From an uncultured Paenibacillaceae bacterium (GTDB lineage: Bacteria; Bacillota; Bacilli; Paenibacillales; K13): a stretch of 64,000 bases of DNA. The stretch lies in NCBI GenBank assembly GCA_913056365.1, contig CAJXLT010000003.1:1-64000 (forward strand), in the 5' to 3' direction. The notes below the pieces were generated by a model, which was not told the origin of the DNA, did no database searches, and saw nothing but the letters and a program-made list of their open reading frames with translations. Positions 1-64,000 of this stretch are shown piece by piece; position 1 is the stretch's first letter, and each line of letters begins with the position of its first letter. The position numbers and the translations under genes are program-made.

Positions 1-693
1 GGGGATATCACGGCTGAGACAAGTGCGACGTTAACCTTGAATGGGGTAACCGCGGCGCTGAACGGAAATGCGTACCGCGTGATCATCACAGATACGAACA
101 GCCTGAGCACGACATCGACATCGGCGACATTAACGGTGAATGAAGCGCCGACGATTACGGCACAGCCGAGCAATACAACTGTGAATCCAGGCAGCGATGC
201 GAGCTTTAGCGTAACGGCAACTGGCAGTGATCCGCTCACCTACCAATGGCAAGTGGACAGTGGAACAGGGTTTGGCGATATTACGGCTGAGACAAGTGCG
301 ACGTTAACCTTGAATGGTGTAACCGCGGCGCTGAACGGAAATGCGTACCGCGTTGTCATCACAGATACGAACAGCTTGAGCACGACATCGACATCGGCGA
401 CATTAACAGTGAATGAAGCGCCGACGATAACCGAACAGCCGAGCAATACAACTGTGAATCCAGGCAATAATGCGAACTTTAGCGTAACGGCAACTGGCAG
501 TGATCCGCTTACCTATCAGTGGCAGTTGGACAATGGAACAGGGTTTGCGAATCTCGCAGATGAGACGAGTGCGACGCTAACCTTGAACGGAGTAAGCGAG
601 CCAATGAATGGGTACGCATACCGCGTGGTGATTACGGATACGAACAACCTGACCACGACAAGTAGTGCAGCCACGTTGGCGGTGATACCGAAT
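1..693 (+). repeat. Tandem 273-bp coding repeats
   Basis: A partial unit at 1-147 is followed by nearly identical units at about 148-420 and 421-693, period 273 bp (91 codons). For example CGCCGACGAT recurs at about 146 and 419. Each unit encodes one Ig-like module. The low divergence at DNA level indicates recent duplication or homogenisation, and copy number may vary between strains. The third unit diverges towards its end (LTTTSSAATLAVI). Confidence 0.92.
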
Positions 694-2808
694 GTGCCGC
701 CTGTCTTAACGGCAGACAGTACCGAGAATGATACGATCCATACTATAGCGATCACCTTCACCGATGATGCGGCATGGCGCGGAGCGATCACATCGGTGAA
801 GGTTGGCAGTACGGCTTTGCATGCAACAGACTACAGTGTGACGGAAGGAACCATCATCATTAACGCAGGGATACTTGATGCTGGCTCACATTCCATCACA
901 GTAGTTGCCACACATTATGCAGATGCAAGCGTGATGCAAAGCGTCAATCTGCAAGATCGACCTGCCAATCCGCAGAATCTGACAGCAGTTGATGGCAATC
1001 GCACGATCGATTTAAGCTGGGATACGGTGACAAGTGCCACATACTATAATGTGTATATGTCAGAAGTGCAGAGCGTGTACGATGGCAATGCGCTTGTGAC
1101 AGTAACCGATGCGACTTATCAAATTTCCAATCTGAGCAATGGCACTACCTATTATTTCGTAGTAAAGGCAGGGAATCCAGGCGGGTTAAGCGCGGAATCC
1201 AATGAAGCCAGTGCTACGCCTGCCACCGTACCAGCGGCTCCGACACACGTCGTAGCTACAGCAGGCAGGGGCAGTGCAACGATTACTTTTGATGCGCCAG
1301 GTGATAATGGGGGAAGCGCGATCACGGGATTCGAAGTGTTCGACGATAGTCATAACCTAGTCGCAACAGCGAGTGCGGGTGTTACTTCGATTCAGGTTAC
1401 GGGACTAAGTAACAGTACTGCCTATACATTCACGGTGAGAGCCATGAATGCCAAGGGATCCAGTGATCCATCAGCGCCATCCAACGTTGTTACACCAAGT
1501 GCGCCGTCGAGCAGTGGCGGTTCTTCTAATAACGACACATCATCTCAAGCTGCACAATCGGGGATTGATATTCTTGTGAACGGGAAGGTCGAGAGCATTG
1601 GGACTGCAACGACCATTACCGTGAACGGACAAGAAGTAACTACGATTGCAATTGATGAGGAGAAGCTGCGGCAGAGACTTGAAGCTGAGGGCGAGCATGC
1701 TGTCATTACAATCGCTATCGCATCGGACAGCGAAGTGATCGTGGGCGAATTAACTGGTCTTATGGTCAAAGATCTGGAGAATCAGCAAGCTGTTGTAGTG
1801 CTACGTACCGAGAAGGCCGCGTATACATTACCAGCAGCACAGATTAATGTCGATGCCATTTCGGAACGCTTCGGAGACAATCTAGCGTTGCAAGACATCA
1901 AGATCAGGATAGAAATTGCAGAACCGTTGACTGATAGTGTTGAAGCAGTGGAAGAGGCAACAGCACGTGAAGGATTAACCCTGGTCGCTCCGCCGATTAA
2001 CTTCAAGGTAACGGCTGTGTATGAAGAGAGTACAGAAGAAGTGACGAGCTTCAACGCATATGTCGAACGTACAATAGCTATACCTGATGGCGTTGATCCT
2101 AATCGGATTACGACAGGGGTCGTTGTAGAACCCGACGGTACAGTTCGTCACGTACCGACCAAAGTGGTTGAACAAGCAGGCAACTATTATGCTCATATCA
2201 ACAGTTTGACGAACAGTACGTATGCATTAGTATGGCATCCGATGGAGTTCAAGGATATGACCCATCATTGGGCGCAAGACACTGTGACGAATATGGGTTC
2301 GCGCCTGGTCGTAGAAGGAACGGGCAATAGCATGTTCAGCCCGGATCGTGATATTACACGTGCTGAATTTGCCGCCATAGTAGTGAGAGGTTTAGGTCTT
2401 AGACTGGAGCATGGGGACAGTGAATTCACAGATGTACAGGCAACAGCTTGGTTCAGCGATGCAGTCCAGACAGCTTATGCTCATGGATTCATCCAAGGGT
2501 TTGAAGATGGCACCTTCCGTCCTCATGACAAGATTACCCGTGAGCAGGCGATGTCCATCATTGCTAATGCGATGAAATTGATAGAATGGGATGAACAGTA
2601 TGAGGGGTTATCGACTGACGCAATGCTACTAACATTTGACGATGCAGAAGACATAGCTTCTTGGGCAGTGAGTAACATTGCGATAACGGTTCAAGCGGGT
2701 ATCGTATCAGGAAGAAGCAGCAACGAGCTTGCACCGCAAGAATTCATGACAAGAGCTGAAGTAGCAACGATTATAGAGCGATTGTTGAAGAGAGCAGAAC
2801 TGATCTAG
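1..2808 (+). CDS. SLH-anchored surface protein with Ig-like and fibronectin III repeats (5' end outside window)
   Basis: The frame is open from base 1, so the start lies upstream; 935 residues are visible. In order: tandem Ig-like repeats of 91 residues (bases 1-693; motif APTITAQPSNTTVNPG), a beta domain resembling DUF1533 (about 694-950; TFTDDAAWRGAITSV), two fibronectin III modules (about 955-1500), a Ser/Asn-rich linker, a 230-residue domain shared with the protein at 3606-6221 (about 1560-2240), and three SLH repeats to the end (ITRAEFAAIVVRGLGL, KITREQAMSIIANAMKL, MTRAEVATIIERLL). SLH repeats bind pyruvylated secondary wall polymer, so this should be an exported, cell-wall-attached multidomain protein, perhaps an adhesin. 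The ligand is not evident. A terminator follows. Family assignment is firm; the role is inferred. Confidence 0.93.
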   Translation, partial: GDITAETSATLTLNGVTAALNGNAYRVIITDTNSLSTTSTSATLTVNEAPTITAQPSNTTVNPGSDASFSVTATGSDPLTYQWQVDSGTGFGDITAETSATLTLNGVTAALNGNAYRVVITDTNSLSTTSTSATLTVNEAPTITEQPSNTTVNPGNNANFSVTATGSDPLTYQWQLDNGTGFANLADETSATLTLNGVSEPMNGYAYRVVITDTNNLTTTSSAATLAVIPNVPPVLTADSTENDTIHTIAITFTDDAAWRGAITSVKVGSTALHATDYSVTEGTIIINAGILDAGSHSITVVATHYADASVMQSVNLQDRPANPQNLTAVDGNRTIDLSWDTVTSATYYNVYMSEVQSVYDGNALVTVTDATYQISNLSNGTTYYFVVKAGNPGGLSAESNEASATPATVPAAPTHVVATAGRGSATITFDAPGDNGGSAITGFEVFDDSHNLVATASAGVTSIQVTGLSNSTAYTFTVRAMNAKGSSDPSAPSNVVTPSAPSSSGGSSNNDTSSQAAQSGIDILVNGKVESIGTATTITVNGQEVTTIAIDEEKLRQRLEAEGEHAVITIAIASDSEVIVGELTGLMVKDLENQQAVVVLRTEKAAYTLPAAQINVDAISERFGDNLALQDIKIRIEIAEPLTDSVEAVEEATAREGLTLVAPPINFKVTAVYEESTEEVTSFNAYVERTIAIPDGVDPNRITTGVVVEPDGTVRHVPTKVVEQAGNYYAHINSLTNSTYALVWHPMEFKDMTHHWAQDTVTNMGSRLVVEGTGNSMFSPDRDITRAEFAAIVVRGLGLRLEHGDSEFTDVQATAWFSDAVQTAYAHGFIQGFEDGTFRPHDKITREQAMSIIANAMKLIEWDEQYEGLSTDAMLLTFDDAEDIASWAVSNIAITVQAGIVSGRSSNELAPQEFMTRAEVATIIERLLKRAELI

Positions 2809-2839
2809 AAGACATTCTTGCAGTGTAACGACACGAATG

Positions 2840-2887
2840 AAGCAGTTTTTCAGACGGGACATTCGCCCCGCTGGAAAACTGCTTTTT
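2840..2887 (+). terminator. Rho-independent terminator after the first SLH gene
   Basis: AGCAGTTTTTCAG at 2841-2853 pairs with CTGGAAAACTGCT at 2871-2883 (one G-U), with an inner CGGG/CCCG stem, then TTTTTC. It ends the transcript of the upstream SLH gene before the TetR promoter. Confidence 0.9.
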
Positions 2888-2933
2888 CATTAGCGCAGGT
2901 GTGAGGTGTATGCCAGAATACGCGCCCAAGTAC

Positions 2934-2962
2934 TTGACCCACCAGACATTATGCTATATCCT
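2934..2962 (+). promoter_or_regulatory. Candidate sigma-A promoter for the tetR-SLH operon
   Basis: TTGACC at 2934-2939 and TATCCT at 2957-2962 are separated by 17 bp, about 50 bp upstream of the regulator start. The -35 box is close to consensus and the -10 is weaker; an alternative -10, TATATC at 2955-2960, overlaps it. Confidence 0.5.
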
Positions 2963-2977
2963 CATACTTGAACCTAC

Positions 2978-2995
2978 TTAATGAACGTTAATTAA
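2978..2995. promoter_or_regulatory. 18-bp palindrome, candidate TetR operator
   Basis: TTAATGAACGTTAATTAA is centred on AACGTT and has a single mismatched pair (2983/2990). It lies 20 bp upstream of the tetR start and just downstream of the candidate promoter, the usual position for an autoregulatory TetR-family operator. That TetR binds it is inference. Confidence 0.5.
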
Positions 2996-3014
2996 CTGAG
3001 AAGGAAGATGAAAG

Positions 3015-3605
3015 ATGTCAACGAAGGACGCAATCTTGTCGACAGCGATGCTGCTCTATGCGGAGAAGGGTTATGAAGGGATGACGATGAAGGAAATTGC
3101 AACGAGAATCGGAGTCACTCCTCCCGCGGTGTATGCCTATTTTGAGAGTAAGGAAGATCTGTTTCTGCAAATTTGCAAAGGGTTCCTGCATGAGCACTTT
3201 CAAGTTGCCTTCACGCATACAGAAGCCGCCCAACATTTAACTGCCAAACAACAGCTTGAGCAGATGCTGCGCGGTATCTTCGAATTCCAGATCAATCAAC
3301 CGATCTCAATCAAGGTATTCTTCCGCTTGTTATTATTTCCTCCGGAGATTGTGGCTAAGGATACGTTGCATGAGCTGTTGGATCTAGAGGACAGAGAGAT
3401 TGAGGTATTCAGTGCAATCTTCGACAAAGGGATCAAGGACGGAGAGATACGAGATGGGAATTACCGGATGTACGCATATTCGTTGCTCTGCCTGATGGAC
3501 GGGCTATTCTGGCAGATGCAGCGTCTGGATGAAGTCCAATTCTGGCAGCGATTCGACTTGGTGTGGGAGCAGTTTTGGAAAGGAATTGAGAAAGGAGCAT
3601 CTTAG
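3015..3605 (+). CDS. TetR/AcrR-family transcriptional regulator
   Basis: 196 aa. Residues 1-50 hold the TetR-family helix-turn-helix (ILSTAMLLYAEKGYEGMTMK, then IATRIGVTPPAVYAYFESKEDLF). The remaining helical part is the ligand-binding and dimerisation domain, with no recognisable ligand specificity. The ATG has AGAAGGAAG about 8 nt upstream. The stop codon directly precedes the start of the SLH gene at 3606, so the two are almost certainly cotranscribed. A near-perfect palindrome upstream (2978-2995) suggests autoregulation. The gene lies between two paralogous SLH genes, and its most likely role is to control expression of the downstream one, possibly in response to a membrane-active or hydrophobic molecule; that last point is only typical of the family. 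Confidence 0.9.
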   Translation: MSTKDAILSTAMLLYAEKGYEGMTMKEIATRIGVTPPAVYAYFESKEDLFLQICKGFLHEHFQVAFTHTEAAQHLTAKQQLEQMLRGIFEFQINQPISIKVFFRLLLFPPEIVAKDTLHELLDLEDREIEVFSAIFDKGIKDGEIRDGNYRMYAYSLLCLMDGLFWQMQRLDEVQFWQRFDLVWEQFWKGIEKGAS

Positions 3606-6221
3606 ATGATACGAAGAATTGTGAGCATTGGGCTAGCGGCATTTATCTTGTTCATGACGGGCGGGATACCGACTGGGTCAGCTGCTGAGGAGACTACGTC
3701 TGTATTCAACAAAGCGTATATAACAAGTTATAGCTCCGGTGTCGTCGATGTCATGGACTTGGAGAATCGTACGGTAGAGCAAGCGAAGATAACTGTTGGC
3801 AGCAGTCCCGGCAGCGCAGCGGTGAATCCTGACGGCACGCAGGTGTTCATTACGAACAGAGGTTCCAATACGGTAAGTGTGATCGATCCAGATACGGATA
3901 CGCTCATGGCGACTATTGACGTAGGAACAGCTCCACATGGCGTTGCGTTCACGTCGAATGGCAGTAAGGCTTATGTGGCGAATGATACAGGGAATAGTGT
4001 TAGCGTGATAGATACCGAGACTTTGACTGAATCAGCAGTGATTACCGGCATTACGAACCCGATTGCTGCTATAACGATAGATGATAAGGTGTATGTATCA
4101 CAAAGAACTGGCGACATCACGGTGATCGATAGTGTGACAGATACCGTAGTAGATACGATTACGACTGGCGACAACCTATATGGCATGTCCGCTAATGTAG
4201 AAGGTTCGAAGATTTATGTAGCGAATCTATCAGGCAATGAGATCTATGAGCTGGATGTTGCAACGCGAACGATGGTTGCAATTCCTGTATCTTCTAATTC
4301 TACAGCGACGGAAGTAAGCCCTGATGGTACGAAAGTATACGTGGCTCATGCAACTGCTAATACAATCTCTGTTGTCGATACGGCCACACATGTTGTATTG
4401 GAAGAGATTGCTGTAGGGAACGGTCCATATGTCATCGGAGTATCGAGTGATGGCGGCGAGCTATATACTGTCAATTACAATGGAGGCGGTCCGGGCTCGA
4501 TGAGTGTCATCGATACGGATACATATGAGGTTGCGAGCATCTCCGGTCTAAGCAACGGACCTTTCATGGTAGGCACCTTCATGGTTCCTGTTGCTGTTGC
4601 TCAGAATCAAGAAGCTCCGTCGACCAATGCGGATTTAAGCGCTGTCACGATCAGTGAAGGGACGCTGACGCCAAGCTTCACACCAGATACAACAAGCTAT
4701 ACAGCGAATGTTGGTGCTCATGTAGATGAGGTGACAGTTACGGCATCGGTGTATGACAACGATGCTACAATGAAGATTGACGGGAATACGGTTGTGAGCG
4801 GCAATCCGTCACCGGCAATCAGCTTGCATGAGGGCGACAATGCGATAACCGTTGCCGTGACGGCGCAGGATGGTGTAACGGAGAAGGAATACATACTCAC
4901 GATTACACGTGAGCAGAAGCGAAGTTCCGGTCATGGCTCTACGCCGTCGTCTGTACCGGAATCATCGAATACGAATGTGGAAGTGCTGGTCAACGGTGAA
5001 GTAGAGCATGCAGGCACAGCGACGACAGAGGAAGTGAATGGCCAGCAAGTGACGACTGTCGCTGTTGATGAAGAGAAGCTGCAACAACGGCTGGAGCAGG
5101 AAGGTGACGGTGCTATTGTGACGGTGCCTGTACCTACTGCTAGCGATGTCGTCATTGGCGAGTTGAATGGCCGGATGGTGAAGAACATGGAACAGCAGCA
5201 AGCCACTGTGGAGCTGCGCACGGAGAAGGCAGCTTATACATTACCGGCACAGTTAATCAATATCGATGCGGTGTCCGAACGATTCGATACGAATCTGGCC
5301 TTGCAGGATGTGAAGGTGAAGATTGAAGTGGCACAACCTAGTGAAGATCGGATTCGTGCGATTGAAGCTGCAGGGAGGCAAGACGGCCTGGCGCTCGTTA
5401 CACCACCGCTTAATTTCCGAGTGACTGCAGAGTATGAAGGCCGTTCAGAAGAGATAACGAAGTTTGACGCGTATGTGCAACGGACTGTGGCGATACCGGA
5501 AGGGATCGATCCTAGTCAAATCACGACAGGTGTAGTCGTAGAAGCAGACGGCACAGTGCGCCACGTACCGACTAAGATCGTAGAGGTTGACGGCGTCTAT
5601 TACGCGCAAATCAACAGTTTGACGAATAGCACGTACACAGTTGTCTGGAATCCGTTGGAATTCGACGATATGACACATCATTGGGCCAAGGAAGCGGTCA
5701 ACAATATGGGGGCTCGCATGGTAATCAGCGGTGTCGGCGATGGATCATTCGAGCCGGATCGCGCGATCACTCGCGCTGAGTTTGCTGCGATTGTCGTCAG
5801 AGGCTTAGGGTTACAGATGGGACAGGGTGAGAGTGAATTTGCAGATGTGTACCAGACGCACTGGTTCCATCCTGCCGTACAGACGGCAACGAGCTACGGG
5901 TTGATCCAAGGCTTCGAGGACGGCACCTTCCGTGCGCATGACAAGATCACTCGCGAACAAGCGGTACAGATCATTGCCAACGCCATGAAGCTTACAGGAT
6001 TAGACGGACAACGCGATGATCGGTCATCAGCAGCGATGCTGCGGTCGTATGAGGATGCGGAACATATAAGCTCATGGGCAAGGAGCAGTATGGCAAGAAG
6101 TATTCAGGCAGGGCTCATAACGGGCAGAAGCGAGCATGCGCTTGCGCCGCAGCACTTCATGACAAGAGCAGAAGTTGCGTTGCTCATAGAGCGGCTGCTG
6201 GAGGAGTCAGATTTGATATAG
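3606..6221 (+). CDS. SLH-anchored YVTN beta-propeller surface protein
   Basis: 871 aa. N-terminal signal peptide of about 27 residues ending near GSAAEE. Residues about 30-330 form a YVTN-type propeller with repeated KVYVAHATANTISVVDT-like blades. A cadherin-like beta-sandwich follows at about 340-437 (NADLSAVTISEGTLTPSF), then a Ser/Pro linker. Residues about 455-680 are the domain shared with the upstream SLH protein, and three SLH repeats finish the protein (ITRAEFAAIVVRGLGLQ, KITREQAVQIIANAMKL, MTRAEVALLIERLLEE). The start abuts the tetR stop, with AAAGGAG 7-13 nt upstream. It should be an exported wall-attached protein. The common C-terminal half and different N-terminal modules show that this gene and the first SLH gene derive from one ancestor by duplication and domain shuffling. 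Its ligand is unknown. Confidence 0.93.
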   Translation: MIRRIVSIGLAAFILFMTGGIPTGSAAEETTSVFNKAYITSYSSGVVDVMDLENRTVEQAKITVGSSPGSAAVNPDGTQVFITNRGSNTVSVIDPDTDTLMATIDVGTAPHGVAFTSNGSKAYVANDTGNSVSVIDTETLTESAVITGITNPIAAITIDDKVYVSQRTGDITVIDSVTDTVVDTITTGDNLYGMSANVEGSKIYVANLSGNEIYELDVATRTMVAIPVSSNSTATEVSPDGTKVYVAHATANTISVVDTATHVVLEEIAVGNGPYVIGVSSDGGELYTVNYNGGGPGSMSVIDTDTYEVASISGLSNGPFMVGTFMVPVAVAQNQEAPSTNADLSAVTISEGTLTPSFTPDTTSYTANVGAHVDEVTVTASVYDNDATMKIDGNTVVSGNPSPAISLHEGDNAITVAVTAQDGVTEKEYILTITREQKRSSGHGSTPSSVPESSNTNVEVLVNGEVEHAGTATTEEVNGQQVTTVAVDEEKLQQRLEQEGDGAIVTVPVPTASDVVIGELNGRMVKNMEQQQATVELRTEKAAYTLPAQLINIDAVSERFDTNLALQDVKVKIEVAQPSEDRIRAIEAAGRQDGLALVTPPLNFRVTAEYEGRSEEITKFDAYVQRTVAIPEGIDPSQITTGVVVEADGTVRHVPTKIVEVDGVYYAQINSLTNSTYTVVWNPLEFDDMTHHWAKEAVNNMGARMVISGVGDGSFEPDRAITRAEFAAIVVRGLGLQMGQGESEFADVYQTHWFHPAVQTATSYGLIQGFEDGTFRAHDKITREQAVQIIANAMKLTGLDGQRDDRSSAAMLRSYEDAEHISSWARSSMARSIQAGLITGRSEHALAPQHFMTRAEVALLIERLLEESDLI

Positions 6222-6396
6222 GACAAGCAAACTTTATAGATGAAGTGTCATTGGCACCAGGAGAGACGAAGCTGCTTGGCGTATACCGGCAAGTAGAACA
6301 GTCGTACGCCAGGGCTCACAATGTGAATAGATGTCATAATTATGCTGAATCTAGATATAGTTAACCGAATGCTACTAAATAAAGTGAGGTGTACGC

Positions 6397-7200
6397 ATGG
6401 TTAACGGTTTTGTGACGCGTTCCGTTGATGAGGTTCGGTTCTGGTCACGTATCATGAAGGAACATTCTCTATTTCTCAAATTAGGATTCCGTTGTGAGGA
6501 CACGCAGTTAATCAATGAGGCGAACTACTTTTACGCGGTGTTCGAGGATATTGAAGGGAGAGCGAATGCATTAACAGCTGAAGCAGACCCTGAAGTGATC
6601 AAGAGTTTTAACGCAGAAGTCTACAATCACGCTACGCATATATGGGCGTTCAAACGAAAAGTGTTAGGCCTCATATTGTCCTGTCAACTTCCGGGGGCCA
6701 ATAATTTTCCGTTATTGGTTGACCACGTAAGTAGAGAGGCTTTTTATTTTGGCAATCGCTTGCAGGAACTGAATAATGGCAGGTTGGACCCTTTGCCAGA
6801 CGCTATTATTAATGAAAATGTGTTTTTCTTGCGAATTATGGCGGACCATGCGAAATTCATCGGGCATTTACTGGATCCCTCCGAACGCAAGCTTGTTGAA
6901 CAGGCCAGGGAGTTTAGCCATGATTTCGATCAGCTGCTTTATCAAGCCCGAGATTTAGAGTCCATGCGTCCCCAATCCCAGACCGGTCCCCTACTTGACC
7001 AATTCCTAGATCAAAATCGGGTGTCAGTAGAGTCGCTTCGTGATTTCAAAAAGACGGCAAGAGAGCTCATAGAGGCTTGTCGCATCAAGAGTATCATTCA
7101 TCCATTGCTCGCCGACCATGTGTTTCGTGAAGCGGAACGCTTCTTGTTCATCATCGACATGTTTGAGAATAGTCTGACCAGTGTCGCAATGAAACGTTAG
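6397..7200 (+). CDS. DUF2935 family protein
   Basis: 267 aa, all-helical, no signal peptide or membrane segment. The pattern fits DUF2935: an N-terminal segment SVDEVRFWSRIMKEHSLFLK and a second copy of the motif, NENVFFLRIMADHAKFIGHLLD, each with a conserved His in a helical bundle resembling a di-iron four-helix fold. Two such units are typical of the family, which is frequent in Bacillus and Paenibacillus, and its function is unknown. The His/Glu positions (KEH, DH, VDHVSREA, ADHVFREAERF) could bind metal, which is inference. The ribosome site GAGGTG lies 5 nt before the ATG. The gene is flanked by 175 bp and 259 bp of noncoding DNA, so it is probably monocistronic. Confidence 0.85.
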   Translation: MVNGFVTRSVDEVRFWSRIMKEHSLFLKLGFRCEDTQLINEANYFYAVFEDIEGRANALTAEADPEVIKSFNAEVYNHATHIWAFKRKVLGLILSCQLPGANNFPLLVDHVSREAFYFGNRLQELNNGRLDPLPDAIINENVFFLRIMADHAKFIGHLLDPSERKLVEQAREFSHDFDQLLYQARDLESMRPQSQTGPLLDQFLDQNRVSVESLRDFKKTARELIEACRIKSIIHPLLADHVFREAERFLFIIDMFENSLTSVAMKR

Positions 7201-7373
7201 CAACGAACGATAACTGGACAGGTGGGAGCGGGGGACTGGTCCATTGTCACCGGCACACTTCCATGCAAGATGGAGAGTCCCTCTCCGATATGAACTGTTG
7301 AAGATCAGCCAGCTTATTGCAGCTCGTAGTAGAAGTGCCTGATTCGGTTACTGCCATCACGGCTAGGATGCTT

Positions 7374-7389
7374 TATAATAGAGTATAAT
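7374..7389 (+). promoter_or_regulatory. Two overlapping candidate -10 boxes before the AlkD-like gene
   Basis: TATAAT occurs at 7374-7379 and again at 7384-7389, about 70-85 bp upstream of the ATG. No good -35 box sits 17 bp upstream of either. The rest of 7201-7459 shows no gene. Confidence 0.35.
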
Positions 7390-7459
7390 GAATAGGGATG
7401 ATAGCCCTTATCCCGCAATTGCCGAAGCTATGAATCATGAATGAAGGAAGTGATGGTTG

Positions 7460-8167
7460 ATGAATGTGCAACTGGTCATGCAAGAGCTGGAAACTCTGGG
7501 CAAGGAACGAACGAAGAAGATATATATGTCCAACGGTGCGCGTGAGCCGCTGTTTGGCGTGGCTACGGGTACAATGAAACCGATGGTGAAGACTATTGGA
7601 ATCGATCAAGCATTGGCGGAGCAGCTCTATGCCACAGGCAATTACGATGCGATGTACTTCGCCGGCGTCATAGCAGATCCGAAAGCGATGAGCGAAGCCG
7701 ACTACGATCGTTGGATGGATGAGGCGTATTTCTTCATGCTGTCGGACTATGTGGTTGCTGTTACCTTGTCGGAAGCAGACATTGCCCAAGAAGTAGCGGA
7801 CAAGTGGATAGTCAGTGGAGAAGAATTGCGCATGTCAGCGGGCTGGAGCTGTTACTGTTGGCTATTGGGCAATCGTCCAGACCGCGAATTCGCCGAAGAC
7901 AAGATCGCCAACATGCTGACGCAGGTGAAGCAGACGATTCACGACGCTCCCGAACGAGCGAGATACGCGATGAATCAGTTCATCTATACAGTGGGCATCT
8001 CTTACTTGCCGCTTCATGATCTGGCAGTTGCAACTGCTGAAGAAGTAGGCCCTGTTGAAATCGATCAAGATAAGAAGAAGAGTAAGACCCTATCCGCTTC
8101 AGACACGATACAGCAGGCCAAGGAGAAAGGCCGGCTCGGTTTCAAGCGGAAGTATGTGAGGTGTTGA
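7460..8167 (+). CDS. DNA alkylation repair protein, AlkD-like
   Basis: 235 aa, helical and HEAT-like. The sequence matches the AlkD-type DNA alkylation repair family: an N-terminal segment (QELETLGKERTKKIYMSNGA) then EPLFGVATGTMKPMVKTIG and helical repeats rich in W, Y and D (MYFAGVIADPKAMSEADYDR, MSAGWSCYCWLLGNRPDREF). Family members excise N3- or N7-alkylated purines, but many paralogues in Firmicutes are uncharacterised. A TTG at 7457 precedes the ATG at 7460. AAGGAAG at 7444-7450 is better spaced (9 nt) for the ATG, so I use that. It is alone on its transcript and no adaptive-response regulator is adjacent. The catalytic Asp was not assigned with certainty. Confidence 0.75.
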   Translation: MNVQLVMQELETLGKERTKKIYMSNGAREPLFGVATGTMKPMVKTIGIDQALAEQLYATGNYDAMYFAGVIADPKAMSEADYDRWMDEAYFFMLSDYVVAVTLSEADIAQEVADKWIVSGEELRMSAGWSCYCWLLGNRPDREFAEDKIANMLTQVKQTIHDAPERARYAMNQFIYTVGISYLPLHDLAVATAEEVGPVEIDQDKKKSKTLSASDTIQQAKEKGRLGFKRKYVRC

Positions 8168-8284
8168 AAAGGATGGGAACCTGTCAATTCTGAACCTCAT
8201 GGACAATTCTATGATCTCTTCCTCGTCGTAGACCAATTCGGTGTCTTCATCGATGATGTGATAATCAAGGTTGAATGGACTCAC
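8099..8284 (-). pseudogene. Possible remnant or small ORF antisense to the alkD-like 3' end
   Basis: A GTG-started minus frame encodes 61 aa. The first 35 or so residues look protein-like (SPFNLDYHIIDEDTEL, VYDEEEIIEL), acidic and well-formed, while the last 20 or so are simply the antisense of the AlkD-like gene. A good ribosome site (AAGGAG near 8312) exists but is spaced for a different frame. The simplest reading is the 5' remnant of a small gene truncated by the AlkD-like gene, possibly frameshifted. Expression is doubtful. Confidence 0.25.
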
Positions 8285-8352
8285 AATTGTTATTCAGCAC
8301 CATCTCCTTCATTCATGTATCCGAATATTTTGAGACGTCGACCGGAATATGT

Positions 8353-8381
8353 AAAAGCACTCCCTTCGTGGGAGTGCTTTT
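8353..8381. terminator. Bidirectional rho-independent terminator
   Basis: AAAAGCACTCCC (8353-8364) pairs perfectly with GGGAGTGCTTTT (8370-8381) around a TTCGT loop, with U-tracts on both strands. It serves the minus-strand coiled-coil gene, whose stop codon overlaps it, and any plus-strand transcript from the AlkD-like gene. Confidence 0.93.
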
Positions 8382-8841
8382 ATTGACTAACGACTTTCTT
8401 CAAGAGCTTTAAGTCTATATCATGCTGCTGGGTAGTGATTGCTAATTCTCGAATCGATTTCAATAATGTTTCATCAGCTTTGATGTTTTCCATATGTTGC
8501 TCGACAAGAGTTGCCTTAACACCTTCAACACTACTATGAAGCACATCGATTCTTGTGTTAACACCTTCAATACTATTGTGGACATTTGTCTTAACACCTT
8601 CAACACTACTATGAAGTACATCGATTCTTGTGTTAACACCTTCAACACTACTATGAAGTACATCGATTCTTGTGTTAACACCTTCAATACTATTGTGGAA
8701 ATTTGTCTTAACACCTTCAACACTACTATGGAGCACATCGATTCTTGTGTTAACATTTTCAATATTACTGTGAAGTACATCGATACGCTGATTGATATTG
8801 CGGAGTTCTTTCATAATTGTTTCAAGTTGCTTGTCTTCCAT
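8380..8841 (-). CDS. Repetitive coiled-coil protein of unknown function
   Basis: 153 aa with no signal or membrane segment. Residues about 20-110 are repeats of a 14-residue unit (NTRIDVLHSSVEGV) interspersed with an 11-residue unit (KTNVHNSIEGV), with hydrophobic residues in heptad/hendecad spacing. A parallel coiled coil is the clear prediction. Both ends are non-repetitive and helical. The start is ATG at 8841 with AGGTG spaced 5 nt; a TTG just upstream overlaps that site and is unlikely. It resembles coiled-coil or t-SNARE-like small proteins of Bacilli, but I do not recognise a named family. It is monocistronic, ending in a strong terminator. Repeat number could change by recombination. 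Confidence 0.75.
   Translation of the reverse strand: MEDKQLETIMKELRNINQRIDVLHSNIENVNTRIDVLHSSVEGVKTNFHNSIEGVNTRIDVLHSSVEGVNTRIDVLHSSVEGVKTNVHNSIEGVNTRIDVLHSSVEGVKATLVEQHMENIKADETLLKSIRELAITTQQHDIDLKLLKKVVSQ
8515..8790. repeat. 42-bp and 33-bp near-identical tandem repeats inside the coiled-coil gene
   Basis: On the plus strand a 42-bp unit beginning ACACCTTCAACACTACTATG and containing CATCGATTCTTGTGTTA recurs five times or so, interspersed with a 33-bp unit beginning ACACCTTCAATACTATTGTG. Copies are almost identical in DNA, not only in protein, implying recent expansion. Unit lengths are multiples of three, so changes in copy number keep the frame. Confidence 0.88.
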
Positions 8842-8898
8842 CAATTCACCTGCTTTCGATCTTTGGAATGATTATATCATATATCTTGTTACTTGGGA

Positions 8899-8926
8899 GC
8901 GAGCATAATTGCTCGCCTTTTTCTTT
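8899..8926 (+). terminator. Orphan plus-strand terminator
   Basis: GCGAGCA (8899-8905) pairs with TGCTCGC (8910-8916) around TAAT, followed by CTTTTTCTTTT. It is a strong intrinsic terminator for plus-strand transcription, yet no plus-strand gene lies directly upstream; the minus-strand coiled-coil gene does. Either an antisense transcript or a lost gene ended here. Confidence 0.85.
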
Positions 8927-9073
8927 TAGGCACCACTTATCGAAATTACTTGTTTTAATTCGATATTCGTAGTAACGCAGTCATGCAATCCTGTAATATT
9001 TGAATGGGATGAGCAGTAGTGTTAGTCACAAGAAGAACGCACAGTAAATTAGAAACAAAGGGGGAAGCAGGAA

Positions 9074-9235
9074 ATGGGATTTCCACCGTGGTTTCAGGAA
9101 GCGATGCAAGGGAGGCTGGAGGAAGTGTCAGCACGAATTGAATATCAGCCTGAATTGCAGGACATACGTGCTGAAGCAGCTCAGGCATTCCGGGCTTTGT
9201 TTGAAGGGAAGGACTCTATGTCCCACCGAGGTTAG
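9074..9235 (+). CDS. Small 53-aa protein, possibly truncated
   Basis: ATG preceded by a strong GGGGGA ribosome site (8 nt spacing). The product starts MGFPPWFQEAMQGRLEEVSA and continues IEYQPELQDIRAEAAQAFRA before ending LFEGKDSMSHRG. Composition is protein-like and helical. I recall longer Paenibacillus hypothetical proteins with this kind of N-terminus (PPWFxEAMQxRLEE), so this copy may be cut short, but I cannot check that. An inverted repeat (GACTCTATG at 9212-9220, CATAGAGTC at 9257-9265) brackets its stop codon. Function unknown. Confidence 0.55.
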   Translation: MGFPPWFQEAMQGRLEEVSARIEYQPELQDIRAEAAQAFRALFEGKDSMSHRG

Positions 9236-9365
9236 GTTGGTACAAGTATATTTTACCATAGAGTCGTCCATGCGGGCGGTTTTTCTTCGTAGTGGGAATG
9301 GCTTCCCGCTAGTTAGTGGCTCCTGCCGTTACTACTTACTGTTGTTCATGAGATAACGTGAATTA

Positions 9366-9600
9366 ACTGCAAATGTGCAGGCTTAGCGCATACAGAACAG
9401 GTGATCTTGTGAAATACCTGCGATTTTGCATCTTTGATTTCGGAAAATCGCCAGTTCAGGCGGTCTGTGCTTCAAAAGGATGTATATCCGCAGCAATTCC
9501 TAACTTCTGCGCAGATTTGCGAAGTAAAGCCTGCACAATCGACTTTATTTCCTCATGCTGTGCGAATTGCCATTATGATATGGACTCGGAACACCAAAGA
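9366..9600. repeat. Dispersed intergenic repeat, copy A
   Basis: This fills most of the 431-bp gene-free stretch 9236-9666. It contains CTGCAAATGTGCAGGCTTA (9367), ATACCTGCGATTTTGCATC (9414), GGATGTATATCCGCAGCAAT (9478) and AAAGCCTGCACAATC (9526). Order and spacing match copy C at 56436-56722 (also AGGCGGTCTgTGCT and TTTCCTCATGCTGT), showing a common origin. Short ORFs inside it are not conserved as proteins. Confidence 0.85.
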
Positions 9601-9620
9601 TGTCCCATACCGAACTATAA

Positions 9621-9656
9621 CGAAGACGCCAAGGAGAGGCCCCCCTAGCGTCTTCG
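9621..9656. terminator. Hairpin at the 3' end of the AraC/GyrI gene
   Basis: CGAAGACGC (9621-9629) pairs perfectly with GCGTCTTCG (9648-9656). It lies 11 bp beyond the minus-strand regulator stop codon. No clear U-tract follows on either strand, so it may be a weak terminator or a 3' protective hairpin. Confidence 0.45.
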
Positions 9657-9666
9657 CTGTCTCGCT

Positions 9667-10530
9667 CTATTTCTTCTCCTTCACCGGCATCCAAATTTCA
9701 CTGTATACGTTGTCCGAACTGTCCCCGTACTTGGTGAAGGAAATACCGGGCAGATCGGCTATTACATAATCTGAAGATGGTAGCCATTCCGAATACACCT
9801 TGGCGGTCGTTTGTTGCATCGTTGCAGGGAACGGTCCTTGATTGGGGAAGATCGCCCACAAACTTGCTTCAATCGTGAGCTGCTCCAGATCATCGAACGG
9901 ATTGTCCTGGGTAGTTGCGAAGCCGATCATATGGGTAAGGTAGCCTCGCTCCTCCAAGTACCCTTCGTCGAAATCGTAGGACACGTTCAACACTTGATGC
10001 GGGTACAGATCGGCCAATTGATGCATGTGGTTGCGTTGCTGTTCGGTAATGGATTGCGCCAGCTCGATGATCGCTTGATTCTCACCTTCGAATTGAATCG
10101 GTACTCGCTTCGATACACCTACGATGTGAAACTTCTCTTTCTTCTCCACTTTGAATTCCATGGATATGCCTCCTCGGATATCGATATAGAAGGTAAATGT
10201 GGGAAATGACTTTTGAATCTTGTTCTTCGCTACTTCGGACGGCAAGAAACCGCTCCACTCGCGGAAGGCTCTCGAGAATCCTTCGATCGATTGGAATCCA
10301 TACTTGTAGGCAACATCGGTCACTCTGGCTCCGTGAATGAGTTCACCATTGGCAACGGATAATCGCCGATTTCTGATATACTCGTTCAACGACATGCCCG
10401 CCATGTAGGAGAACATTCTCTTGAAATGATAGTCTGAGATACCTACGATCTTCGCTATGTCCTTCCCGGTGATGTCCTCCGTCAAGTGCGCTTCGATGTA
10501 GTCCATCAGCTGATTGAATCGTTGCAGCAT
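9667..10530 (-). CDS. AraC-family regulator with GyrI-like effector domain
   Basis: 287 aa. Residues 1-105 are a double helix-turn-helix AraC DNA-binding domain (FNQLMDYIEAHLTEDITGKD, then IAKIVGISDYHFKRMFSYMA, then VAYKYGFQSIEGFSRAFREW). From about residue 125 a GyrI/BmrR-like small-molecule-binding domain follows (MEFKVEKKEKFHIVGVSKRV to the C-terminal SEIWMPVKEKK). This architecture is typical of Firmicute sensors of drugs or cationic compounds. The start is ATG at 10530 with GGAGGGG 5 nt upstream; an upstream in-frame extension lacks a ribosome site. It is downstream of and codirectional with the ACR3-type transporter gene (105 bp gap), which it may regulate; the effector is unknown. Confidence 0.88.
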   Translation of the reverse strand: MLQRFNQLMDYIEAHLTEDITGKDIAKIVGISDYHFKRMFSYMAGMSLNEYIRNRRLSVANGELIHGARVTDVAYKYGFQSIEGFSRAFREWSGFLPSEVAKNKIQKSFPTFTFYIDIRGGISMEFKVEKKEKFHIVGVSKRVPIQFEGENQAIIELAQSITEQQRNHMHQLADLYPHQVLNVSYDFDEGYLEERGYLTHMIGFATTQDNPFDDLEQLTIEASLWAIFPNQGPFPATMQQTTAKVYSEWLPSSDYVIADLPGISFTKYGDSSDNVYSEIWMPVKEKK

Positions 10531-10635
10531 GCATTTCCCCTCCTTCACAAATCGATCATAGCAATGTTGTCTCCGATTCACTCGATGATTGGCATACGGG
10601 ATTAATCGAACGCGGATGACCATTCACAGTTTCGA

Positions 10636-11589
10636 CTATGTGCGTTGTCCTCTGGATGTCCACAATAATAGCTGTGTGATGATGGCCAGAATCGGCAATT
10701 CCAACAACGGACCGATGACCAATGTTAAGGCGATTAAGGGTTGATCCGGGAATGCGGTCATGGCGATGGCCAAAGCAATCGGTGAATTTCTGGCCAGTGT
10801 GGTCAAGCTTAAGCTTGCTCGATCTGCGTAGGTCATACGCAAGAATCGTCCTGTTCCCTGTCCCACGATGAAGTTGATGAGGAAGAACAAGCTGATCGGA
10901 ATCAGAATTTGCCACAGCAGTTCTATATGATCCAGCAACAGCTTTCCTTGTGAGGCGAACATGGCAGCTATGGCGAGACTGAGCAACACGATAGGCAAGG
11001 TGCTTAGTTGCGACACCCATTTTGCTTCCATCGATTTTCTATTTTTAACGATGAATTTGGTCAGAAAGGCAAGGATGAGCGGGAGGCACAGCACCAGAAT
11101 GACACTTTCCATAAGATTGGATAGATCAATAGAAGCTCGCGTCCCTCCGAAGAGGAGCAAGTAGAACGGCAACAGGATAATCTGCAGGATAAGATTGATG
11201 GGTAGGATGGACGTGGACAAGGACAGATTCCCTCTAGCCAAGGTAGTGAAGATCAAATACCAATCCGTGCAAGGTGTGACCATCAGCATAATAAACCCTA
11301 GCCAAAGTGCCGGATGGTCCTGTAGGAATAGGAGGGTCAGACCCCATGCCAACAAGGGAGTCCAGACAAAATTAAGGAGCAATGACGTGAGTGAAAATGT
11401 GAAGTTGCGAAAGGACTGCTTCATCTCCCGCAAGGGGATCTGCAAGAACGTCATATAGAGCATGCCGATGAGCAGAGGGACAATTAGCATGAGCCCGTAA
11501 TGCCCGGCGAACTCCCATTGTCCCAATCCGAGTCCGAGCAGGACGGAACATAGTATGATGATGGTGTATAGCTTCTCGACTTGATTCAT
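10636..11589 (-). CDS. ACR3/bile-acid-symporter superfamily membrane transporter
   Basis: 317 aa with about ten hydrophobic membrane segments. The segment VTPCTDWYLIFTTLARGNLS aligns with the ACR3 arsenite-permease signature around the essential cysteine, and the C-terminal part (ARNSPIALAIAMTAFPDQ) is also family-typical. ACR3 proteins export arsenite or antimonite using proton motive force; several relatives carry other anions, so the substrate is uncertain. No arsR or arsC is nearby, which weakens a dedicated arsenic role. Start ATG at 11589 with AGAGGG 6 nt upstream; a TTG at 11595 overlaps that site. It lies upstream of the AraC/GyrI regulator on the same strand. Confidence 0.8.
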   Translation of the reverse strand: MNQVEKLYTIIILCSVLLGLGLGQWEFAGHYGLMLIVPLLIGMLYMTFLQIPLREMKQSFRNFTFSLTSLLLNFVWTPLLAWGLTLLFLQDHPALWLGFIMLMVTPCTDWYLIFTTLARGNLSLSTSILPINLILQIILLPFYLLLFGGTRASIDLSNLMESVILVLCLPLILAFLTKFIVKNRKSMEAKWVSQLSTLPIVLLSLAIAAMFASQGKLLLDHIELLWQILIPISLFFLINFIVGQGTGRFLRMTYADRASLSLTTLARNSPIALAIAMTAFPDQPLIALTLVIGPLLELPILAIITQLLLWTSRGQRT

Positions 11590-11680
11590 AATCAACCCTC
11601 TAACTTTGGGATTCTTTCATACATTTGGGTGCAGGTGGGTCTTGTGTGACTTGTGCTTCTGAGCGTACATGCATGCAATT

Positions 11681-11905
11681 GATACAGGCGGATGGTGCAG
11701 TCTGTGCTCCGTACAATTTCATGCAAAAGTTCAGGTTTCGGCTGCTGTAATAGAAGGATTTCTTGAAATTCCTGCGGATCTGCATCTTTCGAATCTGGAT
11801 CGAACCGCATATAGCCAATTGGGCATTTCAAGCATGTATATTCGCAGTTATTGCGCTGATTTGGACTTGTTTTCGAACGAATGCCTGCACATTCGCATCC
11901 TTTCG
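11681..11905. repeat. Dispersed intergenic repeat, copy B
   Basis: It lies in the 555-bp gap between the transporter and the toxin gene. It contains ACAGGCGGATGGTGCAGTCT (11683), AAATTCCTGCGGATCTGCAT (11764), TATATTCGCAGTTATTGCG (near 11839) and AATGCCTGCACATTCGCATC (11879). It aligns with the reverse complement of copy D (60811-61007), sharing CGAAtGAATGCCTGCACATT. No convincing ORF. Confidence 0.8.
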
Positions 11906-12004
11906 TCCCAGCCCGCTCATCGGCTCCTGAAGTCAGTTTGCTGTCCACAAATCCAAACATGAAGCTGAGCTGTATTCTTCTCCTTCAGCTTCGACGGTTG
12001 AAGG

Positions 12005-12033
12005 TTGCATGTATGAAACAGCGAACGTATAAT
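12005..12033 (+). promoter_or_regulatory. Promoter for an antisense RNA to the toxin
   Basis: TTGCAT (12005-12010), 17-bp spacer, TATAAT (12028-12033): close to the sigma-A consensus. It points toward the 3' end of the minus-strand toxin gene, with a predicted start near 12040. Confidence 0.7.
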
Positions 12034-12039
12034 GAAATA

Positions 12040-12155
12040 TATAGAGGGTCGGCTGCAACCGACCCCCGGCACAGTGAACCGCTACAAAGGCGGTCGGCTC
12101 CGGAAACGATAAGAATTAGACCGTTATCCTAGCAGATGGGCGGTCTATTTCTTAT
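12040..12155 (+). ncRNA. Predicted antisense RNA antitoxin
   Basis: A roughly 115-nt RNA expected from the promoter at 12005-12033. It is fully complementary to the 3' untranslated part of the Hol_Tox mRNA and reaches its stop codon. It contains the GGGTCGG/CCGACCC hairpin (12046-12065), ACCGC/GCGGT (near 12079-12094) and would end at TAGACCG/CGGTCTA (12117-12147) followed by TTTCTTA. This convergent layout matches known Firmicute type I modules such as bsrG/SR4. The RNA itself is inferred from sequence only. Confidence 0.6.
12046..12065 (-). terminator. Terminator of the toxin mRNA
   Basis: GGGTCGG (12046-12052) and CCGACCC (12059-12065) form a perfect 7-bp stem. On the minus strand it is followed by TCTATATATTT. 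The toxin transcript would end near 12038, about 107 nt past the stop codon. Confidence 0.7.
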
Positions 12156-12252
12156 GGTTAAGTACAACAATAATCGTAACAATGAGCGTCAATAGCGCGG
12201 TCAGTAACGCGCCGAAGCTTATCATCAACGATAGTGCATCCTTAACTTCCAT
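12145..12252 (-). CDS. Hol_Tox-type small membrane toxin (type I toxin-antitoxin)
   Basis: 35 aa: MEVKDALSLMISFGALLTAL followed by LTLIVTIIVVLNHKK. A short polar N-terminus, the signature SLMISFGALLTALLTLIV and a single membrane helix ending in a Lys-rich tail match the Firmicute 'putative holin-like toxin' family. The ATG has AGGGAGGAAT 5 nt upstream. Its mRNA would start near 12315 and end near 12038. The 5' UTR segment GGCGGTCGGCT (minus strand 12289 to 12279) is perfectly complementary to AGCCGACCGCC in the 3' UTR (minus strand 12099 to 12089), suggesting a hok- or bsrG-like end-to-end fold. An antisense RNA promoter faces it. These toxins depolarise or perturb the membrane when unrepressed; here that is inferred from family. 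Confidence 0.85.
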   Translation of the reverse strand: MEVKDALSLMISFGALLTALLTLIVTIIVVLNHKK

Positions 12253-12321
12253 AGGCATTCCTCCCTTCAATGAGAGGTAGCCGACCGCCCGTTGCAAGCC
12301 GTACACGTGTGCTTATATTTG

Positions 12322-12350
12322 ATTATAACAAAATGGGAACACGATGCGAA
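12322..12350 (-). promoter_or_regulatory. Promoter of the Hol_Tox gene
   Basis: Read on the minus strand: TTCGCA (12350-12345), 17-bp spacer, TATAAT (12327-12322). The -10 is perfect and the -35 matches at four of six positions. Predicted transcript start is near 12315, giving a 60-nt leader that carries the GGCGGTCGGCT segment. Confidence 0.6.
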
Positions 12351-12442
12351 CAAAAATCCTTCACCGTCTGTCCCTCCTCACAACTCCGCTTACAATTTAT
12401 ATAGTCACCTTGATCTTTGCTAACTTCAGCCTTCCTTCAAGC

Positions 12443-13336
12443 TCAAATTCCCGACGAATAGAGCGCTTTGTACGCCGAAGGTGTCATGTTATGTATTTTT
12501 TTGAACCACTTCGTGAAATAGCTTGGGTGGTGAAAGCCGGAATCCACGGCTGCTTCCAATACGGTGCATGATCCGGTTCGCAGCAGATTTGCAGCTTTGT
12601 TCACGCGTATGAAGTTCAAATATTCCAAGGGTCTCATGCCGGTTTGGGTTTTGAAGAATCTGCAAAAATGCGATCGGCTTAAGGAGATGACGGCCGCCAA
12701 TTGATCCAATTCGATCTTCTCGCTGGAGTGCGCTTCCATGAACTGTAAGACCTGCTTGATTAACGCCCGGGCTTCAGAACGCTGCCCGGTTGTCAGTGCC
12801 ATCCCTGTTTCGATCAAGCCATGCTCATATACATCTGAAAATAGCATGAGCAGCAACCCTTTTAACCCCAGCTCGTACCCGGCATGCTTATGCTCGTATT
12901 TTAACAGTATGTGCTTGATGCGTGATAGTAACTGCACATGCGTGTTCATGGAAGGGGTTAAATATGCAGGGAATTGTTCGTTGCGGTTGATCAAGGAGGA
13001 GAGCGCAAGCTCGAAGGCTTGTTCTGGATGATTCGAGGTAATCCAGGACAGCTTGAACACAATGGAGTAATAGGTGACTGTGGTTAAGTGACTGTTATAT
13101 CCGCTATGGAGTTCCCCGGGATGAACAATGAGGGCTTCTCCCGCTTGCAGGGGGAACTCTCTGTCTTCAATCCGAAAGACCGCATGTCCTTGATCCAAGA
13201 AGATAATTTCCATCTCATCGTGCCAATGAATCGGCATGATTTGTTGTGCATTCGGGGTGTGTGCAACCTTATAGATGTCGAATGGGAAGTTGGGACTGCC
13301 ATGTCTTTTATTCTCGTAATAGCGAAATTCGTACAA
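12443..13336 (-). CDS. AraC-family regulator with cupin sensor domain
   Basis: 297 aa. Residues about 15-150 form a cupin-type arabinose-binding-like domain (IMPIHWHDEMEIIFLDQGHA, GEALIVHPGELHSGY); the C-terminal 100 residues are an AraC double helix-turn-helix (LDQLAAVISLSRSHFCRFFK, AVDSGFHHPSYFTKWFKK). I place the start at TTG 13336, 8 nt after AAGGAAG; a GTG at 13345 abuts that site. It is transcribed divergently from the GH31 gene at 13520 across 183 bp, so it is the likely local sugar-responsive regulator of the GH31-lactonase-reductase-dehydrogenase operon. Confidence 0.88.
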   Translation of the reverse strand: MYEFRYYENKRHGSPNFPFDIYKVAHTPNAQQIMPIHWHDEMEIIFLDQGHAVFRIEDREFPLQAGEALIVHPGELHSGYNSHLTTVTYYSIVFKLSWITSNHPEQAFELALSSLINRNEQFPAYLTPSMNTHVQLLSRIKHILLKYEHKHAGYELGLKGLLLMLFSDVYEHGLIETGMALTTGQRSEARALIKQVLQFMEAHSSEKIELDQLAAVISLSRSHFCRFFKTQTGMRPLEYLNFIRVNKAANLLRTGSCTVLEAAVDSGFHHPSYFTKWFKKIHNMTPSAYKALYSSGI

Positions 13337-13482
13337 TATAACCACTTCCTTGTTGATAGTGGATCCCTAGCGGGGGCTTATTCTTACTATATCAAGTTAG
13401 AACGCAAAAGGGGAGAGGAAATGATAATAATATTGTGCTAGTAATGAGCAATAATATCGAAGAATGATTCATATATGGGCAA

Positions 13483-13488
13483 TATAAT
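13483..13488 (+). promoter_or_regulatory. Candidate -10 box of the GH31 operon
   Basis: TATAAT lies 32 bp before the GH31 start in an AT-rich divergent intergenic region. No good -35 box is found 16-18 bp upstream, consistent with a promoter that needs the divergent AraC activator. Confidence 0.4.
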
Positions 13489-13519
13489 TATATTTAATGA
13501 ATACTAGGCAGGTGAAGAC

Positions 13520-15928
13520 ATGAAGTTGTTGGATTATAGAGTGAATACCGATGGCGTTACGATGAGCACAGCAAACGGCATGATGCAGGTTGCTTTTTGT
13601 ACGCCAAGCATTGCTAGAATTCGCTATACGCTTGAAACGTCCTTCAGTGAGAACGAAAGTCTTATGGTCATCAAGCGCACGAATACCGAAGAGATTCACT
13701 GGCAGCTCCATGATCAGGCGGAGTATCTTGAATTGTTGACGGATGTTCTAACGGTCAAGGTCGATAAAGCAACGTGCGCATTCACTTACTTGGACGCAGA
13801 TGGGAATGTACTGACGAAGGAGCCGTCTAAGGGCGGCAAGACGTTGGAGCGAATGGATGTGATGCGGACGAAGTTCCATGATGCTGCGAAATCCGAGGCC
13901 AAAGTAGGGGCGGATGGTCTGCGGGTGAATGTGGACGGCTGGCAGCAAACCATCGATAGACAGGCATTTCGTACAAAACTGGCGTTTGAATGGCAACCTG
14001 GTGAAGCGCTGTACGGCTTAGGCTCCCATGAAGAAGGCATGATGAATTTGCGAGGCAAGCACCAATATCTCTACCAGCAAAATATGAAGGCGACAGTGCC
14101 GGCATTCCTCTCCACCCGGGGCTATGGCATTCTTGTGGACAGTTATTCGCTCATGACATTTCGTGACGATGCATATGGTTCCTATATTTGGACGGATACC
14201 GATGATGAACTGGATTATTATCTCATTGCAGGTCCAGAATTCGATGATATTATCAAGGGCATCCGATATTTGACCGGGGAGGCTCCGATGCTACCCAAAT
14301 GGGCATACGGCTATATCCAATCGAAGGAGCGGTATAAGACGCAACAAGAACTGGTAGATACGGTGCAAGCGTACCGCGACCGCGAGCTGCCGCTGGATTG
14401 CATGGTGCTGGATTGGTGTTCTTGGTCTGGCGATTTGTGGGGGGAGAAGAAGCTTGACCCCGAACGCTTTCCAGATCCAGAAGAGATGATGGAAGAGCTT
14501 CATGCGCGCAATGCCAAGCTCATGGTTTCAATATGGCCCATTATGCAAGCAGGCGGCGACAATCACCGTGAAATGAATGAGCAGGGGTACCTATTAGGCA
14601 ATCAAGCCACGTATGATGCGTTCCAAGAAGAAGCGCGGCAGCTTTATTGGCAGCAAGCCCATGATGGCTTGTTCGCTCACGGGACTGATGCTTGGTGGTG
14701 CGACTGCACGGAGCCGTTCGAGGCAGATTGGCAAGGCGCAGTCAAGCCGGAGCCCGAACAGCGCATGCTGATCAATACAGGAGAAGCCAAGCGTTATCTG
14801 GATCCCGCTTACATCAATGCCTACTCCTTGCTGCATTCCAGAGGGATCTACGAAGGACAGCGTTCCATAACGGACAGCAAACGCGTGGTGAATCTGACGC
14901 GCTCTGCTTATGCAGGGCAGCATCGCTATGGCACGATCACCTGGTCAGGTGATATCTCGGCAACATGGGACGCATTGCGCAAGCAAATTGCGGACGGCCT
15001 GAATTTTTGTATGACCGGATCGCCATATTGGACCTTCGACATCGGGGCCTTCTTCGTGAAGAACCAACCGGATCTGTGGTTCTGGAGCGGCGATTATGAC
15101 AAGGGCGTTGATGATTTGGGGTACCGCGAGCTCTACGTTCGCTGGTTCCAAGCAGGTGCTTTCCTCCCGATGTTCCGATCTCACGGCACAGATACGCCAA
15201 GGGAAATCTGGCAATTCGGCAAACCAGGGGAGCCTGTGTACGATACATTAGTGAAGTACTTGAAGCTGCGTTACAAGCTGATGCCCTATATTTACTCCCT
15301 AGCAGGGGCTGTGGTTCATCAAAGCTATACGATGTTTCGTGCTCTGGCCTTTGATTTCCGTTACGATGCGAACACCCATCACATAGACGATCAGTTTATG
15401 TTTGGACCGGCCTTCCTGGCCGCTCCCGTTACGACTGCGATGTATTACGGACCAGAATCCTGTGAACTGAAGGGAGCCCCTAAAACACGCAGCGTCTATC
15501 TGCCATCGGGGACCTGGTTCGATTATTGGACCGACCAACCATTCGCAGGCAGCCAGTTCATTGCGGCCAAAGCTGATCTGAAGACCATGCCGCTGTTTGT
15601 TAGAGCAGGCGCGATTGTCCCGACAGGTCCGGATCTTCAATATGCAGAGGAGCAGCCGGGGGCGGTCATTCATCTGAAGATTTATCCGGGTGCCAACGGC
15701 TCTTTCACGCTCTACGAGGACGAAGGAGATAATTACAACTATGAGGATGGCAAGTACTCCACCATCCGAATGACTTGGCGCAACGCCAAGCGGACACTCG
15801 TGCTGGAGAAGAGGGCGGGCAGCTTTGCAGGGATGCAGCAACATCGACAGTTCTCGATTGAAATAGCCGGAGAGGATCGGCATGCGATGATTTCGTATTC
15901 CGGTGAGCAAGCAAGCGTACAACTATAA
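13520..15928 (+). CDS. GH31 family glycosidase, alpha-xylosidase-like
   Basis: 802 aa, no signal peptide, so intracellular. Layout is standard GH31: N-terminal beta-sandwich (to about 250), catalytic TIM barrel (about 260-600) and C-terminal beta domains. The nucleophile region is TDAWWCDCTEPFEADW with Asp395, and the acid/base is Asp478 in TWSGDISATW. The WWxDxTEP form is seen in alpha-xylosidase-like GH31 members rather than in typical alpha-glucosidases. AGGTGAAG precedes the ATG. It is the first gene of a four-gene operon with lactonase, aldo/keto reductase and alcohol dehydrogenase, and is next to a GH95 fucosidase locus. It would remove alpha-xylosyl residues from imported xyloglucan oligosaccharides; alpha-glucosidase activity cannot be excluded. 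Confidence 0.88.
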   Translation: MKLLDYRVNTDGVTMSTANGMMQVAFCTPSIARIRYTLETSFSENESLMVIKRTNTEEIHWQLHDQAEYLELLTDVLTVKVDKATCAFTYLDADGNVLTKEPSKGGKTLERMDVMRTKFHDAAKSEAKVGADGLRVNVDGWQQTIDRQAFRTKLAFEWQPGEALYGLGSHEEGMMNLRGKHQYLYQQNMKATVPAFLSTRGYGILVDSYSLMTFRDDAYGSYIWTDTDDELDYYLIAGPEFDDIIKGIRYLTGEAPMLPKWAYGYIQSKERYKTQQELVDTVQAYRDRELPLDCMVLDWCSWSGDLWGEKKLDPERFPDPEEMMEELHARNAKLMVSIWPIMQAGGDNHREMNEQGYLLGNQATYDAFQEEARQLYWQQAHDGLFAHGTDAWWCDCTEPFEADWQGAVKPEPEQRMLINTGEAKRYLDPAYINAYSLLHSRGIYEGQRSITDSKRVVNLTRSAYAGQHRYGTITWSGDISATWDALRKQIADGLNFCMTGSPYWTFDIGAFFVKNQPDLWFWSGDYDKGVDDLGYRELYVRWFQAGAFLPMFRSHGTDTPREIWQFGKPGEPVYDTLVKYLKLRYKLMPYIYSLAGAVVHQSYTMFRALAFDFRYDANTHHIDDQFMFGPAFLAAPVTTAMYYGPESCELKGAPKTRSVYLPSGTWFDYWTDQPFAGSQFIAAKADLKTMPLFVRAGAIVPTGPDLQYAEEQPGAVIHLKIYPGANGSFTLYEDEGDNYNYEDGKYSTIRMTWRNAKRTLVLEKRAGSFAGMQQHRQFSIEIAGEDRHAMISYSGEQASVQL

Positions 15929-15963
15929 GCAGGGGTATCTTCAAACGAGAGGAGTGATGAAGC

Positions 15964-16797
15964 ATGGTCAGAATGGATGCCCACCAACATTATTGGCGTA
16001 TAGAGCGTGGGGATTATGGATGGATCACTTCTGATATCCGGGCATTATATCGCGATTTTTCACCTGATGACTTGAAGCCTATACTGGATAAGCATCACAT
16101 GGATGGGTCCATTGTGGTACAAGCCGCTCCGACACTTGAGGAGACGGATTACCTATTGTCATTGGCAGCAGCAGACGAGACGATCTTGGGTGTGGTCGGC
16201 TATTTGGACTTGAATGATCCGCATTGTATCTCGCAGTATGAAGCCTGCAAGAAACACCCGAAATATGTGGGATTCCGGATCATGATTCAGGATATGCCAG
16301 ATGCTTACCAAGTGTTGGAACCCCGATTTGTAGAGAATCTGCAATACTTTGAAAAAGAAGATGTGCCTGTAGATTTGTTGGTGGTTTCCCATCAGCTTGA
16401 GCCATTGATTCAATTAATTCAGAAGGTGCCCCAGTTAAGAGGAGTCATTGACCACATGGCAAAACCACGGATTGCCGAAGGCATTATGCAGCCATGGAAA
16501 AAACAGATTGCAGAGCTTGCTGCATTTCCTAAGTTGTATTGCAAGTTATCGGGTATGGTTACGGAGGCGGATCATCAGCGCTGGACTAAAGATCAATTCG
16601 TCCCTTATGTCCGCACGATTGTCGAGCAATTCGGATCGGACCGCGTCATGTTTGGCAGTGACTGGCCGGTCTGCTTGCTTGCGGCTGATTATGATGCCGT
16701 AGTTGAGGTGCTGCTCCATGCTCTTCCGGAGAATTGGCGTGCAGAAGCGCATGCCAGATGCTTCGGGGAAAACGCCAAATGGTTCTACAAACTATAA
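15964..16797 (+). CDS. Amidohydrolase-family sugar lactonase (L-fuconolactonase-like)
   Basis: 277 aa, of the COG3618 amidohydrolase type that includes L-fucono-1,5-lactonase and L-rhamnono-1,4-lactonase. Family marks: N-terminal MDAHQHYW metal/active-site motif, GYLDLNDPH, VIDHMAKPRI and the C-terminal SDRVMFGSDWPVCLLAA motif. It would hydrolyse an aldonolactone to the aldonic acid in the cytoplasm. It sits directly before an aldo/keto reductase of the L-fucose/L-galactose dehydrogenase kind, which would make such a lactone, so L-fuconolactone is the best substrate guess. GAGAGGAG lies 9 nt before the ATG. A second ATG three codons on (MDAHQHYW) is an alternative start. Confidence 0.85.
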   Translation: MVRMDAHQHYWRIERGDYGWITSDIRALYRDFSPDDLKPILDKHHMDGSIVVQAAPTLEETDYLLSLAAADETILGVVGYLDLNDPHCISQYEACKKHPKYVGFRIMIQDMPDAYQVLEPRFVENLQYFEKEDVPVDLLVVSHQLEPLIQLIQKVPQLRGVIDHMAKPRIAEGIMQPWKKQIAELAAFPKLYCKLSGMVTEADHQRWTKDQFVPYVRTIVEQFGSDRVMFGSDWPVCLLAADYDAVVEVLLHALPENWRAEAHARCFGENAKWFYKL

Positions 16798-16821
16798 GTG
16801 ATGAGGGAGGAACGATAAGCG

Positions 16822-17775
16822 ATGAAATATAGAAGGCTTGGCAAAACCGGGATAGAGGTCTCCGCACTAAGCTTCGGGGCATCTTCTCTAGGCTCCGTCT
16901 TTCGCGAGGTCAAGGAGGAAGCGTGCATGCGTACAGTGCATACAGCTTTGGATCAGGGTATAAATTTCATCGACGTATCGCCCTATTATGGCTTGACCCA
17001 AGCAGAGACGATGCTGGGTAAGGCGATCAAGACGATTCCGCGAGATCGATATTATCTCTCTACCAAGGCTGGACGTTATGGCGCTGATGTGTTCGACTTC
17101 TCGAAACAGCGGATCATCAGCAGCCTGGAGGACAGTCTGAGGCGGCTGCATACAGACTACGTGGACATCTTATTTCTGCATGACATCGAGTTCGTGCCGG
17201 CCGCTATCATTCTGGAAGAGGCCTTGCCCGCATTGGAGCAATTAAAGCAGGAAGGGAAGATTCGATTCAAGGGCATTTGCGGCCTCCCGCTGGAGCTGTT
17301 CGAAGCTATGCTTCCCCAGATCGAGGTGGATGCGATCATCTCGTACTGTCATTATTCGTTGAACGATTCATCGCTGGTGAATCTCCTTCCATTCATAGAG
17401 CAGTACAACATCGGCTTGGTCAATGCCTCTCCCTTATCCATGGGTCTGTTGAGCATCGATGGCGTCCCGGATTGGCATCCTGCGCCAGACGAAGTGAAGC
17501 GGGTTTGCAAGCAGGCTGCTCAATACTGTGCGGAGCACGGAGAGTTGATAGCGAAGCTGGCTATTCAATATTCCACTGCCAATGAACGCATTCCGACTAC
17601 ATTAGTCAGCACAGCGAATCCTGATAATATTCGCAACAATATTGCTTATATGAACGAGCCTGTCAATCATGAACTCATGGAGGCTGTGTTGGAGATTTTA
17701 AAGCCTGTTGCGAATCAGACATGGGTGAGTGGAAGGCCGGAATACAACCAGAAGATTATGGGGAGTGGTGCATGA
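16822..17775 (+). CDS. Aldo/keto reductase, L-fucose/L-galactose dehydrogenase-like
   Basis: 317 aa, single AKR barrel. The N-terminus RRLGKTGIEVSALSFGASSL with GSVF closely resembles plant L-galactose dehydrogenase and bacterial L-fucose dehydrogenases. Catalytic tetrad candidates: Asp and Tyr in NFIDVSPYYG, Lys in YLSTKAGRYG, His in DILFLHDIEF. It would oxidise the sugar at C1 with NAD(P)+ to a lactone that the upstream-encoded lactonase opens. GGGAGGAA lies about 9 nt upstream. The stop TGA (17773-17775) directly precedes the next ATG, so translation is coupled to the alcohol dehydrogenase. The substrate is inferred from the adjacent fucosidase locus. Confidence 0.87.
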   Translation: MKYRRLGKTGIEVSALSFGASSLGSVFREVKEEACMRTVHTALDQGINFIDVSPYYGLTQAETMLGKAIKTIPRDRYYLSTKAGRYGADVFDFSKQRIISSLEDSLRRLHTDYVDILFLHDIEFVPAAIILEEALPALEQLKQEGKIRFKGICGLPLELFEAMLPQIEVDAIISYCHYSLNDSSLVNLLPFIEQYNIGLVNASPLSMGLLSIDGVPDWHPAPDEVKRVCKQAAQYCAEHGELIAKLAIQYSTANERIPTTLVSTANPDNIRNNIAYMNEPVNHELMEAVLEILKPVANQTWVSGRPEYNQKIMGSGA

Positions 17776-18789
17776 ATGAAGGGGATTGTATGTCAGGGAG
17801 TCAATCGATTCGCGCCAGTTGAATTGCCTGATCCATCACTGTCTGATGGGCATGCCATCGTGCGGATCAAGCGCGTTGGCATATGTGGTACAGATCAGCA
17901 TGCTTATCGGGGCAACCAGCCTTTTTTTACTTACCCGCGTATTCTGGGGCATGAATTGGCAGGTATCATTGAGGATATCGGACCCAACGACAAGGGGCTT
18001 GGCATTGGCGATCAAGTAGGAGTCATGCCTTATCTGAATTGCGGCCATTGCATCGCTTGCCGCAACGGAAGTCCGAATTGCTGTGTGAACATACGAGTGT
18101 TGGGAGTTCATGTGGATGGAGGAATGCGTGAACGGATGACTGTACCGATTGGTCATCTCATCCATACGAAGGGGCTTACGCTGGATCAATCTGCAGTGCT
18201 CGAGCCGTTGAGCATTGGAGCGCATGCGGTCAGAAGAGCGGAGCTTAAGCTGGGGGAGACAGTTCTCGTGATCGGCGCGGGCCCTATCGGACTCGGGGTG
18301 ATGGCGTTCGCCAACTATCAGGGAGCCAAGGTAATCGCGATGGACATCCATGACCAGCGCCTGGCGTTCTGCAAGGAATGGGCACATGTTGACGAAACGA
18401 TCCATGCCCTCCATGATCCCAAATCTCGGCTGGAGGACATCACAGATGGAGACTATCCAACGGTGGTGTTCGATGCTACCGGCAATGTTCATTCCATGAG
18501 CCAGTCGTTCCAATGGGTTGCACATGGCGGGAAGCTGGTTTATGTAGGCTTGGTTAAAGCGGATATTTCCTTCCATGACCCTGAATTTCATAAACGGGAA
18601 ATGACGCTATTGGGCAGCAGGAATGCTACGGAAGAAGATTTCGACACGGTGCTGCATGCGTTGCGTCAAGGCAACATCGATGTGGACCGATTCATTACCC
18701 ATCGGGCGCCATTCGATAAGATGATCGATTCATTCGAAGCTTGGCTCAACCCCGAGGCGAAGGTGATAAAAGCAATAGTCGAGCTGTAA
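17776..18789 (+). CDS. Zinc-dependent medium-chain alcohol dehydrogenase
   Basis: 337 aa. MDR-family marks: catalytic zinc ligands in GICGTDQHAY and GHELAG, structural-zinc cysteines in CGHCIACRNGSPNCC, and the Rossmann motif VIGAGPIGLG. Such enzymes in sugar loci oxidise polyols or sugar acids (threonine/sorbitol/galactonate-type dehydrogenases). It could oxidise a 2-keto-3-deoxy-fuconate-like intermediate, or another sugar alcohol; sequence alone does not decide. The start immediately follows the reductase stop. A perfect hairpin (18799-18820) follows the stop codon, and a cre site then precedes the transporter operon. Confidence 0.88.
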   Translation: MKGIVCQGVNRFAPVELPDPSLSDGHAIVRIKRVGICGTDQHAYRGNQPFFTYPRILGHELAGIIEDIGPNDKGLGIGDQVGVMPYLNCGHCIACRNGSPNCCVNIRVLGVHVDGGMRERMTVPIGHLIHTKGLTLDQSAVLEPLSIGAHAVRRAELKLGETVLVIGAGPIGLGVMAFANYQGAKVIAMDIHDQRLAFCKEWAHVDETIHALHDPKSRLEDITDGDYPTVVFDATGNVHSMSQSFQWVAHGGKLVYVGLVKADISFHDPEFHKREMTLLGSRNATEEDFDTVLHALRQGNIDVDRFITHRAPFDKMIDSFEAWLNPEAKVIKAIVEL

Positions 18790-18798
18790 GTGGCAATA

Positions 18799-18820
18799 GG
18801 CAGGATGAAGAGATCCTGCC
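18799..18820 (+). terminator. Hairpin without U-tract after the dehydrogenase gene
   Basis: GGCAGGAT (18799-18806) pairs perfectly with ATCCTGCC (18813-18820) around GAAGAG. It is followed by CCCC and A-rich DNA rather than T, so it may be a weak terminator or a 3'-end stabiliser of the GH31 operon mRNA. Confidence 0.4.
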
Positions 18821-18832
18821 CCCCAAAAAGAA

Positions 18833-18846
18833 TGAAAGCGCTTACA
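18833..18846. promoter_or_regulatory. cre site (CcpA-type catabolite control)
   Basis: TGAAAGCGCTTACA matches the consensus TGWNANCGNTNWCA at every position. It lies 96 bp upstream of the first permease start, so the transporter operon is probably subject to carbon catabolite control. Confidence 0.75.
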
Positions 18847-18941
18847 TAAAATATTGAAAATGCACACCCTCTTATACAGAATGATGACTATATTACCGAG
18901 CTCGCTGCTTTTACAATGATAGTGAAAGGAGTGAGCACACT

Positions 18942-19916
18942 ATGGAGGCTGAAACGATAAAGGCAGAGATGGCGATCAATCGATCCTCCGTTTGGAAGCG
19001 CTTCAAGAAACAGCGGAGCGCACATTTCTTCGTATGGATCGGGTTGATGTACCTGTTCGTGTTCGCATACACACCGATGTTCGGCATTTTAATGGCCTTC
19101 AAGGATTATTCGATTGTAACCGGTATCAAGGGGATATTCACCAGCGAGTGGGTCGGATTCCGGTATTTCATTGAGTTTTATAACGAATATAAGTTTTACA
19201 ATATCGTGAGAAATACATTGGCACTCAGCTTCCTGAAGGTGGTTTTTACATTTCCGGTGCCTATCTTGTTCGCCATCATGTTGAACGAAGTGAAGCATCT
19301 GCCATTTAAGAGGGTCGTACAGACTGTAAGCTATCTGCCTCATTTCATATCCTGGGTTGTGGTGCTGGGATTGGCCTTCACTTTTTTCTCCAGTCATGTT
19401 GGACTTGTAAATCAGGTGCTTCTTGCTTGGGGTTGGATTGAGGATCCGCTTCCTATCTTGACGGGCTCCTCCTATTTCTGGGGATTGGCGGTTGGAAGCG
19501 CCATGTGGAAGGAAGCAGGCTGGTGGGCAATTATCTTCCTGGCTGCCATGGCAGGAATCAATCCAGCACTTTATGAGGCCGCTCAAATTGACGGTGCTGG
19601 GAGGCTGGCGCGTATTTGGCACATCACGCTGCCTGGCATTAAAGGGACTGTGGTCGTTGTGTTGATCTTAACAATCGGGAGTATTCTTGGCGGCGGTCTG
19701 GTCGGCTCGAATTTCGAGCAAGCTTATCTTATGGGGAACGCCAACAATAATGATACTTCGGAAATTGTACAAACCTATGCCTTTAAGGTGGGCCTTGCTC
19801 AAGGCAGATATTCGTATGCGGCTGCGATTGATCTCGTGCAATCTATCATTTCCGTCATCTTGATCTTCAGCAGCAACTATATAGCCAAGAGATTTTCAGG
19901 ATCGGGATTGTTCTAA
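18942..19916 (+). CDS. Sugar ABC transporter permease, LplB/YteP type
   Basis: 324 aa, six predicted membrane segments; the first follows the basic stretch SSVWKRFKKQRS. The EAA loop is EAAQIDGAGRLARIWHITLPG. This belongs to the CUT1 subgroup LplB, which pairs with a YtcP-type partner (next gene) and usually borrows a shared MsmX-type ATPase; none is encoded here. AAAGGAG is 11 nt upstream. It opens an operon of permease, permease, binding lipoprotein. Proximity to GH95, GH43 and GH31 genes points to oligosaccharides carrying fucose and xylose as cargo. A perfect cre site lies upstream. Confidence 0.9.
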   Translation: MEAETIKAEMAINRSSVWKRFKKQRSAHFFVWIGLMYLFVFAYTPMFGILMAFKDYSIVTGIKGIFTSEWVGFRYFIEFYNEYKFYNIVRNTLALSFLKVVFTFPVPILFAIMLNEVKHLPFKRVVQTVSYLPHFISWVVVLGLAFTFFSSHVGLVNQVLLAWGWIEDPLPILTGSSYFWGLAVGSAMWKEAGWWAIIFLAAMAGINPALYEAAQIDGAGRLARIWHITLPGIKGTVVVVLILTIGSILGGGLVGSNFEQAYLMGNANNNDTSEIVQTYAFKVGLAQGRYSYAAAIDLVQSIISVILIFSSNYIAKRFSGSGLF

Positions 19917-19944
19917 CCATGACGGTTGAGAGGGGGGAGACAAC

Positions 19945-20817
19945 ATGAGGAGAAGCAGGGAGGACAAGGTGATTGATACTGCAAACTACGGTTTGCTGCT
20001 CGTCATATTATTCGTGACGGCCTATCCGTTTTATTACTTATTGATCACTTCCTTCAACTCAGGATCAGACGCTTTATTAGGAGGCGCGTATTTTTGGCCA
20101 AGTGATTTTACATTAGAGAATTATAAGACGTTCTTCAACGATCGGAAATGGTTAATCGCATTAGGCGTTAGTGTGATGAGAACGGTAATCGGAGCAGCGA
20201 CTGGAGTCTTGTTCACAAGCCTAATTGCGTACGGTCTGTCAGGCAAGGATTTGGTCTTTAGGAATTTTTATTTTGTCGTCGTCATCTTTGCGATGTATTT
20301 CTCAGGCGGATTAATTCCTTACTATGTCGTCTTACGATCTCTGGGACTTCTCAATTCATTCGGGGTGTATATCATTCCCGCCATGCTGAATACGTTCTTT
20401 CTATTAATCGCCATTTCATTCTTCAGAGAAATCCCGAATGATCTCAAGGAATCGGCGTATATCGATGGTGCGAATGAGCTGACGATATTTTATAAGATCA
20501 TTCTCCCAGTATCCAAGCCATTGCTTGCTACGATGGCCTTGTTCATGGGTGTGGGGCAATGGAATTCCTGGCTGGATGCCGCCTATTTCGTGAGGGATGA
20601 AAATTTAAGAACATTAACCTATCGCATGATTGAGATCATTAACAAGAGCCAAATCCCGCGCGAGTCGATTGCGGCTGCGGCAGGCGCATCCAATGTCACG
20701 AGTTATTCCTTGCAGGTGACGGCGATGATTGTGTCGATTGCGCCCATTATATGCGTATACCCTTTTTTGCAAAAGTACTTTGTGAAAGGCATTATGCTGG
20801 GCTCGGTGAAAGAATGA
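19945..20817 (+). CDS. Sugar ABC transporter permease, YtcP type
   Basis: 290 aa with six membrane segments. The EAA-type loop is ESAYIDGANELTIFYKIILP, and the C-terminus FLQKYFVKGIMLGSVKE is the YtcP-type ending. It is the heterodimer partner of the preceding permease, 28 bp downstream of it. GAGGGGGGAG precedes the ATG. A long perfect palindrome (20826-20847) separates it from the binding-protein gene. Confidence 0.9.
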   Translation: MRRSREDKVIDTANYGLLLVILFVTAYPFYYLLITSFNSGSDALLGGAYFWPSDFTLENYKTFFNDRKWLIALGVSVMRTVIGAATGVLFTSLIAYGLSGKDLVFRNFYFVVVIFAMYFSGGLIPYYVVLRSLGLLNSFGVYIIPAMLNTFFLLIAISFFREIPNDLKESAYIDGANELTIFYKIILPVSKPLLATMALFMGVGQWNSWLDAAYFVRDENLRTLTYRMIEIINKSQIPRESIAAAAGASNVTSYSLQVTAMIVSIAPIICVYPFLQKYFVKGIMLGSVKE

Positions 20818-20825
20818 GTTGACGT

Positions 20826-20847
20826 TATTAAAGCGCACGCTTTAATA
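20826..20847. repeat. Perfect 10-bp inverted repeat between permease and binding-protein genes
   Basis: TATTAAAGCG (20826-20835) and CGCTTTAATA (20838-20847) are separated only by CA. It lies 8 bp after the permease stop and 26 bp before the binding-protein start. It could be an operator for a LacI-like protein or an mRNA processing/stabilising hairpin that raises binding-protein expression; sequence does not decide. Confidence 0.6.
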
Positions 20848-20873
20848 TATACTATTCAATTGGAGGGTTCTAA

Positions 20874-22430
20874 ATGAAACAGAGCGTACATGTTCTGGCT
20901 ATTCTATCTCTCATCCTGGTTTTGTTGGCTGCATGTTCCAGTGGCGGCAATGCCCCGTCCGAACGAACGCCAAACAACGATTCCGCGATAGAGGACAATG
21001 GTACTGGCAATGAAGAAATTGTAGAATTATCCCTATTCATCAATCATTCCTGGTATCCAGTCCGGGAGTGGTCGGGATCAATTGCAGAGGAAATAACGAA
21101 AAGAACAGGCGTGAAGCTGAATGTGACAGTAGCCGCAGATGGGGAACAATTGCCATTAATGATTGCTTCCGGCGATCTGCCTGATATGGTGTTTACAGTG
21201 AGGGAGCCGAGATTAGAAAATCCGGATATGTCCTATCCTTGGAACGAACTGATTGAGGAGTATGCCCCGGACTTCCAGCTCGATCAAGCCAGAGTGGCGG
21301 TCAATACTGCGCCTGACGGGAATTTCTATACGGTACTGAATGCGTTTGCAACACCTGAAGAATGGGAGCAAAATCCTTATGCGCTGGGGAATGACGGGAA
21401 TCCGGGCATTGCAGTCAGACAGGATATCATGGACGAGCTTGGCATTGCAAGCATCGAAACCATCGACGAATTCATGGCTGCACTTGAGCAAGTCCGAAAT
21501 CAGTACCCAGATATGGTGCCGCTAACAATGGATATTGAGTGGATCTCGCAATATTTCAAGATGCAATTTGGCATTCCGCCGCACAGCTCCTGGTACGAGC
21601 AGAATGGTCAATTGAAGCATGTGAATACACATCCGAGTATGCTGGACTATTACAAGTTTATGAATCGTCTTTATCGGAATGGCTATATTCTTGCGGAGAA
21701 CTTCACCTACAGCAATGATCAGATTGATGATGAATATGCGACGACGGGCAGAGCTTTCGCGCATAGCCATACCGTCAGCGTGGCCAATGCGGATATGGCT
21801 AAAGCGGCAACCCAAGGTCATGATCTCACCTTCACAATGCTGCCTTCTACCTTGACGGATGAAGCTTACAACTTGAGTACAGGCACAGGCTTCTCCGGAG
21901 TGTACATTACCAAGAACAATCAAAACCCGGAAAAGAGTATTGAGTTCCTTCAATTTCTGGCGAGTGAGGAAGGCAAGGAGCTTGTTATGTTCGGCATCGA
22001 GGGCGAGCATTGGAACTGGCATGAAGATGGATATCCCGAATTCCATTATGATGTGAACGATGCTGAATATGTCAATAGTGAAGGTCTAAAGTGGTGGTAC
22101 CTGTACTCCGACGCTATCGTCGAGGGATTGCGCGGCTACGTGCCTGGCACGCAAACGACTAAAGCGCTGCAGGAAATTAAGGAAATTACAGATTATAACC
22201 CGTCTATAGGCATGATAAAATTGCAGGACGGCACGAATGAGAAGGTCATATTCGACAAAATTGATGAAATGGTCGTCAATGAAGAAATCAAGATTTACTT
22301 GGCTGAGTCGGAAGCCGCCGCAGAACAAGCTTATCAGAATATGATGCGGTTGGCTGAAGACATAGGATTGAACGAGCTCGAGAGCTGGGCTACGGAAGAA
22401 TATCAGAAAGTACAGGAACTTTTTGAGTAG
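20874..22430 (+). CDS. Extracellular sugar-binding lipoprotein (LplA-like)
   Basis: 518 aa. Lipoprotein signal with lipobox LLAAC (Cys at about residue 21), then a Ser/Asn-rich tether and a large binding domain typical of LplA-type CUT1 solute-binding proteins (VELSLFINHSWYPVREWSGS; TGVKLNVTVAADGEQLPLMI). It captures the oligosaccharide for the two permeases encoded just upstream and is lipid-anchored outside the membrane. GGAGGG lies 6 nt before the ATG. A terminator follows, so it ends the operon. The reverse order (permeases first) differs from the second transporter, where the binding protein comes first. Confidence 0.9.
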   Translation: MKQSVHVLAILSLILVLLAACSSGGNAPSERTPNNDSAIEDNGTGNEEIVELSLFINHSWYPVREWSGSIAEEITKRTGVKLNVTVAADGEQLPLMIASGDLPDMVFTVREPRLENPDMSYPWNELIEEYAPDFQLDQARVAVNTAPDGNFYTVLNAFATPEEWEQNPYALGNDGNPGIAVRQDIMDELGIASIETIDEFMAALEQVRNQYPDMVPLTMDIEWISQYFKMQFGIPPHSSWYEQNGQLKHVNTHPSMLDYYKFMNRLYRNGYILAENFTYSNDQIDDEYATTGRAFAHSHTVSVANADMAKAATQGHDLTFTMLPSTLTDEAYNLSTGTGFSGVYITKNNQNPEKSIEFLQFLASEEGKELVMFGIEGEHWNWHEDGYPEFHYDVNDAEYVNSEGLKWWYLYSDAIVEGLRGYVPGTQTTKALQEIKEITDYNPSIGMIKLQDGTNEKVIFDKIDEMVVNEEIKIYLAESEAAAEQAYQNMMRLAEDIGLNELESWATEEYQKVQELFE

Positions 22431-22448
22431 ACTTGACAGTGAGGGTTG

Positions 22449-22477
22449 AAAAAGGGGTCTGACTGGGCCCCTTTTTT
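22449..22477 (+). terminator. Rho-independent terminator after the first binding-protein gene
   Basis: AAAAAGGGG (22449-22457) pairs with CCCCTTTTT (22468-22476), loop TCTGACTGGG, then more T. Confidence 0.9.
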
Positions 22478-22533
22478 CCCATATGATGAAGATGCGGTAA
22501 CACTTGCATCCAACACAGGGACGTGAAGGTTCA

Positions 22534-24300
22534 TTGAGATCTCTTGTTTCCAGGATTGGAATTGCCAAGAAAATGGTGATCGGTTATTTTATCATTATCT
22601 TTGTGCCGGTGATCGCTTTCGGTATTTATTACTACAACCAACTATACGTTAGCATGATTGAGGAATATGCAAGCGGCAAGCAGCAAATTATCGAGCAATC
22701 CCATTCCAATCTTAGAATTGATTTGCTGCAACTGGAATCGAATTATGGGTTGTTTCAATACAATACCAATGTGATCGATTATTTGAACGGGATGTACCAA
22801 TCCGAGTGGGAGTATGTCTATGCCTTCCAGAAGCATATCAATCCCCTGCTGTCGTATGCGCTTTCCGGGAATTCCAATCTTCAAGCGATCCGGATGTACA
22901 AGTTCCATGAACGCATTCTTTCGGCTCCTGATCAAATCGTCAGTTTCGAGGAATTGCCTGACGATATTCAAGCTGAACTTGACTTGCTCGTACCGGGCGA
23001 GGGGAAGTGGCTGTATCAACTGTCTGCATCCCAGCGTTGGTCCTTGGTTTATTACCAGACAATGTACGCCGAGCGGTTCTCCAAGAAGGTCGGTGTATTC
23101 GCCGTAGAGGTTGATCCGAGGCTCATTCATGGCTTCGTCGATACACTGAGTCATGAAGGGCGATCCGAGGTTTACTTGTTTACAGAGGATTTCACATTCC
23201 GATCTCCTGACGTGAGGGAAGATCTGGTGAGTAGGATGCAAGAGCAGCCGACCGATTACTTCTTTATGGACAACAAGCGCATCATTGTCAATCATCTTGT
23301 TATTGACGAACTCGGCTTAAGGGTAGCGGTTGTCAGTCAAGTGGAAGATATATTTGCCAGGATGGCAGAGAAGCAAGTTGTCTTGATCCTGACTATATCG
23401 GGGCTGCTGCTCCTATTGTCCGGTATCTATTACTTGCTGACCTCATCCATTACGAAACGGTTGTCCAGGTTGGCCAGACACATGAGGCATGTGGGGGAGA
23501 ACAACTTCAAAGCCTTGAATCATCGAGAGGAACCGGATGAAATCGGGTATTTGACCTACACCTACAACGCTATGCTGCAGCGCATGGATGAGCTGGTCAA
23601 TAAGGTGCAACGTTCCGAGCTGCTGCGCCAGGAGGTTGCCTACAAGGCTTTGCAGGCACAGGTGAAACCTCACTTCCTGTACAATACGCTGGAGACGATT
23701 CGTATGCTGGCCGAGACGAACGAGGACTACGAAGTGGCAGACATCGCTTATTCATTCGGGCAATTGATGCGTTACAGCCTGTCGAATGATCATCAGCAAA
23801 TTAAACTAAGTGATGAGGTTAAGAACATTGACGATTACATGAAGATTCAAAAAGTACGATTAGGGAAGCGGCTTGATTATGGCTTTGATATCAAAGCCCG
23901 AACAGAGCTTATTCCCTGTCCGCAATTTATTCTACAGCCGCTTGTCGAGAATTGCATTGTTCACGGCTTGTCCGCTGTGCGCAGGACGTGCCGGATTGAG
24001 ATCCGCATCAGCGAAGACGACCGTTATGTCTATATTGAAATCTCAGACGACGGTGTGGGTATTCCGGCGGACAGATTGGAAGGGATAAGGAAGGTCTTGA
24101 AGAATGCAGTCTATATGAAAGACTTCTCAACCCATGACGGGGGCCATGGTTTGTACAATGTCAGTGAAAGAATCAAAGCCTTCTACGGCGAGGACTCCCG
24201 AATTGAGGTCGATAGCAGCGGGGCCGAAGGGACGATCTTCCATCTATATTTGAACAAAAAAGGGATGTTCAAGCATGTTGAAACTGCTGGTAGTCGATGA
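22534..24300 (+). CDS. YesM/LytS-type sensor histidine kinase
   Basis: 588 aa from TTG 22534. Two membrane segments (about residues 13-32 and 285-306) enclose a large extracellular sensor domain; a HAMP-like region and His_kinase domain follow, with the phosphoacceptor in VKPHFLYNTLETIRML, and an ATPase with EISDDGVGIP and GGHGLYNVSERI. Starts are ambiguous: TTG 22534 has GAAGG only 4 nt upstream; TTG 22504 is in frame but lacks a site. It overlaps the regulator gene by 26 bp. With that regulator it should sense an external sugar, possibly through the binding lipoprotein, and control the adjoining transporter and glycosidase genes. Confidence 0.88.
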   Translation: MRSLVSRIGIAKKMVIGYFIIIFVPVIAFGIYYYNQLYVSMIEEYASGKQQIIEQSHSNLRIDLLQLESNYGLFQYNTNVIDYLNGMYQSEWEYVYAFQKHINPLLSYALSGNSNLQAIRMYKFHERILSAPDQIVSFEELPDDIQAELDLLVPGEGKWLYQLSASQRWSLVYYQTMYAERFSKKVGVFAVEVDPRLIHGFVDTLSHEGRSEVYLFTEDFTFRSPDVREDLVSRMQEQPTDYFFMDNKRIIVNHLVIDELGLRVAVVSQVEDIFARMAEKQVVLILTISGLLLLLSGIYYLLTSSITKRLSRLARHMRHVGENNFKALNHREEPDEIGYLTYTYNAMLQRMDELVNKVQRSELLRQEVAYKALQAQVKPHFLYNTLETIRMLAETNEDYEVADIAYSFGQLMRYSLSNDHQQIKLSDEVKNIDDYMKIQKVRLGKRLDYGFDIKARTELIPCPQFILQPLVENCIVHGLSAVRRTCRIEIRISEDDRYVYIEISDDGVGIPADRLEGIRKVLKNAVYMKDFSTHDGGHGLYNVSERIKAFYGEDSRIEVDSSGAEGTIFHLYLNKKGMFKHVETAGSR

Positions 24301-25042
24301 TGAGTTGGTGATCTTGCAGGGGATTGTCAAAATCCTAAAGGAAGGAAATACGCCGTTCACGCAAATTGAAAGCGCTATGGATGCGATCGATGCCCTGTCC
24401 AAGTTATCGCATTTCTCCCCCGACTTGATCATTACAGACATTACTATGCCTGAGATGAACGGACTTGCATTTATACAAGAGGTGAAGTCCCGTGGGCTAT
24501 GCGACCGATTTGTTATTCTGACTGGCTATGATGAGTTTGCCTATGCGAAACAAGCGATCCGTGTTCAAGTCATTGATTACTTGTTAAAGCCCATCAATAA
24601 ACGGGAAATTCTGACACTGCTCAGAAATGTGGCGAAAGAGATTTTTGAGGAAAAGGATTTTTGGGAGAAGCAGGACCAGCATCAGCAGGAATCGGCGTAT
24701 GGGGATCATGTGGACAAAATCATACATTTCATACAGCAGCATTATCATCAGGATCTATCGCTGGAACAATTCTCAGAGCTTACCGCGTTACACCCCAGTT
24801 ATGTAAGTCAATTGTTCAAGAAGGAAACAGGCGTCTCCCTCATTCAATACTTGCAAGATTTTAGAATCGCGAAGGCAAAGGAACTGTTAATGAAAAAAAA
24901 GAGCTTGCCTGTTCAACTGATTGGGCATCAGGTGGGATTCGAAAACCCGCAGCATTTCATGAAGGTGTTCAAAAAAGTTGCAGGCTGCACGCCGGGAACT
25001 TTCAGGGATAACAATGGCAATCCTAATTCGTCAGGAGGATGA
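24275..25042 (+). CDS. Short YesN-type response regulator (receiver plus AraC domain)
   Basis: 255 aa. Receiver at residues 1-120 with phosphoacceptor Asp in PDLIITDITMPEMNG and Lys in YLLKPINK; AraC double helix-turn-helix at about 150-250 (LSLEQFSELTALHPSYVSQL, IGHQVGFENPQHFMKVFK). It lacks the 150-300 residue central linker found in most YesN proteins, including the two others in this window (542 and 381 aa). Start ATG lies inside the kinase 3' end, with AAAGGG 8 nt before it. It probably activates the transporter and/or the GH95-GH43 genes that directly follow (7 bp gap to GH95). Confidence 0.9.
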   Translation: MLKLLVVDDELVILQGIVKILKEGNTPFTQIESAMDAIDALSKLSHFSPDLIITDITMPEMNGLAFIQEVKSRGLCDRFVILTGYDEFAYAKQAIRVQVIDYLLKPINKREILTLLRNVAKEIFEEKDFWEKQDQHQQESAYGDHVDKIIHFIQQHYHQDLSLEQFSELTALHPSYVSQLFKKETGVSLIQYLQDFRIAKAKELLMKKKSLPVQLIGHQVGFENPQHFMKVFKKVAGCTPGTFRDNNGNPNSSGG

Positions 25043-25048
25043 ACAGTC

Positions 25049-27403
25049 TTGACATATACTCCGATTGGAAATGCGTTGAGGATGAAGTACAACCAGCCAG
25101 CGGCGGAATGGAATGAGGCGCTGCCGATCGGCAATGGCCGTCTAGGTGCAATGATCTTCGGAGATCCGATCCATGAGCGCTTGCAGCTGAATGAAGATTC
25201 GCTATGGTATGGTGGGCCAAGGGATCGCAATAACCCGGATGCCGCAAGCGTGCTGCCCGAGATTCGAAGGCTGATCCTGGAAGGGAAGCCGCAAGAGGCT
25301 GAACGCTTGGCCGTATGGGGCTTGTCCGGCATCCCTGAAGCGCAGCGTCACTATGAGCCGTTAGGCCAGCTGCTGCTCCACTTTAGTGGCATGAAGAAGG
25401 ATGAGATTGAGCAGTACCACAGAAGTCTTGATTTGAATCAGGCTGTTGTGACGACCTCTTTCAGGCATCAAGGCGTCAGGCATCAGCGTGAGTGCTTCGC
25501 CAGCTTTCCGGATCAAGCGATCATCGTTCACATGACTGCCGATCAACCGGGACGCCTCTCGTTTACAGCACGGTTGGATCGTGCCAGCTGGAGATGCGTA
25601 GATGCGACTGGCCGCCAGGGGACGGATGCGATCTATATGAACGGGGTCTCTGGCGGGGAAGGCGGTATTGCCTTCGCCGCAGTGGTTCAGGTGAAGGTGG
25701 AAGGCGGCAGCTTCCATGCGATCGGCGAGCATCTTGTCGTGGAAGGTGCGGACCGCGTCACGTTGATCCTGACAGCGACCACGTCGTATCGGGAAGCAGA
25801 TCCGTTAGCGCATAGTCTTACGCATGCCGGGGCTGTTTCTGCGCTCGCTTATGATGACCTGCTTGCACGTCATGTGCAAGACTATCAACGTCTGTTTCAC
25901 AGCGTTTCTCTGAAATTGGGAGGAGATACCTCGATTGGAGAGCTTTCGGTTCCAGCGCGGCTTGAACGCTTGCGCGAAGGGGAGGAAGACGCCGAGCTGA
26001 TCGCGCTGTATTTCCAATTTGGCCGCTATCTGCTCATCGCGTCCAGCCGGCCAGGGTCGCTCCCGGCCAACCTGCAGGGCATCTGGAACGATCATTTCCT
26101 CCCGCCTTGGGACAGCAAATATACGATCAATATCAATGCGCAAATGAATTATTGGCCTACGGAAACGTGCGCCTTATCCGAATGTCATGAGCCTTTCTTT
26201 GATTTGATCGACCGATTAAGGAAGCCCGGGCGCGTCACGGCGCAGACGATGTATGGCTGCCGAGGGTTTACGGCGCATCATAATACCGATATTTGGGCGG
26301 ATACGGCGCCGCAGGATTCATGCGTTCCAGCATCCTACTGGCCGATGGGTGCGGCATGGTTGTCTTTGCATCTATGGGAGCATTATCAGTTCACGCTAGA
26401 CCTGGATTTCCTCGAACAGGCGCAAGCCACACTAAGGGAAGCGGCCTTGTTCTTGCTGGATTATGTGGTGGAAGGGCCTAGCGGCGAGATGGTCACCTGT
26501 CCGTCGGTATCGCCGGAGAATACCTATGTTCTGACTAGTGGAGAAACGGGTGTGCTGTGTGCGGGACCGTCGATGGATACGCAAATTATTCGCGCCTTGT
26601 TCCGTGCATGCATCGAGACGGAGCAAATCTTGGCAGAGCAGTGTGGCAAGGAAAGAGACCGTGCATTCATCCACGAATTGGAGCATGTCCTTGGGAAGCT
26701 TCCCAAGGAGAAGATAGGGAAGCGCGGCACCATACAGGAATGGTATGAAGACTATGATGAGATAGAGCCGGGACATCGGCACATCTCTCACTTGTTCGCC
26801 CTGCATCCAGGCGATCAAATCACGCCGAGGAGGACGCCGGAGCTGGCTCAAGCTGCGCGCCGCACCTTGGAGCGGAGACTTGCGCATGGCGGCGGACATA
26901 CCGGTTGGAGCCGAGCCTGGATCATCAATTTCTGGGCGCGACTGGAGGACAGCGAGCAGGCGCATGAGCATATGAAGGCTTTGTTAAGCCAGTCCACGTT
27001 GCCGAATTTACTGGACAATCATCCGCCATTTCAAATCGATGGAAATTTTGGCGGCACGGCCGGTATTGCAGAGATGCTACTGCAAAGCCATGACGACGCA
27101 GTTCATCTGCTGCCGGCGCTGCCGGCAGCATGGGCTTCAGGCGAAGTGAAGGGCTTGCGCGCGCGCGGCGGCTACGAGGTGGACATGAAGTGGGCGAATG
27201 GGCGATTGACAGAAGCTCGTATCGTGCCGCGCAACAACGGGGTTTGCAGGCTTAGAGTGTCCGAAGCCGTTGAAATCGATCATGCCAATCAGCAGATTGC
27301 TTACAGCAGAGTCGCGAATCAGCCCAATGTCATCTCATTTGAGGTGCAGGCTGGGCAAGTGTATCATCTTCGTGTCAAAGAAGAAGAGCTTCATCAGATG
27401 TAA
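25049..27403 (+). CDS. GH95 alpha-L-fucosidase
   Basis: 784 aa, no signal peptide. N-terminal GH95 signature [18 protein letters not shown] and [20 protein letters not shown]. Active-site residues known from bifidobacterial AfcA align as Asn361 and Asn363 in [12 protein letters not shown], Glu490 in SVSPENTY and Asp664 in [14 protein letters not shown]95 enzymes are inverting alpha-1,2-L-fucosidases (some act on L-galactose) and release fucose from xyloglucan or host-type glycans; being cytoplasmic, it would act on imported oligosaccharides. The start is TTG with AGGAGG 10 nt upstream. It follows the kinase/regulator pair and precedes a GH43, consistent with fucosylated plant hemicellulose. 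Confidence 0.92.
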
Positions 27404-27447
27404 GCATGGGTATACCAATCATAGAATCAAGAAGGGATGAGGCAACA

Positions 27448-28863
27448 ATGAACAAGCAAGGCTTGAATCCATATCTTCCATCGTGGGAGTATATCCCGGA
27501 TGGTGAGCCGTATGTGTTCGACGGGAGAGTATATGTGTATGGCTCGCACGACCGATTTAACGGCCATGCCTTTTGCTTGAACGACTACGTCTGCTGGTCG
27601 GCACCGGTGGACAATCTGGGCGATTGGCGGTGTGAGGGGGTCATCTACAGGAAGACCGACGATCCGCTGAATCCGGACGGAAGGATGTGTCTCTATGCGC
27701 CTGACGTCTCGGTCGGGCCGGATGGGCGGTATTATTTGTACTATGTGCTCGACAAGGTGCCGGTCGTTTCTGTAGCCGTCTGTGATAGGCCAGCAGGCAA
27801 GTATGCATTTTACGGTTATGTCCATTATGCGGATGGGACACGTCTCGGGGAGAGAGAGGGCGATGAGCCGCAATTTGACCCGGGTGTGCTGACAGAAGGA
27901 GAGCGAACGTATCTGTATACAGGCTTCTGTGCGATAGGAGATACATCGCGAACGGGTGCGATGGCGACTGTGCTTGGCCCGGATATGCTGACAATAGTCG
28001 AAGAACCGGTCATTGTCGCTCCAAGCGAGCCATACAGCAAGGGCAGCGGATTCGAGGATCATGCGTTCTTCGAAGCCCCTTCGATACGCAAACGGGGCGA
28101 TACGTACTATCTCATCTATTCGTCGGTTGCCATGCATGAATTATGTTACGCGACGAGTTCGTATCCGACGAAGGGCTTCACCTACCAAGGGGTTATTGTA
28201 AGTAATAACGACGTTCATATAGATACATACAAACCTGCAGACAAGCCGATGTATTACGGCGGCAACAATCATGGCAGTATGGTCGAGGTGAACGGGGATT
28301 GGTATATGTTCTATCACAGACAGACGAACGGCACGCACTTCTGCAGGCAAGGCTGCTTGGAACCGATCGAATTCCGAGCGGATGGAACGATCCCGCAAGT
28401 GGAGATGACGACATCCGGACCGAATGGCGGACCGCTTGCAGGACGCGGGGAATATCCGGCGTATGCGGCATGCAATCTGTTCTGTCAGGATGAGGAGATG
28501 TACACGGGTACGTACGGTGCGTGGATGGACGGTCGGTTTCCGAAGATTACGCAGGATGGCAAGGACGGCGACGAGGAGCTAGGCTACATAGCGAATATGA
28601 GGGATTCGGCTACGGCAGGCTTCAAGTACTTCCAGTGCGAAGGGATTAGGAAGGTGAAGATCAAGGTACGTGGATATTGCAAGGGCGCGTTCGAAGTGAA
28701 GACATCGTGGGACGGTCCAGCGCTCGGCACGATACCGGTGGAATTCACGAATATATGGCGCGAATATGCGGCAGACATCACCATACCGGACGGCATTCAA
28801 GCGCTGTACTTGACGTATACCGGATCAGGCAATGCAAGCTTGGCTTCCTTCATTCTTGAGTAA
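27448..28863 (+). CDS. GH43 glycosidase with C-terminal CBM6-like domain
   Basis: 471 aa, no signal peptide. Five-bladed propeller family marks: Asp18 in YIPDGEPYVFDGRVYVYGSHD as probable base, Asp in YAPDVSVGPDGRYYLYY as pKa modulator, Glu in FFEAPSIRKRGDTYYLIYSS as acid. From about residue 340 a beta-sandwich resembling CBM6 (GFKYFQCEGIRKVKIKVRGY). GH43 members of this kind are arabinofuranosidases or beta-xylosidases; the specificity is not resolved. I choose ATG 27448 over 27406 because the N-terminus MNKQGLNPYLPSWEYIP is family-typical and GAAGGGATGAGG precedes it. It ends the first glycan cluster, followed by a terminator. Confidence 0.9.
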   Translation: MNKQGLNPYLPSWEYIPDGEPYVFDGRVYVYGSHDRFNGHAFCLNDYVCWSAPVDNLGDWRCEGVIYRKTDDPLNPDGRMCLYAPDVSVGPDGRYYLYYVLDKVPVVSVAVCDRPAGKYAFYGYVHYADGTRLGEREGDEPQFDPGVLTEGERTYLYTGFCAIGDTSRTGAMATVLGPDMLTIVEEPVIVAPSEPYSKGSGFEDHAFFEAPSIRKRGDTYYLIYSSVAMHELCYATSSYPTKGFTYQGVIVSNNDVHIDTYKPADKPMYYGGNNHGSMVEVNGDWYMFYHRQTNGTHFCRQGCLEPIEFRADGTIPQVEMTTSGPNGGPLAGRGEYPAYAACNLFCQDEEMYTGTYGAWMDGRFPKITQDGKDGDEELGYIANMRDSATAGFKYFQCEGIRKVKIKVRGYCKGAFEVKTSWDGPALGTIPVEFTNIWREYAADITIPDGIQALYLTYTGSGNASLASFILE

Positions 28864-28870
28864 TTTTATT

Positions 28871-28908
28871 AAGGGGGTATGCCTCAGCACGCCCCCTTGT
28901 CTTTATTT
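28871..28908 (+). terminator. Rho-independent terminator after the first GH43 gene
   Basis: AAGGGGG (28871-28877) pairs with CCCCCTT (28892-28898), followed by GTCTTTATTT. Confidence 0.85.
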
Positions 28909-28951
28909 CCACTTGCGCATACTAGTCTCCCGATCGAAACATGTGTATAAA

Positions 28952-28965
28952 TGTAAGCGCTTTAA
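28952..28965. promoter_or_regulatory. cre-like site upstream of the second transporter
   Basis: TGTAAGCGCTTTAA differs from the cre consensus only in the penultimate base. It lies about 50 bp upstream of the candidate promoter. Confidence 0.5.
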
Positions 28966-29003
28966 TAAAGTCAACCGCGGGTAACGATGTAAAGAGATGC
29001 ACA

Positions 29004-29033
29004 TTGTTTGCCATTTAATGACCATCCTATAAT
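29004..29033 (+). promoter_or_regulatory. Promoter of the second transporter operon
   Basis: TTGTTT (29004-29009), 18-bp spacer, TATAAT (29028-29033), giving a transcript start near 29040 and a 50-nt leader before the binding-protein ATG. Confidence 0.55.
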
Positions 29034-29046
29034 GAAAGCGTAGACA
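29033..29046. promoter_or_regulatory. cre-like site overlapping the transcript start
   Basis: TGAAAGCGTAGACA matches the cre consensus at all but one fixed position (A for T at the tenth base). Its location across -10/+1 is the classic position for CcpA repression. Confidence 0.55.
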
Positions 29047-29089
29047 TTGGAAGTTGAATTGTCTAATCAAACACATGAGGGGGATTTGC

Positions 29090-30820
29090 ATGAAGGGATT
29101 GACTCCTAGGAGACGGCTGATTAAGTTGAGTGTCATTGTGCTAGCTTGCACGCTCGTACTATCCGCTTGCAGCAGCAATAACAGCGGCACCGGAAGTACA
29201 GACGGCAATGGGAATTCGAATGCGAACAGTGGAACACCAGCGGATACAGCCAATGGACCGATGACCAAGTATGACCCGCCGATTGAGATATCGATGGTTC
29301 GTAATCTAAGTGATGTCGTGGAGAACAACGTGCTTAGTGTACTGGAAGGTGAGACATTCGAGGACAATCGCTGGTCTCGCATCTATGAGGAGCAGCTTGG
29401 CATCAAGATTAATTATGATTGGGTTGTGAAGGGCAATCCTGATTCAGATGCCTATAAGCAAAAGATGAATGTGACGCTTGCGTCTGGGGAAATACCGGAC
29501 TTCACCCCGGTCGATGCGATTCAGTTGAAGCAGCTGGTAGACTCCGAGCTGATTCAAGATATGACACAATATTACGACCAATATGCGTCACCGTTATTGA
29601 AGGATATTCTCGAGCAAGAAGGGACAGCGCCATTCGATGCGGCTACGTATGACGGCAAGCTAATGGCGATACCGGAGACAGGCTCCAATATGGAGAGCGG
29701 CATGTATCTCTGGGTTCGTACAGATTGGCTCGACAATCTGGGATTAGAGCCGCCGAAGACGATGGCGGACGTGCGGGCCATATCCAAGGCGTTCACAGAG
29801 AACGATCCAGATGACAATGGTCAAGATGACACGTATGGTCTTGTTGCGACGAAGGATCTGTGGGGCGGCTTCGGTGGGCTGGAAGGCTTCATGGCAGGCT
29901 TCAACGCTTATCCGGACATATGGATTGAAGATGAGTCTGGCGAGCTCGTATACGGCAGTATTCAACCAGAAGTGCGCGATGCTCTCTTGGCCCTGCAGGA
30001 GATGACTCAGAATGGCGAGCTGGATAAGGAGTTCGGGATTAAGGACGGCGCCAAGGTATCCGAAGATATCGCATCTGGGAAGATCGGCATGGAGTACGGC
30101 GAGCAGTGGAATTCCATCTGGCCGCTTCAATTGAACGTCAACAACGACAGCGATGCACAGTGGCAGGCGTTCCCTATTGTATCTGATCTGGCAGACAATA
30201 CTAGCATCAAGGTACCGTTGAAGTTCAGAACGACGAAGTTCTTCGCTGTACGCAACGGTGTGGAGAACCCTGAGGCGATTATTAAGCTATTCAATATGCA
30301 TGTGGAGAAAAACTGGGGTGAAACCGCAGAGTTCGATAAGTATTACGCACCGCCGGAAGCGGAGAGTGTATGGCAGCTGTCCCCAGTGCAACCGGCCCCT
30401 CCTAAGAAGAATGTAGAGGCGTTCAGAGCGATTGCCGCAGCTAGAGAGGCGAATGATTTCTCCACACTAGAGGGCGAAGCGAAGACGATTCAGGAGAAGA
30501 TTGACTCCTATGAATCCGGCTCGGAAGAAGGGTTCGCGCTATGGGGCTGGGAACGCATCTATGGTCCTGATGGCTCTATGGGCATTGCCGACCAGTATGA
30601 TAAGAATGGTCAATACTTGCTGGATAAGTTTGTCGGAGCGCCAACGCCAACGTTGGTAGAGCGGCAGTCAACGCTGGAGAAGCTCCAGAATGAAGTGTTC
30701 GTCAAGATTATTCTTGGTGATCCGATTGAGACATTCGATAAATTCGTGGAAGATTGGAACAACCTAGGCGGTGAGCAAATCACGCAAGAAGTGAACGAGT
30801 GGTATGAGCAAACGAAATAG
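29090..30820 (+). CDS. Extracellular sugar-binding lipoprotein (LplA-like), second set
   Basis: 576 aa. Start ATG 29090 with GAGGGGGA 6 nt upstream; upstream in-frame codons to 29054 lack a site. Lipobox VLSAC near residue 24, Ser/Gly/Asn tether, then a CUT1-type binding domain (PIEISMVRNLSDVVENNVLS; EEQLGIKINYDWVVKGNPDS). First gene of the second transporter unit, separated from its permeases by an intrinsic terminator that should leave it expressed above them. Ligand inferred only from the GH43 at the end of the cluster: probably arabino- or xylo-oligosaccharides. Confidence 0.9.
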   Translation: MKGLTPRRRLIKLSVIVLACTLVLSACSSNNSGTGSTDGNGNSNANSGTPADTANGPMTKYDPPIEISMVRNLSDVVENNVLSVLEGETFEDNRWSRIYEEQLGIKINYDWVVKGNPDSDAYKQKMNVTLASGEIPDFTPVDAIQLKQLVDSELIQDMTQYYDQYASPLLKDILEQEGTAPFDAATYDGKLMAIPETGSNMESGMYLWVRTDWLDNLGLEPPKTMADVRAISKAFTENDPDDNGQDDTYGLVATKDLWGGFGGLEGFMAGFNAYPDIWIEDESGELVYGSIQPEVRDALLALQEMTQNGELDKEFGIKDGAKVSEDIASGKIGMEYGEQWNSIWPLQLNVNNDSDAQWQAFPIVSDLADNTSIKVPLKFRTTKFFAVRNGVENPEAIIKLFNMHVEKNWGETAEFDKYYAPPEAESVWQLSPVQPAPPKKNVEAFRAIAAAREANDFSTLEGEAKTIQEKIDSYESGSEEGFALWGWERIYGPDGSMGIADQYDKNGQYLLDKFVGAPTPTLVERQSTLEKLQNEVFVKIILGDPIETFDKFVEDWNNLGGEQITQEVNEWYEQTK

Positions 30821-30838
30821 TGCAGCAGCAAGGCATAA

Positions 30839-30880
30839 CAGGGGATGGGAGTACCTTCCTTCCCCTGATGTTTTTTTCTT
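30839..30880 (+). terminator. Terminator between binding-protein and permease genes
   Basis: CAGGGGA (30839-30845) pairs with TCCCCTG (30861-30867), followed by ATGTTTTTTTCTT. No promoter is obvious in the 20 bp before the permease gene, so partial read-through is the likely design. Confidence 0.88.
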
Positions 30881-30902
30881 GGTAAAGGGGGGAAGATAGG
30901 AC

Positions 30903-31805
30903 TTGATTTCTAAAAAACTTCGGAGAGAGCTTCCTTTGCATCTGATGCTGTTGCCTGGCCTGATCTTTATTATCATATTCGCTTATATTCCAATGAGCGG
31001 ATTGACGATCGCTTTCCAGAAGTTCATACCGGCCAAAGGTCTGTTCGGTGATCAGACATGGATTGGGTTAGATAACTTTCGGTATGTTTTCGAGCTGCCA
31101 AGCTTCACTCAGGTCGTCTGGAACACGCTGTATATTTCGTCTTTGAAGCTCATTCTCGGGTTGGTCGTTCCGATTGTATTCGCGATTCTGCTCAATGAAT
31201 TGAGGAATCAGTTAGTGAAGCGTTCTATCCAGACGACGATCTATTTGCCCTATTTCTTATCCTGGGTTGTGCTGGGCGGTATCTTAATTGATATCTTGTC
31301 ACCATCTAGGGGAATCTTGAATGAATTCATTATGATGCTCGGCTTCGAGCCTGTGTTCTTCCTTGGGGATAATAAGTGGTTTCCGGTTACGCTTGTGTTG
31401 TCCGATGTGTGGAAGACCTTCGGCTATGGTACGATCATCTATTTGGCCGCATTGACTGGCATCGATCCGGGACAATATGAGGCGGCGACAATAGACGGCG
31501 CGAATCGGTGGCAGAAGGCGTGGCATATTACGATCCCGGGCATGCGGATGGTCATTGTGCTGCTTGCTGTATTAAGCTTGGGCCAGCTATTAAATGCCGG
31601 CTTCGATCAGGTATTCAACTTATACAGTCCTCAGGTATACCAGAGCGGCGACATTGTGGACACCTTCGTCTATCGGATCGGGCTGCTTGACGCTCAATAT
31701 GGTGTGGCAACGGCTGTAGGGTTCTTCAAATCGGTCGTCTCCTTCATTCTCATATCCGTCTCGTACTTCTGCGCTTATCGTTTCGCGAAATATAGAATAT
31801 TCTAA
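30903..31805 (+). CDS. Sugar ABC transporter permease, LplB type, second set
   Basis: 300 aa with six membrane segments; N-terminus ISKKLRRELPLHLMLLPGLI. EAA loop EAATIDGANRWQKAWHITIP. Start is TTG with GGGGGGAAG about 7 nt upstream; no ATG is suitably placed. Forms the membrane channel with the next permease. No ATPase is encoded in the cluster, so a shared MsmX-type ATPase elsewhere is assumed. Confidence 0.9.
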   Translation: MISKKLRRELPLHLMLLPGLIFIIIFAYIPMSGLTIAFQKFIPAKGLFGDQTWIGLDNFRYVFELPSFTQVVWNTLYISSLKLILGLVVPIVFAILLNELRNQLVKRSIQTTIYLPYFLSWVVLGGILIDILSPSRGILNEFIMMLGFEPVFFLGDNKWFPVTLVLSDVWKTFGYGTIIYLAALTGIDPGQYEAATIDGANRWQKAWHITIPGMRMVIVLLAVLSLGQLLNAGFDQVFNLYSPQVYQSGDIVDTFVYRIGLLDAQYGVATAVGFFKSVVSFILISVSYFCAYRFAKYRIF

Positions 31806-31819
31806 GGAGGTGGCATACT

Positions 31820-32731
31820 ATGAAAGTCGAGACAGCGAGCGAGCCTGTAACATCGCGGCGGCGTAAGCCTGTCGATTGGTTCGCGATTGTAAATACGACC
31901 TTCCTGATTGCAGCGGCTGTGCTGTGTGTGCTGCCGTTGGTTCATATTATTGCCCTGTCCTTCAGTTCGAGCGCAGCGGCATCCGCAGGATATGTGAAGT
32001 TTTGGCCGGTGGAATTTACGCTGTCCTCCTATGAATATACGGCAAGCCGAGATGAGTTCTGGCGTTCCTTGTGGGTATCGGTTCAACGCGTCGCGATCGG
32101 AACTCCGCTAACCTTGTTATTGATTACGTTGGTATCCTATCCGTTGTCTAAGGAATCTCACGTGTTCCGGTTACGGTTAGTGTACGCTTGGATCTTCTTC
32201 CTTACGCTGCTGTTCAACGGTGGTCTCATTCCTACCTATATTACGGTGAAGGAGCTAGGATTGCTCGATTCGATATGGGCATTGGTGCTGCCGAATGCTG
32301 TACCGGTCTTCAGTGTAGTCTTGCTGCTGAACTTCTTCCGTGAGGTGCCGAAGGAGCTTGAGGAGGCCGCATTCATGGACGGAGCGAGCTATTGGACGAC
32401 GTTATGGAAGATCTATGTCCCTATATCGAAGCCCGCACTCGCAACGTTAGCCTTGTTCTCCATGGTTGAGCATTGGAATCAATGGTTTGACGGCTTGATC
32501 TTCATGGGAAGTCCTTCGAACTATCCGCTGCAGAGCTACTTGCAGACGATCGTCATACAGCAGAACCTAGCGAATCTGACGCGGGAAGAGCTGCTCAGTC
32601 TGGCGGAAATTTCCGACCGAACATTGAAATCTTCCCAGATCTTCCTTGGTTCCTTGCCGATCATACTAGCTTATCCGTTCCTGCAGAAGTATTTCGTCAA
32701 GGGCATTGTTCTCGGCAGTGTGAAAGGATGA
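31820..32731 (+). CDS. Sugar ABC transporter permease, YtcP type, second set
   Basis: 303 aa, six membrane segments, EAA-type loop EEAAFMDGASYWTTLWKIYV and C-terminus FLQKYFVKGIVLGSVKG. It shares this ending almost exactly with the first YtcP-type permease (20.8 kb), so the two transporters are paralogous. AAGGAGGTGG lies 6 nt before the ATG. Confidence 0.9.
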   Translation: MKVETASEPVTSRRRKPVDWFAIVNTTFLIAAAVLCVLPLVHIIALSFSSSAAASAGYVKFWPVEFTLSSYEYTASRDEFWRSLWVSVQRVAIGTPLTLLLITLVSYPLSKESHVFRLRLVYAWIFFLTLLFNGGLIPTYITVKELGLLDSIWALVLPNAVPVFSVVLLLNFFREVPKELEEAAFMDGASYWTTLWKIYVPISKPALATLALFSMVEHWNQWFDGLIFMGSPSNYPLQSYLQTIVIQQNLANLTREELLSLAEISDRTLKSSQIFLGSLPIILAYPFLQKYFVKGIVLGSVKG

Positions 32732-32766
32732 TCCAATCAGTGAAGCTCTAGCAGCGAAACGTGTTA

Positions 32767-32772
32767 TATAAT
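32767..32772 (+). promoter_or_regulatory. Candidate -10 box before the second kinase gene
   Basis: TATAAT, 28 bp before the kinase start codon, in the 69-bp gap after the permease. No strong -35 box. It may allow separate basal expression of the two-component pair. Confidence 0.35.
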
Positions 32773-32800
32773 ATAGAAAAACTTGTTGGAGGGCTCATCC

Positions 32801-34543
32801 TTGTTCAATAGTAAGGAGTACTCACTGCAAAACACAATCTTCATCAAGCTTATTCTCACGTTCCTGCTCATTATGGCGCCCATCTTCTTGTTGGGCGTCT
32901 TTATGTATAAGTGGAGCATGGACTCGACGAAGGAAGAGCTGGCAAGTACGGCGCTGTCGCAAAGTCACTTCTACTTATCTGATTTGGAGAACGAAGTGGA
33001 GCGGATGAAGCTGCTGCAATACGGGGCGCTAGAGGATAGTGATCTGAATCGATTGGCTATCTTGTCAGAGGCGATGGGCACGATTGAACAGATGGAGCGG
33101 ATTAATTCGCTTCGGCACCGCCTCTATGCTATTCACAACAGCAGTCCGTTAATCAGCAATGTGAATGCGCACATATACCCGATTGGCAAGACCATCTCCT
33201 CGATAACAGGGGCAGAGCAGTTGGATGAGGACCGCTATGAAGCGATTCATGCTGCTGCACAAGGGAAGGAAGCCCGAATCATGGAGATGCAGGATCAACT
33301 GATGCTTAGTGCGATGAAGCCGTATGGGTCGAATAAGGAGATGCCATTATTCATCATCGAGATAGAGCTGGATACGGAGCAATTAAGTAGAACCTTGCAC
33401 CAAGTATTGACCTATTCGAATAGCGGCGCCCTATTAGTGACGGGAACGCAATTCATGGTTGAGGGCGATGATGTTTTCTTGAATTATGATACACAATCAC
33501 TGCTACTGAAGTCGCAGCAAGATGGAGAGGGTACGATTCAACTTGGCGGCCAGAGCTATTTCGTCACTGCTGCGCACTCCGATTATCTCAATATGACGGT
33601 GTATACGTACATACCCGAGACGGTCATCTCAGAGCCGATGCAGCAAATTATGACATTAGCGTGGATCTTCGTTGCGGCCGTGCTCGCGATTATGGGGATT
33701 TATACATTTTTCACCTACCGATTTATTCATCAGCCGCTGCTGACGCTAGTGAAGAGCTTTCGCAAGCTGGAGCATGGCGATCTCAGTATATCGATCGCGC
33801 ACAAGTCGAATGACGAGTTTCGCTATATCTATGGACGGTTCAATCAGATGGTCGTGAATTTGCGTTCCTTGATCGATCAGGCGTACAAGCAGAAGATTAT
33901 GGCGCAACGTGCAGAACTTAAGCAGCTGCAGTCTCAGATCAATCCGCATTTCCTGTACAACAGCTTCTTCATTCTGAACACGATGGCGAATACAGGGGAT
34001 CTGGACGGGATTGAAACCTTCACGACACAGTTAGGCGGATACTTCCAATTCGTAACAAGGAATGCATCGGACGAGGTTGCGCTCCATCAGGAAATTCATC
34101 ATGCGAGATTGTACACGGACATTCAATCGTTGCGGTTCTCACATCGGATCAAGGTAGATTTCGAACTATTGCCCCAAGAGCTGGAGCCGTATCTTGTGCC
34201 TCGGCTCATTGTGCAGCCGGTTATAGAGAACGCCTTCGAGCATAGCTTGGAACGGATGGCACACAACGGATTGATCGTGATTCGCTTCGTCGAGGATGCT
34301 GCTGACTATCGTATTATCGTGGAGGATAATGGCGATACCTTAACAGATGAGAGCTTACACCAGATGTCCTTCGCTCTGCAGCACTATGACAGCCAGCAGG
34401 AGACAACAGGGATTGTCAATATTCATAGACGGATCATCTATACGTATGGAGAGGAATATGGCTTGCAGGTCATGCGAAGCGAGCTAGGCGGATTGAAGGT
34501 CGTGATGCGGCTCATGAAACGAAAGGGGGAGTCCGATGTATAG
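32801..34543 (+). CDS. YesM/LytS-type sensor histidine kinase, second set
   Basis: 580 aa from TTG 32801, which has GGAGGG 7 nt upstream; TTG codons at 32783/32786 precede that site. Two membrane segments (about residues 15-36 and 285-305) bracket an extracellular sensor domain; HAMP region (FRKLEHGDLSISIAHKSNDE), phosphoacceptor His in INPHFLYNSFFILNTM, ATPase motifs NAFEHSL and VEDNGD. The G-rich ATP-lid part (TTGIVNIHRRI) is less canonical than in the other two kinases here. It overlaps the regulator gene by 8 bp. Expected to sense the ligand of the adjacent transporter. Confidence 0.88.
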   Translation: MFNSKEYSLQNTIFIKLILTFLLIMAPIFLLGVFMYKWSMDSTKEELASTALSQSHFYLSDLENEVERMKLLQYGALEDSDLNRLAILSEAMGTIEQMERINSLRHRLYAIHNSSPLISNVNAHIYPIGKTISSITGAEQLDEDRYEAIHAAAQGKEARIMEMQDQLMLSAMKPYGSNKEMPLFIIEIELDTEQLSRTLHQVLTYSNSGALLVTGTQFMVEGDDVFLNYDTQSLLLKSQQDGEGTIQLGGQSYFVTAAHSDYLNMTVYTYIPETVISEPMQQIMTLAWIFVAAVLAIMGIYTFFTYRFIHQPLLTLVKSFRKLEHGDLSISIAHKSNDEFRYIYGRFNQMVVNLRSLIDQAYKQKIMAQRAELKQLQSQINPHFLYNSFFILNTMANTGDLDGIETFTTQLGGYFQFVTRNASDEVALHQEIHHARLYTDIQSLRFSHRIKVDFELLPQELEPYLVPRLIVQPVIENAFEHSLERMAHNGLIVIRFVEDAADYRIIVEDNGDTLTDESLHQMSFALQHYDSQQETTGIVNIHRRIIYTYGEEYGLQVMRSELGGLKVVMRLMKRKGESDV

Positions 34544-36164
34544 GCTGCTTATTGTGGATGATGAGACGATCATAGCTGATGGATTATACGAGGTGTTCAG
34601 CCAGTTGGATAGTGAGCTGGATGTATGCAAGGCTTATTCCGGTATGGAAGCCTTGGCCATCATGAAGAGCAGTAGAGTGGATATCGTATTGACCGATATT
34701 CGTATGCCCGGCATAGACGGCATCCAGCTGATGGAGCGCATCCGCAAGGAATGGCCGCATTGCCGAGTTATTTTCCTAACAGGCTACGATGAATTTGATT
34801 ATGTGTACAAGGCTATTCAAAGTCCCGGTGTAAGCTACATTCTGAAGACCGAAGGCTACCGGAAGGTGAAAGAGCTGGTCAGAGCTACAGTGGAGCAACT
34901 CGATCAAGAGCTGTTCACCCAAGACCTCGTGAAGCAGTCAGAGGAGCGATTGCATACGCTTGATACGTTGCTGCAAGGCGAATACATGAGGCACGTGCTG
35001 AAGGGTGCCCGGCAATTAGAGGAGCTTGAAGCGGATTTCAAGCAATTGCATATTCCGCTCGATCCGACACAGCCTGTGATAGCCGTCTTAGGCGTACTAA
35101 CCATTCCTGTGAAGCAAGACACATACGTGAGTCGGCAACAGACTGCGATCGCAGTCAAGCTCATAGCAGAACCGTTCCTGCAGGGGAAGGTGAAGGTTAT
35201 CTCCGTGCTGGACCGCTATCAGGATGTATTGTGGTTGATACAGCCGAACGGGGACAGGAAGCGTGATAGTGAATCAACCGTGAAGTATGTAGAAGGTGTA
35301 TTCGAGCTTGTGGAGCAAGCCTGTTCGAATGCGTTGGAGCTGACGCTTGCCATTACGCTCGCAGATGAGGCGATACGATGGGAGCGGCTGTCCACTGTGT
35401 ATGAGAAGCTCAGGCAATTGCAGAGCAATCGAATCGGGGACGGTACCCATATGGTGCAAACCGTACATATGAAGGAAGCAGATGATACTGCGGATTGTAG
35501 CTTTACGGGGGCGATGAACCAGCGGTCCTTGGTCGAGCAGTCAGATGTGTTGGCTATGCATCTGGAATGTGGCAGAGAGGAAGAATTCTATGCGGTGTTC
35601 GACAAGCTTGCAGCTACGCTAGAGGATGAAGCGGACCCTGCTGTTGCGATGCAACTGTATTATGCGATCGCGTTAGTGCTGCTGACGCATATTAATCGAC
35701 TGCATATGGCCTCACACGCGCAGGTGAATATCAAGAGTCTGATGAGCATGGACGACCATCATTCGCGGTCTGCCGGGTATAATTACTTGAAGCAGACCGC
35801 TGCGTTGTTGTTCGCCCATCGCCAATCAGGTGAGCAAAACCGCGCAGCTCAAGCAGTAGCTGACATTCGAGCTTATATCGAGGAACACCTTCATGAAGAT
35901 TTGTCACTCGTTCGGTTAGCTGCGTTCATTCACTTTAATCCGTCCTACCTGTCGAGAATGTTCAAGCAGGAATGCGGCTTCAACCTGTCCGAATATATTG
36001 TGGAACGCCGAGTGAAGAAAGCGTTGGAGCTCTTGCAGACACATGAGCTGAAGATTGCAGAGGTTGGCGCCAAGGTCGGGTACGATTCGCCCCATTCGTT
36101 CACACGGTTCTTCAAGAAAATGACGGGCTTGACCCCGCAAGAGTATCGAGATAAAAGGAGTTAA
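34536..36164 (+). CDS. YesN-type response regulator with AraC domain, second set
   Basis: 542 aa. Receiver 1-120 with phosphoacceptor Asp in VDIVLTDIRMPGIDG; long central region (about 125-430) of the kind found in full-size YesN proteins; C-terminal AraC domain (LSLVRLAAFIHFNPSYLSRM, VGAKVGYDSPHSFTRFFK). AAAGGGGGAG precedes the ATG inside the kinase end. Followed after 36 bp by GH43. Likely activates the second transporter operon and the GH43. Confidence 0.9.
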   Translation: MYRLLIVDDETIIADGLYEVFSQLDSELDVCKAYSGMEALAIMKSSRVDIVLTDIRMPGIDGIQLMERIRKEWPHCRVIFLTGYDEFDYVYKAIQSPGVSYILKTEGYRKVKELVRATVEQLDQELFTQDLVKQSEERLHTLDTLLQGEYMRHVLKGARQLEELEADFKQLHIPLDPTQPVIAVLGVLTIPVKQDTYVSRQQTAIAVKLIAEPFLQGKVKVISVLDRYQDVLWLIQPNGDRKRDSESTVKYVEGVFELVEQACSNALELTLAITLADEAIRWERLSTVYEKLRQLQSNRIGDGTHMVQTVHMKEADDTADCSFTGAMNQRSLVEQSDVLAMHLECGREEEFYAVFDKLAATLEDEADPAVAMQLYYAIALVLLTHINRLHMASHAQVNIKSLMSMDDHHSRSAGYNYLKQTAALLFAHRQSGEQNRAAQAVADIRAYIEEHLHEDLSLVRLAAFIHFNPSYLSRMFKQECGFNLSEYIVERRVKKALELLQTHELKIAEVGAKVGYDSPHSFTRFFKKMTGLTPQEYRDKRS

Positions 36165-36200
36165 TTACGAAGATTTCCAAAATGCAAGGAGAGTTACTGA

Positions 36201-37748
36201 ATGAGCCATCAGATTATAACGAATCCAGTCCTATGGTCCGATGTTCCGGACGTGTGCGTTATCCGTGTAGGATCTGTCTTCTACATGGTCAGCACAAGCA
36301 TGCATACGATGCCAGGTTGTCCGATTATGAAATCGGAGAACCTCATGAACTGGGAGATTGTGAACTATGTATTCGACACATACGAAGATAACGATGCGCA
36401 TCAATTGCTTGACGGCACTGGCATCTACGGCAAAGGATCGTGGGCGGCAAGCTTGCGGTGTCACGGCGATACGTTCTATGTGTGCTTCTCTTGTCTGGAC
36501 ACTGACCAGTTCTATATATACCGTACGCAGGATATTGAGAACGGAACATGGGAGCGTTCCGTCATTCCGGGACTGCGCCACGATCCGAGCATGTTGTTCG
36601 ATGATGGACGCGTCTTCGTCATCTACGGCAACGGCGATATTCACATTACAGAGCTGACAGCAGATGCTACGGCAATTCGGGAAGACGGCATCCATCAACT
36701 GCTGTTCGAGACAGAGCGGGAAGGAATCGGCTTGCGATGCGAAGGCTGTCATGCCTACAAGCTGAACGGTTACTATTATTTGTTCTTCATTGAATGGCCG
36801 AGGACCGGCAACGGTCGCCGCCGCCAGCTTTGCTACCGTTCACGGAATCTGCTGGGTCCCTATACGAACAGAGTAGTGCTGGATGACGATATGGGCTATC
36901 GCAACCAAGGTATTGCGCAAGGCGGCATTGTCGACACGCCTGCAGGAGAATGGTATGCGCTTCTGTTCCAGGATCATGGTGCCGTCGGTAGAGTTCCTTG
37001 CATCATGCCTGTTACATGGGAAGACGATTGGCCTGTGTTCGGAATTGATGGCAAAGTGCCGGAACAGGTCGAAGTGCGCTTGCCTGTTGCTTCCTCGATC
37101 CATCCGTTAGTCATAAGTGATGATTTCGATTATATTCGTAATACCTTAGCTTTGAATTGGCAGTGGAATCATAATCCAGACAATCGGTTGTGGTCGGTAA
37201 CGGCGCGACCGGGCTATCTGCGCTTGACTGCCGGGGGTCTAGCAAGCAGTGTCTTACATGCGCGCAATACACTGACGCAGCGCACAGAAGGTCCTGCATG
37301 CAGTGGCATGACGAGAATGGATGTCATGAACATGAACCCGGGTGATCACGCAGGAATTGTCGCGCTGCAGCATAACTTCGGGACAATTGGCATTATTGTA
37401 GCGAACGATGGCGAACGTTATGTCACGATGACGATGCAGGGAGGCGATGGGCGCGATCTCGTGGTTGATCAAGAATCGTACAAGCACGGGCATATCTGCC
37501 TACGAATTGAATTCGACTTCGAAGGTCCGGAGGATACGGCTCGCTTCTCCTACTCTGCGGACGGTGAAGCATGGCGATACATCGGGCCCCCGCTGCAGCT
37601 CCGTTATACGCTTGATCACTTTATGGGCTGCCGGATCGGGCTGTACCAGTACGCAACCATACAATCCGGCGGCTTTGTCGATTTTGATTATTTCCGGTAC
37701 GAGAAGGGGCGTCAATTGCACTTAGGCGAGACTGGCGATTCGGAGTGA
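36201..37748 (+). CDS. GH43 glycosidase with C-terminal beta-sandwich (XynB-like)
   Basis: 515 aa, cytoplasmic. N-terminal propeller: base Asp in NPVLWSDVPDVCVIRVGSVF, pKa Asp in RHDPSMLFDDGRVFVIYG, acid Glu in RCEGCHAYKLNGYYYLFF. From about residue 320 a concanavalin-like beta-sandwich (DFDYIRNTLALNWQWNHNPD) as in two-domain beta-xylosidases and arabinofuranosidases, probably the GH43_12 type. It differs in architecture from the first GH43 of this locus, so the two probably cleave different linkages. GGAGAG precedes the ATG by 7 nt. Confidence 0.9.
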   Translation: MSHQIITNPVLWSDVPDVCVIRVGSVFYMVSTSMHTMPGCPIMKSENLMNWEIVNYVFDTYEDNDAHQLLDGTGIYGKGSWAASLRCHGDTFYVCFSCLDTDQFYIYRTQDIENGTWERSVIPGLRHDPSMLFDDGRVFVIYGNGDIHITELTADATAIREDGIHQLLFETEREGIGLRCEGCHAYKLNGYYYLFFIEWPRTGNGRRRQLCYRSRNLLGPYTNRVVLDDDMGYRNQGIAQGGIVDTPAGEWYALLFQDHGAVGRVPCIMPVTWEDDWPVFGIDGKVPEQVEVRLPVASSIHPLVISDDFDYIRNTLALNWQWNHNPDNRLWSVTARPGYLRLTAGGLASSVLHARNTLTQRTEGPACSGMTRMDVMNMNPGDHAGIVALQHNFGTIGIIVANDGERYVTMTMQGGDGRDLVVDQESYKHGHICLRIEFDFEGPEDTARFSYSADGEAWRYIGPPLQLRYTLDHFMGCRIGLYQYATIQSGGFVDFDYFRYEKGRQLHLGETGDSE

Positions 37749-37829
37749 GGAGACTTGGGAGGTTTCCTGCCAAGCTAATCGCCGCTGCGGGTAAGGAATG
37801 AATGTAAGCAACATAGCTGAGATTTCATA

Positions 37830-37864
37830 AGCGGTCCGCCAAGCATAAGGCTAGGTGGATCGTT
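37830..37864 (+). terminator. Probable terminator at the end of the glycan locus
   Basis: AGCGGTCCGCC (37830-37840) pairs with GGTGGATCGTT (37854-37864) with three G-U pairs, followed by TGCGTTATT. The T-tract is weak. The remainder of 37749-38032 shows only a TATAAT at 37955-37960, a candidate -10 for fbp. Confidence 0.45.
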
Positions 37865-38032
37865 TGCGTTATTGTGAATGGTTTGATTTATTATGGAATG
37901 AATGCACGGTAGGCGAATAATCGGAGAATAGCTAGAATCCTAGCCGGGATACTATATAATAGAAATCAGGCGTAAGAGAGAGAAGATGTGATTCTGTTGT
38001 ACTTGTACGAACAGAAGGGGAGTGGCATACAG

Positions 38033-39964
38033 ATGGATACGAAACTGTTGGAGCTATTGGCTGATCAATATGAGAGCGAGGAGAAAATCGTGACAGAGAT
38101 TATCAATCTCGAAGCGATTCTCAATCTGCCTAAGGGGACCGAGCATTTCGTCAGTGACCTGCACGGGGAATATCATGCCTTCCAGCACGTGTTGCGGAAC
38201 GGGGCAGGGAAAGTGAAGGAGAAGATCCGTGACATCTTCAAGAACGAATTATCGGAGCAAGCGATTACGGAATTCGCTACATTGGTCTATTACCCAGAGG
38301 ATAAGCTGAAGCTGATTAAGAATAGCTTCAACAACGAGCAAGAGCTGCATGAATGGTACACACAAATCATAGAACAGATGATCAAGCTTATTCCTTATGT
38401 ATCCTCGAAGTACACACGAATGAAGCTGCGCAAGGCGCTTCCCAAGCAGTTCGTCTTCATTATAGAAGAGTTGTTGTATAAGACGGAGGAGTATGCCAAC
38501 AAGCAGCAATATTATAAGAAGATTATGCAGCAGCTGATCTCGCTCGGACAAGCGGATAAGCTGATTGTCGGACTTGCTTATACGATTCAACGACTCGTGG
38601 TGGACCATCTTCATGTCGTTGGCGACATCTATGATCGCGGTCCCGACCCGGACAAGATTATGGACACGCTCATCCAGTACCATTCTGTAGATATCCAATG
38701 GGGCAATCACGATGTGCTGTGGATTGGCGCTTTCGCAGGATCGAAGGTGTGCCTTGCCAATATTATTCGGATCTGTGCGCGCTATGCCAACCTGGATATT
38801 ATAGAGGATGTGTACGGCATTAATCTGCGGCCGCTGCTTAATCTGGCGGAGAAGTATTACGGCGACAACCCGGCATTCCGTCCGAAAGTACAGGCTGGTG
38901 AACAGCTATCGGACTATGAGCAGCTGCAGATTACGAAGATTCATCAGGCGATTGCGATGATTCAGTTCAAGCTGGAAAGTCCGATCATCAAGAGACGTCC
39001 GAACTTCCATATGGAAGAGAGACTGATGCTTGAAAAGGTGGACTACGAGCAGAATACGATCACGATACAAGGTCACACCTATGCATTGGATCACACATGC
39101 TTCGCAACTGTGAATCCGAATGAGCCTGCAGCCCTATTAGAAGAGGAAGCACAGGTCATAAACAAGCTGTTGTTCTCCGTGCAGCATTCAGAGAAGCTTG
39201 CCAGACATATGCATTTTCTATTGAGTAAGGGTAGTCTGTACTTGAGATATAACGGGAATTTACTGATTCACGGCTGTATTCCGCTAGATGACGATGGCCA
39301 TATGGAATCGATGGAAGTGGAAGGGAAGACGTATGCAGGGCGAGAATTGCTGGATGTATTCGAACGCTATGTCCGCTATGCCTTCGCGCATCCAGTGGAA
39401 ACTGACGATCTGGCAACGGACATGGTGTGGTATTTGTGGACAGGTGAATATTCCTCGCTCTTCGGCAAGAGAGAGATGACTACGTTCGAACGGTACTTCG
39501 TTCAGGATACACAGACGCACAAGGAGAGGAAGAATCCGTACTACCACTTGCGTGAGCAGGAGGATATCTGCCGCAAGATCTTAACGGATTTCGACCTCGA
39601 TCCCGATCAGGGTCATATTATTAACGGCCACACGCCAGTGAAGGAGATCGAAGGCGAGAATCCGGTGAAGGCAGGCGGGAAGATGGTTGTCATCGACGGC
39701 GGCTTCTCCAAGGCGTATCAGTCGACAACAGGCATCGCCGGATATACGCTGCTGTATAATTCATTCGGCATGCAGCTTGTAGCTCATAAGCGGTTTACAT
39801 CCAAGGAAGAGGTCTTGCAGAATGGGACAGACGTATTGTCTGTAAGAAGATTGGTGGACGAAGAGCTGGAGCGCAAGAAGGTGCTGGAGACGAATGTCGG
39901 TGAAGGCTTGCTGCAGGAAATCTCGATATTGAAGCAGCTGCTGGATTATCGCGCGATGAACTGA
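38033..39964 (+). CDS. fbp: Fructose-1,6-bisphosphatase, class III
   Basis: 643 aa from ATG 38033 (AGGGGAG about 9 nt upstream); an in-frame extension to 37988 lacks a ribosome site. Metallophosphatase motifs of the Firmicute class III enzyme: [66 protein letters not shown]. It removes the 1-phosphate of fructose 1,6-bisphosphate in gluconeogenesis and would feed fructose 6-phosphate toward GlmS. Slightly shorter than the Bacillus subtilis protein (about 670 aa). Monocistronic, ending at a strong terminator. Confidence 0.95.
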
Positions 39965-39980
39965 GATAGGTCATTAACGG

Positions 39981-40015
39981 AGAACTGTTCCTTAGCAGAG
40001 GGGCAGTTCTTTTTC
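39981..40015 (+). terminator. Rho-independent terminator after fbp
   Basis: AGAACTG (39981-39987) pairs with CAGTTCT (40004-40010), with inner CC/GG pairs, followed by TTTTC. Confidence 0.92.
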
Positions 40016-40055
40016 GTATGTCCGCATGTTCTCACAGGGGTGGTAACCCCGCACA

Positions 40056-40126
40056 TTCACAGTTTCATCATCGATTTTCACAATTTGATAACAAAGTTCA
40101 TAGTCGGATCACAATGTATCTATAAC
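40056..40126 (+). promoter_or_regulatory. Upstream region of the exopolysaccharide operon: phased TCACA repeats and a weak promoter
   Basis: TTCACAGTTTCATCA (40056-40070) and TTCACAATTTGATAA (40077-40091) are direct repeats 21 bp apart; a third TCACAATG occurs at 40109-40116, 31-32 bp further on, so all lie on one DNA face. TTCATA (40097-40102), 18 bp, TATAAC (40121-40126) is a candidate weak promoter. The arrangement suggests an activator or repressor bound to direct repeats; the protein is unknown. Confidence 0.45.
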
Positions 40127-40219
40127 GCTAACAATGCTTAACAGTTAGGAAACAGACAAGAGCCCGTCTGCTGTCGTACGATGACAACACAGACAGAACT
40201 CACGAAGAAGGAGAATGGG

Positions 40220-42469
40220 ATGGGGAAGTGGTTCAAGAAGTGTTGCAAGTTTGGTCTTGTGTTGATTATCGTCGCCGGTGTTCTCTTCTATTGGCTGCGT
40301 CCGCTGTTCGTGAAGATAGAAGGCACGACGATTGCAGACGGCATTCATGTGAAGTTCAGAACGAACGGGACGGATGTTGAGGAGTATGTGGATGATGCTT
40401 GGCAGCCGTACTTTGCCAAAGGGGTCAATATGGGGGCGGCGATGCCGGGACATTATCCCGGTGAATTGGCCATCACGGCGGAACAATATAAGCGATGGTT
40501 CGCGATGATACAGGAGATGGGGGCGAATGTGATTCGCATCTATACGATTATGCGTCCGGCCTTTTATGAAGCGTTGGTTGATTACAATAGAGCGCATCAG
40601 CAAGATCCGTTGTACTTCATTCAGGGAGTGTGGAGCCCCGAGGAGGCGTTGATCGAGAAGCAAGATGCTTATGATCCCGAGATTATGCAGGCGTTCGAGC
40701 AAGAGATCGAAGACGCGGTTGCCGCGGTATATGGCGATACGACGCTGACGCCCGGACCGCACTCAGGCAAGGCGGGGGGCACCTACACGTCTAATGCGGG
40801 TCCGTATCTCATGGGTTGGATTATCGGGACGGAATGGGAACCGAATATGGTGAAGCAGACGAACGATTCGCATGCGGATACGCCTGATTATGAAGGGGAG
40901 CACTTCCGCAGCAAGCCGGGTGCGCATGCTTTCGAGAAGTGGCTGGCATTCATGGTGGATACGGCAGCACAGGCGGAGAACAAGTACGGCTGGCAGCATC
41001 CGATCGCCTTCTCCAATTGGGTGACGACCGATCCGTTGGACCATCCGGGTGAGCCGTTGTTCGAAGAAGATTTGGTCAGTGTTGATCCGACTCATATTGA
41101 AGCGACGGATTGGGCGGCGGGGTATTTCGCCTCGTATCACGTGTATCCGTATTACCCGGACTTCTTCACCTTCGACAGCACTTACCAGACGATGAAGAAC
41201 AGCAAGGGACAGGTCGACAGCTATACTACGTATTTGCACAAGTTGAAGGAAGCTACCCCTGACCTTCCGGTCATGATTACCGAATTCGGTGTCCCTGCCT
41301 CACTCGGTATTGCGCATGAGGGAATGCTGGGACGTGATCAGGGAGGGCATAACGAGCAGCAGCAAGGGGAGATCAATGCGGACATGCTGCAGCAGATTCA
41401 TAGCACTGGTTATTCAGGAGCGATCTTGTTCACATGGCAGGATGAGTGGTTCAAGAGGACGTGGAATACTTTGTCCTACGATGATCCAGATCGTCGCGCC
41501 TACTGGTACAACACGTTAACGAACGAATCGTTCTTCGGCGTTCTCGGCATGTTCCCTGGCAAGGATGATGATATTGTCATTGACGGCGACGCATCGGATT
41601 GGGAGCAGCTTGGAGAGGACAAGCAGCGGTTGGAAGCAGAGGTGCCCGGCTTCGAGGAGCTCTGGGTGACGCACGATGAAGGATACTTGTATGTGATGGC
41701 CGAGCTATCAGAGCCGTATGATCCATCCCGGCGGAGTGTCTATGTAGGCGTGGATACGATAGCCGGCGGGAACCGGCATGCGCCGCAGCTTCCCGGTGTT
41801 GTCTTGGATGAAGGACTGGAGACACTGATTGACCTGTCGAGCGGGGAGCAAGGCCGCATGTGGCTCGCCTCCAATTATGATCTTCACGCCCGCTTGTATG
41901 AGTATGCCGGATTACCGGAGATTGATCCACAGGAGAAGCAGGATGATTCGGGGATATTCCAGCCATGGAAGCTTGCGCTGAATTACCGTCTGACGTATCC
42001 CGATTCACGAGTGGATTATCCATTCGGCGATGTGGAGATCGGGCAATTGGAACGGGGGTATAGCGATCCGTCTCATCCCGACTATAACTCGAAAGCGATG
42101 TGGCAGGCGCGTGGGCAAGTGGTGGAGATGCGCATTCCATGGATGCTGATGGGCTTCAGCGATCCGAGCTCGTTAAGTGTGATCAACTATGACAGCCCGG
42201 ACGGGAACGAGTTTGCTTCCACTGTCATAGACGGCATTCGCCTCGTTCCTTGGATCGTTCAAGATAACGAGGTCTTAGGATGGGAGAGCAAAACTCCGTC
42301 AGATGCGTATCCAGTCACTCGTCTCCCGATCTACGCTTGGGAGCAGTGGGAGGCGAATGTCGACTATGTGGAACGACCGAAGCGAAGCTACTGGATTATG
42401 CAAGAGGCTATGAAGGAGATTGACGGGCCCGTTAGGGAGCCGTCGGAAGCTGAAGGGAAGGAGGGATAG
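40220..42469 (+). CDS. Membrane-anchored clan-A glycosidase-like protein with CBM9/DOMON-like domain
   Basis: 749 aa from ATG 40220 (AGAAGGAG 6 nt upstream); an ATG at 40181 has no site. Basic N-terminus GKWFKKCCKF, one membrane helix (about 11-30), then an extracellular TIM barrel: FAKGVNMGAAMPGHYP, GANVIRIYTIMRP, acid/base Glu205 in IIGTEWEP, nucleophile Glu355 in VMITEFGVPAS. Residues about 455-700 form a beta-sandwich resembling CBM9/DOMON (IDGDASDWEQL, HDEGYLYVMAELSEP). Two glutamates after strands 4 and 7 fit clan A (GH5/GH2/GH39-like), but I cannot name a family. First gene of the polysaccharide operon; by analogy with PslG or BcsZ it may trim or release the polymer. Ends 3 bp before the next gene. 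Confidence 0.8.
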   Translation: MGKWFKKCCKFGLVLIIVAGVLFYWLRPLFVKIEGTTIADGIHVKFRTNGTDVEEYVDDAWQPYFAKGVNMGAAMPGHYPGELAITAEQYKRWFAMIQEMGANVIRIYTIMRPAFYEALVDYNRAHQQDPLYFIQGVWSPEEALIEKQDAYDPEIMQAFEQEIEDAVAAVYGDTTLTPGPHSGKAGGTYTSNAGPYLMGWIIGTEWEPNMVKQTNDSHADTPDYEGEHFRSKPGAHAFEKWLAFMVDTAAQAENKYGWQHPIAFSNWVTTDPLDHPGEPLFEEDLVSVDPTHIEATDWAAGYFASYHVYPYYPDFFTFDSTYQTMKNSKGQVDSYTTYLHKLKEATPDLPVMITEFGVPASLGIAHEGMLGRDQGGHNEQQQGEINADMLQQIHSTGYSGAILFTWQDEWFKRTWNTLSYDDPDRRAYWYNTLTNESFFGVLGMFPGKDDDIVIDGDASDWEQLGEDKQRLEAEVPGFEELWVTHDEGYLYVMAELSEPYDPSRRSVYVGVDTIAGGNRHAPQLPGVVLDEGLETLIDLSSGEQGRMWLASNYDLHARLYEYAGLPEIDPQEKQDDSGIFQPWKLALNYRLTYPDSRVDYPFGDVEIGQLERGYSDPSHPDYNSKAMWQARGQVVEMRIPWMLMGFSDPSSLSVINYDSPDGNEFASTVIDGIRLVPWIVQDNEVLGWESKTPSDAYPVTRLPIYAWEQWEANVDYVERPKRSYWIMQEAMKEIDGPVREPSEAEGKEG

Positions 42470-42472
42470 GAA

Positions 42473-43642
42473 GTGTACACGAATCTGCATATAGCTGTAC
42501 AAGCGTTATATATCATGATTGCCTTGAATCTACTCTTCGCCGTTCTGCTGTACGCCGTTAAGCTGAGAGCGATGAAGAGGAAGAAGCAAGAGGATCGCAT
42601 TCAAGTGAAGCTTAAGGATTACTTGACCTATGTGCAAGCCAATCTGGATAGTGCGGAGCCGTTAAGAGCTCCGCCGTGGACGATGAATGATGCAGAGAGG
42701 GAAGTATTGCAGGACAGACTGAACGATAGGATCGAATGCTTCGCGGGCGATCAGCGCCAGAAGTTAATCCGTCTCTGTGATGATCTTGGCTTCGTGAAGC
42801 ATCATCTTACCCGATTGAACCATCGCTCTTACCGGATAAGGCTCGACGCGGCCTATCACTTGGGCTGCATGAGGGTGAAGGATGCAGCGCCGACTCTGCT
42901 CGACATGCTGGAGGATCATCCGTTCAACTCCGCACTGTTCGTCATTGCCAGAGCAGCGGCCAAGTGCTCCCGCAACGAACAGGACATTCGGACATTGGTA
43001 CGGCTCTTACTTCGGCACAATAGGAAGTCGAATGAGCTGATCGTTAGTATCATTGCGGACGCAGAGCTGGATACCGTTCTCTTGTATACAGATTTCATTC
43101 TCTATGAGCATCCGGCATACATTCGGATCGGACTGATTGGCCTGAATACGTTCACGGACCCTGCTTCTTCGGCTGCTGTATACCGTCTCATGGATTCCGA
43201 ATATGCGGACATTCAAGAGAAAGCGGCGGAAGTGTATCTGAAGAGCTCCCGCTTGCTTCCGAAGCATGTAGTGAGCAAGCTGTTGCGTCATTCGAGTGTA
43301 GAGATTCGCCGGTTAGTCGTCGAAGCCTTGGCAACGATGAAGAGCAGCACCTATGTGGAGATGATGGAAGCCGGATTGACGGATAACGATCAGCGTGTCG
43401 TCTATGCGTGTGCCCAAGGCATGCTGCGTATGGGGGACAGAGGCGTGACAGCACTATGTGAGCGTGCAGCGGCGAGTCAAGGCACGGAGCGCGGGGTGTT
43501 CCTGCAGCAGCTCATCGAGCAAGAGCTGCGTCAGCTGTCCATACAGCTGCATAACGTGAACAAGCTTACGCAATACAACACCTTGTTGTACGCATATGAC
43601 AAGACCTTTCACAACGACACACGAATCTATCGCGTGATCTGA
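42473..43642 (+). CDS. Membrane-anchored HEAT-repeat protein
   Basis: 389 aa. One N-terminal membrane helix (about 7-30) followed by a basic cytoplasmic stretch (KLRAMKRKKQEDR) and alpha-helical HEAT/armadillo-like repeats over residues about 110-330 (YRIRLDAAYHLGCMRVKDAA; SSVEIRRLVVEALATMKSST; TDNDQRVVYACAQGMLRMGD). The start is GTG with GGAGGG 7 nt upstream. Such scaffolds mediate protein-protein contacts. Its place between the glycosidase-like protein and the GT2 synthase suggests a structural partner of the synthase on the cytoplasmic side. No catalytic motif is seen. Confidence 0.8.
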   Translation: MYTNLHIAVQALYIMIALNLLFAVLLYAVKLRAMKRKKQEDRIQVKLKDYLTYVQANLDSAEPLRAPPWTMNDAEREVLQDRLNDRIECFAGDQRQKLIRLCDDLGFVKHHLTRLNHRSYRIRLDAAYHLGCMRVKDAAPTLLDMLEDHPFNSALFVIARAAAKCSRNEQDIRTLVRLLLRHNRKSNELIVSIIADAELDTVLLYTDFILYEHPAYIRIGLIGLNTFTDPASSAAVYRLMDSEYADIQEKAAEVYLKSSRLLPKHVVSKLLRHSSVEIRRLVVEALATMKSSTYVEMMEAGLTDNDQRVVYACAQGMLRMGDRGVTALCERAAASQGTERGVFLQQLIEQELRQLSIQLHNVNKLTQYNTLLYAYDKTFHNDTRIYRVI

Positions 43643-43710
43643 GAATCTGCAGAAGTTAGCACTGGGACAATGGACTTATATACGACTCATATAGAAGGGA
43701 GGCGCCATTT

Positions 43711-45153
43711 ATGTGGACGTTTGATTATGAAGCGCTCATCGAAGCATGTATGGGGGCATTAAGAGAATTCCTATTCTTGTATAGCTACACGGCGATCTAC
43801 TATGTGATCGGGGTCACGCTGCTGCTGTATCTCATCTTCGGCTTCTCGATGCGTCATATGGTAGCCATCAGGCGGGGTATTCGCTATAACCGGAATGTGA
43901 AGCTATCCGGCTACACGCCAGCAGTATCTATTCTAGTCCCGGCGTTCAATGAGGAATTGACGATTATTGAGAATGTCAGATCGTTGCTCGCGCTTGATTA
44001 TACGGAGTACGAGGTCATCGTCGTCAATGACGGCTCGCAGGATCGCACCTTGCAGCGCATGCTTGACGAGTTCCAGCTAGAGCCCATACAGCCTGTGCTT
44101 GGCGGCAGCATTCATACAGAGAAGATCAGAGGGGTCTATCATAATCCCGACTATCCGAATCTCTACTTCATCGACAAGGAGAACGGAGGCAAGGCAGATT
44201 CATTGAATGCAGGGATTAATCTGTCCCACTACAAGCTGATCTCCACGATTGATGCAGACTCGCTCTTGGAGAAGGATGCATTATCCAGAATTGCGCGGGT
44301 GTATATGGAGAATCCCGAGGAAACGGTTGCCGTCGGAGGAAACGTTCGCATCGTGAACAACTGCACAGTGGAAGATGGAGTTGTCAAGGATGTCCGATTC
44401 CCCCGCAAGCTGCTGCCCGCGCTGCAGCATGTTGAATACTTGAAGGCATTCTTGGGCGGCAGGATCGGATGGAGCGCGGTCAATGGGCTCATCATTATAT
44501 CGGGCGCGTTCGGCGTGTTCCAGAAGGACAAGGTCGTAGCGGTCGGCGGCTACCGGGGCGGCTATCCCGGAGAAGATATGAATATCGTCATCAAGCTGCA
44601 TCGCTACTGCTTGGAGAACGACATCCCGTATCGGGTAGCATTCTGTCCCGATGCCGTCTGCTGGACGCAAGCGCCGGATTCATACCGGGTATTGAGCACC
44701 CAACGCAAGCGCTGGGGACGAGGAAATCTGAAGAACATGATCGAGGAAGGCGTCCATATGGTGATGCGTCCGAAGTACAAAATATTCGGCCTGCTCACAC
44801 TCCCGTACAACATTATGTTCGAGACGCTGAATCCGTATTTCCGACTAGGCGGCATGATCGCTATATTAGGGTATTGGCTTCTCAATATGACGGAGTGGAG
44901 CACGGTGCTTGTGTTCGCACTGGTGAACTTGTTCTCATGCTTCACACTGAGCTTGGGCGCCTTGTTCATTGAAGAATCAGCGTTCGGACGGTATCCGAAG
45001 CTAAGCGATCTGAGCAAGACAATCTTGTATTCGTTTCTTATGTTTTTTGGCTATCGGCAGATCGGTGTATGGTGGCGGCTAAGCGGTCATATCCAATTTT
45101 TACGTAACAACAACTCTTGGGGGACGATGACTAGAACGCATTTTGACAAATAA
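43711..45153 (+). CDS. Processive-type family 2 glycosyltransferase (putative exopolysaccharide synthase)
   Basis: 480 aa. One membrane segment near the N-terminus (about 25-48), a GT-A domain (about 68-335) and three or four C-terminal membrane segments. Motifs: VSILVPAFNEELTIIENVRS, VIVVNDGSQD, DxD at Asp181-Asp183 (TIDADS), catalytic base region Glu288-Asp289 (YPGEDMN), and QRKRW at 331-335, the hallmark of processive synthases such as cellulose, hyaluronan and PNAG enzymes. It should polymerise a UDP-sugar and export the chain. Neighbouring genes supply GlcN6P (GlmS) and a UDP-uronic acid (WbpA-type), hinting at a GlcNAc/GlcNAcA polymer, but only one synthase is present. GGGAGG is 8 nt before the ATG. 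Confidence 0.88.
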   Translation: MWTFDYEALIEACMGALREFLFLYSYTAIYYVIGVTLLLYLIFGFSMRHMVAIRRGIRYNRNVKLSGYTPAVSILVPAFNEELTIIENVRSLLALDYTEYEVIVVNDGSQDRTLQRMLDEFQLEPIQPVLGGSIHTEKIRGVYHNPDYPNLYFIDKENGGKADSLNAGINLSHYKLISTIDADSLLEKDALSRIARVYMENPEETVAVGGNVRIVNNCTVEDGVVKDVRFPRKLLPALQHVEYLKAFLGGRIGWSAVNGLIIISGAFGVFQKDKVVAVGGYRGGYPGEDMNIVIKLHRYCLENDIPYRVAFCPDAVCWTQAPDSYRVLSTQRKRWGRGNLKNMIEEGVHMVMRPKYKIFGLLTLPYNIMFETLNPYFRLGGMIAILGYWLLNMTEWSTVLVFALVNLFSCFTLSLGALFIEESAFGRYPKLSDLSKTILYSFLMFFGYRQIGVWWRLSGHIQFLRNNNSWGTMTRTHFDK

Positions 45154-45225
45154 TGACGGTGGACGCTAACTAGCCATCCGTTTCACATAGATAAGCATGA
45201 TCTTAATCGAAGGAGAGTGAGGAAT

Positions 45226-46035
45226 ATGGCGGTAATCGTGCAAGAACCTATACAGGAAGGTGTATGGCAATTAACCCAACGTATTCAGGACTCTTATAGT
45301 GGAAGTGCAGCTTGCGGGGTTATTCTGGCTCCATGTGCATCGTTCAATCAGAAGGCGATGGAGCAGCTGCAGCGTGATATGAGAAGCGACCGTTCGGACG
45401 CTGCTTCAGACATCTTCTACCTAGTTCCGAACGGTCTGCTCGGCGTAGTGCTATCTGAACAGAAGCTAGCTGATGCTCATTATGCATCGCTCTTGATCAA
45501 GGATTTCACAGAGAGGCAAGGCTTGCTGGAAGGGCAGCTGGTCGTCGCGAGCTTCCCTGAGAGCGGAGAGCTGACAGAGCAGGCGCTGTCACAGCTCGTT
45601 CATACCTCGCTTCAGACGAGAGGAGAGAGCAGAGAGATCCAGTTGTTCACGAATCAGGAGGCGCCGCACAGGGTCTCCTCGGTGCTGATCGCTGATCCGG
45701 ACGAAGTGAGCAGGGAATTCGTCAAGCTGCGGCTTGAGATGGACGGCTATGAAGTGGAAGAAGCACATGACGGAAGAGAAGCGCTCGAGAAGCTTGCGCG
45801 GACAATGCCGGACTTGGTCATTACGGAATTGAACTTGACGATCGTCGATGGGTATCAATTGATCGATAGGGTGAATAGAGATTACTCGACTGAAGTGATC
45901 GTGCTTACCGATAATCAGCTGCCTAAGAATATGATTCGCGCTTTCGAACTAGGTGCTGCCGATTATGTAACGAAGCCATTCTCTTACTCTGAATTGGCGT
46001 GGCGGATCAGGAAGCTGGCATTACGGCGGATGTAG
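45226..46035 (+). CDS. Degenerate GGDEF-like plus pseudo-receiver protein
   Basis: 269 aa, soluble. C-terminal 115 residues are a receiver fold (VLIADPDEVSREFVKLRLEM; GAADYVTKPFS) in which the phosphoacceptor Asp is replaced by Glu201 (DLVITELNLTIVDG) and one acidic-pocket Asp by Pro158, while Thr228 and Lys250 remain. The N-terminal 140 residues have the strand/helix rhythm of a GGDEF domain (DIFYLVPNGLLGVVLSEQ; LVVASFPESGELTEQALSQL) but no GGDEF signature; this is my inference. Neither half looks enzymatically competent. It may be a nucleotide- or protein-binding regulator that controls the synthase encoded just upstream. ATG 45226 is preferred over GTG 45217, which abuts AGGAGA. Confidence 0.75.
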   Translation: MAVIVQEPIQEGVWQLTQRIQDSYSGSAACGVILAPCASFNQKAMEQLQRDMRSDRSDAASDIFYLVPNGLLGVVLSEQKLADAHYASLLIKDFTERQGLLEGQLVVASFPESGELTEQALSQLVHTSLQTRGESREIQLFTNQEAPHRVSSVLIADPDEVSREFVKLRLEMDGYEVEEAHDGREALEKLARTMPDLVITELNLTIVDGYQLIDRVNRDYSTEVIVLTDNQLPKNMIRAFELGAADYVTKPFSYSELAWRIRKLALRRM

Positions 46036-46073
46036 GTGAACCATACATTTTACACAAAGGCAGGTTGATGCAG

Positions 46074-47429
46074 ATGAGCGCATATGCGAATTTGAACTAT
46101 AAACTCGAGAATAAAACAGCTGATATTGGAGTGATCGGTCTAGGTTACGTGGGATTGCCGTTATGTATGGAGATGGTGAAGGGCGGGTTTCACGTATCTG
46201 GTATCGATCTGGACGCCCGTAAGATAGATGCACTGCGCGGAGGCAAGTCCTACATCCAGGACGTTCCGAACACGGAGGTGGCAGAAGCGGTGCAATCGGG
46301 TCGGTTCGTGCCGACGGATAATTATCATGCGGTACAGAAGCTAGATGTCATCTGTATTTGTGTGCCGACACCGCTTAACGATAATCAGGACCCCGACACT
46401 TCCTATATTAAGAGCGCGGTTCGCGAGATTAAGAAGAACTTGAAGCGCAAGGCGCTAATCATTCTCGAGAGCACGACATACCCAGGAACGACAGAGGAGT
46501 TGATTGAGCGTGAGCTGGAAATGCAGGGGATGTCGGCGGGCAGGGACTTCTTCCTCTGCTTCTCACCGGAGCGCGTCGATCCGGGCAATACAAGCTACAA
46601 CACCTACAATACGCCCAAAGTGATCGGCGGCACGACGGAAGCGTGCAGACAGCTCGGGGTCACCTTATACAGTCAAGTAGTGAAACAGGTCGTCCCTGTA
46701 TCCTCCCCGAAGGTTGCGGAGATGTCGAAGTTGCTGGAGAACACGTTCCGCAGCATTAATATAGCGTTCGTGAATGAAATGGCTATGATGTGTGACAAGA
46801 TGGACGTCGATGTGTGGGAGGTCATCCAGGCGGCATCGACCAAGCCGTTCGGATTTATGCCGTTCTACCCGGGACCGGGCATCGGCGGTCACTGCATACC
46901 GCTTGATCCGATGTACTTGTCTTGGAAGGCGAAGGAATTCCGCTTCTACAGCAAATTTATCGAGCTGGCGCAGTCGATTAATGACAACATGCCGGAATAT
47001 GTGCGCAACAAGGCTTCACAGGTGCTGAACATGTATGCGAAGTCCATTCGCAATTCGAAGATTCTCATTCTCGGAATGGCGTACAAGCCGGATATTGATG
47101 ATCTCCGCGAATCGCCGGGCTTGGAAGTGTATGAGCTGTTGCAGGAGAGCGGGGCGTACGTGGATTATTACGATCCTTATGCCCGCTCCTTCCAGGATAA
47201 GCAAGATGGAACAGTGCTCTCTGTGGACTATGACCATGCGGCATTCGCCCAATACGACTGTATGGTGCTGATTACGAATCATCAATGCTTCGATAACCGT
47301 GAGTTAGCCGGACTAGGTGTGCCGATCATAGACACGCGCAACGCCTTTGAAGCTACAGCGTTCGACAATATCTATAAGCTAGGTGCCGGAATTGGGGGCA
47401 GAGAAGTGAAGCTGGCGGTAGGCGTTTGA
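46074..47429 (+). CDS. UDP-GlcNAc/UDP-hexose 6-dehydrogenase (WbpA-type)
   Basis: 451 aa. Rossmann motif IGVIGLGYVGLPLCMEM, catalytic Cys274 in GIGGHCIPLDPMYLSWKA, and SPERVDPGNTSYN, which resembles the SPEREDPGN of WbpA-type UDP-N-acetylglucosamine dehydrogenases rather than UDP-glucose dehydrogenases. It would oxidise C6 of the UDP-sugar twice with NAD+ to the uronic acid. Start ATG 46074 is 9 nt after AGG of AAAGGCAGG; ATG 46068 is an alternative. It sits between the regulator-like gene and glmS, so it probably supplies the synthase with UDP-GlcNAcA. UDP-ManNAc or UDP-GalNAc as substrate cannot be excluded. Confidence 0.87.
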   Translation: MSAYANLNYKLENKTADIGVIGLGYVGLPLCMEMVKGGFHVSGIDLDARKIDALRGGKSYIQDVPNTEVAEAVQSGRFVPTDNYHAVQKLDVICICVPTPLNDNQDPDTSYIKSAVREIKKNLKRKALIILESTTYPGTTEELIERELEMQGMSAGRDFFLCFSPERVDPGNTSYNTYNTPKVIGGTTEACRQLGVTLYSQVVKQVVPVSSPKVAEMSKLLENTFRSINIAFVNEMAMMCDKMDVDVWEVIQAASTKPFGFMPFYPGPGIGGHCIPLDPMYLSWKAKEFRFYSKFIELAQSINDNMPEYVRNKASQVLNMYAKSIRNSKILILGMAYKPDIDDLRESPGLEVYELLQESGAYVDYYDPYARSFQDKQDGTVLSVDYDHAAFAQYDCMVLITNHQCFDNRELAGLGVPIIDTRNAFEATAFDNIYKLGAGIGGREVKLAVGV

Positions 47430-47463
47430 CCTAATCATCAACAGATAGAGAGGAGCCATTACG

Positions 47464-49293
47464 ATGTGCGGAATTGTGGGGTATATTGGGAATCGAGAGG
47501 CGCAGCCGATATTGCTGAACGGATTAAGCAAGCTGGAGTATAGAGGGTATGATTCTGCAGGGATTGCGGTGCTGGAGCGCAATCAGATGAAGCTGCGGAA
47601 GACGGAGGGACGGCTGGCGAACTTGTCAGCTCGACTGCGCGATCATCAACTGAAGGGGACGGCAGGCATCGGTCATACACGCTGGGCGACGCATGGCAGA
47701 CCGTCAGATGCGAATTCGCATCCGCATACGGATATGTCTGGCACATTTACAGTTGTGCATAACGGCATTGTCGAGAACTATGTGGAGCTGAAGCAGGAGC
47801 TAGAGCAGAGAGGTGTCGTGTTCACTTCCGAGACAGATACCGAGGTGGTTGCGCACCTGCTCGCTGAACATTATGAAGGGGACCTCGTCTCTGCCGTGCG
47901 TGCAGTGATCCAGAGGTTGCAGGGCGCCTACTCTCTCGGTGTGATGACGGAGCACGAACCGGACAAGCTTGTCGCTGTCAGACAGTCTAGTCCGCTCGTC
48001 GTTGGCATCGGGTACGGGGAGAACTTCATAGCTTCAGATATCGCAGCACTTGTTGCGCACACCCGCCAGGTGTATATTCTCGAAGATGGCGAGCTTGCTG
48101 TTATTACGCCCGAGCGCATAGCGATCATGAACGCTGAGAGCGGGCAACCGACGAATCGCAAGCCGACGCAGGTTGATTGGAATGCTGACCAGGTGGAGAA
48201 GGGGCTGTTCGACCACTTCATGCTGAAGGAAATTCATGAGCAGCCGTTAACACTTCGCAATACGATGCTCGGACGTACGAATGAGTACGATGAAGTGTGC
48301 TTCCCGGAGCTGGCGCATGCGGCAGACGTGTTCAAGAACGTGGAGAAAGTATTCATCGTCGCTTGCGGCACCGCTTATCATGCTGGGCTGATCGGCAGTA
48401 CAATGATTGAGCAATTGACGCGTATACCGGTTCAGTGCGATATCGCATCGGAATTCAGGTATCGCGATCCGGTCGTCACGGCGAACACCCTGCTTATTGT
48501 CGTCAGCCAATCCGGTGAAACAGCGGACACGCTCGCCGCATTGCAGGAAGGGCGCAGACGCGGGGCTAAGGTACTGGCCATTACGAATGTGCCAACCAGC
48601 TCGATTGCGCGCGATGCGGACTATGTGATCTCGACGATGGCTGGTCCGGAGATTGCTGTCGCCTCGACCAAAGCCTATACAGCTCAGCTACTTGCGTTCT
48701 GCTTATTTAGTGTATACTTAGGACAAGAGAAGCGGACGATTCGTTCCGAGCAGCGTGTGGAGCTGGTACGAGGGTTGAAAGCATTGCCTGTGCAAGTAGA
48801 GAAAGTGCTGGAGAACGCCAACGAGGTGAAGCAGTATGCCGAATCGATCAAGGATGCGGGCAGCCTGTTCTTCATCGGTCGAGGACTTGACTACGCCGTT
48901 GCACTCGAGGGCTCGCTCAAGTTGAAGGAGATCTCCTATATACACTCGGAAGCTTATGCGGCCGGGGAATTGAAGCACGGCACGCTGGCCCTGATTGAAC
49001 AAGGGACACCCGTCATTGCACTCGTCACACATATGGACCTCTATGACAAGACCGTCAGCAATATTAAAGAAGTGAAGGCTCGCGGGGCCCATGTGATGGG
49101 GATAACGGTCGAAGGCAATGTGCAGCTGCTGAATGCGGCGGACGAAATTTGTTTCATTCCGCCTACGCTACAGCTGCTCGCTCCGATCTTAGCGGTCGTA
49201 CCGCTGCAATTAATCTCTTACTATACGTCCTTGGCACTGGGGAAGGACATAGATAAGCCTCGAAATTTGGCCAAGAGCGTTACGGTTGAATAA
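47464..49293 (+). CDS. glmS: Glutamine-fructose-6-phosphate aminotransferase (operon copy)
   Basis: 609 aa, full length. N-terminal glutaminase with Cys nucleophile after the initiator Met (MCGIVGYIGNREAQ) and two SIS isomerase domains (VACGTAYHAGLIGS, VSQSGETADTLAAL), ending in NLAKSVTVE. It makes glucosamine 6-phosphate, the entry to UDP-GlcNAc. Only 34 bp separate it from the upstream gene, leaving no room for the glmS ribozyme that normally controls the housekeeping gene in Bacilli. It is therefore likely a dedicated second copy driving precursor supply for the polysaccharide. GAGAGGAG precedes the ATG. Confidence 0.95.
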   Translation: MCGIVGYIGNREAQPILLNGLSKLEYRGYDSAGIAVLERNQMKLRKTEGRLANLSARLRDHQLKGTAGIGHTRWATHGRPSDANSHPHTDMSGTFTVVHNGIVENYVELKQELEQRGVVFTSETDTEVVAHLLAEHYEGDLVSAVRAVIQRLQGAYSLGVMTEHEPDKLVAVRQSSPLVVGIGYGENFIASDIAALVAHTRQVYILEDGELAVITPERIAIMNAESGQPTNRKPTQVDWNADQVEKGLFDHFMLKEIHEQPLTLRNTMLGRTNEYDEVCFPELAHAADVFKNVEKVFIVACGTAYHAGLIGSTMIEQLTRIPVQCDIASEFRYRDPVVTANTLLIVVSQSGETADTLAALQEGRRRGAKVLAITNVPTSSIARDADYVISTMAGPEIAVASTKAYTAQLLAFCLFSVYLGQEKRTIRSEQRVELVRGLKALPVQVEKVLENANEVKQYAESIKDAGSLFFIGRGLDYAVALEGSLKLKEISYIHSEAYAAGELKHGTLALIEQGTPVIALVTHMDLYDKTVSNIKEVKARGAHVMGITVEGNVQLLNAADEICFIPPTLQLLAPILAVVPLQLISYYTSLALGKDIDKPRNLAKSVTVE

Positions 49294-49308
49294 ATAGAAC
49301 AAGGGTGG

Positions 49309-50634
49309 TTGGAACAAGATGAAGGCATTCGCGATTCGGTTGACAGCATGCATACGCTCGCAGATGATGACAGAGTCATGAAGTGGAAAGTTGCAGGATT
49401 GGCCGTCATGCTGCTCAGCCTGTCGAGTATTGCGTTCATCATAGTGAACTCGTTGACTGTCCCGATTGAGGTGAAGGTGAACGGAGAGAAGCTGCAATTC
49501 GCAGATGCGCAGCCGTACATCGACAAGCTGACGGACCGGACGATGGTTCCAGCTAGAGAGATAGCTGAGCAACTAGGGGCCGTAATGGAGTGGGACCGTA
49601 CTTCGAAGCGGGGAGTCATACGCAGTCAGCAGTTCACAGTGTCATTCGTAGTCGGAGATCAGGAGGCAACCGTTAACGGAGAAGCCGTGCAGCTTGATAC
49701 ACCGGCTGTTATTCAGGACGGGCGCACGATGGTTCCGCTTGGATTCGTAAGCGAGAGCTTCGGGGCCGATGTCCGCTGGGCGCAAGATCGTCACCTGGTG
49801 CTCGTAACCTCGGCTGACAAAGCGCACAGAGCTACTTGGATATGGGACAGTTCGTTGATTGCGCACGATCGCGACCGCTTGCTTCAGTTCGCGGAAGAAC
49901 AGAAGCTGACAGACATTTATATTAGCTATGATACCGATGCAGCCGATCCGGAAGCTTACCGAACGTTCATCCGAAGCGCGCATGAGCTGGGTATGAAGGT
50001 GGAGGCGCTGGCAGGAGCATCGGATTGGATATACGAGAAGAATCACCGTTATATTGAGCGGTTTATTGATGCGGTTACAGCGTATAATCAATCAGCTGAG
50101 ACCGAGGAGCGGTTCGCAGGCTACCACTTCGACATCGAACCGTATACGCTGGACGAATGGGATACAGAGCAGACCTGGGTGCTCGAGCGCTGGATGGAGA
50201 CGATCCGATTCATTGAAGCTGAAGTAAGCAGCGCTGATGCCGGCATGAAGGTGAACTTAGATATTCCGTTCTGGATTGGGAGACGTACCGTTCCGGGAAC
50301 GAGCTATCCGTTCAGCTCATGGCTGCTGGAGAAGGTGGACGGTGTCGTCATTATGGCTTATCGGAATGCCGCCCAAGGCAACAACGGCATTATCACCTTA
50401 GCGAAGCCGATTACTCAGGAAGCCGCGACGCTCGGGAAGTCGGTCATCGTAGCCGTGGATACACTGCCTAGCAAGGAGGGCGATCATACAACCTTCCATT
50501 CGCTCCAGCCTGCGGTCATGGAGGCGGAATTGCAAGTAGTAATGGAACAATTATCTCCGTATTCGAGTTACACAGGGATCGCTGTCCATGATTATGTGAG
50601 GTGGAGCGAGGCTCTGAATAAGCAACCTGATTAA
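49309..50634 (+). CDS. Membrane-anchored copper-amine-oxidase-N stalk plus TIM-barrel (glycosidase-like)
   Basis: 441 aa. One membrane helix at about 27-47, then a copper amine oxidase N-like beta domain (about 52-155: VPIEVKVNGEKLQFADAQPY, DGRTMVPLGFVSESFGADVR), and a barrel with FAGYHFDIEPYTLDEW and VDGVVIMAYRN, recalling GH18-like DxE chemistry. Probably extracellular, perhaps a second hydrolase or a binder of the exported polymer. Starts: TTG 49309 has AAGGGTGG too close, while an out-of-frame ATG at 49319 is well spaced and encodes a 19-aa peptide whose TGA overlaps the in-frame ATG at 49378. Start is therefore uncertain. Confidence 0.78.
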   Translation: MEQDEGIRDSVDSMHTLADDDRVMKWKVAGLAVMLLSLSSIAFIIVNSLTVPIEVKVNGEKLQFADAQPYIDKLTDRTMVPAREIAEQLGAVMEWDRTSKRGVIRSQQFTVSFVVGDQEATVNGEAVQLDTPAVIQDGRTMVPLGFVSESFGADVRWAQDRHLVLVTSADKAHRATWIWDSSLIAHDRDRLLQFAEEQKLTDIYISYDTDAADPEAYRTFIRSAHELGMKVEALAGASDWIYEKNHRYIERFIDAVTAYNQSAETEERFAGYHFDIEPYTLDEWDTEQTWVLERWMETIRFIEAEVSSADAGMKVNLDIPFWIGRRTVPGTSYPFSSWLLEKVDGVVIMAYRNAAQGNNGIITLAKPITQEAATLGKSVIVAVDTLPSKEGDHTTFHSLQPAVMEAELQVVMEQLSPYSSYTGIAVHDYVRWSEALNKQPD

Positions 50635-50674
50635 TAGAAGGAATAGTCGGGTCGAGAGGGAGGAGAGAAGAAAT

Positions 50675-51547
50675 ATGAAAGGGTTGGGTATGATCATACC
50701 TTTGCTCATTGGTGCTGTTCTCGGCAGCTCTGTGGTGGCGATTAGCGGAAGCAGTGAGAATCCGGTTAACCTTCGCGAATCGTCCCAATCGGACAAGAGC
50801 TTGGAGGTCGCGCATAATGAACGGCTTCATCTGTCCACGGATAAGCAATGGATTGCTGAAGACGGTCACCAGTCTGACCTGATTCGGCTGCAGTGGACCG
50901 AAGACCGGGCGAAGCCCGCCATATCCTGGCTGGATGAGAACGGACATAACAAGACGGCGATCATCGCTCATAGCAAGGCCAATAATCCAGATCAGCATGA
51001 TCATAATCATATGTCATTCGAGACTACTATGTCCCCTGACGGACAATATTCGGATCAGCTGTTTACACGATTGGAAATTCCGTACGATCAGGACGTTGCT
51101 GAGATCCGGACGCACTCTTCCAACTTCAATGTAGTAGACGGTACCTTGCGTATAGCTGGATCGGAAGGTGTGCACCGCGATTTGGCCTGGGCCAAAACGG
51201 AGGAAGGCAATCGCACGACTCCGCGCTGGATTATGCGTGTGGATGCTTCTGGGGAAACAGAAGAAGACGGCGGCTCAGATTGGCAGCTGATCCGCTATTC
51301 GAATGATGGGGAAGCGCTGGACGCAACGCTTGCAGTCAGGAGAAGCAACGGTTATGTAGGCGTGGGGAATACAGATCCACAAGCTAGATTAGACATTAGC
51401 GATGACAGCATTCGTATTAGAGAATCCAGAACGCCGGCTTCTTCCTCGGCTCCAGGTCAAGCGGGGGAGATCGCATGGGATAACGGGCACGTCTATATCT
51501 GTGTGGCACCGAACACTTGGAAGCGTGCGCCGTTGTCCGCATGGTGA
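50675..51547 (+). CDS. Secreted protein of unknown function, phage-tail-like C-terminus
   Basis: 290 aa. N-terminal signal or anchor (KGLGMIIPLLIGAVLGSSVV), a hydrophilic middle with a His/Asp cluster (NNPDQHDHNHMS), and a C-terminal part with NGYVGVGNTDPQARLDISDD and GEIAWDNGHVYICVAPNTWK, patterns common at the ends of phage tail fibres and bacterial surface proteins. GGAGGGAGGAGAG precedes the ATG. Last gene of the polysaccharide operon, 40 bp after its neighbour, with a terminator downstream. It may be a polymer-associated surface component; no catalytic motif is seen. Confidence 0.75.
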   Translation: MKGLGMIIPLLIGAVLGSSVVAISGSSENPVNLRESSQSDKSLEVAHNERLHLSTDKQWIAEDGHQSDLIRLQWTEDRAKPAISWLDENGHNKTAIIAHSKANNPDQHDHNHMSFETTMSPDGQYSDQLFTRLEIPYDQDVAEIRTHSSNFNVVDGTLRIAGSEGVHRDLAWAKTEEGNRTTPRWIMRVDASGETEEDGGSDWQLIRYSNDGEALDATLAVRRSNGYVGVGNTDPQARLDISDDSIRIRESRTPASSSAPGQAGEIAWDNGHVYICVAPNTWKRAPLSAW

Positions 51548-51629
51548 GCGGTTAGCGAATTGCCATGAGCCGAAGCAGTCCTGACGGTCATCTTACTGAA
51601 TCAGACATCGTTGTTCACTATAAGCAGGA

Positions 51630-51672
51630 AGAGCTGTTCCGTCTGTCATAGGACGCGGGACAGCTCTATTTT
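51630..51672 (+). terminator. Terminator of the exopolysaccharide operon
   Basis: AGAGCTGTTCC (51630-51640) pairs with GGGACAGCTCT (51657-51667, one G-U), followed by ATTTT. Confidence 0.88.
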
Positions 51673-51764
51673 ACATGGATAAATATACCACTCAATCGAC
51701 CCACTTAAAATAGTAACAACAGCAGAATGTTATAGAGTGAGGCTAATTAGAAAAGGTGTGAACG

Positions 51765-52460
51765 ATGATGTGGAAAGTACTGATCGCAGACGATGATCCG
51801 AATGTGAGGGAGATTGTTCGGCTCTACTTCGAACAGCAACAAATCGAACTAATAGAAGCAGCAGACGGTGAATCGGCTCTTGCGCTCATGGAAGAGTCGC
51901 TTCCTGATATCGTGATCCTGGATGTGATGATGCCTGGACTTGACGGCTTCGAAACATGCCGTGAGATGTTGAAGCGGTATGAGATTCCCGTCATTATGCT
52001 GACAGCGAAGAATGAAGAGATTGATCGGGTGCTTGGACTTGAGCTAGGCGCAGATGACTATATGATTAAGCCATTCAGTCCGAGAGAGCTTGTGGCGCGC
52101 ATTAAGGCGATCTTCCGCAGAATGCAGAAGGGACAGCCGCCAGCAGAGACCGATGTGCCTTCACAATATGAATTTGGCGGTCTGACGATTCATACGGCTC
52201 GCCGGGAAGTGATCGTGGATGGTGAGAAGGTCGAATTGCGTCCGAAGGAATTTGAGTTACTCGCGTTCTTGGCCAAATCTCCGGGTTCAGTATTTACGAG
52301 AGAGCAGCTGCTGAAGCATGTTTGGGGATATACGTTCGCAGGTGAGATGAGAACGGTGGACGTACACATTAAGAAGCTTCGTGAGAAGCTAAGCCCATGC
52401 AGCCATGCGTGTATTCACACGGTATGGGGAGTCGGCTATAAATTTGAGGTTGAAGCATGA
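51765..52460 (+). CDS. OmpR/PhoB-family response regulator
   Basis: 231 aa. Receiver 1-118 with Asp53 in PDIVILDVMMPGLDG, conserved Thr in IPVIMLTAK and Lys in YMIKPFSPRE; C-terminal winged helix (LRPKEFELLAFLAKSPGSVF; VDVHIKKLREKL; TVWGVGYKFEV). AAAGGTG lies upstream of tandem ATG codons. It overlaps the kinase gene by 4 bp (ATGA), so they are translationally coupled. It directly follows the exopolysaccharide operon terminator and is a candidate regulator of that operon, though nothing in the sequence proves it. Confidence 0.93.
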   Translation: MMWKVLIADDDPNVREIVRLYFEQQQIELIEAADGESALALMEESLPDIVILDVMMPGLDGFETCREMLKRYEIPVIMLTAKNEEIDRVLGLELGADDYMIKPFSPRELVARIKAIFRRMQKGQPPAETDVPSQYEFGGLTIHTARREVIVDGEKVELRPKEFELLAFLAKSPGSVFTREQLLKHVWGYTFAGEMRTVDVHIKKLREKLSPCSHACIHTVWGVGYKFEVEA

Positions 52461-53899
52461 ACTTGAACCCGAATAAGAGCATATTCCGTAAAATCCTAAT
52501 TAGTTCCATTGTTACGGTGCTGTTAGGACTGTGCGCAGTCGGACTCGTTATTTCGTTCTTTGCCAAATCGTATATTGTCGACTCCAGAAGCGATGAGATG
52601 ATCCGCCAGGCCAAACGGGTCAATCTCGCTGTCCAAGACTACCCGATTCCGAATGAGGGGTTTAAGGATCTGCTGCTTTTTTTTGATCAAGCCTATGATA
52701 AGCGTATTTGGATCTTCGATGCGGAAGGGAATATTATTGTAACTTCCTCCAAGGATGAAGTGAACGCAGGCAAGTCTGTCAGTGACAAGGTTGTCAATCA
52801 AGTCATTCACGGCGATCCCGCGATATGGAATCAGACGGAAGGCATAGAGGAAGCGATGCTGTCCGTTGCAGTTCCGTGGGGGAAGGATAATCAGGTATAC
52901 GGCGGTATTGTGCTGCATTCGCCATTGAAGGGGATGGATGAAACTACAGCTCAGCTCAGAGAGACGATTGTGTGGGTGACGCTGTTTGGTGTATTTTTCT
53001 CCTTCGCCGTATCATCCTACTTGTCCTGGTCGATTACCCGTCCGATCAAGCAGATTGATAAGGCTGCTGCCAAGATCGCAATCGGCGATTATAGTGATAG
53101 AATTCATATCAAGTCGAAGGACGAAGTCGGGGAGCTTGCGACAACGATCAATCATATGATGGACCAGCTTGAGCGTGTTGATCAGGATAAGAATAAGCTG
53201 AATCAGATGCGGCATGATTTCTTGGCCAATGTGTCCCACGAGCTGCGGACTCCGCTTACTGCGATGCTTGGTTTTCTTGAGGCGCTGCAGGACGGGCTGA
53301 TCGAAGAGGGAGCAAGGGACAAGTACTACGAGATTATGTATAACGAGACGCTTCATATGAATCGACTGGTCGATGACATTACAGATTTGATGAAGCTGGA
53401 GAACAAGGAAATCCATCTTGTCTTCATGACGGTCGATGTGCAAGCGATCTTGTCCAAGCTGGCCTTCAAGTTCCGTCAGGAAGCAGATGGTCGGGGGACG
53501 GTTATCTCCTGTGTGATCGATGAAGATTCACCGCCGCAAGCGTATGCAGACCCGGATCGATTAGAGCAAATCTTGAACAATCTCATCAAGAATGCGGTCA
53601 AATTCACAGAGAACGGAACGATCGAATTGAAGGCGATGGCCGTTCCGACAGAAGAGTGTGTCTTGATCACTGTCACAGATACGGGAATTGGCATATCGCC
53701 GGAAGACCAAGGGCTGATCTGGGAGCGGTTCTTCAAGGCAGAACGAGGCAGACCGTTCAAGCATAAGGGATCGTCCGGCTTGGGACTGGCCATCGTCAGA
53801 GAGCTTGTCGAGCTGCATAACGGCAGTGTCCGTGTGCAGAGCGAGATTGGGCAAGGAAGCACATTCGAAGTCAGAATACCGTTGGTGAAATCCACTTAG
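52457..53899 (+). CDS. Membrane sensor histidine kinase (HAMP, HisKA, HATPase_c)
   Basis: 480 aa. Membrane segments at about 13-36 and 170-192 flank an extracellular sensor domain of about 130 residues; HAMP (ITRPIKQIDKAAAKIAIGDY), dimerisation domain with His261 in NVSHELRTPLTAMLGFLEAL, ATPase with NLIKNAVKF, DTGIGISPEDQGLIWERFFK and SSGLGLAIVRELVELHNG. Partner of the preceding regulator. The sensor domain resembles WalK/ResE-type kinases of Bacilli; the signal is unknown. Confidence 0.93.
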   Translation: MNLNPNKSIFRKILISSIVTVLLGLCAVGLVISFFAKSYIVDSRSDEMIRQAKRVNLAVQDYPIPNEGFKDLLLFFDQAYDKRIWIFDAEGNIIVTSSKDEVNAGKSVSDKVVNQVIHGDPAIWNQTEGIEEAMLSVAVPWGKDNQVYGGIVLHSPLKGMDETTAQLRETIVWVTLFGVFFSFAVSSYLSWSITRPIKQIDKAAAKIAIGDYSDRIHIKSKDEVGELATTINHMMDQLERVDQDKNKLNQMRHDFLANVSHELRTPLTAMLGFLEALQDGLIEEGARDKYYEIMYNETLHMNRLVDDITDLMKLENKEIHLVFMTVDVQAILSKLAFKFRQEADGRGTVISCVIDEDSPPQAYADPDRLEQILNNLIKNAVKFTENGTIELKAMAVPTEECVLITVTDTGIGISPEDQGLIWERFFKAERGRPFKHKGSSGLGLAIVRELVELHNGSVRVQSEIGQGSTFEVRIPLVKST

Positions 53900-53909
53900 A
53901 GGAAAATGA

Positions 53910-54032
53910 ATGTTGAAAATTGTGGAAAGGCTACAAGCGGAGAACATATGGGGCGGTACGGCAGGCAACTGGAAGCGCGGACCGATTCAATTGGATGAAA
54001 TCGAGATCATGGTCACCGCATCCAAAGAATAA
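53910..54032 (+). CDS. Possible 40-aa protein or gene remnant
   Basis: ATG with AGAGGAAA 6 nt upstream, 10 bp after the kinase stop. It encodes MLKIVERLQAENIWGGTAGN then WKRGPIQLDEIEIMVTASKE. Composition is protein-like. GGTAGNWKRGPIQLDEIEI recalls the last strands of carbohydrate-binding beta-sandwiches, so this may be the 3' end of a lost gene, or a real small protein cotranscribed with the kinase. A terminator follows directly. Confidence 0.4.
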   Translation: MLKIVERLQAENIWGGTAGNWKRGPIQLDEIEIMVTASKE

Positions 54033-54044
54033 ATAGCTGGTAAT

Positions 54045-54087
54045 GGGAAAGAGGGGCTAGCCGCAGCTGCCTCTCTTTCCTTACTTT
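54045..54087 (+). terminator. Terminator after the two-component pair
   Basis: GGAAAGAG (54046-54053) pairs with CTCTTTCC (54073-54080), followed by TTACTTTTA. Confidence 0.75.
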
Positions 54088-54098
54088 TATGATTTGTT

Positions 54099-54725
54099 CT
54101 ATTGAAAGTTCTCGACATCTTCCTTCAAAGTGTGTACATCGATTTCATCATATTTGGCAACAACCAAATTTTTTGAAAGTGATTTTAATTTATTGTTCTT
54201 AACAATAAATACGCCGTCTTCAAAACCCATTGAAGCATAGGTGCCATCATCATTTTCCACAAGAAACAACACTACCTGTTGACCTTTTTTAACTTTAGTC
54301 TGCATCTTATCATCACCTGCGATGCCAATCTGATTAAAGAGAATTGTTTCTTTATTAGTTTCGCCTGACCATACTTCCTCTATGTCGATTTTCGTCTGTG
54401 CAATAGAATATCTCGGTGCCTTTCTTTGATTTTCTTGATTCTTTTGATCGAGAGCAGAATCCAGAGGGAATTTCTTCGTTTTGGTCACCCCTTCATCCAG
54501 CACAGTTCCAGCAACCACTAAATCAGATGCCCTCATAATTTCCTCTAAAGACTGGTATACATGTTTTGCTCCAAAATGAATATCATCAGAACCGATATAC
54601 TTTGAAGATATATCAGGTGATTGATTGTAGCGACTTTCACTTGTACTAGTCAGATACACAATAAATACTCCGATCATTATGAGACCTGCAAAGGACAACA
54701 CAATATTTTTTTTGTTCAGTACCAT
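54099..54725 (-). CDS. Membrane-anchored protein of unknown function
   Basis: 208 aa. N-terminal membrane helix (NIVLSFAGLIMIGVFIVYL) then an extracellular domain with a beta-rich core (DLVVAGTVLDEG; IAQTKIDIEEVWSG; QQVVLFLVENDDGTYASMGF). No family recognised with certainty; the pattern 'sensing of value, KKGQQVVLFL, ... GVFIV' is like small exported lipoprotein-type domains of Bacilli. It is AT-rich relative to neighbours. GGAGTGAG lies about 6 nt before the ATG. It lies 26 bp downstream of the matrixin-like protease gene on the same strand and probably forms an operon with it, perhaps as inhibitor, substrate or sensor. Confidence 0.72.
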   Translation of the reverse strand: MVLNKKNIVLSFAGLIMIGVFIVYLTSTSESRYNQSPDISSKYIGSDDIHFGAKHVYQSLEEIMRASDLVVAGTVLDEGVTKTKKFPLDSALDQKNQENQRKAPRYSIAQTKIDIEEVWSGETNKETILFNQIGIAGDDKMQTKVKKGQQVVLFLVENDDGTYASMGFEDGVFIVKNNKLKSLSKNLVVAKYDEIDVHTLKEDVENFQ

Positions 54726-54751
54726 ATTCTCACTCCAATCTAGATTTGATA

Positions 54752-55351
54752 TTAGTACATGTTCTCCAGATCATCTCTATCATGGTCTTGCGGAATTTTA
54801 TATGGACAGTTAAATAGCATAATAGAAGAAATTAATCCACTATCTTCAGGATGTCCGAGATTCATGGCATGTCCTAATTCATGTGCGACTAATCTTTCAG
54901 CATGATCATTCGAGGGATTGAAATTTTCCGCTTTCAAATTTAATTGAGCATAATAAATAGTACTATACTGAAATGTCCCATCTATATTGTTCCCACCATA
55001 ATTATCATATAAGATAGCCAGTCCATCCAATCCAGCCCAATCTCCAGGCCAATTATCATAATCTGCATAATCTACATTTGAAGAAGAAAAACTTGACATC
55101 GATGCACTCACATAATTATTTGAATGATTATTCCAGTTACTAACTGCTAGCTGTGCTTTGTTTTCAAAAGGCCCATTATCCAGTAAATTATCGCTAACTT
55201 TCATCTTGATCACGTTATGCCCGTATGATGAAGCATAATAGAGATCAAACCACCTTAAATTTGGCTCATATTCATGAGCGGTAGTCACATCCGGAGTTAT
55301 TACCAAGACATACAATAAACTAAACACAAAAATAAACGTTTTCTTCATCAT
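54752..55351 (-). CDS. Secreted matrixin-like zinc metalloprotease
   Basis: 199 aa from ATG 55351 (AAAGGAG 5 nt upstream). Signal peptide MMKKTFIFVFSLLYVLVITP with cleavage near TTAHE. Zinc-binding motif HELGHAMNLGH (HExxHxxGxxH) followed by SSIML as a Met-turn: the metzincin/matrixin pattern. The catalytic Glu and all three His are present. No propeptide cysteine switch is evident. AT-rich with codon use unlike its neighbours, suggesting recent acquisition. Probably a secreted protease; the adjacent membrane-anchored protein may be its partner. An AT-rich 140-bp region upstream presumably holds the promoter. Confidence 0.87.
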   Translation of the reverse strand: MMKKTFIFVFSLLYVLVITPDVTTAHEYEPNLRWFDLYYASSYGHNVIKMKVSDNLLDNGPFENKAQLAVSNWNNHSNNYVSASMSSFSSSNVDYADYDNWPGDWAGLDGLAILYDNYGGNNIDGTFQYSTIYYAQLNLKAENFNPSNDHAERLVAHELGHAMNLGHPEDSGLISSIMLFNCPYKIPQDHDRDDLENMY

Positions 55352-55491
55352 TGTTTCTCCTTTCAAATAAATTTATAAATTTCCTCAATTCACCTCCTAA
55401 TCAAAATATATATCTTTTATCAAAAAAAATAAATGGGTTTTTAGTCCCGTTTTCTCATTACTCTGTTTATTAGTGATATTGGTTATACGCA

Positions 55492-56268
55492 CTAATCGTA
55501 TATTCTATGATGATCATTCAGTATTTTTCCACTTCCGATTCTGTACCAGTACTTGTATATTTCCTCGTATCCGAGCTTGGCGTACAGTTTCCTTGCGGGG
55601 GTATTGTTCGCTACAACTGCCAAATAGCTGTGCGTGGCCCCGTTTTCCCTCCCCCACTTCAACAAATTCAAGATCAGCTGTTCACCATAACCACGGTTTC
55701 GATATGGAATATGAGTCACTATATCATACAGCCCTATGTATGCTCGTTCGATAATACCTAGACCGCACGCGACTACTTGTCCCTCATCATATAATGAGAT
55801 CAATCCTCTCTTCGTCCGAATATTGGCAAGCATGCGTTCCATGATGTCCTTGTCTCCGTCGTTCACATTATGAATGTGATAGAAGTTGTGAAGCCATTCG
55901 GTACTGATATGTTCATCTATTGTCACGGAAGTGAGTTGGGGTTCACGGATGCAATTCAGCTTCAATGTTTGGACACTCGTCATATCTAACCGGGTATAGC
56001 CCACCTGTTCTAATGTATGATCCAACTGTTCGGGTTGAATGAAGGGAGTAATCTTGTACGTTGTTGGCAGATGATTGGCAGCGTATATGTGCTCGCATTC
56101 ACGAATCTTCATAGTCAAATCACAGGTAGAGTGATATATCGGATTAATGGAGTTGGCCCGCTTCGTAAATCCTTCTGAAAATCGCAGTATCCACCCATCA
56201 TACAGCAGCGTAGACAAGGCAGGCCATTGATTCAATGAAAGCTCTTCAATGATTCGGTTATTATCCAT
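55492..56268 (-). CDS. GNAT-family N-acetyltransferase
   Basis: 258 aa. The C-terminal half carries the GNAT fold: GQVVACGLGIIERAYIGLYD, the acetyl-CoA loop YRNRGYGEQLILNLLKW, and VVANNTPARKLYAKLGYEEI. The N-terminal half (IEELSLNQWPALSTLLYDGW) resembles two-domain GNAT proteins of Firmicutes. Acceptor unknown. GGAGGTT precedes the ATG by 5 nt. No cotranscribed partner. Confidence 0.9.
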   Translation of the reverse strand: MDNNRIIEELSLNQWPALSTLLYDGWILRFSEGFTKRANSINPIYHSTCDLTMKIRECEHIYAANHLPTTYKITPFIQPEQLDHTLEQVGYTRLDMTSVQTLKLNCIREPQLTSVTIDEHISTEWLHNFYHIHNVNDGDKDIMERMLANIRTKRGLISLYDEGQVVACGLGIIERAYIGLYDIVTHIPYRNRGYGEQLILNLLKWGRENGATHSYLAVVANNTPARKLYAKLGYEEIYKYWYRIGSGKILNDHHRIYD

Positions 56269-56435
56269 CGGGAACCTCCATACTGAATTGAATAATCATG
56301 AAATAGTATGAATAATAATACAGTTATGTGAGTGAAAATGCAATCTGTGTGCATGTGGCGGACATCGAGGCATGTTAGCTTAGCCATTCGTAGCATCTCT
56401 ACGCCCATGCAAGACTGAAGTGTGGTGAAGATGTG

Positions 56436-56722
56436 AAAATTCCTGCGAATGTGCAGGCATGACGCATACATAATAGGTGATTGTACGAAATACCTGCGAA
56501 TGTGCAGCTTTGTATTTGGAAAAAGGCTAGTTGAGGCGGTCTATGCTAAAAAAAGGATGTATATCCGCAGGCATTCGCAATTTTCGGACATATTTGTGGG
56601 AAAAGCCTGCACAATCGCAGCAATTCCCTCGCGAGCCAGCGTTGGCATGCCCCTCCAAGTCAATTTCCTCATGCTGTACAAGTTAGCAATGGTGAAATGG
56701 ACTCAGATCGCAGCAATTCCCG
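56436..56722. repeat. Dispersed intergenic repeat, copy C
   Basis: Fills most of the 456-bp gap between the acetyltransferase and the sugar-binding lipoprotein. Forward cores AATTCCTGCGAATGTGCAGG (56439) and ATACCTGCGAATGTGCAGC (56490); reverse cores CCGCAGGCATTCGCAA (56565), AAAGCCTGCACAATCGCAGC (56602) and AGATCGCAGCAATTCCCG (56705). It is colinear with copy A, sharing GATGTATATCCGCAG and AGGCGGTCTaTGCT, with an extra stretch of about 30 bp (near 56629-56662). Confidence 0.87.
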
Positions 56723-56724
56723 CA

Positions 56725-57696
56725 CTAGTCCGTATCAGCATCTACTAACATAGTACCTGTATCGATGAAGGAAGGCGGTCCATCACCAGCTTTCGCAAGC
56801 ACGAGACTTTCGATGATCTGTGCTCCCCATGTGTGTTCCTGCTGCGAGACGGCCTTCGTGATTTGCCCGTTGCGGATCGCTTCCTCTATCTCGGGCATCA
56901 TGCCGAAGGTGAGTGCGTAGCGGCTTAACCCCATAGACTTCCATACTAAGATAGAGGTTTCCCCAGAGAGGAAGTCCAGCGCGACGAAGGCGTCAAAGTG
57001 CGGATGATCATCGATCATGATCTCCAGCTCGGACAAGGCGTGTTCGGCATTCCCTTCGTTATAGGTGACTTCAAGCACGTCGATCTCTGTCTGCTCGTTG
57101 ATGTAAGTCAAGAAGCCATCGAGCCGCTGCTTCATGCTCTCCATCTGACTCATGCCGCTCTCCACCAAGATCATGCCTTGACCGTTCAGCAAGTCGCTAA
57201 TCGCTTCACCCATGAGAACCCCAGCTGCTTCATTGTCCGCCCCGATGAAGGCAAGTCGCTTGCTGTCGGGAGCATCGGACTCGAAGGTGATGACAGGAAT
57301 GCCGGCTTCTACAGCTCGGTTGATGATCGGAACTAGCGCATGGGAATCGATGGGCGCGATGGCGATGCCGTCTACTCCTTGGCGGATCATCGTCTCGATC
57401 ATCCGAATTTGCTGTTCAAGGTTGGCTTCGTCGGGCGCCTTCACAATAAATTCGATCCCGAGCGGTTCGGCTGCCTGCATCGCATACAACGTGATTGTTT
57501 CGTAGTAGGAATGCGCCAATGGATATATAATGCCGAACGTATAGGCAGGCTCCTGTGCTGGAGCAGGCGCAGGGATCTCGGCTGGATTCTCAATGGTTGC
57601 AGGATTCGAGCAGCTTGCTGCCGTCAGCAATGGCGTCATGATTAGCAACAACAGCACACACATGGACCAACGGCGATTGTTCCGTATCTTATACAT
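56725..57696 (-). CDS. RbsB-like sugar-binding lipoprotein, probable sensor accessory
   Basis: 323 aa. N-terminal hydrophobic segment (SMCVLLLLIMTPLLTAASC) with an imperfect lipobox AASC, Pro/Ala tether, then a periplasmic-binding-protein type 1 fold (YTFGIIYPLAHSYYETITLY; VDGIAIAPIDSHALVPIINR; GIPVITFESDAPDS). Encoded 22 bp downstream of a YesN/YesM pair and not next to permease genes, so it more likely serves as an extracytoplasmic sensor for the kinase, as XylFII does for LytS-YesN in clostridia. AGGTGA is 9 nt before the ATG. The ligand is probably a furanose or pyranose sugar also taken up by the divergent transporter. Confidence 0.87.
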   Translation of the reverse strand: MYKIRNNRRWSMCVLLLLIMTPLLTAASCSNPATIENPAEIPAPAPAQEPAYTFGIIYPLAHSYYETITLYAMQAAEPLGIEFIVKAPDEANLEQQIRMIETMIRQGVDGIAIAPIDSHALVPIINRAVEAGIPVITFESDAPDSKRLAFIGADNEAAGVLMGEAISDLLNGQGMILVESGMSQMESMKQRLDGFLTYINEQTEIDVLEVTYNEGNAEHALSELEIMIDDHPHFDAFVALDFLSGETSILVWKSMGLSRYALTFGMMPEIEEAIRNGQITKAVSQQEHTWGAQIIESLVLAKAGDGPPSFIDTGTMLVDADTD

Positions 57697-57718
57697 CGCT
57701 TGGGATCACCTGCCTTCC

Positions 57719-58864
57719 TCATGTCTCGCCGACTTTATTATGCTTGCGGAACTCCCGAATCGTGATACCGGTTACACGCTTGAACAAGCTGGAGAAATAG
57801 TGCGGGTCCTGATAGCCTACTTGATAGGCGACCTCGTACGATTTGGCATTCGTTGCTTGCAGCAACACCTTCGCCTTGTCGATGCGGGTATGCATCAAGT
57901 ATTCGATGAATGTCTGCCCGGTTTCTTGGCTGAAAATTTTGCTCATGTGGCTCGGGCTGACACATACATGCTCAGCGGCATCCTGTAGTGTAAGGGTGTC
58001 CTTCGCATAATTTGCCTGCACGTACGCTTTGATCTGGGCGATCAATTCCCCATACTTGTCAGCAGCGTGCGATCGCCATTGCCAGAATTGGTCGGCGAGC
58101 TTGCGCAGATAGTCAAGCGCTTGATCCCAAGAACGGATTTCGATAACCATACCTAATAGTGAGGAGAGGGTGTCCTCCGCTTCGATGTTGCGGAACAGCG
58201 TCTGCGCTTCTCGGATCACTTCTATTGTAAGGTCATTAAGCAGATAAAAACCATAAACCGATGTATGCCAATCGACAGGCTTCAGTTCCGCCGCGAAGCT
58301 GCGAATGAAGTCATCGCAATGCGTCGCGTTGCCGATGGTCACATATTCAATGAACTTCCGGCGATCTAGGAATACCGGTTGATCGAACGAGCTGCCGACG
58401 AGGGATAAGAGGGAATGCTCGTTAGCGGATGACAATGGGTGCGGTCGTTCGTCCCTTGTTGTCTCGCCGTTGTCGGATGCGGCTCTCTCCTTGTCGATCT
58501 TCATGCTGATCAGGCGAAGCATGCGCAAGATATCCGCAGCGCCGAACGGCTTCAAGCAATAATCTTCTACACCGAGCCGAATCGCTTGCCGCGCATAGTC
58601 GAAATCATCATGTCCGCTAATAATGATGATCTTCGTCTGTGGCAGAATTCTCCGAATGACCGCGCTTAGCTCCAGCCCGTTCATGAACGGCATCTTAATG
58701 TCGGTAATCAAGATATCCGGTTGCAGTTCTTCGATTAAGGGCAGCGCAACCTCGCCATCAGGCGCGTCGCCGCAATAGACGAATCCCTCGTCCTCCCAGT
58801 TCATGCAGGCTTTCATATTCTCACGTATGACGATCTCATCATCAACTAGAAATACCTTCTTCAT
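57719..58864 (-). CDS. YesN-type response regulator with AraC domain, third set
   Basis: 381 aa. Receiver with Asp in PDILITDIKMPFMNG and Lys in YCLKPFG; medium-length linker; C-terminal AraC domain (LTLQDAAEHVCVSPSHMSKI, EVAYQVGYQDPHYFSSLFKR). Its start overlaps the kinase stop (ATGA, 4 bp). Expected target: the divergent YtfQ/YtfR-type transporter operon starting at 61343. Confidence 0.92.
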   Translation of the reverse strand: MKKVFLVDDEIVIRENMKACMNWEDEGFVYCGDAPDGEVALPLIEELQPDILITDIKMPFMNGLELSAVIRRILPQTKIIIISGHDDFDYARQAIRLGVEDYCLKPFGAADILRMLRLISMKIDKERAASDNGETTRDERPHPLSSANEHSLLSLVGSSFDQPVFLDRRKFIEYVTIGNATHCDDFIRSFAAELKPVDWHTSVYGFYLLNDLTIEVIREAQTLFRNIEAEDTLSSLLGMVIEIRSWDQALDYLRKLADQFWQWRSHAADKYGELIAQIKAYVQANYAKDTLTLQDAAEHVCVSPSHMSKIFSQETGQTFIEYLMHTRIDKAKVLLQATNAKSYEVAYQVGYQDPHYFSSLFKRVTGITIREFRKHNKVGET

Positions 58865-60666
58865 GCGCTTTCACCCCTTTGGATCGGAATCCGTATCGAT
58901 ACATGGGTCCCTTCGTGCGGCTCGCTGCTCAATGTAATGCCATAGTTATCCCCATAGTACAAGCGGATTCGCTGCTGTACGTTGTGCAAGCCGTAACCGC
59001 TATCGCCATTGTCGTCCGCAATGAGCTGCGTCTCGTTCATGCGAGCCCTTAACTTCTCCAAGGTGTCAGGCGCGATGCCGACACCGTCGTCGATGATGTC
59101 GATGATCATCGTGTGCGTGGACACTTGCCGTCCGGTTATTCGGATGAGTCCTTTGCAACGCTGGTTTTTCAAGCCATGGTACAGGGCATTTTCCACGATC
59201 GGCTGCAGTGTCATCTTGAGAATAGGAACATGCGTGATCGCGTTATCCACTTGAATGTCGTAGTCGAGAATATCCCGGTAGCGCGTCTGTTGGATCACCA
59301 AGTAATTGCGAACATGCTCGATTTCTTCCTTGACGGTAATCCAGTCGCGTCCTTTGCTAAGGCTAATACGGAAAAAACGGGACATCGCCTGCACCAGCTG
59401 CACGACTTGCTTATTCTTGCCGGCTTCCGCCATCCAGACAATAGAGTCCAGTGTGTTATAGAGAAAATGCGGGTTGATCTGTGCCTGCAGCGTGCGCAGC
59501 TCGGCCTTCTGAATTTGCTTCTGCTTTAGGACGCTTTGCTGGATCAACAGCTTGATCTGCTCGATCATTCTATTGTAGCTGCTGCCCAGATCGGCAACTT
59601 CGTCCTGACCTTTCGGATATACCTTGCCCTCGAGATAGCCGGATGCTGCTTGACGCATCTTCCTCTTCAGAATCTGAATAGGCCGTGTCAGTCTGGCCGT
59701 GATGAAGAAGTACAATCCAACGATAAACAGAATGCTCAAGCCAACACTGACGATAATGAGCTGGCGTATGTCGTGTGCGTCGCGGACGATTTCCTGCACA
59801 GGTACGACGCCTACGATTTTCCAACCAGTCTGAGCAGAGGTCGTATATACGACGAACTGAGGTTTGCCTGTTCCTTGATGGACGAAGCTTCCTTTCAGCT
59901 GATGAAGCAATGGGGCTAGTCTGTCCGCAGTCAGCACAGGATTGTCTTCTGGCTGTGAAGGCGCCACGATCGGTGTCCCATATGGATCAGCGATGTAGAA
60001 GTAGCCTGTCTTAGCAATGGAGGTGCTGTTCGTGAACTGACTAATGGCCTCCTCTGCTACATCGATCACAATGTATCCGATCACCTCGCGTGTAATGCGC
60101 TGCTTGACTGTGGCGATCATGGATACGACTGTCCCTTCATCGTATTGGAAGCCGTCCAGCCTATCCAGCGGGTTCGCTTCCGTCGGCGGAATAATCAAGA
60201 TATCGTCGGGGCGGTTCATCAAGTGCTTGAAGTGCGGATTGCGAAGCGGATTTTGCTGTAGTGCAAATACACCGCGCCGTTCGCTGATGCCCCGGCCGTA
60301 CAAGTTGACCATCGAGATGTTCAGAATTCCTTCGTACGTGTAGGTGTCGCGATAGGAGTCGAACGTCATCAAGATATCCTTCGCATCGGAATAGGAATCC
60401 GTCTGGGAGAACAGAAACCGCACGACAGCCGGATTGTTCTCCAGCTCGAACAGCTTGCCCGTGTCGAGGAACAGCACATCGATATCGCGCGCTAACTGGT
60501 CTGCGACAATCATCGTAGCGGCTTTACTGTAATCGGTTATCGTATTGTATGATTTCTGGTACGCCACCCAGCCTACTGTCGCCAGAGGAATAGAGGTGAG
60601 GATGATGAACATCGTCAGCATCTTGGTGCGCAGGCTGGAGAATATCCACTGATACAATTTGTTCAT
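58861..60666 (-). CDS. YesM-type sensor histidine kinase, third set
   Basis: 601 aa. Membrane segments at about 14-33 and 300-322 bracket a dCache-like extracellular domain (VVSMIATVKQRITREVIGYI; TGYFYIADPYGTPIVAPSQP). HAMP (RLTRPIQILKRKMRQAASGY), phosphoacceptor His in INPHFLYNTLDSIVWM, ATPase motifs VENALYHGLKN, DIIDDGVGIAP and GYGLHNVQQRI. AGGAGAGG precedes the ATG by about 11 nt. First gene of the kinase-regulator-binding-protein operon, opposite to the sugar ABC operon. Confidence 0.92.
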   Translation of the reverse strand: MNKLYQWIFSSLRTKMLTMFIILTSIPLATVGWVAYQKSYNTITDYSKAATMIVADQLARDIDVLFLDTGKLFELENNPAVVRFLFSQTDSYSDAKDILMTFDSYRDTYTYEGILNISMVNLYGRGISERRGVFALQQNPLRNPHFKHLMNRPDDILIIPPTEANPLDRLDGFQYDEGTVVSMIATVKQRITREVIGYIVIDVAEEAISQFTNSTSIAKTGYFYIADPYGTPIVAPSQPEDNPVLTADRLAPLLHQLKGSFVHQGTGKPQFVVYTTSAQTGWKIVGVVPVQEIVRDAHDIRQLIIVSVGLSILFIVGLYFFITARLTRPIQILKRKMRQAASGYLEGKVYPKGQDEVADLGSSYNRMIEQIKLLIQQSVLKQKQIQKAELRTLQAQINPHFLYNTLDSIVWMAEAGKNKQVVQLVQAMSRFFRISLSKGRDWITVKEEIEHVRNYLVIQQTRYRDILDYDIQVDNAITHVPILKMTLQPIVENALYHGLKNQRCKGLIRITGRQVSTHTMIIDIIDDGVGIAPDTLEKLRARMNETQLIADDNGDSGYGLHNVQQRIRLYYGDNYGITLSSEPHEGTHVSIRIPIQRGESA

Positions 60667-60810
60667 AGGCAGTTCTATCCTCTCCTATTCAACTGAGGAG
60701 CCTTGCTTCGGCATGCGAGATTTGGGTTCGATGCGGCTTCGCTTCGAGAAGCGAGATGTATGTTGAGCTAGTGAATAAGCTGTTTCTGATTGAGAGAGTC
60801 CGATTAGCCG

Positions 60811-61007
60811 GTTGAAATGATGCAAATGTGCAGGCATTCATTCGAGAATAGCGCCAAGTCACCCCAAAAGCTGCGATCATACAGGATTCCCATAGCCAAT
60901 TCGCTTCATTCAGGTATTTCGGGAATTGAAACATGCACAATCGCAGGAATTTCCTAAAAACCATTTTATATCACGGTCAAAGCCTGCATGATCGCAGGAA
61001 TTCAAGC
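60811..61007. repeat. Dispersed intergenic repeat, copy D (inverted)
   Basis: Located in the 676-bp divergent gap 60667-61342. Cores: ATGCAAATGTGCAGGCATTC (60820), AAGCTGCGATCATACAGGAT (60868), ATGCACAATCGCAGGAATTT (60934), AAGCCTGCATGATCGCAGGA (60980). Its reverse complement aligns with copy B. The rest of the gap holds a short degenerate tandem repeat (61029-61110) and the transporter promoter region; no gene is seen. Confidence 0.82.
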
Positions 61008-61028
61008 GCGCGGTAGTATGACTGAGCT

Positions 61029-61110
61029 AGAACATGACGGCACACACGGCAGCACGACTTATAGCATGACAGCACACAATGCCAGCTTCACTGGACTATA
61101 GTACGGCAGC
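61029..61110. repeat. Degenerate tandem repeat, about 33 bp
   Basis: ACATGACGGCACACACGGCA (61032) and GCATGACAGCACACAATGCC (61064) are related, and a partial third unit TACGGCAGCACC follows at about 61101. Too short and diverged for a functional call. Confidence 0.45.
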
Positions 61111-61280
61111 ACCATCGTTACTTCCATCATATACGAAGTTCGCTCTTTTTCAATTGAAAACGCCTTCAAGAATAAAAAAATCCAAGTTTTTCGCAAAAAA
61201 ACGAATGAACGAATCCGCACATGCCGACATCTTCACATAATAGTACATCGAATGCACGGGATACTCCGTATAACGAACCA

Positions 61281-61297
61281 TGTAAGCGTTTTATAAT
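61281..61297 (+). promoter_or_regulatory. Candidate promoter -10 with overlapping weak cre-like sequence
   Basis: TATAAT at 61292-61297 lies 46 bp before the binding-protein start; no good -35 exists, as expected for a promoter driven by the YesN regulator. TGTAAGCGTTTTAT (61281-61294) differs from the cre consensus at the last two bases. Confidence 0.4.
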
Positions 61298-61342
61298 CGG
61301 GATACACCTATCGATGGTGAACACATAAGGGGAGGAATTCCA

Positions 61343-62398
61343 TTGAAGATGAACAGCAAACAGAGCATTAGCTTGGCGATCGCGCTTGTCGTCATCATGC
61401 TATTCACAGCGGCATGCGGCAACAGCGCGAGTACAGGAGGACAGGGCGGCAACAATCAACAGCCCGCGAGTAATGCGTCGAATAACGGCGGTGGCGATGC
61501 GCCGACTCAGTCGGCAGACGATAAGGTTGTGCTTGGTTTCTCACAGGTTGGCGCAGAGAGCGGATGGCGCACGGCCAATACAGATTCGATTAAGGCTTCG
61601 GCTGAGGAGTGGGGCTTCGAGCTGAAGTTCTCGGACGCGCAGCAGAAGCAGGAGAACCAAATTAAGGCGATTCGCTCCTTCATTCAGCAAAAGGTGGACG
61701 TCATCGCTTTCTCACCGGTCGTTGAATCCGGTTGGGATACGGTGCTGCAGGAGGCGAAAGACGCTGGTATACCAGTCATCTTGACCGATCGTGCAGTCGA
61801 TTCGGAGGATACATCGTACTATGAATCGTTCATCGGTTCTGACTTCGTCGAAGAGGGTCGCAAGGCTGGAAGATGGCTCGTTGAGCAATATGCGGACGCC
61901 ACAGAGCCGGTCAATATTGTGGAGCTGCAAGGTACGACAGGTTCGGCGCCTGCGATCGACCGGAAGCAAGGGCTTGAGGAAGCGATTCAAGACAACCCGA
62001 ACTTGCAAATTATCGCATCGCAGACAGGTGACTTCACTCGTGCCAAGGGGAAGGAAGTTATGCAGTCGTTCCTGCAGGCGCATGATGATATCGATGTGCT
62101 GTATGCACATAACGATGATATGGGACTCGGCGCGATCCAAGCGATTGAAGCGGCAGGTCTCGTACCAGGCGAAGACATCAAGATTATTACGGTGGACGCA
62201 GTTAAGGACGGCATGATCGCGGCATCCGAAGGGAAGATCAACTTCATCGTTGAATGCAATCCGTTGCTCGGTCCGCAGCTGATGCAAGCTGTAGAGGACG
62301 TATTGGCAGGCAAGGAGATTGATAAGCGAATCGTTACAGAGGAGACGACGTTTACGTCCGAAGAAGCCAAGGCAGCATTGCCGGATCGCAAGTACTAA
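61343..62398 (+). CDS. YtfQ-like sugar-binding lipoprotein of a CUT2-type ABC transporter
   Basis: 351 aa. TTG start with GGAGG 7 nt upstream; the ATG at 61349 would be 13 nt away. Lipobox FTAAC near residue 24, Gly/Asn/Gln-rich tether. The mature N-terminus KVVLGFSQVGAESGWRTANT is the signature of YtfQ-type galactofuranose-binding proteins, with DGMIAASEGKINFIVECNPL near the end. A terminator separates it from the ATPase gene, as is common for highly expressed binding proteins. Sugar specificity (galactofuranose or arabinofuranose) is inferred from the family and would fit a plant-polysaccharide degrader. Confidence 0.9.
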   Translation: MKMNSKQSISLAIALVVIMLFTAACGNSASTGGQGGNNQQPASNASNNGGGDAPTQSADDKVVLGFSQVGAESGWRTANTDSIKASAEEWGFELKFSDAQQKQENQIKAIRSFIQQKVDVIAFSPVVESGWDTVLQEAKDAGIPVILTDRAVDSEDTSYYESFIGSDFVEEGRKAGRWLVEQYADATEPVNIVELQGTTGSAPAIDRKQGLEEAIQDNPNLQIIASQTGDFTRAKGKEVMQSFLQAHDDIDVLYAHNDDMGLGAIQAIEAAGLVPGEDIKIITVDAVKDGMIAASEGKINFIVECNPLLGPQLMQAVEDVLAGKEIDKRIVTEETTFTSEEAKAALPDRKY

Positions 62399-62433
62399 GT
62401 TGCTCAGCAACTGATTGGCACAATTGAGGAAGG

Positions 62434-62474
62434 AAGCCACCCCACCTGCCAAGGATAGGCGGGGTGGCTTTTTC
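62434..62474 (+). terminator. Strong terminator between binding protein and ATPase genes
   Basis: AAGCCACCCC (62434-62443) pairs with GGGGTGGCTT (62461-62470), inner CCT/AGG pairs, then TTTC. Partial read-through would supply the transporter genes at lower level than the binding protein. Confidence 0.93.
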
Positions 62475-62499
62475 ACTTCATCGGAGGAGAGAGGCTAAC

Positions 62500-64000
62500 A
62501 TGGGAGAAAACCGTCCGATATTGCAGATGTCCGGGATTCATAAGCGATTCCCGGGCGTTATTGCATTGAACAACGTCGATTTCCGAATGTATCCGGGAGA
62601 GGTTCATGCGCTGATGGGGGAGAATGGTGCGGGCAAGTCAACGCTAATCAAGGTGCTGACAGGCGTGTATGCAATCGATGGGGGTACGGTCGACCTCGAT
62701 GGAGCCCCGATCACCGTCGGCAGTCCGCTGGAAGCTCAGGAGCATGGCATCAGTACGGTGTATCAGGAAGTTAATCTGTGTCCGAATTTGACAGTCGCGG
62801 AGAACATCTTCATCGGCAGAGAACCGCGTCGGTTCGGGAAGATTCAATGGAAGGAGCTGAACCGGAGGGCAGAGCGCTTGCTTGCAGAGCGTCTGAACCT
62901 GAACATCGATGTAACCCGGACATTGGATTCGTATTCCGTGGCGATTCAGCAGCTTGTCGCGATCGCGCGTGCGTTGAACGTGTCCGCTAAGGTTCTCATA
63001 TTGGATGAACCGACGTCTAGCTTGGACCAGGGTGAGGTTCAGGAGTTGTTCGCGGTTATGCGCAAGTTGAAGGAACAAGGCTTGGGGATCTTGTTCGTGA
63101 CGCACTTTCTCGATCAAGTATACGAGATTACGGATCGGATCACAGTTCTTCGCAATGGAGAACTCGTGGGCGAATTTATGACGAAGGAGCTTCCCCGGAT
63201 GGATCTCGTGCTCCATATGATTGGCAAGGACTTGGAGCTGCTAGCCGACCTGCCTGCATCTGACTTCGGTCAAGCAGGGGAGGCGTCCGGCGAGACGTTC
63301 TTGAAGGTGACTGGGCTAGGCCGCCAAGGATCGATTGAGCCGTTCGACTTCATGATCCAGCGCGGGGAAGTAGTCGGGTTCGCGGGTCTTCTCGGATCGG
63401 GCAGAACCGAAGCAGCCCGCTTGCTGTTCGGCGCTGATCGGGCCGACCAAGGGCAATGGCAAGCAGCAGGCGGCGGCAAGGTGGACTCGCCTAGACAGGC
63501 AATCCGCCGCGGCATTGCCTTCTGCTCGGAGAATCGGAAGACAGAAGGGATCATCGAGGATCTGACTATTCGCGAGAACATCATTCTGGCGATGCAAGCG
63601 CATCGCGGGTGGTTCAAGTCGATCCCGCGCAAGCGGCAGGAGGCCATCGCGGACGAATATATCGAGACGCTCAACATTAATCCGCCGAACCCCGAGCAGC
63701 TTATCAAGAACTTAAGCGGAGGCAACCAACAGAAGGTGTTGTTGGCCCGCTGGCTGCTGATGGAGCCGAACTTGTTAATCTTGGATGAGCCGACGAGAGG
63801 CATTGACGTCGGGGCGAAGGCGGAAATTCAGAAATTAGTGCTTGCATTGGCGAAGAAGGGGATGGCAGTCCTCTTCATCTCCTCAGAGATGGAAGAGGTG
63901 CTGCGCGTCAGCGATCGCATCGTCGTGCTGCGAGACAGGCAGATAGTGCGGCAGATGACAGGCGAGGATATCCATCACCACAATGTCATGCAAGCGATAG
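62500..64000 (+). CDS. Sugar ABC transporter ATP-binding protein, YtfR/RbsA type (3' end outside window)
   Basis: 500 codons visible, still open at the window end. Tandem ATPase domains: first Walker A GENGAGKSTLIKVLTG, Walker B VLILDEPTSSLDQGE; second domain with degenerate Walker A region GLLGSGRTEAARLLFG, signature LSGGNQQKVLLARWLL and Walker B NLLILDEPTRGIDVG. This fused double ATPase is the CUT2 (ribose/galactofuranose) type. The LSGG motif in the first half is replaced (YSVAIQQLVAIARALN), as usual for RbsA-like proteins. GGAGGAGAGAGG precedes the ATG. The permease genes should follow outside the window. Confidence 0.94.
   Translation, partial: MGENRPILQMSGIHKRFPGVIALNNVDFRMYPGEVHALMGENGAGKSTLIKVLTGVYAIDGGTVDLDGAPITVGSPLEAQEHGISTVYQEVNLCPNLTVAENIFIGREPRRFGKIQWKELNRRAERLLAERLNLNIDVTRTLDSYSVAIQQLVAIARALNVSAKVLILDEPTSSLDQGEVQELFAVMRKLKEQGLGILFVTHFLDQVYEITDRITVLRNGELVGEFMTKELPRMDLVLHMIGKDLELLADLPASDFGQAGEASGETFLKVTGLGRQGSIEPFDFMIQRGEVVGFAGLLGSGRTEAARLLFGADRADQGQWQAAGGGKVDSPRQAIRRGIAFCSENRKTEGIIEDLTIRENIILAMQAHRGWFKSIPRKRQEAIADEYIETLNINPPNPEQLIKNLSGGNQQKVLLARWLLMEPNLLILDEPTRGIDVGAKAEIQKLVLALAKKGMAVLFISSEMEEVLRVSDRIVVLRDRQIVRQMTGEDIHHHNVMQAI

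Follow-up and report, generated by a model that had tools for sequence, protein, structure and literature searches.

A pseudo-receiver joined to a probable GGDEF relic is a constant neighbour of a HEAT-GT2 exopolysaccharide synthase

The cytosolic protein BcsE, which takes part in the secretion of cellulose by E. coli, unites a degenerate receiver and a degenerate GGDEF domain in one polysaccharide-synthase protein, and the GGDEF part of BcsE needs no c-di-GMP to dock a protein partner (PMC7439463). PelD, of the Pel polysaccharide, is also a protein with a degenerate GGDEF domain encoded in a synthase operon, and it occurs in Gram-positives too. Receiver folds without the phosphorylated Asp are known from aspartate-less or pseudo-receivers such as ChxR, RitR, FrzS and the plant PRRs, and Glu is the commonest substitute (PMC4395418, PMC12632262). 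According to a Pfam census of 2015, about 4% of receivers have no Asp at this position, Glu taking its place in about 26% of these (PMC4395418), so that a Glu is expected there in roughly 1% of receivers. Whether bacterial pseudo-receivers are switched, and by what means, was counted as a major unknown in a review of 2025 (PMC12632262).

We report on a protein with such a receiver, encoded in a window of 64,000 nucleotides (the window being the whole stretch of DNA analysed); the coordinates of the features are collected in Table 1. The open reading frame starts with an ATG, about 10 nt downstream of a Shine-Dalgarno sequence AAGGAG at 45210, and both modules of the protein probably derive from signalling domains that lost their chemistry. 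The receiver has no usable pocket, the GGDEF-like half has no known ligand site, no output domain is present and the gene is inseparable from a synthase gene; from this combination we consider it somewhat more probable than not that the protein is a cytosolic, phosphorylation-incompetent subunit, structural or regulatory, of a HEAT-GT2 exopolysaccharide synthase.

Table 1. Features of the two-domain gene and of the synthase locus in the window
Feature	Coordinates	Strand	Remarks
Two-domain protein, probable GGDEF-relic domain and pseudo-receiver	45226..46035	+	269 aa; coordinates include the stop
N-terminal domain, residues 1-146	45226..45663	+	predicted a-b-a-b-b-a-b-a-b fold; GGDEF profile match
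Receiver domain, residues 150-268	45673..46029	+	Pfam PF00072 (Response_reg) over residues 153-261, E=4e-23; Foldseek TMt up to 0.96
Hairpin of strands, residues 61-77	45406..45456	+	aligned with the RYGGDEF hairpin of GGDEF domains; lacks the signature
Helix face His85 to Lys92	45478..45501	+	conserved; candidate docking or ligand site
Asp157-Pro158	45694..45699	+	what is left of the acidic pair; no second acid
Glu201 codon	45826..45828	+	phospho-acceptor position
Thr228 codon	45907..45909	+	Thr or Ser in every relative
Lys250 codon	45973..45975	+	Lys in 131/131
HEAT-repeat protein, N-terminal hydrophobic segment	42473..43642	+	constant neighbour; Pfam HEAT_2; co-occurrence
Processive GT2 polysaccharide synthase	43711..45153	+	closest NCBIfam model PgaC/IcaA, under the cut-off; DAD, GED and QRKRW motifs visible in the sequence
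762-aa glycoside-hydrolase-like protein, N-terminal hydrophobic segment	40181..42469	+	weak Glyco_hydro_72, E=0.006, below cut-off
UDP-sugar 6-dehydrogenase	45999..47429	+	precursor supply; TIGR03026; real start probably near 46068
GlmS, glucosamine-6-phosphate synthase	47464..49293	+	precursor supply; TIGR01135

With the N-terminal half alone as the query, 81 of the 399 genomes of the order proved to contain relatives, and a profile search added further ones from other families of the class (f33, f38 and f22). When 398 genomes from across the phylum were sampled, the matches came exclusively from the window's own order. Gene content suggests Paenibacillus-like bacteria. The first family set held 81 sequences and the extended set 131 distinct relatives, to which the counts for the receiver pocket and the conserved helix refer. 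The two-domain architecture is common to all members. Pfam recognised Response_reg in each of the 51 members scanned and, in the same 51, no DNA-binding or other output domain; as the protein of the window has no DNA-binding domain either, the reading as a transcription factor was rejected. An acidobacterial match (L011, residues 23-257) was not counted among the orthologues, being a receiver that ends a longer, different protein, and a match to SduA in PADLOC was taken as spurious, since it covers the receiver residues alone. The matches of a tblastn search of plasmids were restricted to receiver-type regions.

The receiver was aligned to solved receivers of the YycF type, which assigns Asp157 and Pro158 to the acidic pair, makes Glu201 the counterpart of the phospho-acceptor and sets Thr228 and Lys250 at the conserved T/K positions; for Pro158, Glu201, Thr228 and Lys250 this is as the original prediction had it. 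Every one of the 81 sequences in the first family set has Glu201; in the extended set this position is Glu in 107 members and Asp in 24, so that its conservation holds for most of the family and fails for one part of it. All 24 Asp201 members belong to family f33, and they have Asn or Ser at 157 and a non-acid at 158, whereas 104 of the 107 Glu201 members keep Asp or Glu at 157. The second acid, at position 158, is retained in just ten members, every one of them with Glu201. A complete phosphorylation pocket, with two acids and a phospho-acceptor Asp, occurs in none of the 131 members. Orthologues with a normal Asp, which had been named as evidence against the original prediction, thus exist in form only, all of them being deprived of the acids of the metal pair; no phosphorylation-competent orthologue was seen. 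The Pro158 noticed in the acidic pocket is indeed there in this protein, but it is not a conserved feature: the position varies among relatives (P/N/H/Q/G/T/D/S/E/Y), and we rejected the proline as anything other than a lineage-specific form of the loss of the second pocket acid. As a control, six other receivers in the flanking loci all have Asp.

In a tree built without the pocket columns, the Asp201 members fall within a single supported group of a family that otherwise has Glu, and at least two changes between Glu201 and Asp201 are needed, on a tree rooted without an outgroup. The pairing of positions 157 and 201 is complete in the counts for the Asp members and amounts to just two independent pairs on the tree, too few for a statistical claim. 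The Glu201 members and the Asp201 members with their lost acidic pair represent two different routes by which competence for phosphotransfer appears to have been lost family-wide. Lacking key catalytic residues, the receiver of the window is a pseudo-receiver, and it probably cannot be phosphorylated. In several genomes of f33 the two-domain gene is found twice, at separate loci (L170/L171, L172/L173, L168/L169), both copies having Asp201 in one case and Glu201 in the others.

Control by a histidine kinase could persist if Glu201, or some other residue, were modified in an unusual way. The Thr/Ser and Lys positions of the pocket, retained in all 131 members, and a response regulator/histidine kinase pair at 51765-53899 would speak for it; yet no member has a complete pocket and the nearby kinase is directly preceded by an OmpR-type regulator of its own, and we regard such control as highly improbable.

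A second use of the Glu is conceivable, namely that it mimics the phosphorylated Asp and locks the receiver in its "on" conformation, which would then be the purpose of the substitution; this would refine, and is compatible with, the reading as a synthase subunit. That 107 of 131 members combine Glu with the conserved Thr/Ser and Lys is consistent with it, as is the closest fold match, a BeF3-activated YycF receiver, though this says little. The literature on such mimicry is divided (PMC12632262, PMC4395418): it is known for several receivers and has been disproved for others, many are not activated by Glu alone, and in ChxR the activity remained constitutive after the Glu was replaced (PMC4395418). 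The 24 relatives without Glu201 weigh against it as well. Glu201 may favour an active-like conformation of the receiver (PMC12632262), and we find a lock of this kind plausible, though it is less likely than not to be the reason why Glu took the place of Asp.

The N-terminal half has no convincing family match in Pfam, GGDEF included, either in the protein itself or in the members scanned. AlphaFold, run with the family alignment, predicts a helix (8-24), a strand (30-37), a helix (42-55), two strands (61-66 and 71-77), a helix (81-97), a strand (105-110), a helix (118-130) and a strand (138-140), with a mean pLDDT of 89 for the whole protein and of 80 for the N-terminal domain alone. The strand and helix rhythm of GGDEF domains, noticed from the sequence, is thus found in the predicted topology. 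The comparison of folds by Foldseek is less telling: the matches of the N-terminal domain are weak (best E about 0.009, none below E=0.001), although they include the GGDEF/cyclase structures 4rnf, 6khu, 4urg, 7e6g and 4wp3, which cover most of the domain.

The profile of the family was also compared by hhalign with that of 29 GGDEF domains, which gave 82% (score 37.1), and 90% (score 40.6) once gap columns were removed. The controls reached at most 20.0 for 300 column-shuffled GGDEF profiles, 15.2 for the reversed profile and 21.0 for six unrelated neighbour families. The E-values of this method refer to a single comparison; more reliance should be placed on the shuffle test. A profile of only five GGDEF sequences detected nothing. 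The alignment is collinear and sets the RYGGDEF hairpin against residues 64-72, "FAILLP" against 72-77 and "SIGIAxYP" against 104-111. A score far above the shuffles and a fitting predicted topology lead us to regard the N-terminal half as probably a GGDEF relative without nucleotide chemistry, in agreement with the relic proposed originally. The GG[DE]EF signature is found in none of 130 relatives and the FKxxND metal/substrate segment is deleted, so that the protein lacks what marks an active diguanylate cyclase.

On the helix 81-97, His85 (131/131), Leu89 (125/131) and Lys92 (127/131) are spaced at i, i+4 and i+7, and Gly31, Leu81, Phe110 and Ile138 are nearly fixed too in this domain. Such conservation suggests that the His85/Leu89/Lys92 face is a kept interface or a ligand site. 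The second possibility would make of the protein a nucleotide receptor of the kind of PelD, YdaK or BcsE: c-di-GMP, or a different nucleotide, would bind to the GGDEF relic outside the canonical sites, for instance around His85 and Lys92, and so switch polymer synthesis. The relationship to GGDEF domains, the strongly fixed His85 and Lys92 and the 15 GGDEF domains encoded in the same genome, by which c-di-GMP is probably available, are in keeping with it, and there are precedents in BcsE and PelD (PMC7439463, PMC7112168). However, the RxxD I-site is not conserved: its aligned columns hold P/S/G and A/S/T instead of R and D, and RxxD occurs in 9 of 130 relatives, scattered. With the signature and the metal/substrate segment missing as well, the analogy with nucleotide receptors of the PelD or YdaK type drawn in the original prediction was not borne out at the level of sequence. 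As BcsE and PelD, both degenerate GGDEF subunits of synthases, do bind c-di-GMP, binding of a ligand at another site is possible, but we hold a receptor function to be doubtful.

The placing of the gene in a synthase operon was confirmed: the HEAT gene, the GT2 synthase gene and the two-domain gene adjoin one another in each of the 100 loci checked, two apparent exceptions being over-long mechanical start calls. The glycoside-hydrolase-like gene lies near the two-domain gene in all 100 loci, the UDP-sugar dehydrogenase gene is present in 68 and glmS in 50. Among 201 genomes, 79 have the HEAT gene and 78 the two-domain gene, in the same genomes; in the single genome with HEAT only, the contig ends 0.9 kb after HEAT. 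The UDP-sugar dehydrogenase and GlmS encoded in the window suggest a polymer with uronic acid and hexosamine. Control of the operon by a c-di-GMP riboswitch was rejected, as Rfam has no match within the window. We found no description of a synthase class with a HEAT-repeat partner in the open-access literature searched.

Several other genes of the region deserve a mention in their own right. The 762-aa protein has no clear sequence match in Pfam, NCBIfam or the PDB. The gene at 49309-50634 encodes a Copper-amine-oxidase-N-like domain followed by a longer uncharacterised C-terminal region, and a related gene follows that of UGD or GlmS in many loci. A secreted protein of 290 aa with a tail-fibre-like C-terminus and no NCBIfam match is encoded at 50675-51547, and some relatives (L055, L056, L166) have kept its gene close to the operon. 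On the minus strand, 54752-55366 encodes a secreted zinc-protease-like protein with a HELGHAMNLGH motif and adjoins a gene of unknown function at 54099-54725.

The sequence states, the loss of the pocket throughout the family, the GGDEF relationship at the level of profiles and the strict co-occurrence are what our analysis shows, and from them we infer how the synthase subunit could work. Its GGDEF module would have lost the residues for making c-di-GMP, or for binding it at the usual I-site, and its receiver the usable phosphorylation pocket. The protein would be docked permanently on the membrane-anchored HEAT protein, on the synthase or on both, possibly through the His85/Leu89/Lys92 helix face and a face of the receiver, and would hold the synthase active or assembled; gene neighbourhood does not prove a complex, and the docking sites and the "on" state are put forward conditionally. 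Control would be exerted through expression or another partner and not through a histidine kinase. BcsE, although it retains its I-site, is a proven precedent for such a pair of modules and for docking by the GGDEF part.

The protein is thus probably a fixed building block of the synthase rather than a switch. We also offer, tentatively and with less confidence, a broader reading, which extends to several families of Bacilli. There, the ligand and phosphoryl chemistry of a GGDEF domain and of a receiver would both have been stripped away, and the two domains would have become a subunit with a purely structural role, which a HEAT-GT2 synthase class not yet described cannot do without. The pocket would be free to drift between two states, Glu201 combined with an acid at 157 and Asp201 combined with Asn or Ser at 157, because packing or charge matters there, and not phosphorylation. 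The family provides a clean case for the switching of pseudo-receivers, with more than 100 relatives in one fixed genetic context, a natural contrast of Glu and Asp at position 201 and a measurable output, the polymer; it also marks out a Gram-positive synthase class with a HEAT-repeat partner.

Finally we must place the protein among the known systems. YdaK, from the ydaJKLMN exopolysaccharide operon of Bacillus, resembles it as a GGDEF-type protein that is treated as a c-di-GMP receptor. YdaK has membrane segments and is not known to carry a receiver, in which it differs from the protein of the window. The characterised pseudo-receivers are mainly transcription factors, together with FrzS of social motility and plant clock proteins, and among those cited we found none that is a constant neighbour of a synthase and fused to a GGDEF relic (PMC4395418, PMC12632262). 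PelD differs by its GAF-GGDEF architecture with membrane segments and by an intact RxxD which, with a third Arg, binds c-di-GMP (PMC7112168); none of the 51 members scanned matches PelD in Pfam, and in a search of the window's own genome for PelD_GGDEF no control gave a match, so that this search carries no information. A comparison with BcsE gave no sequence match, but it has no power, since a genuine GGDEF profile likewise fails to match BcsE. BcsE differs by its order, REC-GGDEF with an extra N-terminal domain, and by its intact I-site, RTGD at 415-418, which binds c-di-GMP; the absence of the substrate P-loop and of alpha1 from its GGDEF domain (PMC7439463) is, for its part, a likeness to our protein.
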